This document shows positions 1-46,642 of a stretch of 46,642 bases of DNA, piece after piece (within the stretch, counting starts at the first letter, position 1; every line of letters begins with the position of its first letter). The translations under genes and the position numbers were made by a program. The DNA lies in NCBI GenBank assembly GCA_035505375.1, contig DATJQV010000080.1, forward strand, positions 1 through 46,642. The letters run 5' to 3'. This DNA is from a bacterium (GTDB lineage Bacteria > Hydrothermota > Tepidihabitantia > Tepidihabitantales > Tepidihabitantaceae). The notes below the pieces were generated by a model. The model had not been told where the DNA came from and made no database searches. It worked only from the letters and a program-made list of their open reading frames with translations.

Positions 1-1497
1 GGGCCGAGGCCGGTGAACCCTGTTCAAAGTACCTCTCGTCAAGAGCAACCTGCGGCCCCTGCGTTATCGCAGCCCACAGCGCGGAATTGGGCGCGCGCTC
101 GAACAGCCACTCATACCTACCCCCGTCCTCGGCGTAGTCGAAGGCCGCCAACTTCTCGGAAGCGTCGGACGAGAAGCCTGTGAAAGACATCCATGCCTTA
201 GCAAGGCGCTCGTTATCGATGATTCGATACGCGTCCGGGCCATACTGGTAATGGTCGGCCCTGAAGTTTTTGGGCTTGTGTTCCTTCATGTTGTCGAACT
301 CCATGTCCTTACGCTGGTAGTACCAGCGGGGTGACATGCCATTGAACTGCCGCTGGAGGACGCGTTGAGTGCGGCTGTTGGATCTGAGATTGCGCGCGGA
401 CATTCGGTTCTGATTGTTGCTAGCGGTGACGACGTCCTCCAGGATGCCCTCATCTGGAGTGATTATGAACCGAACAGGCACAAGACAGTGGGTATCGAAA
501 CGCTGTCTGCTAGCGTCATCATCCATGTCCTTGTAGGCGTGGTGAAGAGATATGACAGTCTGACAGCCGTTGATGATCTGCGGCTTGTGTAGCGTTGCGT
601 GGCAGGGTTGCGCGGCTCCCTTGGGCAAGCTGAGGGAATTGCATGAGAAGGTTACGCCGTTATTGAGAAGGTGGAAGCGCTCCTGTCCCTTTCTGTCCTG
701 CAGGGTTTCGATTATCTGCCTATTGATGGATGTCTTCTTGCCTAGATAGAACCTCACGTTCAGGTCGAAGAGCGCCAGCTTATGTTGGTCGAATATCCTG
801 AATATCTCTCGGGCTGGCACGAGGGCATAGCCCCATTTCTTCACCTGTCGATACGAATCTGGCTCGACATCGAGCCTGATCTTGTCCGGACGTTCCGGTG
901 ACAGCAACGACATGCCGAGTTCCGAGGCAATTCGCTGGTAGTCGACCACACGAACTTCGTACTTAGGTGCGGGCCACTTAGAGCGCAGTTCCTCGAGCTT
1001 TTCCTTCGCAGCAGGCGTGAGTGTGCCGAACACGGCCAATACGGAGTCGAGCCTGAACGTCCCACCATCGCGCTCAGCGGCCTCTCTGCCTGCCCGAAAG
1101 CGGTTCCGCGCCTCTTGAGCGCAGGGGTTCCCTCTAGCATTGCCTTCGTCATCGCTAAGGAACGTCAAGACATCTTCTATCTCGTTGATGACGTCGGGTC
1201 CGTACGTGACCGGACTGACTACACTTGTGTCGTCGATATCCGGTAGTTTGCACTGATAGGCCACGACGCGCTCTTCCGTGATGTCATAGAAGTCGATCTT
1301 CTGGTCCTTTGAGCGGTCACACACGCGGAGTCTGTCCGGCGCGATATTCTCAAGCTGCTGACCTATGTAGTACACGAATAGTTTCTGGAAATCGTCTCCT
1401 AAGTCAGGTCCTTCTTCGGATAGCGTTTCAAGGGTGCGTCTGAGCAAACCGACGATGTCCACATACTTGTAGTTGTCCCCTATGGCTTTCTTCATGG
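1..1497 (-). CDS. AIPR-family protein (abortive infection / phage resistance type), 3' end cut by window edge
   Basis: I translated the minus strand from ATG at 1497 and it stays open for 499 codons to the window edge, so the C-terminus is missing. The family call rests on the AIPR core at about residues 235-320: a stretch reading LFDLNVRFYLG, then INRQIIETLQ, then FHLLNNGVTFSC, and IINGCQTVISL. The N-terminal part has a restriction-fold-like half motif, D68 followed by QCK (Q81-K83), which resembles the ID...QxK signature seen at the front of many AIPR proteins. The start is preceded by AAGGAG about 10 nt upstream and lies 28 nt after the stop of the CBS-HEPN gene, so the two are one operon. 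AIPR proteins were first noticed in phage-resistance loci and are thought to act on nucleic acid; no activity can be proved from this sequence. Family call is firm; defence role is inference. Confidence 0.85.
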
Positions 1498-1525
1498 TGT
1501 GCGTGCTCCTTGTGTATCAACGGCG

Positions 1526-2605
1526 CTACGTCGCGCCCAACTTCTGGAGGGTAGAGAGGAATCCAGAGAACTCCCTCAACACTGTCAGATCGTCCCGGGT
1601 GATTCCGTCCGGGTCGAAGTGCATCACGTCGTTCCGAATATCCCTGACCCTGTCCAGTCTTTCTATGAATGCCGCGCGGTCGACTCTAAGCTGAAGCCTC
1701 TCCCATTTCCTCGGGTCGGCTAGGACGCGAACGTACTCGCCTATCGTGAGGTCTGCGACCTTCTTTACCTCTCGGCCGGAGTCAGTGTTGAGTTTGCTCG
1801 ATTTCAGCTCCTCAATTGAGAAGTGCTTCAGAAGTATTCGGCGGATGTGGTTCTCAATCTGTGATAGCAGGAGGAATGGCTCGGCCAATTGGTGGAACTG
1901 TCTGCTGATGTCGCTGGCAGTGATGATTCCCGTGATCCTTCTGTCACGACCCTTGACAAGCACGTATTCATGCTGCGCAATCGTCTGCATGGCAGTCAGT
2001 AGCGAGTCGTCCTCACTGACCTCATGGTGAGTTTCCATCGCCTCTCGGACCAACAAGGTCGGCAGTCCAAGCGCCAGCCGCGATCCGATGGAGGCCCAGC
2101 TTATTACACCCTTGACGTCTCGTTCGCTGGTCATGACAGGCAGCTGTGAGTAGTCGTTGGACATCATGATGGTCACGGCTTCTGCTATCGGTGCGTCTGG
2201 CTTGACCGAAATCGGTGCGTGCTGAGCTGCCTCAAGCCTGCTTATTCGGTAGGTCGGGTCGGCATACTCGTTAGGCGTCCCGGCGGAGTTTGTGGCGTCC
2301 GGGCGCGTCTCCTCCTGCGCCAAGTGCGAGTCAGAGATGCCATCCTTCCGAGATGTCACCTTGGCGGGTTCTGCAGGTAGGAGCTGCACGGTAGAGTCGA
2401 GATATGCTGCTTCGAAGTCAGGGTCGGTACGCAGGCCTGCTTGGGTGAGACCGGTACGAACCGCGAACACGACCCAGTAACCTCGACGTTGCTGGCCGTA
2501 CCATTCCAGCAATTCCCTTACGGTTACGCGTACGGCCGCACCGTGATTGACATCAGTGGCCACAGCTTTGAGTCGTTCATGTCCGTATTGAGTACTCATT
2601 GGCAT
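1526..2605 (-). CDS. CBS-domain pair fused to a HEPN-like domain
   Basis: 359 residues in three parts. Residues 1-80 form a small domain (VRELLEWYGQQRRGYW followed by a TDPDFEAAYLD stretch) that I do not recognise by name. Residues about 126-180 and 187-236 are two CBS motifs (QLPVM...GVISW and YVLVKGRDRRITGIITASDI), which in this superfamily bind adenine nucleotides or similar ligands. Residues about 240-359 are helical and carry RDIRNDVMHF, in which R324-N-D-V-M-H329 fits the Rx4-6H motif of HEPN ribonucleases. The protein is therefore built like a nucleotide-sensing switch joined to an RNase-type domain. It is the first gene of an operon with the AIPR gene. The start at 2605 lacks a clear Shine-Dalgarno; a second ATG lies two codons downstream. 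Function in defence or stress is inferred from neighbours and domains only. Confidence 0.8.
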   Translation of the reverse strand: MPMSTQYGHERLKAVATDVNHGAAVRVTVRELLEWYGQQRRGYWVVFAVRTGLTQAGLRTDPDFEAAYLDSTVQLLPAEPAKVTSRKDGISDSHLAQEETRPDATNSAGTPNEYADPTYRISRLEAAQHAPISVKPDAPIAEAVTIMMSNDYSQLPVMTSERDVKGVISWASIGSRLALGLPTLLVREAMETHHEVSEDDSLLTAMQTIAQHEYVLVKGRDRRITGIITASDISRQFHQLAEPFLLLSQIENHIRRILLKHFSIEELKSSKLNTDSGREVKKVADLTIGEYVRVLADPRKWERLQLRVDRAAFIERLDRVRDIRNDVMHFDPDGITRDDLTVLREFSGFLSTLQKLGAT

Positions 2606-2691
2606 GGGGAATCGATCGGATGACTACGCGGGCACACTGTCTATCTCGTTTCCATCAAGGCCGGGAAAGGACCGACTTCCATTGACGGTGA

Positions 2692-2719
2692 ATTGTAGAC
2701 GGGCACAGCCCGCTGTCAA
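2692..2719 (-). promoter_or_regulatory. Promoter of the CBS-HEPN/AIPR operon
   Basis: Minus strand TTGACA (2719-2714), 16-bp spacer, TACAAT (2697-2692). The predicted start of transcription near 2685 gives a leader of about 80 nt before the CBS-HEPN gene. The 12-bp-period array begins about 40 bp upstream of the -35. Confidence 0.65.
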
Positions 2720-2759
2720 GCCGAGAGCCGCGGGGGCGGGCGGGGCGGGAGCCTGGCTC

Positions 2760-3082
2760 GGACACTGACCGGAAAATGAAGCTCGGGATAAGGCTCGGGA
2801 TTAGGCCCGGGATTAGATTCCGGAGTAAGCTCGGGAGTAGACCTGACGATTGCTCCGGCAAAAGACCCGACCATAGGCTCTACTTGTGCATGGGCCTAAG
2901 GCTCGACCATAGGCGGTACGATAGCTGGTGCAGTAAACTCGGCAATAGGCGGAAGGATAGCCGGTACAGAAGGCAGGGCAGTAGGCGGTGGATTAGGTGG
3001 GCGAGAAGGCTCAGGCTTAGGCGCGACAATTGGCGGGGCAATAGGCGGGGATTTAGGTGTGAGGATAGGCCCGGGTAACCGT
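2760..3082. repeat. Array A: degenerate 12-bp-period tandem array
   Basis: Successive 12-mers can be cut with little slippage, for example ggctcgggatta, ggcggtacgata, ggcggaaggata, ggcagggcagta, ggcggtggatta, ggcggggcaata, ggcggggattta. Units diverge but keep a GG(C/T) start and a TA end. Because 12 is a multiple of 3, several frames stay open across it, which explains the small ORFs here; I do not regard them as genes. The array sits in the 681-bp gene-free stretch 2606-3286, upstream of the AIPR-operon promoter. It is followed by an acgaccccc-ggcagggaat tail that is also found after array C. Between 3105 and 3240 I see nothing else. Confidence 0.7.
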
Positions 3083-3239
3083 CCCCCCCACGACCCCCGG
3101 GCAGGGAATACGTAACTTACGCGATGTCGTTTTGACCAGAAACGCCCAAAATCCGCAATTCCTACATGACGGCAATATGCATGGCCGAGCAGACGTGAGA
3201 TGCAGAAACCAGACCGACGCGCCGCGGTCCACGTGAGAA

Positions 3240-3268
3240 ACTAGAAACCCCCGGCAGGAGGCCGGGGG
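3240..3268 (-). terminator. Rho-independent terminator of the envelope operon
   Basis: GC-rich hairpin with arms cccccggc (3248-3255) and gccggggg (3261-3268) and a 5-nt loop. On the minus strand it is followed by TTTCTAGTTTCT and lies 19 nt after the stop of the parvulin gene. Confidence 0.75.
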
Positions 3269-3286
3269 CTGTGGAGTCGGTGCAGA

Positions 3287-5920
3287 CTACTTCTGTTTGT
3301 CTGACCCGGAGGGCTTGGGCTGCGGCGCGGGCTGCGGCTTGGGAGCCGGCTGGACCTGCATCGGATTGGCCTGAGGTTGGGCCGGCTGGGCTTCTTCCGG
3401 GGCGGCCTCGGTTTCGAAGTCGGATTCCTTCATCAGGACCTGTATCTTCGCCTTGGCCCGCAGGTTTGCTACCAACTGGTCGTACAGTTGCTTCTCCTGC
3501 GCGCGGCGGAGTTTGTTGTCGATCTTCGGGCGGACCTCGGTGAAGGGATGCGTGAACGCGTCCTTCTTTTCTACCATGGTCACGAAAGTGTAGGTGGAGT
3601 CGTTCAGCTTGATGACCGGCGAGATTCCGCCCTTGGACAGGATGAACGCGGCGTCGACGACTTTCTTGTCGTGAGCCTTATCGTCCCTGGCGAGCCAGTA
3701 GAGGTCGCCGCCGGACCAGCGGCTGGCCGAGGAGGAGAACCGTTTCGCTATGTCCTCGAACGGCGTCTTCTGCGCGGTATCCTTCTTCGTTACCTTCACG
3801 AGCAGCGTGCCGGCCGTTGTCTTGAGCGGCGCGGCGGTCTGCCCGGCGTTCAGTTTGAACAGGCCGGTTACGAAGTCGGCAGGCAGGGCTTCGTCGAGCT
3901 GGACGTAGGTGCCGAGCTTGGCCGAGTCGGTCGGAGCGACCTTCGCGGTTTCCGAACGAGGCGGCCGGCCGAGCAGCGAGTCAAGTTGGCTGATCCGCTT
4001 GACTTCCAGCAGCGCCGGTTTGTACAGCTTGTCCTGTTTGGAGAGGTCGTCGAATCCGAGGGCATACGCGCCTGACTTGAGGTAGGGGCCGGTGAGTTTC
4101 GTCTTCTGCGACAGGTCGGGCACGTTCTTGTTGCCGACGCTCGTCATCGGCTTGCCCGGCAGCAGGGCCGGGGCGCCGGCGAGAGCGTAGAGGCCCAGCA
4201 GGGAATCGCTGTTGGCGGTTGCGGCCGAGAACGATGTCGCAAGTTCCTGCATCGGTGCCGGGAAGAGCAGGGCGCGGCCCTGAACTAAGACCGGCAGCTT
4301 GCCGTTCACGGCCCAGTCGTGCACTTGCTGTGCCCGGGCCATGCTCGCGGCGGTGATTTCGCGGGCGTGGACCTTGGTCGGTTCTTTGTAGTCGGCGAGG
4401 TGCGCCTTGTAGTCGGCCATCAGCGTGGCCGAGTCGAGCACGACCTTGTCGACGGTCATCTTCTTGCGGTACGCGTCAATCAGCATGTTCGACCGGGCGG
4501 TGAGGATCTGGTCGACGACCTTGTTGACGAGCCACAGCTTCTGATACTCGGTTTGCTTGATCAGCAGCTTTTCGAGGATGAGGTTGTCAAGGATGCGGCG
4601 TTTGCCCTCGGGCGAGTTGAACTGGTCCCGGTAGAACGGCGGGATCATGTTGAGCCTGGCCGCGAGCGCGGATGAGTCGATGACGACGCCATTGACCACG
4701 GCGAGCGTGTCTTTGCCCTTGGCGATGGCCGCAGTGTCCTGGGTGATGGCCGCGTGGGCCTTGAGGTCGGCAACCGCTTTGTCGTAGGCCTTGGTCGAGT
4801 TCTGCTGCTGCATATCCGAGGTGAGCTGGCTGCGGACGTCGGCATAGGTGCGGACAGTCTTCGGCTTCTTCTCGGTCACCTTGATGATGACGAAGCCGTC
4901 TTTCACCTGAATCGGCTGGCTGATATCGCCGAGCTTCAGCGTGAAGGCCGCATCTTCGACCGGCTTCTGCAGGGAGCCGCGGGCAATCAGGCCGAGGTCC
5001 CCGCCCTTTGCCTTGTCCGGAGCGGTTGAGGCCTGTTTGGCGATGGTGTCCCATTTCTTCGCGGTCGTGTCGGACACAAGCCTGGCCCGCAGTTTGTCGG
5101 CCGAGTCCTTAGTCGGCACCTGAATCTGGTAGACGTGCACCTTTTCCGGTGTGGTGTACTTGGTGGCCAGGTCTTTGTTGTAGGCCGCCTTCATGTCTTT
5201 CTCGGTCGGCGCGCTGTTGTCTTCGACCGTGCGCTGGTACCATTCCTGGAACATCGCCCGGTTGCGCTGGTCCTCGAAGCCGGACGTGAAGGACGTATCG
5301 CGGGCGACGCCGCCAGCGAGCGCGGCTTTGTAGAGCAGCCGGTTGTCGATCATCGTGTCGAGCAACTGCTGCTTCTTGTCGAACTTCTCGTACGCGGTCG
5401 GGTTGCGGCTGATGTGGTCGTCGATCTCGATCCGGGTGATGGGGAAGGAGTCCACGAATGCGACGCGGTCCTGGTAGTTCTTACGGAAGCAACGCTCGAT
5501 GGCGTCGAGCGCGTCGCTGCCGTAGGTCGACTTGGAGTAGCGCGTGGCGACCTGCTCGTAGTACTTCGCGGCATCGAGGTAGTTTTCCCGCAGCTCCTCG
5601 CAGAGCGCGAGGCGGTACAGGACGTCGGGCAATTGCTTGTCCTTGGGGTAAGCCGCGCTTAGACCGGAGTAGACCGACTCGGCCCCGGCGTAGTCCGCCT
5701 TCTTGTCGAGCAGGAAATCGCCGAGTTCGAGCCGGACGGCAAAGCGGTCGGCCGGCGTCTTGGCTTCGGCGTCGAGCCGTTGCAGTACCGCGTGCGCCTG
5801 GTCTACCTTCTTCGCCACATATAACCCGTAGACTGTGTCGAGCGCGGCGCTCACCGGCGTAGTGCTCGCCCCGGCGGCCGCGACCAGGCAGAGCAGTGCG
5901 AGAGTCAGAGCTTTCTTCAC
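3287..5920 (-). CDS. Periplasmic double-parvulin peptidyl-prolyl isomerase/chaperone with N-terminal TPR
   Basis: 877 residues. A signal peptide (MKKALTLALLCLVAAAGAS) is followed by a TPR-like part up to about residue 160 (GDFLLDKKADYAGAESVY, YYEQVATRYS). A SurA/PrsA-like helical part comes next, then a parvulin domain at about 260-365 with the family signature GGDLGLIARGS...FTLKLGDISQP. A second helical linker precedes a second parvulin-like domain at about 680-800 (GGDLYWLARDD...KGGISPVI). The tail is rich in P, Q and A. Such proteins help outer-membrane proteins fold or mature in the periplasm. GTG start with a strong AAGGAGG six nt upstream. It is the last gene of an operon with the kinase-like, PorV-like and NHL genes, which fits a role in envelope assembly. 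It is larger than SurA (about 430 aa) because of the TPR part and the long inserts. Confidence 0.85.
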   Translation of the reverse strand: MKKALTLALLCLVAAAGASTTPVSAALDTVYGLYVAKKVDQAHAVLQRLDAEAKTPADRFAVRLELGDFLLDKKADYAGAESVYSGLSAAYPKDKQLPDVLYRLALCEELRENYLDAAKYYEQVATRYSKSTYGSDALDAIERCFRKNYQDRVAFVDSFPITRIEIDDHISRNPTAYEKFDKKQQLLDTMIDNRLLYKAALAGGVARDTSFTSGFEDQRNRAMFQEWYQRTVEDNSAPTEKDMKAAYNKDLATKYTTPEKVHVYQIQVPTKDSADKLRARLVSDTTAKKWDTIAKQASTAPDKAKGGDLGLIARGSLQKPVEDAAFTLKLGDISQPIQVKDGFVIIKVTEKKPKTVRTYADVRSQLTSDMQQQNSTKAYDKAVADLKAHAAITQDTAAIAKGKDTLAVVNGVVIDSSALAARLNMIPPFYRDQFNSPEGKRRILDNLILEKLLIKQTEYQKLWLVNKVVDQILTARSNMLIDAYRKKMTVDKVVLDSATLMADYKAHLADYKEPTKVHAREITAASMARAQQVHDWAVNGKLPVLVQGRALLFPAPMQELATSFSAATANSDSLLGLYALAGAPALLPGKPMTSVGNKNVPDLSQKTKLTGPYLKSGAYALGFDDLSKQDKLYKPALLEVKRISQLDSLLGRPPRSETAKVAPTDSAKLGTYVQLDEALPADFVTGLFKLNAGQTAAPLKTTAGTLLVKVTKKDTAQKTPFEDIAKRFSSSASRWSGGDLYWLARDDKAHDKKVVDAAFILSKGGISPVIKLNDSTYTFVTMVEKKDAFTHPFTEVRPKIDNKLRRAQEKQLYDQLVANLRAKAKIQVLMKESDFETEAAPEEAQPAQPQANPMQVQPAPKPQPAPQPKPSGSDKQK

Positions 5921-5972
5921 TGACAGCCTCCTTAGTAGTTAATCTCCATTGGACGGTTAAGCCGCGATTCCG

Positions 5973-6584
5973 TTACCGGGCAATCAGCAGGGCGACCTTC
6001 ATCACCGTGCAGGACAGCAATGGAATCACGACGTTGTCGTTGACTTCAATCGGCAGCGCCTCCACCACCGAGGCGGAAACCGCACCAAGAATACCGATTC
6101 CGAGAGGTAAATCAAGACCGGGCAGGATTGAGACGACCCACGCGACGATGAGGCAGACGATCAGTCCGGCCAGCGTTCCCTCCAGGGTCTTGCGGAAGAT
6201 CCTCACCCGGCCGACGGACAGGCCGACGATGGCGGCAGCCGTGTCACCCAGCGCGAGGAACGACACGGCGGCGATGAATACGCCGCTGACGCGGCCCGCA
6301 GTCCCGTAGCCGAAGATCAGCATGCAGACGAGCGAGGCGAGCATCAGGTACGAGGCCCCGGTCAGGGACGAGAGTTCTTTGCGGCGGAGCATCGAGCCGA
6401 AGAGGACGATGAACACGCTCTTCACCGAGGTGAGGCGCAGCCGCAGGAAGTCGACGAGCAGGAAGATGAAGGACGCCACCGCCAGGATGAGCAGAGCCAG
6501 GTGCCAGGGCAGCGGGTAGGCGAGAAACGGAATCAGCAGAGCCGCAAGGTGGGGTAGCTTGCGGTTGAGTTCGGCGCCTAGAAT
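5973..6584 (-). CDS. Polyprenol/diacylglycerol kinase-like (dolichol kinase family) membrane protein, probable ATT start
   Basis: Membrane protein of the COG0170 type (dolichol kinase / CTP-dependent kinase). The first standard start in frame is GTG at 6479, but the frame continues upstream into GAELNRKLPHLAALLIPF, which matches the conserved N-terminal E..RK..H block of this family. No ATG, GTG or TTG precedes that block. ATT codons at 6584 and 6590 are the only plausible starts, one of them overlapping the stop of the PorV-like gene (ATTCTAG). From 6584 the product is 203 residues, the normal family length, with about six hydrophobic segments and a conserved ALGDTAAAIVG...GRV..FRKTLEGT region. 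The substrate is probably a lipid alcohol in the membrane; which one cannot be said. Possible translational coupling to the gene before it. Confidence 0.7.
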   Translation of the reverse strand: MLGAELNRKLPHLAALLIPFLAYPLPWHLALLILAVASFIFLLVDFLRLRLTSVKSVFIVLFGSMLRRKELSSLTGASYLMLASLVCMLIFGYGTAGRVSGVFIAAVSFLALGDTAAAIVGLSVGRVRIFRKTLEGTLAGLIVCLIVAWVVSILPGLDLPLGIGILGAVSASVVEALPIEVNDNVVIPLLSCTVMKVALLIAR

Positions 6585-7531
6585 TCGAATCCCCCGGAAA
6601 GCTGCTGCGGACTGCCCAGGTCCCGCGCGTCCGGGGCAACGCCGGCGGCATAACCGTAGTCGACGCGGAACCGCTTGATGCGCAGCCCGACCCCGAACGT
6701 GAAGTTCCCCTGGTAGACGCCGAGGCGGCCGAAGAGCACGTTGCGGAACCCGTACTCGAGGCCGTAGTTCGGCGTGAAGTCCAGTCCTTCGAGGTTGGCG
6801 TCGGCCTCGAATGCCAGGGTCAGGCAGTCGCGCGAGAAGCGGAAGGTCTTGGCAAGGCCGAGCGCCCCGCGCGGCATCACCAGCTCCTGCGTGCCTGTAT
6901 CCCAGTAAAGCGGCGACGTGCTGGCGTTGCGGATGCGCAGGCCGACGTTGAGGTCGGGCAGCGGCGTGAGCGTTGCCCCGACGTCGAGGCCCATGCCGAA
7001 GGCGGAGCCGACCCCGAGGTCCTCGTAGATGAGTTTGACGTTACCGCCGACGCTGGCGTACGGTGACAGCGTCCGGGCGTAGTTGACGTAGCCGACCACC
7101 TGGTTCGCGCTGACCTCGGCCGAGTCATAAGGACGGTTATCGGGTCCCACCGGCTGGGTCGTGTCGTGCAACGCCGTCAGCTTGATGCCGGGGATGCCGT
7201 TCTGGAGCACGGCCAGCCCGATGGATTGGAGCGGGGAGTGGAACGAAACCCCAAGGTAGTTGTGGTTGACGAGGCCGGAGAAGTCCTCGGAGTGGAGGAA
7301 CAGAACCGAAGTCCGCGCCAGACCGGAAGTGAGCGACGGGTTATAGTAGATGGCGCTCGGGTCATCGGCCGCGGCCACGACCGCGCCGCCGATGCCGATG
7401 GCGCGCGCCGAAGTGCCCAGCTCCTCGAAGTCGTCGGCGTACTTGGTCGCAAGGGTGGTCGCGGCCAGCGCCGCCAGCAGCGCGATCATTCTCAGCCGGA
7501 CAACGTCGGTTCGTCCGAATCCGCTATTCAT
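6578..7531 (-). CDS. PorV/PorQ-like outer membrane beta-barrel (UPF0164 type)
   Basis: 317 codons. Signal segment LRMIALLAALAATTLA, then GTSARAIGIGGAVVAAADDPSAIYYNPS split over residues about 38-65, which is the hallmark start of the PorV/PorQ and related FadL-like barrels of FCB bacteria, followed by alternating strands and a C-terminal Phe (FEF), as in many outer membrane proteins. PorV recruits cargo with sorting domains to the type IX secretion attachment complex. Here seven proteins with such domains lie within 40 kb, which makes a PorV-like role reasonable but not proved. Start at 7531 is used; an alternative ATG at 7489 would still leave a signal peptide. Second gene of the operon, 39 bp after the NHL gene. 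Confidence 0.75.
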   Translation of the reverse strand: MNSGFGRTDVVRLRMIALLAALAATTLATKYADDFEELGTSARAIGIGGAVVAAADDPSAIYYNPSLTSGLARTSVLFLHSEDFSGLVNHNYLGVSFHSPLQSIGLAVLQNGIPGIKLTALHDTTQPVGPDNRPYDSAEVSANQVVGYVNYARTLSPYASVGGNVKLIYEDLGVGSAFGMGLDVGATLTPLPDLNVGLRIRNASTSPLYWDTGTQELVMPRGALGLAKTFRFSRDCLTLAFEADANLEGLDFTPNYGLEYGFRNVLFGRLGVYQGNFTFGVGLRIKRFRVDYGYAAGVAPDARDLGSPQQLSGGFEF

Positions 7532-7570
7532 CTTTGCTCAGCCTCACAATTCCTGATCCAGCCTTCGGTC

Positions 7571-8887
7571 TCACACCCGCCGCACCGTGCCGCTCAGCTC
7601 CTTGCGCAGCATGCGCGCAGGCGCGCTGTAGGTCGGGCGTGCGACGATCGTCACCTTATACTCGCCCTGGGTTACGAACTTCCCGGCATTGTCGCGGCCG
7701 TCCCAGACAATCAGCACCTCCCCGGGACGGTGCTCATGCGGGGGAGCCAGGGAACGAACCAGTTTACCGGAGGAGTCGGCGATGTCTACTGTAATGTCGG
7801 CCATTTCGGTCACGTAGAGGGCGATGGTCGTGCCGGGTTTGAGCGAGTCGAACTCGGCCGGGTAGAAGCCGATCAGATACGCGTCAAGTCCGACCCAGTA
7901 GTACTGACCACCGTCCGCCTCGGAGATGAAGACCTGGCCGAGCCGGCGCCAGATGGTGATGCCGGTCGGCGAATCGAAGGTCGTGCCTTCATTGCCCTGG
8001 CGGCCGAACGACACGATGTACCTCAGTTCGGGGTCGAAGAGGTGTATCTCGGAATTGACCTGGTCGGTGACGTAGACGTTGCCGTGACGGTCGAAGGCGC
8101 AGTACGCGAAGCCGGCGGAATCGACGCCGATGCGGCGCTTGTCGATCGTCCGCTGTTCCTGACCGTCGTCCAGCGAGAACTGGCTGATGCGGGTTCGGCC
8201 GCGGTCGATCACGACCGCGGCATTGATGCCGAACTCGTTGTAGTCGGCCTTCGGGTCAAGTACGCTGATGCCGGTCGGTCCCTCCAGGTCCTGAGTCCAG
8301 GTCGTGACCAGCCTGCCCAGCGAGTCGAACACCGCCACCCGGTTGTTCCCGCTGTCGGCGACGTAGACCCGGCCGCGCGAGTCCATGGCGACATCCATCG
8401 GCGACTTGAGCCGCGCCCCCTCATTCGTCATTCCGGTTGCTTTATCCGGAATCACCCCGATCCAGCTCAGTTGCGTATTGTGGTACCTCAACCTGACCAC
8501 CCGGTCGTTACGGGTGTCGGCCACGTACACCGTGCCGTACTTGTCGCAGCAGATGCCGTGAGGATGGTTGAAATGGCCGGTGTCGTTGCCCTGCGATCCG
8601 TAGATGCGCGGCTCGACAAGCTTCACATTGTAGACAATCTGGCTCGTGCCCGAGTTGACCGCGAATAAGGTCAGGATGTGGTCGTCGGTCGATGTCGTCG
8701 GGTCATCCTCCTCCACCATTTTGGCTCCGCACATCCCTTCCGGATCGTCGAGCTTGAAACTCCTGCCGAGATAAAGACTGATGTACAGCGAGCCGACACG
8801 ATTGAAGCCCATGGTGTGGCTGAACGGCGGCACCATGAGGGTCGTCGGTTCGGTGGCAATTAGTGCGAGGAGAAGCGCGAACGGCAC
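7571..8887 (-). CDS. Secreted NHL-repeat beta-propeller with FlgD-like C-terminal domain
   Basis: 438 residues. NHL-type blades are clear: FNHPHGICCDKYGTVYVADT, LKSPMDVAMDSRGRVYVADS with GNNRVAVF, and FDRHGNVYVTDQVNSEIHLF. The last 90 residues form a FlgD/sorting-like Ig domain ending in LIVWDGRDNAGKFVTQGEYKV. The protein is exported (hydrophobic N-terminus MPFALLLALIA). It probably binds or scaffolds other surface molecules. GTG start at 8887 is seven nt downstream of a -10 box, so the mRNA should be leaderless. First gene of the four-gene envelope operon that ends at 3287. Confidence 0.8.
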   Translation of the reverse strand: MPFALLLALIATEPTTLMVPPFSHTMGFNRVGSLYISLYLGRSFKLDDPEGMCGAKMVEEDDPTTSTDDHILTLFAVNSGTSQIVYNVKLVEPRIYGSQGNDTGHFNHPHGICCDKYGTVYVADTRNDRVVRLRYHNTQLSWIGVIPDKATGMTNEGARLKSPMDVAMDSRGRVYVADSGNNRVAVFDSLGRLVTTWTQDLEGPTGISVLDPKADYNEFGINAAVVIDRGRTRISQFSLDDGQEQRTIDKRRIGVDSAGFAYCAFDRHGNVYVTDQVNSEIHLFDPELRYIVSFGRQGNEGTTFDSPTGITIWRRLGQVFISEADGGQYYWVGLDAYLIGFYPAEFDSLKPGTTIALYVTEMADITVDIADSSGKLVRSLAPPHEHRPGEVLIVWDGRDNAGKFVTQGEYKVTIVARPTYSAPARMLRKELSGTVRRV

Positions 8888-8894
8888 TGAAGAT

Positions 8895-8922
8895 ATACTA
8901 ACCTCACCTCGCAGCTAGTCAA
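8895..8922 (-). promoter_or_regulatory. Promoter of the NHL-PorV-kinase-parvulin operon
   Basis: Minus strand TTGACT (8922-8917), 16-bp spacer, TAGTAT (8900-8895), then 7 nt to GTG at 8887, which predicts a leaderless transcript. Confidence 0.7.
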
Positions 8923-8942
8923 GCGGCCTGGGCCGGGTGCGA

Positions 8943-11561
8943 TTAGGGTGAGGACTGCGAGCCCGGCCTGGAGAAGAGGCGCTGCCAGCGCGGGTCGCCG
9001 TGCAGTGCGTTGAAGTCGGAATCAGTCCGGGCATCGCGGAGCAACGCCGGGGCGCGGTCCTGAAGCAGCTCCAGCAACTCGAAGGCCTTGTCCTTGTCGG
9101 CAGCCTTGGCGCACGCACAAGCCCAGTTGAAGAGCGCCTCGTAGTAGTCGGGTTTGACTTCGATGGCGCGCTGGAACCTGGCGTACGCTTCCCCGGCTGT
9201 CGTTCGGGCTTCGCCTCCGGTCTGGAGCAGAGCCAGATCGCCGAGTGCGACGCCCCAGTTGCTGAACGCCACGTGGAAGTCGGGCTTGAGTTCCGTGGCA
9301 CGCTGGTACTTGTCGCAGGCCTCCCTCAATGTGGCACGGGCTTCGTCGCCGGTCTGGAACGAGGCCAGGTGGGCGAGTGCGCTGCCCCAGTTGTTGAACG
9401 CCGCGTCGAAGTCAGGCCTTTGTTCGGTGGCGCTCTGGAACCTGGCGCAGGCCTCTTCGAACGTGGCCCTGACTTCATCGCCGGTCTGGAACAGGGCCAG
9501 GTCATAGAGCGCGTTGCCCCAGTTGTTGAACGCCTCGTGGAGGTCGGGCTTGAGTTCGGTAGCTCGCTGGAACCTGGCACAGGCGTCCTTGAAGGTGGCC
9601 CTGGCCTCATCGCCGGTCTGCTGCTTGGCCAACTCGTAAAGGGCGCGGCCCCAGTTATTGAATGCCTCGTATTTGTCAGGCTTGATTTCGGTGGCGCGCT
9701 GGAACCGGGCGCAGGCCTCCTTGAATGTGGCCACGGCCTCGCCGCCGGACAGGAGCCGGGCCAGGTCATAGAGCGCGTTTCCCCAGTAGTTGAACGCCAC
9801 GTGGAAGTCGGGCTTGATCTCGGTAGCACGCTGGTACTTGTCGCAGGCCTCCCGCAATGTGGCCTTGACTTCGTCGCCGGTCTGGAGACGGGCAAGGTCA
9901 AAGAGCGCGTTGCCCCAGTTGTCGAAGGCCGCGTGCAAGTCGGGTCTGAGTTCGGTGGCGCGTTGCAACCGGGCACAGGCCTCCTTGAATGTGGCTCTGG
10001 CCTCGTCGCCGGTCTGGAGCAGGCCCAGGTCATAAAGTGCATTGCCCCAGTAGTTGAATGCCGTGTAGATGTCTGGTTTGAGTTCGGTCGCGCGCCGGAA
10101 CTTGTCGCAGGCCTCCGTGAATGTAGCCCTGGCTTCATCGTCGGTCTGGAGCAGTGCCGATTCGTAGAGTGCGCGGCCCCAGGTGTTGAACGCCTCAGGC
10201 TGGTCAGGCTTGATATCCGTGGCGCGCCGGAACTTGTCGCAGGTCTCGCCGAGTGCGGTCCTGGCGTCGTCGCCGGTCTGGAGCCGGGCCAGCTCGTAAA
10301 GTGCATTGCCCCAATTGTACAGCGCGCGGTGCAGGTCGGGTTTGACCTCGGCAGCGCGTTCGAACCGGGCACAGGCGTCCCGGAACAAGGCCACTGCCTC
10401 GTCGCCGGTCTGGGACCGGGCCATGTCAGCGAGTGCGACACCCCAGTCATCGAACGCATGACCAAGCGGGTCGAATGCGTCGGTTGCATCGAGCTTCCTG
10501 GCTTGCTCCAGCAGGTAGTCCAGCGCGCCCGTGTCCGCCTCGGCCCACGCTTCGCGGGCCTGTTTCACGACCGTGTCGCGCTCGATGGGCAGCTTTCCAT
10601 CTTCGCGCGGGCAGGCCGCCTCATTCCTTTCGAAGCAGTCTATCGCCGTGGCTGCCCAGTGTTTCCCCACTTCCGCAAGGTCGGTCTCCTCGACCGCGGC
10701 CACCTGTTCCAGGGTTTCACGCAGGTAGGAGAAGGGTTCCACCGTCATAGCCGAGCATTCGATGCCGAGCGCCCGTGCGAGGCGCATGAAGAACAGGTCG
10801 GCATCCTGGTTGCGTACGCAGTATGCGAGATTCGCGTCTACGCCGAACAACCCGTCCCGGACGTGTGACTTCGGTTCGGCGTCTCCGTGGAGGGTCCAGT
10901 AGAGACCGTGCGGATGCTGCCCGTGCCTGCAGAGAATGTCGAACACCGGGTCATTCTCGCCGCCGTAACCCACGACGATAAGGGTCCTGTCGTCGAGCAC
11001 GGAGTAGAGAACGCTCGCCAGCCGTGCCCTTGCCGCCCGGTCTTCTTTGATCATCTGCGTCGTGCGGAACGCCCCGCCTTGGCCGTGAAGGTGAAGTACC
11101 GCGGGGGAGATGGCCCGTGCAGGGTCAATGGTGCCGACGTTCGCAACGTCATACACGTAGTGGTTCACGTTGGCGAAGGCCAGGCCGCGCACTGCGAGAG
11201 AGTCGAAGTTGGTGGTCAGAATCCAATCGACCAGGCCGTGCTTGACCAGGCAGGCGGCGTAGAGGTGCGCCATGTTTATTCTGGCCTTGCTCAAGTACCG
11301 GTCGAGTACTGCGGCACGCTGGTTCGCGTCGAGCCCTGCCACGAAGCTCGCGTAGTCCGGCAGGCGCTCGCGGTTGAACCCCGGGAACCTGTCCGCGTAC
11401 TGGTCGAAGTTATCCATCACGATTTCCGCGGCAAGTGGGATGCCGGCTGAGCGGGAAGCACCCGCGCCCAGTAGCAGCGCAGCCTTGCGGTCCTGCTTCT
11501 CGTTGTCCCTCAGCTTCCGTGCGATGTCATCAATCGCAGCCAGGCGGCACGACTCCATCAT
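8943..11561 (-). CDS. SIR2-domain protein with long TPR-type repeat array
   Basis: About 872 residues. The N-terminal SIR2 domain (1-270) shows GAGAS at 32-36 (NAD loop), TTNFD with N118, LHLHG with H159 at the catalytic position, and VVGYGGENDPVF. From about residue 365 to 840 there are ten copies of a 44-residue unit (consensus FNNWGNALYDLA then ACARFQRATELKPD), each 132 bp, so alike in DNA that recent expansion is likely. SIR2 domains of this bacterial type are NAD-consuming enzymes in several anti-phage systems (Thoeris ThsA, DSR and others), usually fused to a sensor; a repeat array would be the sensor here. Three ATG codons stand in a row at 11564, 11561 and 11558; the second is 6 nt from the -10 box and is preferred. 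It stands alone as a transcription unit. Defence role is inference. Confidence 0.85.
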   Translation of the reverse strand: MMESCRLAAIDDIARKLRDNEKQDRKAALLLGAGASRSAGIPLAAEIVMDNFDQYADRFPGFNRERLPDYASFVAGLDANQRAAVLDRYLSKARINMAHLYAACLVKHGLVDWILTTNFDSLAVRGLAFANVNHYVYDVANVGTIDPARAISPAVLHLHGQGGAFRTTQMIKEDRAARARLASVLYSVLDDRTLIVVGYGGENDPVFDILCRHGQHPHGLYWTLHGDAEPKSHVRDGLFGVDANLAYCVRNQDADLFFMRLARALGIECSAMTVEPFSYLRETLEQVAAVEETDLAEVGKHWAATAIDCFERNEAACPREDGKLPIERDTVVKQAREAWAEADTGALDYLLEQARKLDATDAFDPLGHAFDDWGVALADMARSQTGDEAVALFRDACARFERAAEVKPDLHRALYNWGNALYELARLQTGDDARTALGETCDKFRRATDIKPDQPEAFNTWGRALYESALLQTDDEARATFTEACDKFRRATELKPDIYTAFNYWGNALYDLGLLQTGDEARATFKEACARLQRATELRPDLHAAFDNWGNALFDLARLQTGDEVKATLREACDKYQRATEIKPDFHVAFNYWGNALYDLARLLSGGEAVATFKEACARFQRATEIKPDKYEAFNNWGRALYELAKQQTGDEARATFKDACARFQRATELKPDLHEAFNNWGNALYDLALFQTGDEVRATFEEACARFQSATEQRPDFDAAFNNWGSALAHLASFQTGDEARATLREACDKYQRATELKPDFHVAFSNWGVALGDLALLQTGGEARTTAGEAYARFQRAIEVKPDYYEALFNWACACAKAADKDKAFELLELLQDRAPALLRDARTDSDFNALHGDPRWQRLFSRPGSQSSP

Positions 11562-11567
11562 CATTGG

Positions 11568-11596
11568 ATTCTAGGGCGAACGAAGTCCCCAGTCAA
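11568..11596 (-). promoter_or_regulatory. Promoter of the SIR2-TPR gene
   Basis: Minus strand TTGACT (11596-11591), 17-bp spacer, TAGAAT (11573-11568), then 6 nt to ATG at 11561. Leaderless start predicted. Confidence 0.65.
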
Positions 11597-11857
11597 CTGG
11601 ACGGGCGACGGGGCATGAGCTGCGTCAGGAGGCCCTTGACCTTCTCGCCGAACTTGCGGCGATGAAAGTACGTGGAATCGGAGCGTAGCCTGAAGCCCGA
11701 AGCAAGAGCCGCATCGCTGCCAGTCGGCAATCGACGACTGTGTGCGGCGAAGGTCCAGACCCGGTCGTGCACTCAATGCAAACACCGGCGGGTCTAAATG
11801 GGGACCCATTTCCCGTCTTTCCGCGACTAAGTTGCTGAGCTGGAGCGCGTTGGCCAA

Positions 11858-12250
11858 TGGAAACGGCCGGAAATGACGCTTCGGGAATCGCCTTGGGAAC
11901 CGTTCCGGGAACGGTTCGGGGGGCGGCTCTCGGAGGGACTGCTGACGTGATTAGCCGGGCGACTTCGACGGCGTATCCCAAGACGGTTCCGGCTGCGATT
12001 GGCGTATGGAATCCGGATGCGACTTGCGAATAGGTGTGGATGGTGACTTGAGATGCGACGTGCCCCGCGACTCTCAGCGTGGTTGACAGGGCTACCTGCG
12101 AAGTGACTTGCGGAGGGATTCTCAGGAGGACCTGCTGCGCGGTTTGCACAGCGACTTGGGCGGCAGGTCGTGAGGTTCCGGACTGGGTTCGGTCTGCCGG
12201 GTTGTGGCGGACTAACCTCTCCGGTTGGACGACCTTGGCACGGACATCCG
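11858..12250. repeat. Array B: degenerate 12-bp-period tandem array
   Basis: Units such as ggaaccgttccg, ggaacggttcgg, gatgcgacttgc, gaagtgacttgc, ggagggattctc, aggaggacctgc and acagcgacttgg follow each other at 12-bp steps. A core of GNGACTTG(C/G) is the commonest. Several units are self-complementary (ggaaccgttcc, ggaacggttc). The array lies in the 738-bp gene-free stretch 11562-12299. From 11597 to 11857 I see no gene that I can support, only a short open frame without family resemblance. No protein is proposed from the array's own open frames. Confidence 0.65.
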
Positions 12251-12299
12251 GGCCCTTATTGATGACGTAGACGCTGGGCGAAGAGCGCGGGGAGTCGAG

Positions 12300-12710
12300 C
12301 TACCGCCTCTTGTGCGTCGGCTTGGCCTCGTTCTCGGCGACGCGGGCTTTGACCATGCGCCGCACGAGCGCGGAGGGGATAGGTTCATCTGCGTGGAAGC
12401 GGATCGTGCCTTTGCTGGTGCTGTACTTCTTCAGTTCGGCCGCGAACTTGCGGACAGTGGTCGCCCCGGCCGGGAAGAAACTGACGTGGTCCTTGAACGC
12501 CGCGTATCCGACAAGGTAGCCGTTCTGCCTGAATCCGGGCATGCTCCAGAAGATGCCTTCGGTTGCATCCGGAGCAGCGGCCCTGATGTCCTTGCGCAGT
12601 TTCTCCAGCGTCTTCCTGGTATCTTCGGGCAGCTTAGCAAGGTATTCTTCTACCGCACGGACTCCCTTTTCCTGCTCCCGTCCGCGCGCCTGCGTTCTTG
12701 GCTTCTGCAT
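12300..12710 (-). CDS. DUF1801 (YdhG-like) small protein
   Basis: 136 residues with the full DUF1801 pattern: VEEYLAKLPEDTRKTLEKLR, AAPDATEGIFWSMPGF, YLVGYAAFKDHVSFFP, then SKGTIRFHADEPIPSALV. The family has an SRPBCC-unlike small alpha/beta fold linked to iron handling in some bacteria (YdhG/Fra), but the function is not settled. The first residues (MQKPRTQARGREQ) are encoded in a low-complexity gcttctg-type patch that runs on upstream, so the true start could be a little different. It follows the NYN gene by 57 bp on the same strand. Confidence 0.8.
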   Translation of the reverse strand: MQKPRTQARGREQEKGVRAVEEYLAKLPEDTRKTLEKLRKDIRAAAPDATEGIFWSMPGFRQNGYLVGYAAFKDHVSFFPAGATTVRKFAAELKKYSTSKGTIRFHADEPIPSALVRRMVKARVAENEAKPTHKRR

Positions 12711-12767
12711 TCTGGCTTCTAGCCTCTGGCTTCTGACCTCGACCGGTCCTTGGAAGCGGCTCCCGCC

Positions 12768-13382
12768 CTAGAACTCGTAGGTAATCGTGTTGTTCGTCTC
12801 GGAAATCATGCCTTTGGTCTGCATCGTGCCGATGATGTGGTCGATTTCCTGCCGGCTGATCTTCTTCTGGAACATGGCGGAGATGGCCTGCGACAGGGTC
12901 TTGCGTTTGCGCGGGCGGGCCCGTTTCTCTACCTTGCCGAGGACATGGATGACACGCTGCAGCCTCGCGTCTTCCGCGGCCGGGGCAGGCGCTGCCGCCG
13001 CGGCCTTGTGGTGAAGCTCGTTGAGGTTCCCGATACGCCGGGACTTCATGCCGTTGGCGTTCAGATACTTGATGAGCGGGTCGAATCCTTTGTCGCGTGA
13101 GAGCACCAGGCATTCGGGCTTGGGCGTCTGGTCGTATGCCCGACCGAGCTGGAAGGCGATGAAGAAATCGAGCGCGTTGCTGCCGTTCCCGGTTATCTTC
13201 TGCCATTCGACCCGCCCGCCGAGCTGCTGTGCCCGCGTCACGAGGTCAAAGGGAACGCTCTTCTGGTCCGCGCCGACGAAGATGATTACGCGGTAGCTGT
13301 CGTCGAGGTTTGCCAGCTCCACCTGCTGCACGTTCTCGAAGTCCACGAGCAGCAGTTGCGTCTTTTCATGTGTAGTTTGCAT
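12768..13382 (-). CDS. NYN/PIN-like nuclease with C-terminal winged-helix-like domain
   Basis: 204 residues. The first 125 have the acidic pattern of PIN/NYN ribonucleases: LLLVDFENVQ (D14, N17), NGSNALDFFIAFQLG (D72) and VLSRDKGFDPLI (D97, D101). An Ala-rich linker at about 127-140 leads to a helical basic C-terminal part (KRKTLSQAISAMF, IDHIIGTMQTKGMI) that looks like a small winged helix. Proteins of this kind are predicted to cut RNA; the target is unknown. The -10 box lies 8 nt upstream of the ATG, so the transcript is nearly leaderless. Confidence 0.75.
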   Translation of the reverse strand: MQTTHEKTQLLLVDFENVQQVELANLDDSYRVIIFVGADQKSVPFDLVTRAQQLGGRVEWQKITGNGSNALDFFIAFQLGRAYDQTPKPECLVLSRDKGFDPLIKYLNANGMKSRRIGNLNELHHKAAAAAPAPAAEDARLQRVIHVLGKVEKRARPRKRKTLSQAISAMFQKKISRQEIDHIIGTMQTKGMISETNNTITYEF

Positions 13383-13390
13383 CGGCTTCG

Positions 13391-13419
13391 ATTCTCGGTC
13401 GGCAGGGGCCGAATGTCAA
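13391..13419 (-). promoter_or_regulatory. Promoter of the NYN nuclease gene
   Basis: Minus strand TTGACA (13419-13414), 17-bp spacer, GAGAAT (13396-13391), 8 nt to ATG at 13382. Confidence 0.5.
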
Positions 13420-13467
13420 GCAAGGTCAAGGCACCCGGAACCGAGATGCGGCTGCTCGTCGGACGCG

Positions 13468-14703
13468 CTAGTCGGTCACCACCGCCCTTGCCGTCTGCGC
13501 ACCTGATTTCACAAAGTACGCGCCTGCCCTGCGCACCGGCAGGAACTTCGTACCCGCAACCGCCGTCAGACTCAGTACGGCTCGGCCCGTCGCGTCGAAC
13601 ACGGTGATGGGGACGCTCGCGCCAGTGTGAAGCGCGATGCCCTGGCGGCAGGGATTGGACAAGACTCTGATGCCTGCCGGCAGGGATGCAGGGGCCTTCT
13701 CCTCGGCTACGCCATGGACCCATGGTCCGCCGCCGTCGGTGGTCTTGAGAATCGTGCCGTTGCCGCCAACTGCGTAACCGGTATCGCCGCCATGCGGGAA
13801 GCACAGGCCGTAGATCGGTTCGGTAGTAGCTCTGTCCTTTGTAGCCCAGATCTCGAGGGCACTATGCGTTACGCCGATAAACCCGCTGTCACCGCAAATG
13901 AACGCGAGGGTGTCAAGCGGCATGCATATCCCGTGGAAACCACCGGCAACGTAGGGACATCTCACAGTATCCCAAATCGGGCCGAAGGTCGCGGTGTAGC
14001 GGACGATGCCGTAACCCGTAACTGTATCTTGCCCGATGAGGTAGCCCTTGTCCGGGTTGGTGGGCGAGAACGCAGCGCCGGCCAGCGTTGCTGAAGGTGC
14101 CCCGGAGTTCTGATAGCCGCTGTTCCCTATGACAAGTCCCTTGACGCCGACAACCACGCCTTGGCTGTCCGTCGCGAAAGCGGCGCTGGTTGACCGGTCC
14201 AGAGGCCCTCCCACGACATGGTACGTCCAGCTGCTGCCGCCATCAGTGCTCTTGAGAACCGAGGCCAGGCTATCCGTGTGCAGCACTCCAATCCAAACGG
14301 TATGGCTTTTTGAGGGGAACGACACGTAGGTCAGCGGGTCGTAGGTGGGAGAGGCGGGTTTCATCCAGGTTGCTCCACCATCAGTGGTCATGACGATTGC
14401 TCCAACGTCCCCGACCGCAACACCGTTGTTGTCGTCCTTGAAGAAGACCGCCCTCAGCCCCATCAACGTCCCTGGGTTCTGGAATACCCATGTCGCACCG
14501 CCATCGGTGGTCTTGTAGACTGAGCCCCCACTCGACGCCGGTGCGCCGACCGCGTATCCGACCTGCGTGCCCTCAGGGAAACTTACACCCCTCAGGTCAT
14601 CCATCGTGCCCGAGGTCAGCTTTGTCCAGCCCGCGAGGGCAATAGAGCATAGCAGCGCGATGCTGCCCAACACTGCCGCGTTACGCCGAAGTACCACGTC
14701 CAC
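13468..14703 (-). CDS. Secreted BNR/Ycf48-like propeller with type IX-style sorting domain
   Basis: 411 residues. Signal segment (NAAVLGSIALLCSIALA), then repeats with the Asp-box-like signature KTTDGGATW, MTTDGGATW and KSTDGGSSW, and GNGTILKTTDGG near 330, as in Ycf48/BNR beta-propellers. The C-terminal 80 residues (IRVLSNPCRQGIALH...VFDATGRAVLSL...GAYFVKSG) form a Por-type sorting domain. The protein is likely exported and anchored on the cell surface. GTG start at 14703 has AGGAGG 4 nt upstream; a second GTG two codons on is possible. A promoter at 14851-14878 leaves a leader of about 140 nt. Confidence 0.75.
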   Translation of the reverse strand: MDVVLRRNAAVLGSIALLCSIALAGWTKLTSGTMDDLRGVSFPEGTQVGYAVGAPASSGGSVYKTTDGGATWVFQNPGTLMGLRAVFFKDDNNGVAVGDVGAIVMTTDGGATWMKPASPTYDPLTYVSFPSKSHTVWIGVLHTDSLASVLKSTDGGSSWTYHVVGGPLDRSTSAAFATDSQGVVVGVKGLVIGNSGYQNSGAPSATLAGAAFSPTNPDKGYLIGQDTVTGYGIVRYTATFGPIWDTVRCPYVAGGFHGICMPLDTLAFICGDSGFIGVTHSALEIWATKDRATTEPIYGLCFPHGGDTGYAVGGNGTILKTTDGGGPWVHGVAEEKAPASLPAGIRVLSNPCRQGIALHTGASVPITVFDATGRAVLSLTAVAGTKFLPVRRAGAYFVKSGAQTARAVVTD

Positions 14704-14850
14704 ACTTCCTCCTCTTTCTGCCCTTCCTTGGATGCGAGACTTCTAGTTGCCCGTGTTCCTTCTCGTTCCGGCACGCCTTGTCCACGAGTGACCGGCCGGG
14801 AGCCATGGTTCACGTGCCGGCGAGGGAGGCCGCACGAGGCGCGATAATGT

Positions 14851-14878
14851 AGTTTAGCTCCCTGCTCCTGACTGTCAA
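14851..14878 (-). promoter_or_regulatory. Promoter of the BNR cargo gene
   Basis: Minus strand TTGACA (14878-14873), 16-bp spacer, TAAACT (14856-14851). Confidence 0.5.
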
Positions 14879-15192
14879 TGACCAGAGGTTGACGCGGACT
14901 GTGTCATCTCATAATCCGACAGTGAACGGGAGTGGGTGCGGCGTGCACAACGTGTGTCAGCGGGCTTCGCGCAGGTCTTGGCTCGCCCGCGTCACCATCA
15001 CCCTTCCCTCCCGTTCAACGGGGAGGGAACATTAGGGAGGGGGAAGGGTATTGCGATGCAGGGGTGAAGGTCAGCACGTCGAAATGAAGGCCGTCCCTGC
15101 ACCCGGGTTATCCGATGCCCGATTCAGGGAAGACGTGAGCGTGCGGCAAAGCACATGTAGGCGCACGCAGCAAGGCGGGCGCGCCCGTTAGA
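14879..15192. other. Gene-free stretch with a perfect inverted repeat
   Basis: No coding sequence is supported here. A perfect 9-bp stem ttccctccc/gggagggaa (15004-15012 and 15021-15029) with loop gttcaacg is followed by a related purine-rich run (gggaggggg). It may end transcription from either side or be one of the mini-repeats common in this genome. Confidence 0.4.
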
Positions 15193-15212
15193 CAGCCAAC
15201 TGGCGTTGGCTG
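15193..15212 (-). terminator. Hairpin after the lipoprotein remnant
   Basis: Arms cagccaac and gttggctg with a 4-nt loop, directly after the TAG at 15216. There is only a weak T tract (TCTAA) on the minus strand, so termination is likely but not certain. Confidence 0.4.
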
Positions 15213-15215
15213 CAG

Positions 15216-15410
15216 CTACTTGCCCTGTGTCGGGGTTTTGGGGTTGGTCTTTCCTGTTGTGTCGGGCTTAGCAGACGGTGTTACGTGGGCTGAATCGGGC
15301 CTGACCGGCCGCTGGTGAAAGCTCGGTCAGCCGCCACCGGTTCCACAACCGACCATGGTCATTACCACAAATGACAACACCAGCAACCGCCAACTCACTA
15401 CTCTCTTCAT
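15216..15410 (-). pseudogene. Mini-lipoprotein gene interrupted by an in-frame TGA
   Basis: Minus-strand ATG at 15410 encodes a lipoprotein signal (MKRVVSWRLLVLSFVV then MTMVGCGTGGG, lipobox Cys at 22). A TGA at 15329-15327 follows, and the same frame then continues with a typical P/T/K-rich lipoprotein tail (VTPSAKPDTTGKTNPKTPTQ) to TAG at 15216. Intact length would be about 64 residues. The composition on both sides of the TGA supports one original gene. Either it is inactivated by a nonsense change, the TGA is a sequence error, or it is read through. TGA serves as a normal stop in neighbouring genes. It sits 76 bp after the GT39-TPR gene. Confidence 0.55.
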
Positions 15411-15485
15411 GTCCTATTAGACCCGTTAGTCACCTGCCGGGTGCTACCGGTACGTGGGAGGTTAAGGTCGATCGTTTACTTAAGG

Positions 15486-17786
15486 TCAGCGGCCGGCATG
15501 GCGGCCCGCGTTGAGCAGGGAGTCGAACCTGGGGTTGATGGGACCGCCGAGGCGGCGTGCGGCCTCGAGTTGCGTGCGGGCATCGTCGAGACGGCCGACG
15601 TTATACAGGCAGACGGCGAAGTTGTGCCGGACAGCGGGGTTGTCCGGAGCAAGCTGAACCATGGTGTCGTACTGAGCAAGGGCCTCCGGGTAACGGTTCT
15701 CCTGCTGCAACGCGGTGGCCAGCTCGAAGCGGAACTCGACCCGGCCCGGAGACAGCGCGACGGCTTTACCGAATTCGATGAAGGCAGGTTCGAGCTCTCC
15801 CCGGCGTTCATATGCTCTTCCGAGGTAGACGTGCGACGTGGGGTTGGACGGGTCGGCGCGGACGGCGTCCGACAGAAGCTGAAAGGCGCGGTCGGTCTCG
15901 CCGCGACCGAGCATGATGATGCCGAGGTTGCGCGAGGCTTCAGCGTGGCCGGGCTGCGTTCTAAGCGCCTCGTTGTATGTGGCGATGGCCCTGGTGGTGT
16001 CGCCCTCGTGGAAATAGACCGAGGCAAGGTTGGTCAGGCTCTGCGCCGCTTCCAGCTTCCCGCTGCCGTGGTGCACCGGATACGTGGTCAAGGCAAACGC
16101 GGCGAGGACCAGGGCGAGGGAGGAGAGAGAGAAGGAGAGGGAGGGGCGAGGGGCGGGGGATGAGGGACGGGGGACGGGGGACGGCGGACGGGTAGGGCGG
16201 ACGAGGTTGAAGAGGCTGACCAGCATCGCGCCGGAGAATGGCAGGAGTGCAGGCAGAGCGGGAATGCGGTAGCGGGAGAAGACGAAGAACGCGATGACCG
16301 AAGCGGCATACCCGAAGTAGAAGACGACCAGCGACAGTCGAAGCCGGGTCGTCGACCACGGATTAGCACCGACGAACACTGATGGTCCGGAACGAGTCTG
16401 TGTCAGTCCGTGTTTATCTGTGGCTGGACTCGGACGGGTGAGGAGTATCATCGCGGCGAGGCCAAGGCCGAAGACCAGCCCGAACGACAGCAACGGCAGA
16501 CGCAGCACCCATGAGTAGCGCGCGAAGAAGTACATGTCCTGGTTGTCCGGGACCTCGAAGTTGTTGAAGTAGAGGATTGTCTTCCGCCAGAGGAGCCTGG
16601 CAAAGTCGCTGCCATGGCTGGTCGCCCAGCTCAGCGCCGCGTGCGTGTAGAAGCGGGAGACGCCGGAATAGGACAGCGTCCTGCCGGCAGCCTTGTTCGC
16701 GTACTCCGCGAAGTCGGCCTGCTCGAAATCGGGGTTGGGCCTGACCCAGGGCGGCTCCTGGCACTGGCCCGTCGGGTTGTATGGGCTGTTGCCGATGTAG
16801 AGGTTCTGGCCCGCCTGGGTCGTAGTGAGCGTGAATTCGTGGGCCAGAACGGAATTACGGATGGACACCGGCGCGATGATCAGCAGCACACCGAGCAGGC
16901 TGGCGCCGGCAGGCAGGAGGACGCGGAGCCGGCCAGAGTCCGGAGACTTGGTGTCTTGGTGTCTTGGTGGTAAGAGTCCGTTTCCGGCCGTCGGCTTGGG
17001 GCCCGTGGCACGTGGCATGAATGCGAGGGCCAGCGGCAGGAGCGGCGCAAAGAGCAGCGTGTTGGCGCGGGTCAGCGCTGCAAGCCCGAGCCCGATGCCG
17101 CTCGCAAGTGGCCACAGCCAACGCCCGGCCGTGGGATTCTTGATTTGGGATTTTGGATTCTGGATTCCGGCTTCTGGACTGTGGGTTGTACCTTTCGCCT
17201 TGAGGCTTGAGGCTCTAACGAACAGCCACAGGAAGAGGGCGATGAGGAAGACGGCCAGCGCCGTCTTTTCAATCTGACTCTCGTAGAAGATGAGCGGCTT
17301 GTACAAGCCGGCGATGGCCGCGGCAGCAATTCCGGCACGCCAGTCGAAGAGACGCCGCGCCGTATCATAGACCAAGAGCAGGAAGACAGCCGCCAGCAAC
17401 AGCTGAACGAGGTAGACGGCCCAGTAGTTGTGGCCGAAAACCGAATAGATGAGGGCCAGGAAGTAGGGGTACAGCGGGTCCTGATAGAACGGCTGGGCTG
17501 CAGCCTTCCCTTGGACAATGGTCATGGCCCATGTGTCATAGGCCTGACCGTCGATTACCGGCCGGGTGAAGAAAGGTGAGCTTGAGATAGCGACCAGATT
17601 GGCGACGCGCAGGCCTAGCCCGAGCGCGAGGACCGCGAGAAGGAGCCAGACTCGGGCCGAACCGGATTTCACCACGAAGACACGAAGACACGAAGTTCCC
17701 GGAGTCCGGGCTCCCTTAGAGTCTTTGTGCCTTGGTGGTACAGTCCGGTCTCTGACGCCCTCAGCGGGCCGGTGGCGCGGTTTCAC
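15486..17786 (-). CDS. GT39/ArnT-like membrane glycosyltransferase with C-terminal TPR domain
   Basis: 766 residues. About twelve hydrophobic segments follow a PMT/ArnT layout: DGQAYDTWA with an acidic residue in the first periplasmic loop, PFYQDPLYPYFLALIY, and a mid-protein IRNSVLAHEF. The last 170 residues are TPRs (TNLASVYFHEGDTTRAIATY, LGIIMLGRGETDRAFQLL, HVYLGRAYERRGELEPAFIEF). Such enzymes move a sugar from a polyprenyl-phosphate donor onto a protein or lipid on the outer face of the inner membrane. At least five mini-repeat patches are read in frame inside its loops. GTG at 17786 is chosen because a -10 box lies 8 nt upstream; GTG at 17672, after the first patch, is the alternative. 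The substrate is unknown. Confidence 0.8.
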   Translation of the reverse strand: MKPRHRPAEGVRDRTVPPRHKDSKGARTPGTSCLRVFVVKSGSARVWLLLAVLALGLGLRVANLVAISSSPFFTRPVIDGQAYDTWAMTIVQGKAAAQPFYQDPLYPYFLALIYSVFGHNYWAVYLVQLLLAAVFLLLVYDTARRLFDWRAGIAAAAIAGLYKPLIFYESQIEKTALAVFLIALFLWLFVRASSLKAKGTTHSPEAGIQNPKSQIKNPTAGRWLWPLASGIGLGLAALTRANTLLFAPLLPLALAFMPRATGPKPTAGNGLLPPRHQDTKSPDSGRLRVLLPAGASLLGVLLIIAPVSIRNSVLAHEFTLTTTQAGQNLYIGNSPYNPTGQCQEPPWVRPNPDFEQADFAEYANKAAGRTLSYSGVSRFYTHAALSWATSHGSDFARLLWRKTILYFNNFEVPDNQDMYFFARYSWVLRLPLLSFGLVFGLGLAAMILLTRPSPATDKHGLTQTRSGPSVFVGANPWSTTRLRLSLVVFYFGYAASVIAFFVFSRYRIPALPALLPFSGAMLVSLFNLVRPTRPPSPVPRPSSPAPRPSLSFSLSSLALVLAAFALTTYPVHHGSGKLEAAQSLTNLASVYFHEGDTTRAIATYNEALRTQPGHAEASRNLGIIMLGRGETDRAFQLLSDAVRADPSNPTSHVYLGRAYERRGELEPAFIEFGKAVALSPGRVEFRFELATALQQENRYPEALAQYDTMVQLAPDNPAVRHNFAVCLYNVGRLDDARTQLEAARRLGGPINPRFDSLLNAGRHAGR
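16157..16196. repeat. In-gene mini-repeat (gggacgg type)
   Basis: Run of gggggacgg-like 7-mers on the plus strand, read by the GT39-TPR gene as a Pro/Ser/Arg segment (TRPPSPVPRPSSPAPRPS) between the last membrane spans and the TPR part. Confidence 0.5.
16354..16426. repeat. In-gene mini-repeat (gtttatctgtgg type)
   Basis: Two halves that resemble inverted copies: ccacggattagcacc and gtgtttatctgtggct, with acactgatgg and tgtcagtccg between. It is read in frame by the GT39-TPR gene in a loop (PATDKHGLTQTRS...VGANPWSTTR). The same kind of phrase is common between genes in other environmental bacteria. Confidence 0.45.
16947..16973. repeat. In-gene mini-repeat (gtcttggt type)
   Basis: Three steps of cttggtgt/gtcttggt on the plus strand, read on the minus strand as PPRHQDTKS in a loop of the GT39-TPR protein. 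Confidence 0.5.
17133..17175. repeat. In-gene mini-repeat (ttggattctggat type)
   Basis: Imperfect gggattt/ttggattct repeats on the plus strand, read as GIQNPKSQIKNP in a loop of the GT39-TPR protein. Confidence 0.5.
17668..17740. repeat. Mini-repeat pair at the 5' end of the GT39-TPR gene
   Basis: accacgaagacacgaagacacgaag and, inverted about 25 bp away, gtctttgtgccttggtggt. It is read as VPPRHKDSKGARTPGTSCLR ahead of the first membrane span, so it may belong to the leader if GTG at 17672 is the real start. Confidence 0.5.
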
Positions 17787-17794
17787 AGGCTTGG

Positions 17795-17824
17795 AGTCTA
17801 TGGTCGTGCGCCTGTCCTGTAAAG
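17795..17824 (-). promoter_or_regulatory. Possible promoter of the GT39-TPR gene
   Basis: Minus strand TTTACA (17824-17819), 18-bp spacer, TAGACT (17800-17795), then 8 nt to GTG at 17786. Weaker than the other promoters in the window. Confidence 0.35.
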
Positions 17825-17873
17825 TCAGGCAGGACTCAGCGACAGGCCGGCGGGGTTGGACCGGTGACGACTG

Positions 17874-17934
17874 ACGGCTAACAGCTTACGGCTGACAGCT
17901 TACGGCTTGCAGACTACAGCTCTCGACTTGAGCT
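17874..17934. repeat. Intergenic mini-repeat (acagcttacggctg type)
   Basis: Runs of ggctaacagcttac, ggctgacagcttac, ggcttgcagac between the zinc-ribbon and GT39-TPR genes. Same style as the patches inside the neighbouring gene. Confidence 0.5.
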
Positions 17935-17960
17935 TGTGCTTGTCTGCCAGCTTCGCCGTC

Positions 17961-18149
17961 CTACGGTCTCCCGGTGAGTGCTCCACCGAAGAAGAAGCCG
18001 AAGCCGAGGACACAGTCACAATGCGGACAGGAGTACATGATCTCCTTCTTGAGCGTACCTTCGATCTCCTTGAACACTTCGTTCTTTCGGTCTGAGCCGG
18101 CTCTTGGATCCAGAATCACCGTTTCCTTGCAGTACGGGCACTTCGCCAT
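17961..18149 (-). CDS. Small zinc-ribbon protein
   Basis: 62 residues from ATG at 18149, which has AAAGGAG 8 nt upstream. CPYC near the N-terminus and CPHC near residue 45 form a two-knuckle zinc ribbon, with a charged helix between (RKNEVFKEIEGTLKKEI) and a Gly/Phe-rich hydrophobic end (GFGFFFGGALTG). A longer reading frame begins upstream at 18230 but lacks a ribosome site. No function can be named; small ribbons of this type often act as regulators or adaptors. Confidence 0.65.
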   Translation of the reverse strand: MAKCPYCKETVILDPRAGSDRKNEVFKEIEGTLKKEIMYSCPHCDCVLGFGFFFGGALTGRP

Positions 18150-18395
18150 TTCGTTCTCTCCTTTCGTGCGTTTCCTGGAATACGGCCTCGGGCACGGCTT
18201 CATTGTAGGCTTGGTGAGCGAGGATGTCAAGGCGGCGGAAAGCGCCGAAGGCGCGCTAATCTACAATCTCGAATCCACAATCTGGAATCACGTTACTGTC
18301 GGCTGTTAGCTGTAGGCTTGCTTGATGTCCCGAAGCACCTGTCCCTGGTTCCTCCGGTTCCCTAGGATTGACGTTCGATTTCTATGGGCGATGGC

Positions 18396-19829
18396 TCAGT
18401 AGGCCGCCTTGATGATGGTGGTCGCTTGGCCGCGGTGCCGGGACAGATCCCCTTGCATTGGTGACATGAAGTAGACTCCGGGCCGGAGGCCTACGCCGAT
18501 TCGGTCGCCTCTGCAGATGGCGACCTGGCGGCCGGTGACGTCGGAGAGTGCAAATACGTCGGTCTCATGCCCAACAACCCGAGCAACGGAAGTGAAGGGA
18601 TTGGGCTCTACCAAGAGGCGGGTCGGATTTGCCGGACGCCGAGACAAAGGTTCCTCAATGCCGACATAGCCATCGGGGTCGGTCTTGATGAGATAGACAT
18701 CCCAGTTCCCTGCGCCGAAGGACCAGGTGCGGCCTGTGACAATGTACCCCCCGTCTGAGGCCTGCCGGACCGAGCCACCTTCGTCGCCACCCGTCCCACC
18801 ATAGGTTCTGGTCCACAGCGTATCACCCAAGGCGTTGGTCTTGATGAGGTAGACATCCTCGTCCCCTGCACCGAAGGACATGGTGGAGCCGGCAATGATG
18901 TAGCCGCCATCTGAGGTCTGTTGGACGGAGTTGCCGACATCGTTGCTTGTGCCGCCGTAGGTTCTGGTCCAGAGTGTGTCACCCGAGGCGTTAGTCTTGA
19001 TCAGATAGACATCATAACCCCCTGCACCGAAGGACGTGGTCCAACCGGCGATGATGTAGCCGCCATCCGAGGTCTGCTGGACCGATTTGCCCCAATCATC
19101 ATTCGTCCCGCCATAGGCTCTGGTCCACAGAGTATCGCCTGAGGCGTTGGTCTTGATGAGATAGACGTTGGCGCTGTCCGGCGTCCCCGCGCCGAAGGAA
19201 TAAGTGAAGCCTGCGATGATGTACCCACCGTCTGAGGTCTGCTGGGCCGCCCTGCCCTCGTCGACGTACTCCCCGCCATAGGTTCTGGTCCACAGCGTGT
19301 CACCAAAGGCGTTGGTCTTGACGAGATAGGCATCGTAGCGCCCTGCGCCGAAGGACTCGGTGTAGCCTGCGATCATGTACCCACTGTCTAAGGTCTGCTG
19401 GACCGACTGGCCGTAGTCGCTCTGCGCCCCGCCATAGGTTCTGGTCCACAGGGTGTCGCCTGAGGCATCGGTCTTGACAAGATAGACAGCGGCGTACCCT
19501 TCGTAGCCTGCGATGATGTAACCGCTATCTGAGGTCTGCTGGACCGACGCGCCATAGTGGTATACCTTCTCGTGGTGGGTTCTGGTCCATTGCGTTTGAC
19601 CAGAGGCGTCGGTCTTGATGAGATACAGGTCAGGACCCGATGAGCCGGGGACGGTCGTGTAGCCTGCAACAATGTAGCCGCTGTCTGAGGTCTGCCGGAC
19701 TTCGCAGCCCCCATCGTCGCTCGTCCCGCCATAGGTTCTCCACCAGCTCGTTTGGGCGGAGGCAATTGTAGTGAGGCAGGTTGCGGATAGCAGCGCAATC
19801 ACGCAAGGAGCGAAGACCTTCTTGGTCAC
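18396..19829 (-). CDS. Secreted seven-repeat propeller with type IX-style sorting domain
   Basis: 477 residues from GTG at 19829, preceded by GGGGGAAGA and followed by a clear signal peptide (MTKKVFAPCVIALLSA...IASAQ). Seven repeats of about 52 residues follow, each with WTRTYGGT, TSDGGYIIAG, SFGAG and VYLIKTNASGDTL, which should make one seven-bladed propeller. The tail (VEPNPFTSVARV...LSDVTGRQVAIC...GLRPGVYFM) is a Por-type sorting domain. The frame is open upstream to ATG at 19952, but that extension has no signal-like features. Likely a surface protein; ligand unknown. The repeats are very alike in DNA, so length may vary between strains. Confidence 0.75.
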   Translation of the reverse strand: MTKKVFAPCVIALLSATCLTTIASAQTSWWRTYGGTSDDGGCEVRQTSDSGYIVAGYTTVPGSSGPDLYLIKTDASGQTQWTRTHHEKVYHYGASVQQTSDSGYIIAGYEGYAAVYLVKTDASGDTLWTRTYGGAQSDYGQSVQQTLDSGYMIAGYTESFGAGRYDAYLVKTNAFGDTLWTRTYGGEYVDEGRAAQQTSDGGYIIAGFTYSFGAGTPDSANVYLIKTNASGDTLWTRAYGGTNDDWGKSVQQTSDGGYIIAGWTTSFGAGGYDVYLIKTNASGDTLWTRTYGGTSNDVGNSVQQTSDGGYIIAGSTMSFGAGDEDVYLIKTNALGDTLWTRTYGGTGGDEGGSVRQASDGGYIVTGRTWSFGAGNWDVYLIKTDPDGYVGIEEPLSRRPANPTRLLVEPNPFTSVARVVGHETDVFALSDVTGRQVAICRGDRIGVGLRPGVYFMSPMQGDLSRHRGQATTIIKAAY

Positions 19830-20008
19830 TCTTCCCCCTTTGACGTTCGTGGTTCGACACCTACTCGGAATCGAGCCGGGTTCAGCGATGCCGACCGGGC
19901 CAGAGAAAGCAGCCGTCCCTTGATGTTGGTCTCGCTGAAAGGGCAGGGACATCCCGTATTCCGGGTCTCCGTATGGGACATCGGCAATCCCAGTACCATG
20001 TCACGTCT

Positions 20009-20036
20009 ATTGTAATTCCGGCACTGTCCGGGTCAA
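20009..20036 (-). promoter_or_regulatory. Promoter of the seven-repeat propeller gene
   Basis: Minus strand TTGACC (20036-20031), 16-bp spacer, TACAAT (20014-20009). Leader of about 170 nt to GTG at 19829. Array C begins about 20 bp upstream of the -35. Confidence 0.55.
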
Positions 20037-20055
20037 GCCGAGGGCCGCATCGGCG

Positions 20056-20352
20056 GTGCGGCTGAAACCCAGCGCCGGGATGAGCATCCTCCCAAGCGCT
20101 GGGACAAGCATCCTCACAAGCACCGGGACAAGCACCCTCACAAGCACCGGGATAAGCACCCTCACAAGCACCGGGATAAGCACCGTCCCAAGCGCCGGGA
20201 TAAGCACTCCTCCAAGCCCCTGGACAAGCACCCCTCCAAGCCCCTGGACAAGCACCCCTCCAAGCGCCGGGATAAGCACCGTCCCAAGCGCCGGGACAAG
20301 CGCCGTCATAAGCGTCGGGATAAGCACCTCCCTAAGCCCCGGGATAAGGTCC
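20056..20352. repeat. Array C: regular 12/24-bp-period tandem array
   Basis: The clearest of the four arrays. About 24 units of 12 bp: gcaccgggataa and gcgccgggataa alternate with gcaccctcacaa, gcaccgtcccaa, gcacccctccaa or gcccctggacaa, so the true unit is often 24 bp. No slippage is needed over nearly 300 bp. It lies in the 657-bp gene-free stretch 19830-20486. The tail after 20352 (acctcccccca acgacccctgggcgggaa) matches the tail of array A. From 20400 to 20486 I see nothing. The open frames through it have only 4- or 8-residue periods and are not genes in my view. Confidence 0.85.
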
Positions 20353-20486
20353 GGGGGAGACCTCCCCCCAACGACCCCTGGGCGGGAAATCAGCACTTAG
20401 CTCAACTTTCTCTTGTACAAAAACGAGGAAACCGGGTTATTACTATATGAGGACGGTCGATCGAACGTGGATTCTTGCTCTGCGGT

Positions 20487-22070
20487 CTAGCGCACGACCG
20501 TGATGGGGACTCGGGCGCTGCTGTTCCCGGCAGAGACCGAGATGAAGTAGACTCCGGCGGGAAGTGCGGAGGCGTCGAGGCTGAGCCGGTGCGAACCTGC
20601 CCTGTAAGCTTGAGGGGCGAGTTGGACGGCGACGCGGCCGGTCAGGTCGAACAGGGCGACGCGGCAGGAGGCAGGACTCCGGAGGCTGACGTTGAGGTTG
20701 AGTTGGCCGCGGACCGGGTTGGTTAGCAAGTGTAGACTCGGGACACGATCCGAAATGTCGGACATTTCGGTCATGTCCCTGCGCTCTTCGGCGATGCCGG
20801 TCTGCGGCAGGCGCGGTCTGAGCGTGCCGTCGGCGACAAGGCACATGCCGTAGAACCAGGAGCGTTCGCTGGGACTGCAACCGTCCCTCAGTTGAGCATC
20901 GAACCATTGGCGGAAGGCCTCGGCGAGCGACACGCCTTGTCCCAGCGGGGAGTAGAAGTCGCCAAAGTTGAGCATCGAGCCGGTCTTGGTCGAGCCGATT
21001 GCGCTGAGGCCGTCCGAGGTCTGAAATACGTAGCGGCCGCCGCAGTAGCCAGATTCGACGAAGCGGACGTTGGAGCAGGCAAAGAGGTCGTAGAAGCAGG
21101 CGTGCGGGTCGAGCGACGGTATCGAGGTCGCATAGAACCAGTCCATCGAGTCTTTGTGGTCGTAGTACATGGCGTGGCCGCCGGGCCAAGAGTGGGACAT
21201 AAGGGCTATCCATTGGTAGGCGGCGGAGTCGATGCGCGGCTGGTAGTCAAGGATGCGGGTCTGTTCCGAGTCGCTCACGAGCACGCGGTCGTGGTAGAGC
21301 AGACCGACATTGCTGTCCCAATCGGTCGCCCAGGGTGTCCAGTCGTCGTCGATGTAGACAAGGGCGCGGTCAGTGACCGCCAGTTGGTGGCTCCGGTATC
21401 GGTGGTTCTTGTCGAAGTAGTTCACGAGCAGCGACTCGGCGTTGCCGATTTCCGATGCGGGCAGACGCGAGACAGAGATTTCCGGGGTGATGCTACCTTC
21501 ATGGACGTCGTAGACGGAGTCCGAGCCGGGCACGAGGCTGTCGAGCGTGTCGGCGAGACGGGCCAGGCTGTCTTTCCATGTGCCGTCAAGGTCCATGAAG
21601 AAGAGGTCGCAGGGGAACTCTTCGTAGCCTTCGCCGTTGTCGCGCACGCCGTTGTCGTTCCAGTCGTCGATGAGCTGGAACCAGGCGATGGGCAGGTCGC
21701 CCACGAGCACCGCCGAAGTCATGCCGGTATGGTACTCGGCGGTCAGCAGGGCCTTGAGCGATTCGGCCGAAGTGCCGCTGACTGAGAAGACCGCGACACC
21801 CGTGGTCTCGCGTCCGAGGTCGGCGACCAGCGTGTCGAGTGACTGCTGCAGAGATGAGACGAGCGTTTCCTGGACGAAGAAGTCAACCCGCGGGCTGTCC
21901 AGCTTGCATGGGACCATCAGCGTGCTGACCCGCCACGGGCGCGGGCGCAGCGCTGCGCGCCACTCGGCGTGGGTGAGGGGCTTAGAGCTGTCCGGACTCA
22001 TCCAGCGTAGGGGCGTTACGCCTGACGTACCGGTGGAGAGAAGCAGAGTAAGCGAGAGGATGAATTGCAT
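20487..22070 (-). CDS. C25 (gingipain/caspase-fold)-like cysteine peptidase with type IX-style sorting domain
   Basis: 527 residues. After a signal peptide comes a caspase-like fold: AVLVGDLPIAWF strand, ISVSRLPAS, then IALMSHSWPGG with H293 and FYDLFACSNVRF with C332 at the positions of the catalytic His-Cys pair of C25 peptidases. SAIGSTKTGSM after them also fits gingipain-type enzymes. The last 80 residues form a sorting domain (LLTNPVRGQLNLNV...LFDLTGRVAVQL...LPAGVYFISV). It is likely a secreted surface peptidase; PorU, the type IX sortase, is a distant relative, but the tail marks this one as cargo. ATG at 22070 follows the previous gene by 3 bp with GAGGT upstream, so the two are coupled. 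Confidence 0.8.
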   Translation of the reverse strand: MQFILSLTLLLSTGTSGVTPLRWMSPDSSKPLTHAEWRAALRPRPWRVSTLMVPCKLDSPRVDFFVQETLVSSLQQSLDTLVADLGRETTGVAVFSVSGTSAESLKALLTAEYHTGMTSAVLVGDLPIAWFQLIDDWNDNGVRDNGEGYEEFPCDLFFMDLDGTWKDSLARLADTLDSLVPGSDSVYDVHEGSITPEISVSRLPASEIGNAESLLVNYFDKNHRYRSHQLAVTDRALVYIDDDWTPWATDWDSNVGLLYHDRVLVSDSEQTRILDYQPRIDSAAYQWIALMSHSWPGGHAMYYDHKDSMDWFYATSIPSLDPHACFYDLFACSNVRFVESGYCGGRYVFQTSDGLSAIGSTKTGSMLNFGDFYSPLGQGVSLAEAFRQWFDAQLRDGCSPSERSWFYGMCLVADGTLRPRLPQTGIAEERRDMTEMSDISDRVPSLHLLTNPVRGQLNLNVSLRSPASCRVALFDLTGRVAVQLAPQAYRAGSHRLSLDASALPAGVYFISVSAGNSSARVPITVVR

Positions 22071-22073
22071 ATG

Positions 22074-25269
<3,196 letters not shown>

Positions 25270-27366
25270 GTGGCAACACTCCGCGAGCACTACGAGCAGC
25301 AGGCCGGGTCGGACGCCCCGGTACAATACCTGAAGGGCATCGGGCCGCGCCGCGCCGAGATGCTGGCACGGGTCGGCATCGAGACGATTGAGGACCTGCT
25401 GTTCTTCGCGCCGCGACGCTACCTCGACCGTTCCCAGATGTTGGCCATCGGCGACCTGAGACCGGGCGATGAGGCGACAGTCATCGGCACGGTGGTCGCG
25501 GCCGGCAGCCGGCGGCTGAAGAGTTTCAAGCCGGCAGTGTCGGTCATGGTGAGGGACGCAAGCGGGATGATTGAAGCGGTCTGGTTCAATCGGCCCGACC
25601 TCCGCGAGCGCTTCCAGCCCAACCAGGAGATTCTGCTGTCGGGACGGGTCAGCCTTTATCGCGGAAAGCAGCTCGTGAACCCGATGTTCGAGCTCGGCGA
25701 AGACGGCGAGGGCTTCTCCTTCAAGAACGCGATAATACCGATTTACCCGTTGACCGAGGGCCTGTCGATCTGGGCCATACGCAACGCGGTGCGGGCGGCG
25801 CTGGACCGTTGCCGCGACAGTATGCCCGAGACGCTCCGGCCCGAGATTCTCGAACACTATGGATACCCGGGCATCGCCGACGCCCTGGAGACGATGCACT
25901 TTCCGAAGGACATCGAATCCGCGCACAAGGCGCTCGAACGACTGAGCTATGAAGAGCTGTTCTACTTCGAGCTGCTGCTGGCTCTGCGCCACCGGGAGAA
26001 CGCGCAGGCGCGCAAGGGAAGCAGCATGAAGGAGACGGGTGCGCTTACCGGGCCGTTTATGTCCGCCCTGCACTTCAAGCTGACCAAGGCGCAGGAACGG
26101 GTGCTGGCGGATATCAAGCAGGATATGGCCGGCGAGTATCGCATGAACCGGCTGCTGCAGGGCGACGTGGGCTCGGGCAAAACCGTGGTCGCGTTGTATG
26201 CCATGCTGGTGGCCACGGAGAACCAGTGCCAGTCGGTGATGATGGCGCCGACCGAGATCCTGGCCGAGCAGCACTATCAGGGCTGGCACGAACGGCTGGC
26301 CGGCATCGGTGTGAAAGCGGCGCTGCTGACCGGTTCGACCCGGGCGGCTGAGCGCCGCGAGATCATCGCCGGCCTGGAATCGGGCGCGGTGCAGATGGTC
26401 TTCGGCACGCACGCACTCATCGAGGAGGGCGTCAAGTTCAGCCGGCTCGGGCTGGTCGTAGTCGACGAGCAGCACCGGTTCGGCGTGATGCAGCGTGCCG
26501 CATTGCTCAGCAAGGGCGACAATCCGGACTTCCTGGTAATGACGGCCACGCCGATTCCGCGCACGTTGGCCATGACTGCCTACGGCGACCTCGATACGTC
26601 GCTGCTGGACCAGAAGCCGCCGGGCCGGCGGACGGTCGCGACCCGGTTGATGAGTAACAACCAGCGGCAGCTCGTCTACGAGTCGACCGCCCGGCACCTG
26701 GATGACGGCGAGCAGGCGTTTGTCGTCTGCCCGCTGATTGAGGAGTCGGAGAAGCTCGACCTGGCGTCGGCCGAGAAGACGTTCGAGCAGACCAGCGCCG
26801 CCTTCCCGAAACACCGAGTGGGACTGGTCCACGGCCGGCTGAAGCCCGACGAGCGGGCGGACATCATGGAGAAGTTCCGGCGTCGCGACCTCGACATCCT
26901 GGTCGCGACCTCGGTCATCGAGGTCGGCGTGGACATCCCGAACGCCACCGTGATGATAATCGAACACCCGGAACGCTTCGGGCTGGCCCAGTTGCACCAG
27001 TTGCGGGGCAGGATCGGCCGGAGTGACAAGCAGTCGTTCTGCATTCTGCTGGCCGGCCAGTCGGGGATCGGCGATTCACTGGAGCGCCTGCGCTTCTTTA
27101 CCGACACAAGTGACGGGTTTGCGCTGGCCGAGAAAGACCTTGAGCTGCGGGGACCGGGCGAGGTGCTGGGGACGCGTCAGCACGGGCTGCCGGATCTGCG
27201 CATTGCCGACATCGTGCGGGACCGCGTCGTGCTGCGGCAGGCGAGACGGGATGCGTTCCGCCTGGTCAAACTCGACCCGCAGTTGGAGCAGCCGGTCAAC
27301 GACCGGGTCAGGAAGACGCTGCTGCGCCGGTACAAGGGCCGAGGCGAGCTTGCCGGGGTAGGGTAG
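25270..27366 (+). CDS. recG: ATP-dependent DNA helicase RecG
   Basis: 698 residues. Reverses stalled replication forks and processes recombination intermediates. N-terminal wedge/OB domain (VIGTVVAAGSRRLKSFKP), Walker A GDVGSGKT with K304, DEQH box at about 399-402, TATPIPRTLAM, and motifs V/VI (ATSVIEVGVDIPNA, QLRGRIGRS). The C-terminal RecG wedge end ELRGPGEVLGTRQHGLPD is present. GTG start at 25270 directly abuts the ligA stop and has AGAAAGGA six nt upstream. Normal length for the family. Confidence 0.97.
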   Translation: MATLREHYEQQAGSDAPVQYLKGIGPRRAEMLARVGIETIEDLLFFAPRRYLDRSQMLAIGDLRPGDEATVIGTVVAAGSRRLKSFKPAVSVMVRDASGMIEAVWFNRPDLRERFQPNQEILLSGRVSLYRGKQLVNPMFELGEDGEGFSFKNAIIPIYPLTEGLSIWAIRNAVRAALDRCRDSMPETLRPEILEHYGYPGIADALETMHFPKDIESAHKALERLSYEELFYFELLLALRHRENAQARKGSSMKETGALTGPFMSALHFKLTKAQERVLADIKQDMAGEYRMNRLLQGDVGSGKTVVALYAMLVATENQCQSVMMAPTEILAEQHYQGWHERLAGIGVKAALLTGSTRAAERREIIAGLESGAVQMVFGTHALIEEGVKFSRLGLVVVDEQHRFGVMQRAALLSKGDNPDFLVMTATPIPRTLAMTAYGDLDTSLLDQKPPGRRTVATRLMSNNQRQLVYESTARHLDDGEQAFVVCPLIEESEKLDLASAEKTFEQTSAAFPKHRVGLVHGRLKPDERADIMEKFRRRDLDILVATSVIEVGVDIPNATVMIIEHPERFGLAQLHQLRGRIGRSDKQSFCILLAGQSGIGDSLERLRFFTDTSDGFALAEKDLELRGPGEVLGTRQHGLPDLRIADIVRDRVVLRQARRDAFRLVKLDPQLEQPVNDRVRKTLLRRYKGRGELAGVG

Positions 27367-27367
27367 G

Positions 27368-27384
27368 GCCGGCTCTAGGCCGGC
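27368..27384. terminator. Short hairpin between convergent recG and GNAT-like genes
   Basis: gccggc - tctag - gccggc, overlapping the stop region of both convergent genes. No T tract on either side, so its ending activity is only likely. Confidence 0.35.
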
Positions 27385-28487
27385 GACTCGTAGATGCGGT
27401 AGGTCTTGTAGACCTTGCCGCCCCACATCGTGATCGGCCGGATGATGGCTATGTTGTCTTCAAGTATCAGGGAGAGTTCGCCCCGCCGGTACCCGAGTTT
27501 CCGCGCACCCAGGAAACACTCGTAGTAGAGCAGTGAGTCGAACCCGAGGTTGTGGAACTTGTACTTGACTCCCAGGGTCCAGAGGCGCGCCTGGTCCATG
27601 CGATTCCTCTCGGTAAGGAACGTGAGCCAGCCGAACGGGAAGAGCGAGCCATGCAGTCTCTTCAGAACCTGGTTGTAGTCGGGCAGGGCGACGCACATGC
27701 CGGCAATCTCGCCCTTGTAGAAGACCAGGGGGCAGAGTTCCGGCTTCACCAGGGGCTTGAGCTGTCTCGCCAGGTCCGTGATTTCCGCATCAGTCATGGG
27801 CACGTGGTCCCAGTTGTGTGACCACGCGTCATTGTAGACATCCTTGACGAAGACGATGTCCCGTTCGAGATGTTTGAGATCCACGGGGCGTACCTCGACT
27901 TCCGGGTTCTGCTTCAGTCGCGTCATGACCCGCTGCAGTTTCTCCGGAACCGGTACGTCCACCGGGATGACATAGGCATACATGTCCTTGACCTTGGCGA
28001 ATCCGCAGCTCTCGATGAGCGTTGCGTACCACGGCGGGTTGTAGGACATCTTGAGCATCGGCGGGGAGTCGAATGGGCCGATCAGCAGCGCCACCTCGTC
28101 GTTAAGCGATGGGTTGGCCGGGCCGTAGACTTTGTCCATGTCCCGCTGCCTGCCCCATATCTTGACCGTGTCGAGCAGGGCGGCCGCTACCTGGGAGTCG
28201 TTCTCCGATTCAAAGAAACCGAAGCAGGCGACCTTGACCCCGTGGTGCCGGTTGTAGTTACGGTCGAGAATCGCCGCGACTCGGCCTACCACCTTCCCGT
28301 CATCGACGGCCAGGTACAGGTCCCGTTCGGCGTGCTCCCAGAAAGGATTGCAGCCCGGGGTGAGAGTGTTCTTGAAGTCGGAGATCAGCGGCGGGACCCA
28401 GTTCGGGTCGTCACGGTAGATCTGAAAAGGGAGTTTGACGAAGCGGTCGAGGTCCGCAGCGGACTCGACCCGCCGAACCGCGGTCAT
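27375..28487 (-). CDS. GNAT-fold acyltransferase-like protein paired with serine palmitoyltransferase
   Basis: 370 residues. GNAT-like strands appear in the first part (RDLYLAVDDGKVVGRVAAILD) and again near 250 (LCPLVFYKGEIAGMCVALPD). PFQIYRDDPNWVPPLI, GPANPSLNDEVALLIGPFD and SYNPPWYATLIESCGF are conserved blocks of a widespread uncharacterised N-acetyltransferase-like family. It starts 3 bp after the stop of the serine palmitoyltransferase-like gene, so the two are translated together. In Caulobacter the bacterial ceramide synthase is a GNAT-type protein coded near Spt; by context this could be a functional counterpart that N-acylates the long-chain base. That role is inference; a different acyl transfer cannot be excluded. 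Confidence 0.65.
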   Translation of the reverse strand: MTAVRRVESAADLDRFVKLPFQIYRDDPNWVPPLISDFKNTLTPGCNPFWEHAERDLYLAVDDGKVVGRVAAILDRNYNRHHGVKVACFGFFESENDSQVAAALLDTVKIWGRQRDMDKVYGPANPSLNDEVALLIGPFDSPPMLKMSYNPPWYATLIESCGFAKVKDMYAYVIPVDVPVPEKLQRVMTRLKQNPEVEVRPVDLKHLERDIVFVKDVYNDAWSHNWDHVPMTDAEITDLARQLKPLVKPELCPLVFYKGEIAGMCVALPDYNQVLKRLHGSLFPFGWLTFLTERNRMDQARLWTLGVKYKFHNLGFDSLLYYECFLGARKLGYRRGELSLILEDNIAIIRPITMWGGKVYKTYRIYESPA

Positions 28488-28490
28488 GGT

Positions 28491-29678
28491 TCAGGCGATG
28501 ATGCCGCACTTCCGGCCCGCCTGCTCGAACTTCTCCAGCGCCTCGTCCATGTCCGCATCGGTATGAGTCGCCATCACCGCAGTGCGGATAAGCGAGCGGT
28601 TGGGCGGGACGCCGGGCGGAACGAAGGCGTTTGTGAAGATGCCGGCGTCGTAGAGCGCGCGCCAGAACGTAAGAGTGCGGACGTCGTCCCCGATGTGGAT
28701 GGGCAGGATGGGCGTGACCGACGTGCCGAGGTTGTAGCCCATTCCGCGCAGGCCCGTGCTCATCCGGTGCGCGTTCTTCCACAAGTGCTTGCGGCGTTCG
28801 GGTTCGGCCTGAAGAATCCGGAGCGTCTCGATCACCGTGGCCGTTGCCGCCGGTGGAATAGCTGCGGAGAAGAGCACCGTACGCGCATTGTGGCGGATAA
28901 ATGACATTACCTCCGCATCGCCGACGATGTAGCCGCCGATGGAGGCGAACGTCTTTGAGAACGTGCCCATGATGAGGTCGATCTCGGCTTCAACGCCGAA
29001 GTGCTCAGCCGTGCCGCGCCCGTGCTTGCCCATCACTCCCACGGCGTGCGCCTCGTCGACCATCAGCCGCGCCCGGTGCTTCCGGACGAGCGGGACCATC
29101 TGGTCGAGCGGAGCCAGGTCGCCTTCGACCGAGAAGACGCCGTCAACGACGACAAGCTTGCCCGCCTGGACATCGGCCGTCGACAGCGCGTGGTCGAACG
29201 AGTGCATGTCGTTGTGCACGAACCGTTTCACCGTGCCGTACGACATCTGGCATCCGTCCATGATGGACGCATGGTCGAGTTTGTCGGTGATGACGACGTC
29301 ACCCCGTCGTATCAATGAGGAAATCGCTCCGAGGTTGGCCGAGTAGCCGGTCGAGAAGACTACACAGTCATCCTTGTGGTAGAAAGAGGCCAGTTTCTCC
29401 TCAAGTTCCACATGGATGTCAAGTGTCCCGTTCCCGAAGCGCGATCCGGTACAGCCGGTGCCGTACTTCCGGATTGCCGCAATTGCGGCCTCCTTCACTT
29501 TCGGATGCGTGGTCAGACCTAGGTAGTTGTTCGACCCCATCATCAACAATTCCCGGCCGTGGATAATAACACGCCGGTCAGGCTCCGAACTGATCGGGGT
29601 AAAGTACGGGTAGTAGTCGTTGTCCTTGGCCTGCTGGACTATCTTTGCGAACTCCTGGCATTTGTCGAATAGATCCAC
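28491..29678 (-). CDS. Alpha-oxoamine synthase, serine palmitoyltransferase-like
   Basis: 395 residues, PLP-dependent enzyme joining an amino acid to an acyl-CoA. Signatures: LMMGSNNYLGLTTHP, YGTGCTGSRFGNGTLDIH, D208-E-A-H211 and GTFSKTFAS with the PLP lysine K242. YYPYFTPISS at the N-terminus and the GSRFGNGTLDIHVELE block match bacterial serine palmitoyltransferases better than 8-amino-7-oxononanoate synthase (BioF) or 2-amino-3-ketobutyrate ligase (Kbl). The absence of biotin or threonine genes nearby agrees. It should make 3-ketosphinganine from serine and palmitoyl-CoA in the cytoplasm. GTG start lies 6 nt from its -10 box (leaderless). Substrate choice within the family is probable, not proved. 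Confidence 0.75.
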   Translation of the reverse strand: MDLFDKCQEFAKIVQQAKDNDYYPYFTPISSEPDRRVIIHGRELLMMGSNNYLGLTTHPKVKEAAIAAIRKYGTGCTGSRFGNGTLDIHVELEEKLASFYHKDDCVVFSTGYSANLGAISSLIRRGDVVITDKLDHASIMDGCQMSYGTVKRFVHNDMHSFDHALSTADVQAGKLVVVDGVFSVEGDLAPLDQMVPLVRKHRARLMVDEAHAVGVMGKHGRGTAEHFGVEAEIDLIMGTFSKTFASIGGYIVGDAEVMSFIRHNARTVLFSAAIPPAATATVIETLRILQAEPERRKHLWKNAHRMSTGLRGMGYNLGTSVTPILPIHIGDDVRTLTFWRALYDAGIFTNAFVPPGVPPNRSLIRTAVMATHTDADMDEALEKFEQAGRKCGIIA

Positions 29679-29684
29679 GCCGGG

Positions 29685-29712
29685 ATTCTAAGCACAGCCT
29701 TCCGAGTGTCAA
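29685..29712 (-). promoter_or_regulatory. Promoter of the serine palmitoyltransferase operon
   Basis: Minus strand TTGACA (29712-29707), 16-bp spacer, TAGAAT (29690-29685), then 6 nt to GTG at 29678. Leaderless. Confidence 0.75.
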
Positions 29713-29725
29713 GCTCGGTGCGGGC

Positions 29726-29753
29726 TTGATTCGACACCGGTCCGGGCTATATT
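29726..29753 (+). promoter_or_regulatory. Promoter of the nucleotidase-like/HhH gene
   Basis: TTGATT (29726-29731), 16-bp spacer, TATATT (29748-29753), then 6 nt to GTG at 29760. Leaderless, divergent from the preceding promoter with 13 bp between the -35 boxes. Confidence 0.7.
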
Positions 29754-29759
29754 ACGAAC

Positions 29760-31433
29760 GTGATCGAGTTCGTCATCGCACTGGCCCTTGCCGCGTCGCC
29801 TTCCCGGTCCGATTTCCAGGTCCTCCGCGTCATGTATACATCTGACCTTCACGGTCGAAGCGCTCCGAGCATCGACTTCGGGTCGCCCGGACTGCCGCGC
29901 CGCAGACTCGGGGGCTGGGATAACCTGCTTCGCCTGATAAGGAAGGAGAGGACCGATGCGACTCTCCTGCTTGATTGCGGGGACTTCGGATTCGGTTCTT
30001 CGTCAGGCGACAGCTCCCAGGGTCGGGCCGCGGTTGAGTTCATGAATTCGGCCGGTTACGACGCCGCGGTTCCGGGACCGCGTGATTTCAACGGCGGCGC
30101 CGAGAACCTGGAGATCCTGGCCCAGGCAGCGTCGTTCCCGATTCTCTGTGACCCCATGCTTGATGTCGCGCTCAAACGTCAGGTTCCGCTGTTCCGTCCA
30201 TATCTGGTCAGGGACATGATGGGCATGAGAGTCGCGGTCATCGGGATCGCCGATCCGGATATTGCGAGAGTTAACGCCCGCGCCGACGTTGCCGGATGGG
30301 TCGTGGATGACCCGCTGGTGCAGATGGCCCGGTACCTGCCGCTAGTGCGGGCCGAGAGCGCCAACGTCATCATAGTCATTGGGCACCTGAGCCCGGACGA
30401 AGGGTGCGCCATCGCCGACGGCTTCAGGGACGTCGACCTTGTCATCTGCCGTGGCAGCGGAACGGGCGTCGAGAACCGGATGACTTGCTCGGGTACGAGG
30501 CCGGTGCTGACTGCGGCAGCGTACGGCCAGCGGCTGGGTGTTGCCGACTTGCTGTTCAGCAAGACCGAGCACAAGGTCTACCAGACCGAGGTGCACCTGC
30601 TGAACGTCGAGCCCGGCTCGGATACATCGGCAGTGGCGGCATGGTTGAAGAGGCCGGCACAGGAAGATTCGGCCGAGTGTGTGAACACGCAGGAGTACTT
30701 GCCGGACAGCGCCGGTCTGCTGGCGCTTGGTCAGATGGTCGCAGACGGTGTGCGGCGCCAGGCCGGAGCCGACATCGCGGTTCTGCCGGCCTACGAAATA
30801 GAGTCCGGCCTGGCCGCGGGCAGTATCGACCGGGAGCAGTTGTTCGCAGTCGCGCCCTATCGGCGGAGGGCAAGGCTGGTTTCGATGGACGACACCACGC
30901 TGGCGCGGCTGGTCGCACCCGAGAGCGCCGACCAGCATGAGGCGGCGCCGTTCCTCGCCGGGGCCGACTACTTCGTCACCGGCGACACGCAGGCATGGCC
31001 GGAAGTCTCGCGCGTCGCGCGTGTGCGCGTCCGGAACCGGGCGTCGGGCAACTTCAATGTCTTGACCACCGAGCAGTGGCTCGAACGGGCGCGAATCCCG
31101 GTCACCGGGAGACTGCTGCCCCAGTCCCTGACCGATTTGTGGATAGGGTTTGCCGCGAGTGCTGAGACGCTGAAGCCCGTAGTTCAGCCGGTGCGGCTCT
31201 ATCCTGCCGCTCCGGGCATAGTGCGGAAGCAGTCCGGCGGCCTGGTGAACATCAACACCGCCGATTCCGCGTTACTGGAGTCCCTGCCGGAAATCGGGCC
31301 CAAGACAGCCGAACGGATTATCGAGTACCGCGAGACCGTCGGCCGGTTCAAGTCAATCGACGAGATACAGAACGTCAAGGGAATCGGGCCGAAGAAATAC
31401 GACCGGATCAAAGCGCTAATTACCGTGCGCTAG
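29760..31433 (+). CDS. Degenerate 5'-nucleotidase/metallophosphatase-like protein with C-terminal ComEA-type HhH domain
   Basis: 557 residues. A short hydrophobic N-terminus (MIEFVIALALAASPS) leads to a UshA/SoxB-like phosphoesterase domain: MYTSDLHG (D29, H31), LLDCGDFG (D75) and VIVIGHLSPDEG. The family's GNHEFD motif reads GPRDFN here (106-111), so the catalytic Asn and His are Pro and Arg, and the final GxHxH is not seen. The domain is probably not an active metal enzyme. A 5'-nucleotidase C-terminal domain follows (TGDTQAWPEVSRVARV). Residues 496-556 are a helix-hairpin-helix pair (LVNINTADSALLESLPEIG, IQNVKGIGPKKYDRI) as in the DNA-uptake protein ComEA. The mix suggests a periplasmic DNA- or nucleotide-binding protein. 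Role unknown. Confidence 0.8.
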   Translation: MIEFVIALALAASPSRSDFQVLRVMYTSDLHGRSAPSIDFGSPGLPRRRLGGWDNLLRLIRKERTDATLLLDCGDFGFGSSSGDSSQGRAAVEFMNSAGYDAAVPGPRDFNGGAENLEILAQAASFPILCDPMLDVALKRQVPLFRPYLVRDMMGMRVAVIGIADPDIARVNARADVAGWVVDDPLVQMARYLPLVRAESANVIIVIGHLSPDEGCAIADGFRDVDLVICRGSGTGVENRMTCSGTRPVLTAAAYGQRLGVADLLFSKTEHKVYQTEVHLLNVEPGSDTSAVAAWLKRPAQEDSAECVNTQEYLPDSAGLLALGQMVADGVRRQAGADIAVLPAYEIESGLAAGSIDREQLFAVAPYRRRARLVSMDDTTLARLVAPESADQHEAAPFLAGADYFVTGDTQAWPEVSRVARVRVRNRASGNFNVLTTEQWLERARIPVTGRLLPQSLTDLWIGFAASAETLKPVVQPVRLYPAAPGIVRKQSGGLVNINTADSALLESLPEIGPKTAERIIEYRETVGRFKSIDEIQNVKGIGPKKYDRIKALITVR

Positions 31434-31456
31434 CGCGCAGGGAGTTTCCAGGTATC

Positions 31457-31514
31457 AGTTGCCAGTTTCCAGTAAACGGACAATCCGGTTACTGGAAACT
31501 GGTCGCCGGCAACT
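31457..31514. terminator. Long interrupted inverted repeat between convergent genes
   Basis: Arms ccagtttccagtaa (31462-31475) and ttactggaaactgg (31489-31502), extended by agttgcc (31457-31463) and ggcaact (31508-31514). A 14-bp perfect stem with a 13-nt loop, placed between the stops of the HhH gene and proS. Probably a two-way terminator; it also looks like the mini-repeats of this genome. Confidence 0.55.
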
Positions 31515-31534
31515 GGCCACTCGCGCCCGGCGCG

Positions 31535-32974
31535 TCAGTACGTGCGCGCGTAGTAGATGACCGTTTCGGTCGGCTTGCCGCAGACGATGCACTTGCCCGG
31601 TTTGCCCTGGTCCGCGGTCGGCATGTTGCGGGGCGTGGTCTTGGTGGCGTCGATCAGGGCGTTCTCGCATTCCTGCGCCTTGCACCAGTGGACCCGGACG
31701 TAACCCGGTTTGGCTTCCAGCACCGTCTTGAACTCGTCCAGCGACTCGGCGTCAGACGTGCGGCCGGCCACGAACTCGCGGGCCCGCTTCAGCATGCCCG
31801 CCTGAATCTCGTCAAGCAGCCCACCGAGTTGGGTCGGTAGCTCGGCCAGAGGCACGAACCGCTTGCCGGAGCCGTCGCGCGGCACCAGCACGCACTGTTC
31901 CTTGGCCACGTCCTTCGGCCCGATCTCGATCCGCACCGGCACGCCGCGCATCTCGTGTTCATTGTACTTCCAGCCCGCGGTCTGGGTAGTCCGGTCGTCG
32001 AGCAGGATGCGATAGGCCGACAGGCGCTCTTTGGTCTCGCGGCACTTGGCGAGCACGGCTTCGTCGTTCTTGCCGAAGAGAATCGGGACCATGACCGCCT
32101 GGTGCGGCGCGACGCGCGGAGGCATGAAGAGACCCTTGTCGTCGCCGTGGGTCATGATAAGCCCGCCGATGAGACGGGTCGAGACTCCCCAGGAAGTGCC
32201 CCAGGGTCGCTTCTCGGTGTTGTCCTCGTCGAGATAGCGGATGTCGAACGCCTCGGCAAAGTGCTGGCCGAGCAGGTGCGACGTGCCGGCCTGCAAAGCC
32301 TGCCCGTCCGGCATCATGGCCTCGATGGAATACGTGTCGACCGCGCCCGGGAACTTCTCGCTCTCCGGCTTGGCCCCGGCGAGCACGGGCAGGGCCAGGT
32401 CGTTCTCCACGAAGTCGACGTAGAGATTGAGAATCTTGAGCGTCTCTTCTTCCGCTTCCTCGCGCGTGCGGTGCAGGGTGTGGCCTTCCTGCCAGAGGAA
32501 TTCGAGCGTGCGCAAGAACAGGCGGGTCGCCTTCTCCCAGCGGAAGATGTTGCACCACTGGTTGATGAGCACCGGCAGGTCGCGGTAGCTCTTCACCCAT
32601 TTGGCATACATCGTGTTGATGATGGCCTCGCTCGTGGGCCGCAGGGCCAGCCGCTCGGTCAGCTCTTCATCGCCGCCGTGCGTGACCCAGGCGACCTGGG
32701 GCGAGAAGCCCTTAACGTGCTCGGCTTCCTTGGTGAGGAAGCTCTCCGGTATGAGTGTCGGGAAGCAGGCATTCACGTGGCCGGTGTCCTTGATCCGCTT
32801 GTCCAGGCGTGCCTGCATGTTCTCCCAGAGCGCGTAGCCGTAGGGCCGGATGACCATGCAGCCGCGCACCGGCGCATAGTCCGCCAGTTCGGTCTTCAGC
32901 ACCACCGCGGTGTACCACTCGGAGAAATCTTCTGACTTGTGGGGAATCGCTTTGACGAGGCCGTCTTCTTTCAT
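31535..32974 (-). CDS. proS: Prolyl-tRNA synthetase, short archaeal/eukaryote type (ProS3)
   Basis: 479 residues from ATG at 32974. Charges tRNA-Pro. It lacks the bacterial editing insert and ends in a zinc-binding domain (CKAQECENALI...KCIVCGKPTETVIYY) with the terminal Tyr typical of the archaeal/eukaryotic type. Class II motifs: GCMVIRPYGYALWENMQ, FRWEKATRLFLRTLEFLWQEGHT and GTSWGVSTRLIGGLIMTHGDD. The frame is open upstream to 33304 but the start at 32974 is 8 nt from a -10 box and matches the family N-terminus. Convergent with the HhH gene. Confidence 0.96.
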   Translation of the reverse strand: MKEDGLVKAIPHKSEDFSEWYTAVVLKTELADYAPVRGCMVIRPYGYALWENMQARLDKRIKDTGHVNACFPTLIPESFLTKEAEHVKGFSPQVAWVTHGGDEELTERLALRPTSEAIINTMYAKWVKSYRDLPVLINQWCNIFRWEKATRLFLRTLEFLWQEGHTLHRTREEAEEETLKILNLYVDFVENDLALPVLAGAKPESEKFPGAVDTYSIEAMMPDGQALQAGTSHLLGQHFAEAFDIRYLDEDNTEKRPWGTSWGVSTRLIGGLIMTHGDDKGLFMPPRVAPHQAVMVPILFGKNDEAVLAKCRETKERLSAYRILLDDRTTQTAGWKYNEHEMRGVPVRIEIGPKDVAKEQCVLVPRDGSGKRFVPLAELPTQLGGLLDEIQAGMLKRAREFVAGRTSDAESLDEFKTVLEAKPGYVRVHWCKAQECENALIDATKTTPRNMPTADQGKPGKCIVCGKPTETVIYYARTY

Positions 32975-32982
32975 GGTGGCCA

Positions 32983-33010
32983 ATCTTAGCGGTGCTCGGA
33001 ATAGAGTCAA
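32983..33010 (-). promoter_or_regulatory. Promoter of proS
   Basis: Minus strand TTGACT (33010-33005), 16-bp spacer, TAAGAT (32988-32983), 8 nt to ATG at 32974. Confidence 0.7.
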
Positions 33011-33137
33011 GCATCCCGAACGCAGAGGGCGCGTTGGCTGAGCAGACATGTCTCGCCGGTTCCGGACCGCAGCAAGGCAGCCTGACCGGTGCAAGGCGAG
33101 CTCGATGGGCGTGTGCGCTTGACGATTGCCCCTTGAC

Positions 33138-33165
33138 TTGACTCCATTGCGTTGGGAGCTATTCT
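33138..33165 (+). promoter_or_regulatory. Promoter of the YVTN propeller gene
   Basis: TTGACT (33138-33143), 16-bp spacer, TATTCT (33160-33165). Leader of about 92 nt with GGGAGGTG before ATG at 33264. Confidence 0.6.
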
Positions 33166-33263
33166 CTAGCCAGCGACGCTGGATACAGCGACGCCGGGAA
33201 GCCGCCGCGACGTCCTTCCGTCGCCAGGAAGACTGAATTCCTATCCGATTCGGGAGGTGCAGA

Positions 33264-35675
33264 ATGTCACGTGACCGCGCGCTCGCTCTTGGTGCCGAAC
33301 TCACTTTGTCTCACAACCGGGCCTTAAGACACCTGGCCATGCTGTTGGCTTTTTGCTGCTGCCTGTCGGCAGCTCATTCCAAGTGTCTGGAAACGACGTT
33401 CTTCGTGCCCGACTCGCTGTGCGGGGCCATGAACCTGGATTGTGCCGCATATGACTCAGCGACGAATACGGTGTATGTCGGTGGCGGGGCCGGCAACTGC
33501 GTCATCGCTATCGACTGCGCTACGAACGAGAAAGTTGCGAAGATACCGACCGGCCAGCCTGTCACGGCCATATGTTACAATCCTGCGAACAACAAGGTCT
33601 ACTGCGCGGACGATGGCGGTGAAGTAACCGTGATAGACGGCGCGACTAACCATGTGCTCGCTACAGTGCCCACGGGGCAAGACCCGTTCGCGCTCTGCTA
33701 TAACCTCCAGGACAACAAGGTTTACAGCGCCAATCACGGCAGTGCGAGCGTGACGGTCATCGACGGCGCAGGGGATTCGGTCCTTGCGACCTTGCCCGTC
33801 AGCGACTATCCGCTCGACCTGTGCTACAGCCCACAGTGTGACCGGGTGTGCTGCCTCAACGCGGGCGGCAGCGGCAGCGTGACGGTTATCGACGGCGCGG
33901 CTGACACGTTAATCCTCACGGTACCGGTCGGACGCTACCCGAACGCGCTCTGCTGCGATCCCCTCGACAACAAGCTGTTCTGCGTCAACTCGAGTGACAA
34001 CAGCGTGACTGTCATAGACGTCGCAGGCGGCCGTGTGCTTGCCACGGTGCCGGTGGGACACGGCCCGAGCGCCGTCTGTTACAACTCCCAGAACAACAGA
34101 GTGTACTGCGCCGACTATGACAGCTACGACGTGACGGTGATAGACGGAGCGACCGACCTCGTCCTCGACACTGTGCCCGTCGGCATTGGGCCCATTGCAC
34201 TGTGCTACAACTCACGTGACAGCAAGGTGTACTGCACCGGCTTCCTGAGCGACGACGTGACCGTCATCGACGGTGCGACCAGTCAGGTCGTCGCGACCCT
34301 GACGGCCGGGTCGTACCCGCGCGCTGTCTGCTACGGTCTTCAGAACGACAGGGTCTATTGCACCAACGAAGGCAGCAGCGACGTGTATGTGGTAGACGGC
34401 GTGTCCAACAGAGTCATCGATACCGTTATCACCGGAAGCTACCCGTGCGCCCTCTGCTATGACGCGCTCGACAACAAGGTCTATTGCGGGAACGAACGCG
34501 GTACCGACGTGAGCGTGATAGATGCGGCAGCCGATCGGGTTCTTGCTGTGGTTACCACGGGAACCCGGCCCAACGACCTCTGCCACAATCCTCAAAATGA
34601 CAAGATATACAGCGCGAACTACCTGAATTCCAGCGTGACTGTGATCGATGGCACGACCAATGAGGTCATTGCGACCGTAGCAGTGGAAGGCTACCCTCGT
34701 GCGCTCTGCTACAACTTGGTGAACAACCGAGTGTACTGCGCGCACCTCATGAGCCGTTGCGTGTCGGTGATAGACGGCACAACTAACGAGGTCATCGACA
34801 CCGTGCGAACAGGACTTGGGCCCTGCGCTCTCTGCTACAATCCTCGGGAGAACAAGGTTTATTGCGCGAACCGCGATGACAGCGGTAACGTGACGGTAAT
34901 AGACGGAAACTCGAATCAGGTTGTGGCGACCGTCGTCGCCGACAGCCAGCCTCATGCCCTCTGCTACAATACGCTTGACAACAAGGTGTACTGCGCGAAC
35001 GGCTACAGTAACGACGTAACCGTCATCGACTGTGCGAACGACTCAGTACTCGCTGCAGTGGCAGTCGGGCGCTCTCCCTGCGCCCTGTGCTACAACGCGA
35101 GGAACGACAGGGTATACTGCGCGAACCAGTATGGCCGAGACGTGACCATACTGGATGGAGCTTCGGATTCGGTGGTGGCAACCGTCGCGGTTGGTGGTTA
35201 CCCCGACGCCATCGTCTACGACGCTGACAACAACAGGGTCTATTGTGCTGGCGAGGACGGCGACAGCGTGACCGTCATCGACGGGGCCACGAACGGCGTG
35301 GTCGAGCAGATTGGAGTCGGCTCGCAGCCTTGTGCGCTGCTGTGGATTCCTGGCCAGAACCGGGTCTACGTCGCCGACCATGAGTGGTCGAGCATCTCAG
35401 TCCTGCGTGATTCGCTGACCGGAGTCCATGAAGCCCTGAAGCCACAGGTCCCAAGCTCCAAGCCGTTGCCTACCATCGTTCGCGGAATGTATCGTATGCC
35501 GACATCTAGCTCGATGGGTGGGGCGTCGTGCGTGTTACTCGACATCAGCGGGCGTAAGGTGCTGAACCTGCGGCCGGGCGCAAATGATGTGCATGCCCTG
35601 GCTCCGGGCGTGTACTTTGTGAGGGAAGCTCAAGCTCAAGCCCAGGCCGTCCGCAAGGTCGTCCTCACAAGATAG
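33264..35675 (+). CDS. Secreted YVTN beta-propeller protein with cysteine pair per blade and type IX-style sorting domain
   Basis: 803 residues. ATG at 33264 has GGGAGGTG upstream. The signal peptide is internal to the first 40 residues (HLAMLLAFCCCLSAAHS). About sixteen repeats of 42-43 residues follow, each reading roughly ALCYNPxxNKVYCAN, then DVTVIDGATNxVLATVPVG. This is enough for two propellers of seven or eight blades. Nearly every blade has one Cys in LCYN and one in VYCA, which is unusual for YVTN repeats. The tail (VLLDISGRKVLNLRPGANDV, LAPGVYFVREA) is a Por-type sorting domain, very close to that of the last gene in the window. Surface protein; ligand unknown. AG/CA-rich codons near the end encode AQAQAQA. 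Confidence 0.8.
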   Translation: MSRDRALALGAELTLSHNRALRHLAMLLAFCCCLSAAHSKCLETTFFVPDSLCGAMNLDCAAYDSATNTVYVGGGAGNCVIAIDCATNEKVAKIPTGQPVTAICYNPANNKVYCADDGGEVTVIDGATNHVLATVPTGQDPFALCYNLQDNKVYSANHGSASVTVIDGAGDSVLATLPVSDYPLDLCYSPQCDRVCCLNAGGSGSVTVIDGAADTLILTVPVGRYPNALCCDPLDNKLFCVNSSDNSVTVIDVAGGRVLATVPVGHGPSAVCYNSQNNRVYCADYDSYDVTVIDGATDLVLDTVPVGIGPIALCYNSRDSKVYCTGFLSDDVTVIDGATSQVVATLTAGSYPRAVCYGLQNDRVYCTNEGSSDVYVVDGVSNRVIDTVITGSYPCALCYDALDNKVYCGNERGTDVSVIDAAADRVLAVVTTGTRPNDLCHNPQNDKIYSANYLNSSVTVIDGTTNEVIATVAVEGYPRALCYNLVNNRVYCAHLMSRCVSVIDGTTNEVIDTVRTGLGPCALCYNPRENKVYCANRDDSGNVTVIDGNSNQVVATVVADSQPHALCYNTLDNKVYCANGYSNDVTVIDCANDSVLAAVAVGRSPCALCYNARNDRVYCANQYGRDVTILDGASDSVVATVAVGGYPDAIVYDADNNRVYCAGEDGDSVTVIDGATNGVVEQIGVGSQPCALLWIPGQNRVYVADHEWSSISVLRDSLTGVHEALKPQVPSSKPLPTIVRGMYRMPTSSSMGGASCVLLDISGRKVLNLRPGANDVHALAPGVYFVREAQAQAQAVRKVVLTR

Positions 35676-35764
35676 AGCAAGCGGGAGTCGGGAGCAGCGT
35701 GTCGGGAGCGGGGAACGGACAACGGCGAGTTGAACCGGACTTCACTCGGAGTTCCCCGGGCGAC

Positions 35765-36075
35765 TGACCGCGCGGCTTGCCTTATTGCTCTCCGAATTGC
35801 TGAGCAGATTGTCTGCCCCGCTGCTTGGCGAATTGCTCTCCGGGGAGCTTGCCGGGCAATCCTCCGCGCAGCCAGCGGAAGACCCCACCGGACTGCGCCC
35901 CCCGCGGCCTTCCGAGCAGCTCGCCGATCTCCTCTCCGAATAGCCTGCCCGGCAGCATGCCGGGCTGCTGACCACGCAGCTTCGCGGATTTCTCACGGGA
36001 TAGCATACGGAGCAACCTTCGGAACTGCTTTCCGGGTAGTTCTCCAAAGAGCTTCCACAATAGCCGGGGGGATGG
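35765..36075. repeat. Array D: degenerate 12-bp-period tandem array
   Basis: Units such as ttgctctccgaa, cagctcgccgat, ctcctctccgaa, tagcctgcccgg, cagcatgccggg, cagcttcgcgga, tagcatacggag, caaccttcggaa and ctgctttccggg follow at 12-bp steps, consensus near (C/T)AGC(T/C)TNCCGGA. It lies in the 653-bp gene-free stretch 35676-36328. Before it (35680-35740) is a gggagc/gggaac-type patch. After it (36080-36280) I see only low-complexity patches and then the MarR promoter. No gene is supported. Confidence 0.65.
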
Positions 36076-36289
36076 AATAGGGGAGATACGGAAAGGGTGA
36101 ATACTGAATTGAAAAGAGAGAAGTTAGGAGATTTCCGGGCCGGGATTCTTGGGGACTTATGAGAAACTGGGCAACTGCTGGTTGCCTCCCGGAAAAGACC
36201 CAATCGTGCTGCAATTCGGTGCGCGCAGGACGCCATCCCTGCCGTAACATCAGGCATAACGCCACCTTTCCGTTCGCGGTCCGAGAGCC

Positions 36290-36317
36290 TTGACATCCGA
36301 GTGTGCTGCTAGATAAT
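36290..36317 (+). promoter_or_regulatory. Promoter of the marR-type gene
   Basis: TTGACA (36290-36295), 16-bp spacer, GATAAT (36312-36317). ATG at 36329 is 11 nt further, leaving a leader of about 5 nt without a ribosome site. Confidence 0.7.
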
Positions 36318-36328
36318 TGTGCGAAGAC

Positions 36329-36769
36329 ATGAATAGAAAGGACGAGAGTCTCTACCTCTCAAAGCTGGAACAGGTTGCTCCGCTGTTGGTGCGGGGATTG
36401 AGGCTGCTGCCGTCGGTGGAGACGCTGGGTGAGTTCTCGTTCTCGCAGGCGACCATCCTGCAGGCCCTGCTGATACGCAGGGAGTCGCGCATGAACGACC
36501 TCGCCCGCTTTCTCGGGCTGTCCAAAGCCAACGTGTCGGGGCTCGTCGACCGGCTGGTCGAGAAGCGCTTTATTGCGCGCGAGCATGGGGTGGAGGACCG
36601 TCGGGTTGTGATCGTCCGCCTGACCGCCAGGGGCTTAAAGGCCGCGCGGGCCTTGGCACTGGCCCAGCGCAGGAACCTGTCCCGCATGATGCGCCGCGTC
36701 CCGGAAGAGAACCTGAAGGTGTTCATCGAGACGCTGGAGCAGATGGCGATGGCCCTGCCCGAGCAATAG
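36329..36769 (+). CDS. MarR-family transcriptional regulator
   Basis: 146 residues from ATG at 36329. A winged helix-turn-helix spans about 55-115: SRMNDLARFLGLSKANVSGLV (recognition helix), DRLVEKRFIAREHG, then the wing EDRRVVIVRLTARG. Flanking helices should form the dimer. A TTG at 36317 would lengthen it by four residues but overlaps the -10 box. MarR proteins are usually dimeric repressors released by small ligands and often control the next gene. Here that would be the SDR epimerase operon 85 bp downstream, whose promoter contains the palindrome agtatact at 36840-36847, a possible operator site. That link is inference. Confidence 0.88.
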   Translation: MNRKDESLYLSKLEQVAPLLVRGLRLLPSVETLGEFSFSQATILQALLIRRESRMNDLARFLGLSKANVSGLVDRLVEKRFIAREHGVEDRRVVIVRLTARGLKAARALALAQRRNLSRMMRRVPEENLKVFIETLEQMAMALPEQ

Positions 36770-36819
36770 CAGGCGGCCTGCCGCTTTGCGTGCGCCGATC
36801 GCGGCCGGCGACTTTTTTC

Positions 36820-36847
36820 TTGCGCGAGATGGTCAACTTAGTATACT
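36820..36847 (+). promoter_or_regulatory. Promoter of the SDR epimerase operon
   Basis: TTGCGC (36820-36825), 16-bp spacer, TATACT (36842-36847), then 6 nt to GTG at 36854. Leaderless. The -10 is part of the palindrome agtatact, where a MarR dimer could bind. Confidence 0.6.
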
Positions 36848-36853
36848 GTCTAT

Positions 36854-37912
36854 GTGGACAACTGTATATCAAAGCGCAGCGGTGGTGGGGCACGTCTGAG
36901 CGTAGTGACGGGGGCAACCGGTCACGTCGGCAACGTCCTGGTTCGTGAACTCATCCAGCGGGGCGAGCGCGTCCGCGCCGTTGTTCATCCTTCGGAGACA
37001 ACAGAGTCGATTGCCGGGCTCGACGTCGAACTGCTGCGCGTCGACGTAAGAGACTACGGTTCCCTGGTGTCGGCGTTCTCAAGCGCCGACCTCGTTTACC
37101 ATTTGGCCGGGATCGTCACCATCTCCGGCGGTCAGCAGAAGCTTCTGCACGAGGTGAATGTAGTGGGGTCGCGCAACGTGGCACGGGCATGTCTGGAGGC
37201 GCGGGTGCGGCGGCTGGTCTACACCAGCTCGGTCCACGCCCTTGAGGTGCCACTCGCAGGAGTGCCGCTCTGCGAGACGGTCGAGTTCCGGCCCGAGGCG
37301 CTGGACGGCGACTATGCCCGATCAAAGGCGCGGGCCAGCATCGAGGTCCGGAAGGTACTGGAACAGGGATTGGACGCGGTTATGGTGTTCCCTTCCGGCA
37401 TCATCGGCCCGTACGATTTTCGGCTTTCGGACATGGGGAGCCTCTTTGTGGACTTCGCCGGCGGCCGTCTGCCGGCGTATGTAGACGGCGCATACGACTT
37501 CGTGGATGTGCGGGACGTCGCTACCGGCTTGATGCTCGCTGCCGAGAAAGGCCGGCCGGGCGAGGGTTACATCCTTTCGGGCGAGAAGATTTCGGTGAAG
37601 GATCTTCTCACATTGCTGGAGCAGGTCACCGGTGTGCGCTCAAGGGCCCGCCGTCTACCCATGTGGCTGGCGCGTATCGCGGCCTGGTTCGCGCCAGCAT
37701 ACTACCGGTTGCGACGGGCCAAACCCAGATTCACCAGCTACTCGCTCCGGGTGCTGGCGTCGAACTGCCTGATGAGCTGCGCGAAGGCTGAGCGTGAACT
37801 CGGATACCGAGCGCGTCCTCTAAGTGTGACGGTTAGGGACACGATTGGGTGGTTCGTCGCAACCGGAAGGCTGCATCTGGAGTTGCCGCGGGTCGGCGCT
37901 GCCGCACCATGA
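36854..37912 (+). CDS. NAD(P)-dependent epimerase/dehydratase (extended SDR)
   Basis: 352 residues. Nucleotide-binding TGATGHVG near residue 20, DVRDYGSL, HLAGIV, catalytic YARSK at about 155-159 preceded by VYTSSVHAL, and PSGIIGPYDF after it. These place it among extended short-chain dehydrogenases close to dihydroflavonol-reductase-like and NAD-dependent epimerase proteins. The substrate cannot be read from sequence. A Caulobacter ceramide-pathway reductase (CerR) is of the same broad family, and a serine palmitoyltransferase lies 7 kb away, but the link is weak. It shares an ATGA overlap with the next gene, so they form an operon. Confidence 0.85.
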   Translation: MDNCISKRSGGGARLSVVTGATGHVGNVLVRELIQRGERVRAVVHPSETTESIAGLDVELLRVDVRDYGSLVSAFSSADLVYHLAGIVTISGGQQKLLHEVNVVGSRNVARACLEARVRRLVYTSSVHALEVPLAGVPLCETVEFRPEALDGDYARSKARASIEVRKVLEQGLDAVMVFPSGIIGPYDFRLSDMGSLFVDFAGGRLPAYVDGAYDFVDVRDVATGLMLAAEKGRPGEGYILSGEKISVKDLLTLLEQVTGVRSRARRLPMWLARIAAWFAPAYYRLRRAKPRFTSYSLRVLASNCLMSCAKAERELGYRARPLSVTVRDTIGWFVATGRLHLELPRVGAAAP

Positions 37913-38658
37913 ACCTGATTCTGTCGGCCCTGTTGGCCCTGAGTGCTCCGTCAGCTACAAGCGCGGACTCGGTCTGTTGTCGAGCTGAGTACCTAATGTT
38001 CCATCGACACCTGAATCAGACATGGCTGGATTCAGCTCAGGCGATTGTGTCCACCATCCGGCGGCACGAACCCGCGAATGAGGCCGGGCTCTGTCTTTGG
38101 GCGCGAATCTGCCTGTTGACTGGCGACGGCGGCACCGACCGGAAAGAGAAGCAGAACTGGTACGTCAAGGCAAGAGCCACCGCCGACACGCTGAGACAGC
38201 GTAATCCGGAGAATCCCGACGGCCACATGTGGTGGGCAACGGCTCAGGGCCGGCTCGGCCAGCTCAGGGGCATCCTCAGCTCTGCGGGCATGTCCGGGTC
38301 GTTGAAGAGCGAGTACGAGCAGGTGCTTAGGCTGGACTCCGGCTACGCGCTGGCCTGGTACGCCATGGGGCGTCTATACGAGGCGCTGCCGTCCCTGCTG
38401 GGCGGCAATCTCAAGCGGGCCGAGGACTATCTGCGTCACGGACTGGTTGCTGATTCGAACTACACCACTATCCGACTTGAGCTTGCTCGCGTCTATCTGC
38501 GGCTGCAGAAGCCGGCCGAGGCCCGCCGAGAGCTCGAGCTGCTGCTGAATACCAGCCAGCCGACCGACCCGGCCGAGTTTGCGCTCGACGACCGACCGGC
38601 GGCTCTCGCGCTTCTCGACTCAATTCAGCCGAAGCAGAAACAGAGCTCCCGGCTCTAG
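37909..38658 (+). CDS. Exported TPR-type protein
   Basis: 249 residues from ATG at 37909, which overlaps the epimerase stop (ATGA). Signal peptide MNLILSALLALSAPSATSA is followed by all-helical TPR-like repeats: SEYEQVLRLDSGYALAWYAM, LKRAEDYLRHGLVADS and IRLELARVYLRLQKPAEARR. A helical segment with MWWATAQGRLGQLRG at about 105 is typical of small TPR proteins of the TRAP-T/TatT type, though I cannot assign it there firmly. Likely a periplasmic adaptor. Confidence 0.7.
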   Translation: MNLILSALLALSAPSATSADSVCCRAEYLMFHRHLNQTWLDSAQAIVSTIRRHEPANEAGLCLWARICLLTGDGGTDRKEKQNWYVKARATADTLRQRNPENPDGHMWWATAQGRLGQLRGILSSAGMSGSLKSEYEQVLRLDSGYALAWYAMGRLYEALPSLLGGNLKRAEDYLRHGLVADSNYTTIRLELARVYLRLQKPAEARRELELLLNTSQPTDPAEFALDDRPAALALLDSIQPKQKQSSRL

Positions 38659-38665
38659 AACAGCG

Positions 38666-38689
38666 ACGCCATCCGGCAACGGATGGCGT
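38666..38689. terminator. Hairpin between convergent TPR gene and tRNA-Gln
   Basis: acgccatcc (38666-38674) and ggatggcgt (38681-38689), loop of 6 nt. No strong T tract. Lies 7 nt after the TPR stop and 15 nt from the 3' end of the tRNA. Confidence 0.45.
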
Positions 38690-38703
38690 ACCGCCGAAAG
38701 GAG

Positions 38704-38775
38704 CTGGGGGATAGGGATTTGAACCCCAACCGGCTGGTCCAGAGCCAGCTGTCCTGCCAGTTAGACGATCCCCCA
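38704..38775 (-). tRNA. tRNA-Gln (anticodon CTG)
   Basis: 72 nt. Acceptor stem tgggggat pairs across 38769-38775 and 38705-38711, T arm ggggttcaaatcccc, and anticodon stem gctgg/ccagc around the loop ctctgga, which gives anticodon CUG for Gln. No encoded CCA. Cloverleaf drawn by hand. Confidence 0.9.
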
Positions 38776-38832
38776 ATGCAGAAAAGGACAAAGTGCCAGG
38801 GACAAATGACAAAGTGAGGACCGAGCTGGGAT

Positions 38833-38860
38833 AGGATATGCCGGATGGAGGCAAAGTCAA
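38833..38860 (-). promoter_or_regulatory. Promoter of tRNA-Gln
   Basis: Minus strand TTGACT (38860-38855), 16-bp spacer, TATCCT (38838-38833). The 5' leader (about 38776-38826) holds a ggacaaa mini-repeat patch. Confidence 0.55.
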
Positions 38861-38949
38861 GGCAGGCGAGCGCCGACAATAGCCGCAGTCAGAATTCGGA
38901 ACGCAGATAGCAGAAGTCAGAAGGGCCGGACTACTACGGCGGATATCGA

Positions 38950-40572
38950 CTAGTGTCTGAGCACGACCTTGACTGGACAGGCGGCATACCCCGACGCGTG
39001 TACAAGATAGACGCCGTCGGGCAGGGCCGCGCCCGACGCCTCATGGCCATTCCAACTAAGCTCGCCGGAGGTCGGCACGTCAGCACTCCAAACTAGTGTT
39101 CCGGTAGACGAGTAGATGCGCACTGGCGCACCCGGCGTGAGCCGGGTCAGTTTCGCTTCATGTGAGAATGGGTTGGGGAAGGCTACGGGTGTCACGCATC
39201 GGATGTCGGACGCCGGGCGTTCGGCGATGCCGACCGACTCAGGGTGGACGATGATGTCGCAGATGATTGTGTCTCCGGATTCCCGGATGTTCCTCACGCA
39301 CACGCCGGTGGAGAGGTTGTTGCGGTCCTTGCTAGATGGGATGGTCGTGGAGTCGAACGCGGTGCGATTCCAGTTGCCCGGAAGAACATCCGAGGTGTCT
39401 CCCAACTCCGGATGGTAAACGTGCGGGTCGGGTCGGGTTCCGTTACCGTGGTCAAGGTGGAAGGTTGAGTCCTCTTCCATGTCCACGTAGCGGTACATAG
39501 CGCTGCTGTAGTAGGGGTCGATGTGCCAGATGGCCAAACCAGCGCCGGGCAGCGGCGTGTCGAAGCCACGGTGCTGACGGTTCTCAAGATAGAAGCAGGT
39601 GTCGGTGTTAGTGCCGCCGCGCCAGACCTTGTATACGACCGGCGTGTCTTCGATCGGCGGGATGCGAACATTGTACAGGTTGGTCGTGACCACGGTAGGA
39701 CTTACGAAGCCGGCCTGGTTAAGGCACCAGGCATCAGGATGGGACGGGCTCCATGGCGTGTTGCCTCCCGCGCCCCATGCGCCGTAGGACATCAGGCTCC
39801 AGTAGCCTGCTCCCCAGTAGTATCGGTTCTGGTCGTACAGGTCAGGCAGGCCGACGAGGTGGCCCATTTCGTGACACATTACCGCAATGCAGCACATCGT
39901 GGTGTCGTGCGCGGCGGTGACCATGGCGTACTCGGGCACGTTGGTGACGCCGTCGATAATCACGCCGTCGTTGGTCTGATAGCTGAACGAGGGTATGGCA
40001 TGGGACCAGAGGCAGTTGACGTCGCCGTTGTCCGAGCCGTCAGCTCCGGCGTGGACCATGAAACAGGCGGCGATGTGGCCGTCGTGGTTCAGGTCGAACT
40101 GACTGAAGTCAATGACGGAGTCAATCTGCGCCATGTTCTCTTGGGCGAGCTGGCCGCCTGTTGTCAGCAGGTAGTCGCCATCGTAGTACCGCGAGTAGTT
40201 GTACTTCGACGTGAACCAACGGTCGCCGGCGACTCCGCCGCGCACGTGGAGGTTGCCGTAGGAGCACTCCAGCCAGTAGTCGTTCAGGCTGCCGGCGCGA
40301 TGGGGAGGACCTTTGTACACGCCCGTGGAATAGAGCATTGAGTCGTACAGCGCCGGGGGACGAGCGAGCGTGTCGGCCTTGTTGTCGGGGAATTGCATCA
40401 GAATGGCTACCGTTTCGAGGTCGGTCTGGTCCTTCACTCGATTGGGCCCGGCTACCTCGACGCCGGGCGGGTAGACCGGCAACGGTCCGTTCGTGCCTTG
40501 GATCGCACCGGGTCGCGGTGGCATGGCCAGCGCAGCAGCGCAGGCTGTCAATATCAGGAGACGTTCTCGCAT
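38950..40572 (-). CDS. Secreted M6-family (immune inhibitor A-like) metalloprotease with type IX-style sorting domain
   Basis: 540 residues from ATG at 40572. Signal peptide MRERLLILTACAAALA. The zinc-binding motif HEMGH (234-238) is followed by LVGLPDLYD, the hallmark of M6 peptidases. GAGYWSLMSYGAWG after it is the Met-turn region. AIWHIDPYY near 375 is also a family block. The tail (PVAFPNPFSHEAKLTR, IYSSTGTLVWSADV, SWNGHEASGAALPDGVYL) is a FlgD/Por-type sorting domain. It should be secreted and degrade extracellular proteins. The frame is open to TTG at 40605, but that codon overlaps the -10 box, so 40572 is preferred. Confidence 0.88.
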   Translation of the reverse strand: MRERLLILTACAAALAMPPRPGAIQGTNGPLPVYPPGVEVAGPNRVKDQTDLETVAILMQFPDNKADTLARPPALYDSMLYSTGVYKGPPHRAGSLNDYWLECSYGNLHVRGGVAGDRWFTSKYNYSRYYDGDYLLTTGGQLAQENMAQIDSVIDFSQFDLNHDGHIAACFMVHAGADGSDNGDVNCLWSHAIPSFSYQTNDGVIIDGVTNVPEYAMVTAAHDTTMCCIAVMCHEMGHLVGLPDLYDQNRYYWGAGYWSLMSYGAWGAGGNTPWSPSHPDAWCLNQAGFVSPTVVTTNLYNVRIPPIEDTPVVYKVWRGGTNTDTCFYLENRQHRGFDTPLPGAGLAIWHIDPYYSSAMYRYVDMEEDSTFHLDHGNGTRPDPHVYHPELGDTSDVLPGNWNRTAFDSTTIPSSKDRNNLSTGVCVRNIRESGDTIICDIIVHPESVGIAERPASDIRCVTPVAFPNPFSHEAKLTRLTPGAPVRIYSSTGTLVWSADVPTSGELSWNGHEASGAALPDGVYLVHASGYAACPVKVVLRH

Positions 40573-40601
40573 CTTGTACCTGAGCGCACTTCGGCGCAAC
40601 C

Positions 40602-40630
40602 ACAATACATGAAAGCGGGCCGCCGGTCAA
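40602..40630 (-). promoter_or_regulatory. Possible promoter of the M6 protease
   Basis: Minus strand TTGACC (40630-40625), 17-bp spacer, TATTGT (40607-40602), leader of about 24 nt. Confidence 0.45.
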
Positions 40631-40711
40631 CCAGTCGGCTTTCTCGACTTCTGACGTCTGCCAGTCTGTTTCTCGTTTCTGCTCTCGTCCGGCCATTCAT
40701 GCCCCGCTTCC

Positions 40712-40739
40712 TTGACTTGCGTCCCGCATCTCCTATAAT
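40712..40739 (+). promoter_or_regulatory. Promoter of tRNA-Arg and the TPR membrane protein
   Basis: TTGACT (40712-40717), 16-bp spacer, TATAAT (40734-40739): the best match to consensus in the window. Transcription should start about 4 nt before the tRNA. Confidence 0.8.
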
Positions 40740-40749
40740 CGGCTCCCAA

Positions 40750-40823
40750 ACCCCTGTAGCTCAGGTGGATAGAGCGACGGTTTCCTAAACCGTAGGTCAG
40801 GCGTTCGAATCGCCTCAGGGGTA
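40750..40823 (+). tRNA. tRNA-Arg (anticodon CCT)
   Basis: 74 nt. Acceptor acccctg/caggggt, D arm gctc...gagc, anticodon stem acggt/accgt around loop ttcctaa (anticodon CCU, reads AGG), T arm aggcg-ttcgaat-cgcct, discriminator A, no encoded CCA. Only 16 nt separate it from the ATG of the next gene, with no promoter between, so they share a transcript. Confidence 0.93.
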
Positions 40824-40839
40824 GGATGAAAAGGATATC

Positions 40840-41538
40840 ATGCGCTTTAAGGGCAAACACTACGTCAGCAAGCGAGACCTGAAGGAAGACCGGTTCCAGC
40901 AGCTCGTTGAGCGGGCGATGGAGTACTACTACCGCGACCGTCAGCGGGTGTGGATCGGTGCTGCGGCTGTGGTTGCGGTAGTCGTCATAGCCATCGTGTT
41001 GCTGCAGAACCGAAAACCTGGCGTGAACCTCCAGGCCCAGATGGCGTTCACCGAGGCCGTCGGTATGTACTCAAACAACGACTTCGGGCGCGCAGAGACC
41101 GTTTTCACGGACATTGCCACAAGGTACGGCGGGGATTTCGCCGGAGCGAAAGCTCACTTCTATCTGGCGAATATCTACTACAACACCAACCGGCTGCCGG
41201 ATGCCAAACGGGAGTTCGGCGTCTTCCTCAGCCGGGTGAAGAACGATCCGCTTCTGAGCCCGTCGGCCCAGTTTGGGATTGGCAACTGTGAGGAGCAGTC
41301 GGGCAACAACCTTGGGGCGGCCAAGTCCTATGAGGCCGTCTGGCAGAGGTGGCCCAAGTCGCCGCTGGCGTATGATGCGATGATGGCGGCGGGCAGAGCC
41401 TATCGTGATGCCAATGACTTCGCCAAGGCCGAGGCCATTTACCAGGAGCTACTCACGAGCAAGCCGGCGGGGGAGAAGGGCGAGGATGTGAAGATCGAAT
41501 TGGCCCGGATCCAGGCTCTACAGAACAAGTTTAGATAG
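40840..41538 (+). CDS. Membrane-anchored TPR protein (YfgM/TPR_21-like)
   Basis: 232 residues. A basic N-terminal part is followed by one membrane span at about 37-56 (VWIGAAAVVAVVVIAIVLLQ) and a periplasmic TPR domain: FTEAVGMYSNNDFGRAETVF, FYLANIYYNTNRLPDAKREF, FGIGNCEEQSGNNLGAAKSYE and MMAAGRAYRDANDFAKAEAIY. The single anchor plus TPRs resemble YfgM, an ancillary SecYEG chaperone, but similar proteins with other roles exist. It lies just after tRNA-Arg in the same transcript and is followed by a strong terminator. Confidence 0.8.
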   Translation: MRFKGKHYVSKRDLKEDRFQQLVERAMEYYYRDRQRVWIGAAAVVAVVVIAIVLLQNRKPGVNLQAQMAFTEAVGMYSNNDFGRAETVFTDIATRYGGDFAGAKAHFYLANIYYNTNRLPDAKREFGVFLSRVKNDPLLSPSAQFGIGNCEEQSGNNLGAAKSYEAVWQRWPKSPLAYDAMMAAGRAYRDANDFAKAEAIYQELLTSKPAGEKGEDVKIELARIQALQNKFR

Positions 41539-41636
41539 TCCGGCCGCCGCCCGAACTGAAGGATCACGCTGCTCGGGCGGCGTCGCCATTGAGGCGCGCG
41601 TCGGTATTTGCCTGTGTCGTCACCCACGGGTGTCTG

Positions 41637-41670
41637 CGATCGCGGCCACGAATGGCCGCGATCGTTCTTT
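41637..41670 (+). terminator. Rho-independent terminator
   Basis: Perfect 12-bp stem cgatcgcggcca/tggccgcgatcg with cgaa tetraloop, then TTCTTT. A second hairpin (41545-41554 with 41573-41582, cgccgcccga/tcgggcggcg) lies just after the TPR stop. It also serves the convergent TIR gene on the other strand. Confidence 0.8.
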
Positions 41671-41697
41671 ACAGGGGTCAGAATGACCGAAGTTCTC

Positions 41698-42186
41698 TCA
41701 GCGGGGTCTGCGCGTGTTGGTAGTCGGATGGCGACTGGCGAGCCTCTGACTCGCGAATCGCTGTATGGCGACGAGTAGGTCGTCGTAGGCCCGGTTCCAT
41801 TCATCGCGGAAGTCAAAGCAGGGCTGCGAAGCCAGCGTGTCCGGCAGAGCGCAACTGTCAGTTCTCGCCAGGAGCAACGTAACATGTCGTCCGTTGAATT
41901 CTCTCGCCATGACCGTGCCCAGGTCGTGTTGCACCCAGCTTGCTGTGACCGAGGAAGCAGAGACAACAGCGATGACGATGTCTACCGGTCGGACCGAATG
42001 GGCTATCCAGTTTACGACAAACTTGCCAGCCGACATGTCGAGCTCTTCAATCCACCGGGAGACCTGGTCGCGGCGCAACTCTGCGGCCAGCTTGTGGGCG
42101 AATTCGTGGTCCGTGTAGCCGTAGGGTATGATGATGTGGGGCCAGATGCTGCTGGTGAGAGATGGAATCGGAGGCTCCGTTCTCAT
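41698..42186 (-). CDS. Stand-alone TIR-domain protein
   Basis: 162 residues, almost entirely one TIR domain: IIIPYGYTDHEFAHKLAAEL (strand A, helix A), RWIEELDMSAGKFVVNWIA (BB loop region), VDIVIAVVSASSVTASW (strand D) and a final FDFRDEWNRAYDDLLVAI. In TIR enzymes a Glu in the helix after the S..SxW block is catalytic for NAD+ cleavage. The matching place here reads WVQHDL with Asp at 88. It could still be active or could make a signal molecule or act as a scaffold. TIR proteins take part in several phage-defence systems. The 131-bp gap to the next gene upstream leaves room for its own weak promoter. Confidence 0.8.
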   Translation of the reverse strand: MRTEPPIPSLTSSIWPHIIIPYGYTDHEFAHKLAAELRRDQVSRWIEELDMSAGKFVVNWIAHSVRPVDIVIAVVSASSVTASWVQHDLGTVMAREFNGRHVTLLLARTDSCALPDTLASQPCFDFRDEWNRAYDDLLVAIQRFASQRLASRHPTTNTRRPR

Positions 42187-42317
42187 GACTGCCTATTGCC
42201 TTGCGCCGCCGGGCAGTCGCGCGAAGCCTGTGCTCCGGTGCCGAACCTGGCCGACGTTTGCCACATTTGTCGACGACAGGTTAGCCGACGGGTCTGCGAT
42301 GTCAACGAGGTGTGGCC

Positions 42318-43178
42318 CTAGAATGCCTCGGATTCCTGCTCATCAACCGTCGTGGCGAGATAGTAACCCGTCATGACCTTGCGTTCCGGCTCGGCCTCGA
42401 CCCACACCGCCGCGATCCAGAGTTCATCCTTTGACTCGGGCAGGACGATTTCAAGCAAAGCTGAACCTCCATTGCTCGTCCCGGCCCGGTGTTCGTTGGA
42501 CGTGAAGTGCTTCGAGTCACGGAGTCCCTTGGCGAAGTCCGGCTGGTCGGCTCTGGGCCAGGCACCCAGCACTACGCGACCGGATTCGTTTGGACCAAGT
42601 TTCCATTCGTAATAGAGGACCAGCCGCGTAGCCGGGCCCGGAACAAACGGCGCGGCGAACACCAGACGATATCCGGCCGGGAACGGGCCGGGCACGGAGA
42701 TTTGCCCGGCAATCGACTGAACTCCAGTTATCGCTCCGAAGGTCTGGACCTTCACGGAATCCTCTGCTGTGCTGGTTATGGTTATGCCGGCTGGAGCGAT
42801 TCCCGGCGCCGGTTCGGCGAGGCGGGCCAGCCAGTCGACGTAGTCATCCTGACTCCGGGCCGAAGCATGCTGCTCGCATGCCGGCAACAGGTTCTCCACC
42901 GACAGCCTGCCGCCCACAACGAACGGCACGCGCGGGACAAGGGTCGTGTGCTCGCGGTAGCAGCCGGGCACAATGCAGGCGCTGCCGCGCAGGGCGACGA
43001 CCTCTTCTTCCATCTCCTGCGGCCAGCTCTCGCCGGCTATGTAGGCGGTGTGGTCCTCGCCCGGCGTAGGTGCGAAATGGACGGTACCGCAGTTCCGACA
43101 GGTCACTTCCTGCTTGATGTTGTCCCAGGGTGTTTCGAGTTCTTTTCGACAACGCGGACACGAGTAGTGCCAAATCAT
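42318..43178 (-). CDS. Zinc-ribbon plus HNH-like protein of unknown function
   Basis: 286 residues. CPRC near the start and CRNC at about 27-30 form a zinc ribbon. Residues 65-110 (SACIVPGC ... VVGGRLSVENLLPACEQHA) look like an HNH nuclease frame with GG..SVENL.P.C..H kept, but the usual DH catalytic pair is replaced by PRVPF, so nuclease activity is doubtful. The second half is beta-rich and unlike anything I know (YRLVFAAPFVPGPATRLVLYYEW). It lies upstream of the TIR gene on the same strand. The ATG at 43178 is 6 nt from a GATAAT box, so it may be leaderless. No function is claimed. Confidence 0.6.
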   Translation of the reverse strand: MIWHYSCPRCRKELETPWDNIKQEVTCRNCGTVHFAPTPGEDHTAYIAGESWPQEMEEEVVALRGSACIVPGCYREHTTLVPRVPFVVGGRLSVENLLPACEQHASARSQDDYVDWLARLAEPAPGIAPAGITITSTAEDSVKVQTFGAITGVQSIAGQISVPGPFPAGYRLVFAAPFVPGPATRLVLYYEWKLGPNESGRVVLGAWPRADQPDFAKGLRDSKHFTSNEHRAGTSNGGSALLEIVLPESKDELWIAAVWVEAEPERKVMTGYYLATTVDEQESEAF

Positions 43179-43374
43179 GAGGTTATTATCTCCTTGGTCG
43201 AGTCAGACAGCACTATATCGTCCGGTAAACCTGATTCTCTGTCAAGGCTTGCTCGGTGCGCGAGTCGACCGGCACTGCCCGCTCACGAGGGCAGGCTCCG
43301 CTCTGTTGCGCCCGGCTCCATGCCGTGGACAGGGCAACTGGTCAGCGGGTCAGCGCACGTCTAGCCCCGGCCGG

Positions 43375-44292
43375 CTACTCTGTCTTCTGCAACTCCGCCA
43401 CCAGAGCGTCCGCCTCGGTCTGGCTGAACCCTTGTTTCTTGCACGCGGCGGAGAACGTATCCGCACCCATTACCTCGAGATATCCCCTGAGAGCTTCCCG
43501 AAGGACTTCCGTGCTGTCATAGACGCCGGCCTTCGGGACGTCTGCCCAAGCCTGCAAGTAGTTACTTAGCGCGTCCGCGTCATCATCCTTCACCACGTAG
43601 AGATGTGCTATTGAAGCCCGCACTGAGACAATGTCTGCGTAGTTGTTGACGGACGTTGCAGCGGCAAGGGCGCTCTGGTAGTGAGAAAGCGCGCTGTCAT
43701 ACTGGCCCTGCTCGTGCAGGCAAAACCCGATCAGCCTCTGGTCGAAGGATACGCCCTCAAGCAGGCCGGCCTTCTGGTTTATCGCCAGCGCCTTGCTCAG
43801 GCAGGAAAGCGCGGTGTCGAAATCCCGGTCGTAGGTCCCATGGAGGTTGCCGAGTTCCGACAGCGCCGCGGCCCGGCCGACTGAGTCGCCCGCCTTGGCG
43901 GCGACATCCAGAGAGGCCTCCAGCGAGGAGATCGAGGCGTCGCTGGTCAGATGGCACCAGAGGTTCACGTAGGCGGTGATGTTGTGGAGTGCGGCCAGCT
44001 CCGAGCCCTTGGCCAGCGGAATTGCCTTCTCCAACTCGGCCAGTGCCCCGAGATAGGATGACGCGTCCAGCGATTCCGCTGCCGCGGAAAAATGGGCCCT
44101 TATCTCGGGGTTCGTGCTCTGCGGCACGTGGTCGAAGTAGATGACATCACCTCCCGGCGTATATTCCACCGGCTTCCAATCGGTCCTTCCGGCCCAGCCG
44201 GCCCTAAGCCGACCGGGCGCGACCAGCAACCCCATGCAAACCAGTGCGAACAGAACGGGGCTTGCGATCATGCGTTCATTTCGGTCAGTCAT
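43375..44292 (-). CDS. Exported TPR protein
   Basis: 305 residues from ATG at 44292, chosen because GGAGG lies 6 nt upstream (GTG at 44295 is too close). Signal region MIASPVLFALVCMGLLVAPG, then TPR-like helices: YLGALAELEKAIPLAKGSE, AAALSELGNLHGTYDRDFDT and FCLHEQGQYDSALSHYQSAL. The final part (FSAACKKQGFSQTEADALVAEL) is a helical cap. Probably periplasmic and part of an operon with nothing recognisable; the next gene starts 54 bp upstream on the same strand (44347-45102) and also has TPRs. Confidence 0.7.
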   Translation of the reverse strand: MTDRNERMIASPVLFALVCMGLLVAPGRLRAGWAGRTDWKPVEYTPGGDVIYFDHVPQSTNPEIRAHFSAAAESLDASSYLGALAELEKAIPLAKGSELAALHNITAYVNLWCHLTSDASISSLEASLDVAAKAGDSVGRAAALSELGNLHGTYDRDFDTALSCLSKALAINQKAGLLEGVSFDQRLIGFCLHEQGQYDSALSHYQSALAAATSVNNYADIVSVRASIAHLYVVKDDDADALSNYLQAWADVPKAGVYDSTEVLREALRGYLEVMGADTFSAACKKQGFSQTEADALVAELQKTE

Positions 44293-44346
44293 CACTTGCC
44301 TCCATTCATTCGACTTCCACAGTCGGTGGCCACGGTCAACGTTGAG

Positions 44347-45102
44347 TTACTTCGCCTTCAGCAGTTCGATCTGGCGTTTTGCCTCTCCCACATAAAGACT
44401 GTCGGCGGCGGGCGCGTTGGCTATGATATGCTCGTAGTCGTCAACCGCGGCCGAGTCCAGCCCGATAAGCGCGTGCGCCTCTGCTCTGAAGAAGAAGGTC
44501 GGGATCATGCTCGGGTCGAGCCGGATCGCCTCGTCGTAGTCCATTATAGCCAGGCCGGGTTCGTCCATGGCTTGATGCACGAGACCGCGGTTGCTGAAGG
44601 CGAGGGCGAAGCTCGGATTCAGATCCAGCGCACGGTTGTAGTCCTGCATTGCGAGGGCATGCTCGCCCTTGTCTTCATGCGCGAGCCCGCGGTTGTTGCA
44701 GGCGTCGTCCCGGCTTGAGTCCAGCGCCAGGGTTCGGTCATAGTCCAGAATCGCCAGGTCCGGCTTCCCTTCATCGCGGTAGGCAATCCCGCGGCTGTTG
44801 TAGGCGTCAGGGTCGGCCGGATTAAGCCTGATCGCGTTCGTATAGTCCTCAATGGCCGACGCATTCTCGCCAATGGCGTGGTAGGCTCGCCCGCGATTGT
44901 AATAGGCGACGCTGTCAGTCGAGTCCTGCTCTATCGCCCGGTTGAATTGCTGGATCGCCGCCAGAAAGTTGCCCTCGTCTGCAAGCGCATTACCTTGCTC
45001 GACCGGGTCCGCGTCTTCCTCTTCCTGGGCACGGGCTCGGCCGGGCCCAAGCAGAATCAAGACGCTAATCGCGATGCAACTCCACAGCTTACTGCTTCTC
45101 AT
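44347..45102 (-). CDS. Exported TPR protein with Asp-rich repeats
   Basis: 251 residues. Signal peptide (LWSCIAISVLILLGPGRARA) followed by an acidic stretch (QEEEDADP) and about six canonical 34-residue TPRs: AAIQQFNRAIEQDSTDSVAY, YNRGRAYHAIGENASAIEDY, YNSRGIAYRDEGKPDLAILD and so on. AAAGGAG precedes the ATG and a promoter lies at 45134-45161. A secreted or periplasmic scaffold; partner unknown. It heads a transcript that continues into the TPR gene at 43375. Confidence 0.75.
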   Translation of the reverse strand: MRSSKLWSCIAISVLILLGPGRARAQEEEDADPVEQGNALADEGNFLAAIQQFNRAIEQDSTDSVAYYNRGRAYHAIGENASAIEDYTNAIRLNPADPDAYNSRGIAYRDEGKPDLAILDYDRTLALDSSRDDACNNRGLAHEDKGEHALAMQDYNRALDLNPSFALAFSNRGLVHQAMDEPGLAIMDYDEAIRLDPSMIPTFFFRAEAHALIGLDSAAVDDYEHIIANAPAADSLYVGEAKRQIELLKAK

Positions 45103-45133
45103 GATGGCTGGCTCCTTTCAAGATCGACGGCGA

Positions 45134-45161
45134 ATTATGCGAGCCATCCCATGGTTGTCAA
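45134..45161 (-). promoter_or_regulatory. Promoter of the exported TPR pair
   Basis: Minus strand TTGACA (45161-45156), 16-bp spacer, CATAAT (45139-45134), leader of about 25 nt with a ribosome site. Confidence 0.7.
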
Positions 45162-45271
45162 GGACTGCATATGCGCCGAGGGACCGGCGAAGCGCTGTAC
45201 GAAAGGACAACTAACGATGAATGCTCTAACAATGGCCAGGCAGAATCGAGTGGCCGGCTCGGACAGCGTGC

Positions 45272-46105
45272 CTACTCGGTGACGACCACCTCTTTCGTGG
45301 CCTGAGACTTTGCGCCGCGCAGGAAGTAAATGCCGGGGCTGAGGCGGCCGACGTCGTTCGCGCCCGGATGCAGGTCGAGCACCCTGCGACCGGAGATGTC
45401 CAGCAGCGCGCTCGACGCCGGACGCTCCACGCCTGACGACGGAGGCAGGAACAGCAAGCCGCGGGCAATCGTGGTCCCGACCTTCACGTTGCTCAATCCT
45501 CTATCCTTCAGTTCCTCTACGCCGGTCTGCAGGAACCCGAACCGGATGTAGTCGCCCATAACGTTGTCGATGTTCCCGATGCTTGCCGTATCGCTGGCGG
45601 CGGAGCAGCGCCGGTAGGCTGAGCCGTTCCCGTTGCGGTAGAACCGGTCGTCCGCGCCCGCGTCACCGCGCCATGTAATCTCGACAATCAGGTTATCGGT
45701 GTCGTTGTAGTTGAATGTGCCCGGGAAGTAGTACCAGGTGTTGTCCACGCCGGTGCCGACGAGCAGGGTCTCGGCCTGGAGCACTATCTGCGGCGATTTG
45801 CCGCCATAGTTGGCGCTGAAGTTCGTCGTGAGTTCAGTCAGCGGTGTGTGGCAGCAGGTAACAGTGACATGGTAGAACTCGGCCGGCGCGTCCGACGAGC
45901 TGTAAAGCCCGATGGCGACGATGTCGCCCGCCTGGTTAATCTCACCCTGGTTGTACAGCCATTGGCACCGGTACGCGTCAGAGGTCGAACCCCAGAACGG
46001 TATGCTGTTCAGATTGGCCGGTGAGCCGATGCTTACCCACGTCGTGTCGGCGACCGCCGCGGCCGGAATCAGCAGCGCGGCAGCGAACAGAACGGCGATT
46101 CTCAC
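45272..46105 (-). CDS. Secreted protein with type IX-style sorting domain
   Basis: 277 residues from GTG at 46105 with AGAGGAG 5 nt upstream. Signal peptide MRIAVLFAAALLIPAAAVA. The body is beta-rich (IVAIGLYSSSDAPAEFYHV, NYNDTDNLIVEITWRGDAG) and resembles the carbohydrate-binding or adhesion-like modules of FCB surface proteins, without a named family. The tail (SALLDISGRRVLDLHPGANDV, LSPGIYFLRGA) is nearly the same as that of the YVTN propeller at 33264-35675, so both belong to one sorting-domain subtype. Confidence 0.75.
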   Translation of the reverse strand: MRIAVLFAAALLIPAAAVADTTWVSIGSPANLNSIPFWGSTSDAYRCQWLYNQGEINQAGDIVAIGLYSSSDAPAEFYHVTVTCCHTPLTELTTNFSANYGGKSPQIVLQAETLLVGTGVDNTWYYFPGTFNYNDTDNLIVEITWRGDAGADDRFYRNGNGSAYRRCSAASDTASIGNIDNVMGDYIRFGFLQTGVEELKDRGLSNVKVGTTIARGLLFLPPSSGVERPASSALLDISGRRVLDLHPGANDVGRLSPGIYFLRGAKSQATKEVVVTE

Positions 46106-46137
46106 GTTGACTCCTCTCTAATAGTGCGAACTCCGAC

Positions 46138-46165
46138 ATCATAATTCCGCGACCGACGATGTCAA
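46138..46165 (-). promoter_or_regulatory. Promoter of the last cargo gene
   Basis: Minus strand TTGACA (46165-46160), 16-bp spacer, TATGAT (46143-46138), leader of about 26 nt. Confidence 0.75.
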
Positions 46166-46496
46166 ACGCGTGGGGAGCGGTCTGCCGGCCTGCCACCGCC
46201 GCCAGTCGGCAGATTTCCGACGGACGTGTTAAGTCGGCGGGGAGACCTGACGGTCTTTGCTTGTGGCTTGCCCTGCGGTGCCGGACTTTATGCCTCGGAA
46301 CCGGGGACTGTCCCTTCGCAGGGCCTTGTGCGACTCTGAGGGACTGTCTCCGCTTCCGGAAGGACACGACTATCTCCTAAGTTACTGTTCGTGCTGCAGT
46401 TGTCAGGTGCGGTGGAAAATGATAACTGCCCCTACCCCCGAGTCAAGGAGAGCATACCGGGAGTCACTGGGGTACGGTTCCCCCCATCAGGAAGTG

Positions 46497-46605
46497 TATG
46501 AGAGGCGGGTACTTGTAGCGACCGCCTATCTGAGCCCGTGCCCGCCTGACAACGTGCAGCAAATGCCGGCTCAGTGTCGGAAGCTGTCTTTCCCCGCCTC
46601 TCATA
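46497..46605. other. Strong RNA-like fold of unknown type in the gene-free right end
   Basis: A perfect 13-bp stem (tatgagaggcggg at 46497-46509 with cccgcctctcata at 46593-46605) encloses a second stem (ctgagcc at 46530-46536 with ggctcag at 46568-46574) and about 30 nt of inner loop. It is followed by a small hairpin acctt-agga-aaggt near 46610-46623. It does not match tRNA, tmRNA, SRP RNA or RNase P RNA as far as I can tell by eye. The rest of 46166-46642 holds only a ggggactgtccc-type mini-repeat (about 46295-46350) and no supported gene. Confidence 0.4.
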
Positions 46606-46642
46606 AGCTACCTTAGGAAAGGTTACGAAGGTGAATCCCGGT

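Follow-up and report, generated by a model that had tools for sequence, protein, structure and literature searches.

The first gene of a tandem pair at one end of a bacterial contig, which encodes a protein with a CBS domain pair and a HEPN domain, is by its sequence a member of the DS-11 family, a system already tested by others as one gene. It is very probably a horizontally acquired, single-protein DS-11 system, and the AIPR gene that follows it a separate neighbouring defence gene and no obligate partner. The window, that is, the whole stretch of DNA analysed, is one entire contig of 46,642 bases (contig C80, in an assembly of 3.6 Mb and 90 contigs). For its DS-11 gene we established the family membership, the conserved residues and, at the loci surveyed, the absence of a linkage to AIPR.

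Table. Features of the CBS-HEPN/AIPR region, with positions in the window.
Feature	Position	Strand	Remarks
AIPR (AbiU1-type) gene, N-terminal 498 aa	2..1495	-	PF10592 7e-38; cut by contig end
AIPR domain, about profile positions 1-202 of 308	155..769	-	PF10592
Candidate PD-(D/E)XK nuclease core: D64, D68, Q81-C82-K83	1247..1306	-	AIPR alignment
Gap between CBS-HEPN and AIPR genes	1496..1525	.	30 bp
AAGGAG, probable ribosome-binding site of AIPR gene	1506..1511	-	read directly; ten bases before ATG
CBS-HEPN gene, DS-11 family	1526..2605	-	359 aa; NF053863 match
HEPN domain, residues 240-356	1538..1888	-	helical bundle in model; weak HEPN_Swt1, Csx1 matches
RNDVMH, R-x4-H HEPN nuclease motif, R324 to H329	1619..1636	-	kept in 79/79 relatives
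CBS domain pair, residues 122-238	1892..2242	-	Pfam CBS 4.8e-15
Y152 codon	2150..2152	-	aligns with E. coli DS-11 Y157, adenine contact
N-terminal domain, residues 1-83	2357..2605	-	winged-helix-like helix/strand order; AlphaFold2
Promoter-like TTGACA-N16-TACAAT, 11/12 match	2692..2719	-	upstream of CBS-HEPN gene
Terminator-like hairpin after SurA/PPIC-like gene (3287-5920)	3246..3270	-	

The CBS-HEPN protein matches the NCBIfam model NF053863 (DS11_antiphage), an equivalog named 'CBS domain-containing anti-phage protein', with 389.2 bits against a curated cut-off of 260 bits, and its residues 30-350 cover the profile from end to end (1-305 of 305). It is 42% identical to E. coli DS-11 (150 of 353 aligned positions), and the best-scoring of its 80 relatives shows 52% identity. 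DS-11, found with DefensePredictor, is presented as a one-protein CBS + HEPN system which protects E. coli against phage, with protection abolished by Y157A in the CBS region or by changes of the HEPN catalytic residues, and with an adenine derivative not yet known proposed as the signal (PMC13092281). In the E. coli DS-11 gene that we found, residue 157 is a tyrosine, in agreement with the published numbering. This gene is present in 127 of 5,426 E. coli genomes, in every case on the chromosome, and the three contexts inspected were identical, lacking an AIPR gene and having a tyrosine recombinase upstream. The preliminary description of this DNA had proposed a CBS-gated HEPN nuclease, which was right in outline and agrees with the DS-11 experiments (PMC13092281); as these are already published, the idea is not new. 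It had also stated that no named system with this pair was known; this holds for the pair, but the named system, DS-11, is the single protein.

The two elements that the preliminary description had recognised in the first gene, the CBS pair and the R-x4-H motif of a HEPN domain, are both present (R324-N-D-V-M-H329 for the latter), and along the 359 residues an N-terminal domain is followed by the CBS pair and then by HEPN. In the AlphaFold2 model (mean pLDDT 90, mostly above 90 outside the linker) the N-terminal domain is winged-helix-like, a disordered linker (residues 84-113) connects it to the CBS pair, and the C-terminal region forms a helical bundle. The CBS pair is a probable adenine-nucleotide sensor, to judge from its sequence and model: a Foldseek search with the modelled pair matched adenosyl-binding CBS pairs such as MJ0100 and CBSX2, the position aligned to Y152 is aromatic in 77 of 79 relatives (26 with Y, 51 with F), and G226, T229 and D232 of the second repeat are invariant across the 79 relatives aligned. 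For the C-terminal region, HEPN_Swt1 in Pfam stays below threshold (E 0.08), and the HEPN assignment is founded on the helical model, on DS-11 membership and on the invariant motif, which extends to RNDVMHFD in all 79 relatives. The N-terminal domain of DS-11 proteins gave nothing above cut-off in a Pfam search with 10 relatives, and it is not discussed in the accessible part of the DS-11 paper (PMC13092281). It carries a conserved WFGAxRRG...PDF motif.

That the second gene belongs to the AIPR family, as first described, is confirmed by PF10592 (131.5 bits, against a Pfam gathering score of 25) and by the AbiU model of PADLOC (4.9e-37). The gene is real but incomplete; its frame runs off the contig, so that profile positions 203-308 are out of sight and are missing data, not a lost part. 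The remainder was not found elsewhere in the genome when the C-terminus of the nearest relative was used as the query, which is a weak negative. That relative is a 705-aa protein from a genome of the same genus without DS-11, and the window's own genome has a second, diverged AIPR gene (G000:C81:190584-191324, locus L153). D64 and D68 do not vary among 18 diverged AIPR proteins, at least 90% of which also keep K83. The resulting D...QxK pattern resembles that of the Mrr-like PD-(D/E)XK nucleases, and Mrr_cat matches weakly in two AIPR relatives (E 0.004 and 0.009, both short of the gathering score). A profile search matched no solved structure, and an AlphaFold2 model built from 6 rows had a mean pLDDT of 41 and was discarded; as this fold prediction is unusable, the nuclease N-terminus is something that we only infer. 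An N-terminal HEPN domain has been described in AIPR proteins (PMC3506569); nothing supporting it was seen for the protein in the window.

The two genes lie on the same strand, separated by 30 bp and not by the 28 bp first reported, and the AAGGAG previously seen before the AIPR start codon is there. These features, together with a composition anomaly common to both genes, make co-expression and joint arrival possible, and DS-11 and AIPR are perhaps co-transcribed here. The promoter of the preliminary description does exist as an 11/12 match at 2719-2692, but it is a weak element, since seven 11-of-12 matches are found in the window (both strands together). Combined with the hairpin, this promoter-like match would separate the CBS-HEPN/AIPR pair from the SurA-like gene and the core operon.

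Both genes look acquired, with a foreign-looking GC3 of 0.67 for DS-11 and 0.69 for AIPR, versus 0.81-0.87 in four neighbouring genes. DS-11 was found in 1 of the 147 genomes of the phylum and was absent from the other 146, the remaining matches in the phylum covering the CBS region only, most of them in frames some 490 aa long, the size expected of IMP dehydrogenase, which these frames presumably encode. In five genomes of the same genus the sequence that follows the SurA-like gene differs, which indicates a variable site; it looks like an opposite-strand transglutaminase-like gene, a short intergenic sequence or a gas-vesicle-like cluster.

Elsewhere in the window (2777-3060, about 20080-20350, about 35780-36050 and about 11881) we observed degenerate intergenic arrays with a 12-base period, whose unit differs by place (GGCTCGGGATTA, AAGCACCGGGAT, GAATTGCTCTCC). 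In the clearest of them the identity at period 12 amounts to 0.55-0.60, whereas shuffled sequence gives no more than 0.34. Further genomes of the genus have such arrays too, among other places upstream of the AIPR gene in genome G115; examples lie at loci L151 (2680-2957) and L131 (6640-7010). The window further encodes an 873-aa protein (8943-11564) that combines TPR repeats with a TPR-S (sensor) domain, matches SIR2_2 weakly and may be of defence type, and a stand-alone PIN7 domain protein (12768-13382) that is a possible RNase.

The conservation of the gene pair was assessed on a set of 92 DS-11 loci, formed by adding plasmid, viral-contig and E. coli records to the 80 relatives from GTDB genomes; 86 of the 92 retain at least 1.5 kb downstream. 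A profile built from the AIPR sequence of the window and 19 diverged sequences detected AIPR downstream of DS-11 at none of the 92 loci, which are not 92 independent events, as a few are near-identical copies (four of them from E. coli). At a single locus, L042 from Bradyrhizobium, an AIPR gene is found near DS-11, divergent on the opposite strand and about 0.5 kb upstream; this profile match is not an independent detection, since the L042 protein is among the 19 sequences and had been found earlier by a single-sequence search. AIPR genes occur anywhere in 11 of 50 DS-11 genomes, and, according to a different, protein search, in 16 of the 147 genomes that represent the phylum of the window, so that no strong association between DS-11 and AIPR is visible. 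In scans of viral contigs, the AIPR proteins of the window, of the same-genus relative and of L042 retrieved no relatives, and that of Salmonella phage RE2010 retrieved close copies of itself.

The neighbourhoods of DS-11 are diverse. No recurrent neighbour gene was found in the 80 loci, and no Pfam family exceeds four occurrences among 75 downstream or 70 upstream neighbours, the commonest being MlaA (4) and PPK2 (3), neither of which is a defence family. Many loci adjoin ordinary metabolic genes, and some adjoin restriction-modification, pAgo, AbiE, DndC, Thoeris or DRT genes and, once, AbiU, for which no enrichment is claimed. On the Rhizobium plasmid pR132505 (L129, 7986-13020) two genes on the same strand come after DS-11, one for a protein with a PIN-like domain and one for an ATP-binding protein, with a DGQHR-domain protein further on, on the other strand.

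These data bear directly on the main proposal of the preliminary description, a two-gene defence module in which the CBS-HEPN protein would sense a nucleotide and AIPR would act as its partner effector or regulator. In its favour are the tight tandem layout, the ribosome-binding site, the low GC3 common to both genes and the Bradyrhizobium locus, with its AIPR gene some 0.5 kb off on the opposite strand. A tight tandem pair in one genome is, however, weak evidence for a two-gene system, and the co-occurrence check that the description had itself suggested shows the two families to be rarely conserved together, the finding that it had named as speaking against it: AIPR is downstream at 0 of 92 loci and present in only 11 of 50 DS-11 genomes, and DS-11 protects singly in E. 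coli (PMC13092281). Since conservation of the pair is lacking, we rejected the module and regard it as very improbable. A toxin-antitoxin pair with AIPR as the antitoxin was rejected as well, the pair not being conserved and DS-11 working alone. There is a similarly slim chance that the lineage of the window uses the two proteins, the DS-11 RNase and AIPR as a probable PD-(D/E)XK nuclease, jointly from one transcript as a locally assembled composite. If true, such a composite would mount a layered, nucleotide-gated attack on the RNA and DNA of phage.

One might also suppose that the CBS-HEPN protein serves housekeeping or the stress response as a regulator, setting RNA decay by energy charge, with no defence role in this organism. 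Fusions of HEPN and CBS were at one time suggested to adjust RNA stability to ligands (PMC3710099), which would suit such a function, as would the ordinary metabolic genes next to many DS-11 loci. The protein, however, exceeds by a wide margin the cut-off of a defence family that was founded on experiments, its distribution is patchy and its composition foreign, and several relatives adjoin restriction-modification, pAgo, AbiE, DndC, Thoeris or DRT genes, so that we give this explanation little credence.

If the pair is, as we favour, a single-protein DS-11 with an independent AIPR gene beside it, the window protein would most likely work as DS-11 does in E. coli. Its CBS pair would most likely bind an adenine derivative that becomes more or less abundant in the course of a phage infection, binding would switch on the R-x4-H HEPN ribonuclease formed in the dimer, and the activated enzyme would cut RNA, its presumed target, and so stop phage growth. 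AIPR would be a separate defence gene of AbiU1 type, with a probable PD-(D/E)XK-like nuclease N-terminus, which landed at the same variable site and may share a transcript with DS-11 here. The member in the window extends the range of DS-11 to another phylum, and the residues fixed across this range (R-x4-H, the aromatic adenine contact and T-x-x-D in the second CBS) may help with the ligand question.

Among known systems, the AIPR protein shares with MzaE, the AIPR protein of the MZA anti-phage system, an AIPR core of about 190 residues; identity with MzaE (NF041935) was ruled out, the incomplete protein reaching 47.8 bits where the cut-off requires 1050. It resembles the AIPR/AbiU1 family (PF10592; PADLOC AbiU) in its AIPR domain, which is above cut-off, and in its N-terminal D, D and QxK residues, but is only about 20-30% identical to other members and misses its C-terminus at the contig end. 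The HEPN-CBS fusions of Anantharaman et al. 2013 are comparable in that their CBS was predicted to be a nucleotide sensor controlling a HEPN RNase; they differ in that some also carry HD domains, and the accessible part of that work describes no AIPR partner (PMC3710099). The closest likeness is to DS-11 itself. The E. coli gene has no AIPR gene downstream, whereas that of the window has one after 30 bp, but the two proteins have in common their architecture, a full-length match above the equivalog cut-off, the adenine-contact tyrosine and the R-x4-H motif.

Follow-up and report, generated by a model that had tools for sequence, protein, structure and literature searches.

Bacterial repeats that pair with a protein partner take several described forms. 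The centromere iterons of ParR-parC and TubR-tubC are direct repeats of about one helical turn that lie upstream of a small-protein gene and are suited to cooperative assembly. REP/BIME elements with RAYT partners occur in many intergenic copies, few of them gene-linked, and their partner is a transposase (Y1/HUH); in insertion sequences (IS) with outward -35 ends, the conserved end supplies TTGAC. According to structural reports on archaeal filamentous viruses, the filaments of SIRV2, AFV1 and SFV1 have as their asymmetric unit one coat dimer together with 12 bp of A-form DNA (PMC5517147, PMC6105669), and 12-bp indels are described as common in rudi- and lipothrixviruses (PMC4390879). The 46,642-nucleotide stretch of bacterial DNA analysed here (the window) carries arrays with a period of 12 bp, designated A to D.

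The sequence-only reading of the window had stated that arrays A and C share this period, a flank, a tail and a minus-strand promoter with a 16-nucleotide spacer, and all of these shared features were confirmed. The period of array A is evident from an identity of 0.52-0.59 at lag 12/36, compared with a background near 0.3, and its refined limits, 2744-3075, fall slightly to the left of the previously stated 2760-3082. The features are as follows.

2 to 1495, minus strand: AIPR-domain protein (PF10592, E 7e-38), an incidental neighbour of array A that runs off the window.
1526 to 2605, minus strand: CBS-domain anti-phage protein (DS11; NF053863, E 1.1e-116), an incidental neighbour of array A.
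2627 to 2743, minus strand: left-end module of array A, with an outward TTGACA-N16-TACAAT promoter-like site; common to the A-type copy on contig C4 and to C89, where the unit is different.
2715 to 2731: flank GTCAAGCCGAGAGCCGC, within the left-end module of array A.
2744 to 3075, plus strand: array A, 332 bp, with ~27 12-bp units (consensus GGCgcGgcanTA) in unshifted phase.
3076 to 3155, plus strand: tail region of array A, containing ACGACCCCCGGGCAGG at 3090-3105; the likeness to the C1 and C18 copies stops at 3155.
11858 to 12164, strand not given: array B, 12-bp period, like the arrays before coat-like genes on C38 and C81.
20009 to 20048, minus strand: flank of array C, carrying a TTGACC-N16-TACAAT promoter-like site.
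20071 to 20348, plus strand: array C, with 12/24-bp units AAGCRCCGGGAT / AAGCACCCTCCC.
20349 to 20455, plus strand: tail of array C, with copies at C12 (96% identical) and C15 (94% identical).
35740 to 36064, strand not given: array D, 12-bp period, unit CTtnCCGngcaG.

The common flank, GTCAAGCCGAG(A/G)GCCGC, occupies positions 2715-2731 at array A and 20032-20048 at array C, and the common tail, ACGACCCC(C/T)GGGC(A/G)GG, positions 3090-3105 and 20371-20386, respectively. Read directly from the sequence, the minus-strand sites are TTGACA (2714-2719)-N16-TACAAT (2692-2697) at array A and TTGACC (20031-20036)-N16-TACAAT (20009-20014) at array C. A genome-wide search placed flank GTCAAGCCGAGNGCCGC and tail ACGACCCCNGGGCNGG exactly at five positions each, all ten of them at 12-bp arrays with varying neighbour genes; with one mismatch allowed, the true patterns yielded 10 and 6 matches versus 2 and 1 for their reversed controls, a likeness beyond the level set by base composition. 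The attachment of array A to a defence-like operon is incidental, because other copies of the array adjoin other genes. No counterpart of this defence pair of AIPR and DS11 CBS genes (window 2-2605) was noticed next to the PpiC-like orthologue in the stretches of the relatives that were read. Elsewhere in the window, positions 8943-11564 encode a large protein, the start of which looks SIR2-like, followed by about ten tandem repeats of 44 residues (132 bp), possibly a defence gene; an Rfam scan of the window returned two tRNAs and nothing else.

To size the array family without bias, twenty 20-kb stretches (400 kb) were picked away from known arrays. They contained 20 strong 12-bp arrays, versus none at control periods of 9, 10, 11, 13, 14 and 15 bp and a single one at 18 bp, which overlapped a 12-bp array. 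Extrapolation yields a total of ~181 arrays in the 3.6-Mb genome (95% range 111-279). Forty arrays were delimited, 21 of them in the unbiased stretches and the other 19 in the window and at selected loci. They have a median length of 292 bp and all lie clear of predicted genes, although a simple gene caller marks ~76% of the unbiased stretches as coding. Unit sequences vary among subfamilies at a constant 12-bp step, which extends the period noted for arrays A and C to the whole genome and to arrays with unrelated units. Arrays with a 12-bp period, built of further different units, are also present elsewhere in the family, in other species as well as other genera (L093 in G001, L099 and L101 in G007, L109 in G008). 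An array of ~45 units at L137 (G000:C24, 2214-2831) is roughly twice the usual length and has phase shifts near one end. Three contigs of the window's genome (G000: C1, C18 and C4) break off within an A-type array, and elements of this kind are therefore probably undercounted in short-read assemblies.

We then asked how strictly this step is kept, in a register test that allowed phase shifts. Across 67 arrays and 20,331 bases, 7,484 departures from the unit consensus were accompanied by 30 shifts, 25 of which lie within 36 bp of an array end; the remaining 5 are interior (at least 36 bp from an end), as compared with 5,721 interior departures. With so few interior shifts for so many departures, the 12-bp step seems to be maintained in register despite divergence of the units. 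These figures replace an earlier count of 0 shifts, obtained by single-phase delimitation and therefore biased. Gaps per substitution amounted to 0.025 in arrays and 0.053 in flanks, a rough comparison of non-independent pairs in which the flanks partly hold neighbouring arrays, and for these reasons we place more weight on the register test.

The regular partner of the array family, which the sequence-only reading had not named, is a gene for a small helical protein resembling viral coat proteins, found behind several arrays. In the intact relatives of array A, the tail is followed by a promoter and the coat-like gene, and at the C15 copy of the array C tail the coat-like gene likewise comes next. 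Homology search with a paralogue, rather than the arrays, as query returned 23 own-genome members of this protein family, and a family profile returned 30. In the same-genus set of 36 family genes, from loci of the own genome, G001 and G003, an array lies no more than 600 bp upstream of 24 (11/13, 6/9 and 7/14, respectively) and downstream of none, against a chance expectation of ~4.4% per gene (binomial 2e-24 for 24 of 36). This count took in 13 of the 30 own-genome matches and excluded the genes at C15, C42, C77, C89, C1 and C18, first met via arrays or array loci; C34 was kept, though known beforehand. Over all five groups, arrays lie upstream of 27 and downstream of none of 65 genes, with upstream arrays in 3/22 cases from other genera of the family and 0/7 from other families of the order. 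Arrays are thus not needed for the coat-like family, most members of which in those other genera and families lack them. The family itself was present in all 28 examined genomes of the window's order, with copy numbers from 3 to at least 31, and in 1 of 119 other genomes of the phylum; the named relatives belong, like the window's own genome, to candidate division WOR-3.

Purifying selection acts on the coat-like genes, with dN/dS of 0.03-0.31 in 12 pairs. In 18 array-gene pairs, unit likeness tracks protein likeness (Mantel r 0.61, p 5e-4; r 0.52 in the opposite orientation), a correlation that may arise through common descent. The cluster at L034 (G000:C15, 8378-12820) comprises an array, two coat-like genes, a sigma-70-like gene, a third coat-like gene and small membrane-like proteins, and may represent the entire system. 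A sigma-like gene, a coat-like gene and a short hydrophobic protein (~76-88 residues) recur together at L060, L062 and L063, and the near-identical array and coat-like gene loci L143 (C68) and L144 (C16), with dN/dS of 0.03, point to a recent duplication of the whole unit.

Single coat-like proteins matched nothing in Pfam, NCBIfam or PHROGs above the curated cut-offs. An alignment scan, however, found PF12193 (Sulf_coat_C) in 26 of 38 family members (best E 4.1e-7), and the family profile retrieved from 177,635 PDB sequences seven matches at E<=1, all of them archaeal filamentous-virus coat chains (3j9x, 6wq0, 5w7g, 3fbz, 3fbl and 6d5f, the last labelled 'Fimbrial protein' in the PDB sequence set and named SFV1 in the structure-search listing). 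The same profile singled out the coat ORF134 among 133 frames of SIRV2 (E 1.4e-7) and the coats ORF140 and ORF132 among 139 frames of AFV1, and hhalign of the family against these three coats gave 96.6% over 111 columns (E 4.9e-10). When a confident AlphaFold2 model (pLDDT 91.5) was compared by Foldseek, the eight top-ranking matches were these coats, at probability 1.00 though with E-values only down to 6.7e-3. VIA scored coats at Z 13.9, 13.0, 12.5, 12.1 and 11.0 and the first unrelated chain at 7.3, the top matches being the SIRV2, SSRV1 and AFV1 coats (Z 12.5-13.9, 111-122 residues). By profile comparison and predicted fold, the family is homologous to the coat proteins of Adnaviria. The more divergent member, the partner of A/C-type arrays, is matched by a profile from which it had been left out (E 3e-5); its model (pLDDT 90.5) has the AFV1 coat as its two best VIA matches (Z 9.9 and 9.6; next 7.7), but plain Foldseek was weak, ranking that coat 24th, and the predicted coat fold of this member is only moderately supported. 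A tblastn search of phage records with the coat-like protein gave no match, and two viral-contig scans with two queries found no close relatives. In AFV1, a weak 5-bp periodicity was seen near one genome end (L198, ~20601-20681).

A 12-bp step, a kept register, ~25 units and an upstream-only placement are the features to be expected of a footprint-phased assembly site. The array would be the cis half of a chromosomal system made of ~25 units of 12 bp, a dedicated promoter and a small helical coat-like gene. Each unit would be the footprint of one coat-like dimer bound to the array; one dimer per step would thus set ~25 dimers side by side in fixed register, and dimers so arranged would make the array a sequence-addressed assembly (nucleation) site for a coat-like protein polymerising on the chromosome, both at its own gene and, via the dispersed copies, elsewhere. 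Such polymers might serve auto-regulation, local DNA sheathing or packaging, on DNA that is perhaps A-form. On balance we lean, by little, towards arrays as register-locked assembly sites with one coat-like dimer footprint per unit, array A being a dispersed cis half. We count against this model that units show no general dyad symmetry (p<0.05 in 5 of 40, with C-type units clearly non-palindromic), that no 12-bp arrays were found in the SIRV2 and AFV1 genomes, that coat-like genes in most other genera and families go without arrays and that most arrays lack an adjacent coat-like gene; we also know of no sequence-specific binding by viral coats. A bolder version, which we hold to be possible but doubtful, would have a cellular relative of the Adnaviria coat, ancestral or domesticated, addressed by the ~180 register-locked arrays through paralogue-specific units and polymerising into DNA-sheathing filaments, perhaps on A-form DNA, either as a sequence-addressed coating machine or as a filamentous gene-transfer particle that brings its own packaging signals.

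The assembly-site model has two main rivals, selfish dispersal and ordinary regulation. According to the first, the arrays are MITE- or REP-like dispersed repeats whose period stems from the way such arrays arise, with the coat-like gene carried along as a passenger or left over from the parent element. Arrays of one subfamily align end to end at 75-95% identity (ends approximated by alignment) and were therefore copied whole; flanks included, they recur in unrelated places, so that the cassette family of the sequence-only reading is also a dispersed one. The A-type copies of contigs C1, C18 and C4 show 94-95% identity across 229-346 bases, and truncated coat-like genes lie behind C1, C18 and G003/G002 array copies. 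Of five same-genus relatives, four lack a called array at the PpiC-like gene (the one adjoining array A) in the sequence covered, and the fifth, G004, has an array of another subfamily there, a pattern that fits insertion. Mobility, as the earlier reading had proposed, is thus supported by copies and an apparently empty site; the regulatory role that it offered alongside is possible, given outward promoter-like sites at both ends of several copies. Array A itself is a solitary dispersed copy with no coat-like gene beside it, and dispersed arrays of this kind may be relics. However, no transposase was noticed among the ORFs read beside arrays, and selfish spread accounts poorly for a single period across unrelated units with no strong arrays at neighbouring periods, for a register preserved through unit divergence and for intact genes under purifying selection with arrays on their 5' side only. 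We consider selfish dispersal unlikely.

The second rival makes the arrays enhancer- or iteron-like sites for an unrelated regulator, or for a dedicated sigma factor, that controls the coat-like genes, the footprint match being coincidental. Indeed, arrays lie directly upstream of promoters, with a promoter-like site between array and gene, and sigma-70-like genes precede some coat-like paralogues. One promoter class, GCAAATC-N17-TAACTATATGA, has three exact places genome-wide, all before array-linked coat-like genes, and its reversed pattern has none. Yet the arrays stop before the promoter motif, no array accompanies the sigma-coupled genes at C3 and C52, and unit sequences differ between loci of one promoter class (C77 versus C38 and C81), which together render this explanation distinctly improbable.

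That the arrays encode four-residue-repeat proteins, as 12 being a multiple of 3 and many frames open by default might suggest, is contradicted by stops at about the expected level and by the lack of a consistently open frame across 22 arrays, and hardly deserves credence. Tandem repeats are present in most genomes, but ordinary VNTR noise is equally contradicted by the density, ~300-bp length, single period, constant register and 5' gene association of these arrays, and is just as hard to credit.

Returning to the assembly-site model, these data suggest a chromosomal DNA-coating system undescribed in the literature searched, where no paper on such arrays or on bacterial Adnaviria-like coats was found (preprints and most subscription journals lay outside the search). 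To our knowledge, it is an open question what the Adnaviria coat has as cellular relatives, and another how coat assembly on DNA starts; an order-wide bacterial coat-like family with a DNA partner stepped at exactly the coat footprint brings both within reach of tests on ordinary proteins and DNAs of 300 bp. If true, the model would also reveal a novel way of coating chromosomes at sequence-defined addresses, through orthogonal pairs of paralogue and array.

Among known systems, IS elements with outward -35 ends resemble the arrays in that a conserved array end supplies the TTGAC of an outward promoter-like site, but here the element body is the array, and no transposase was noticed nearby. 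As in REP/BIME-RAYT systems, many arrays are intergenic and few gene-linked, whereas their units are not generally palindromic and their partner is a coat-like protein instead of a transposase. With ParR-parC and TubR-tubC they share direct repeats of about one turn upstream of a small-protein gene, and they differ by ~25 units, ~180 dispersed copies and the coat fold. Unlike the Adnaviria filaments (Rudiviridae SIRV2/SSRV1, AFV1, SFV1), whose genomes searched (SIRV2 and AFV1) lack the 12-bp arrays, the family described here is chromosomal and multi-copy in 28/28 genomes examined from a single order, where sigma-70-like genes accompany some copies and arrays many; with these filaments it nonetheless shares a homologous coat fold over nearly the full length and an array step of 12 bp equal to the 12 bp of A-DNA per viral coat dimer.
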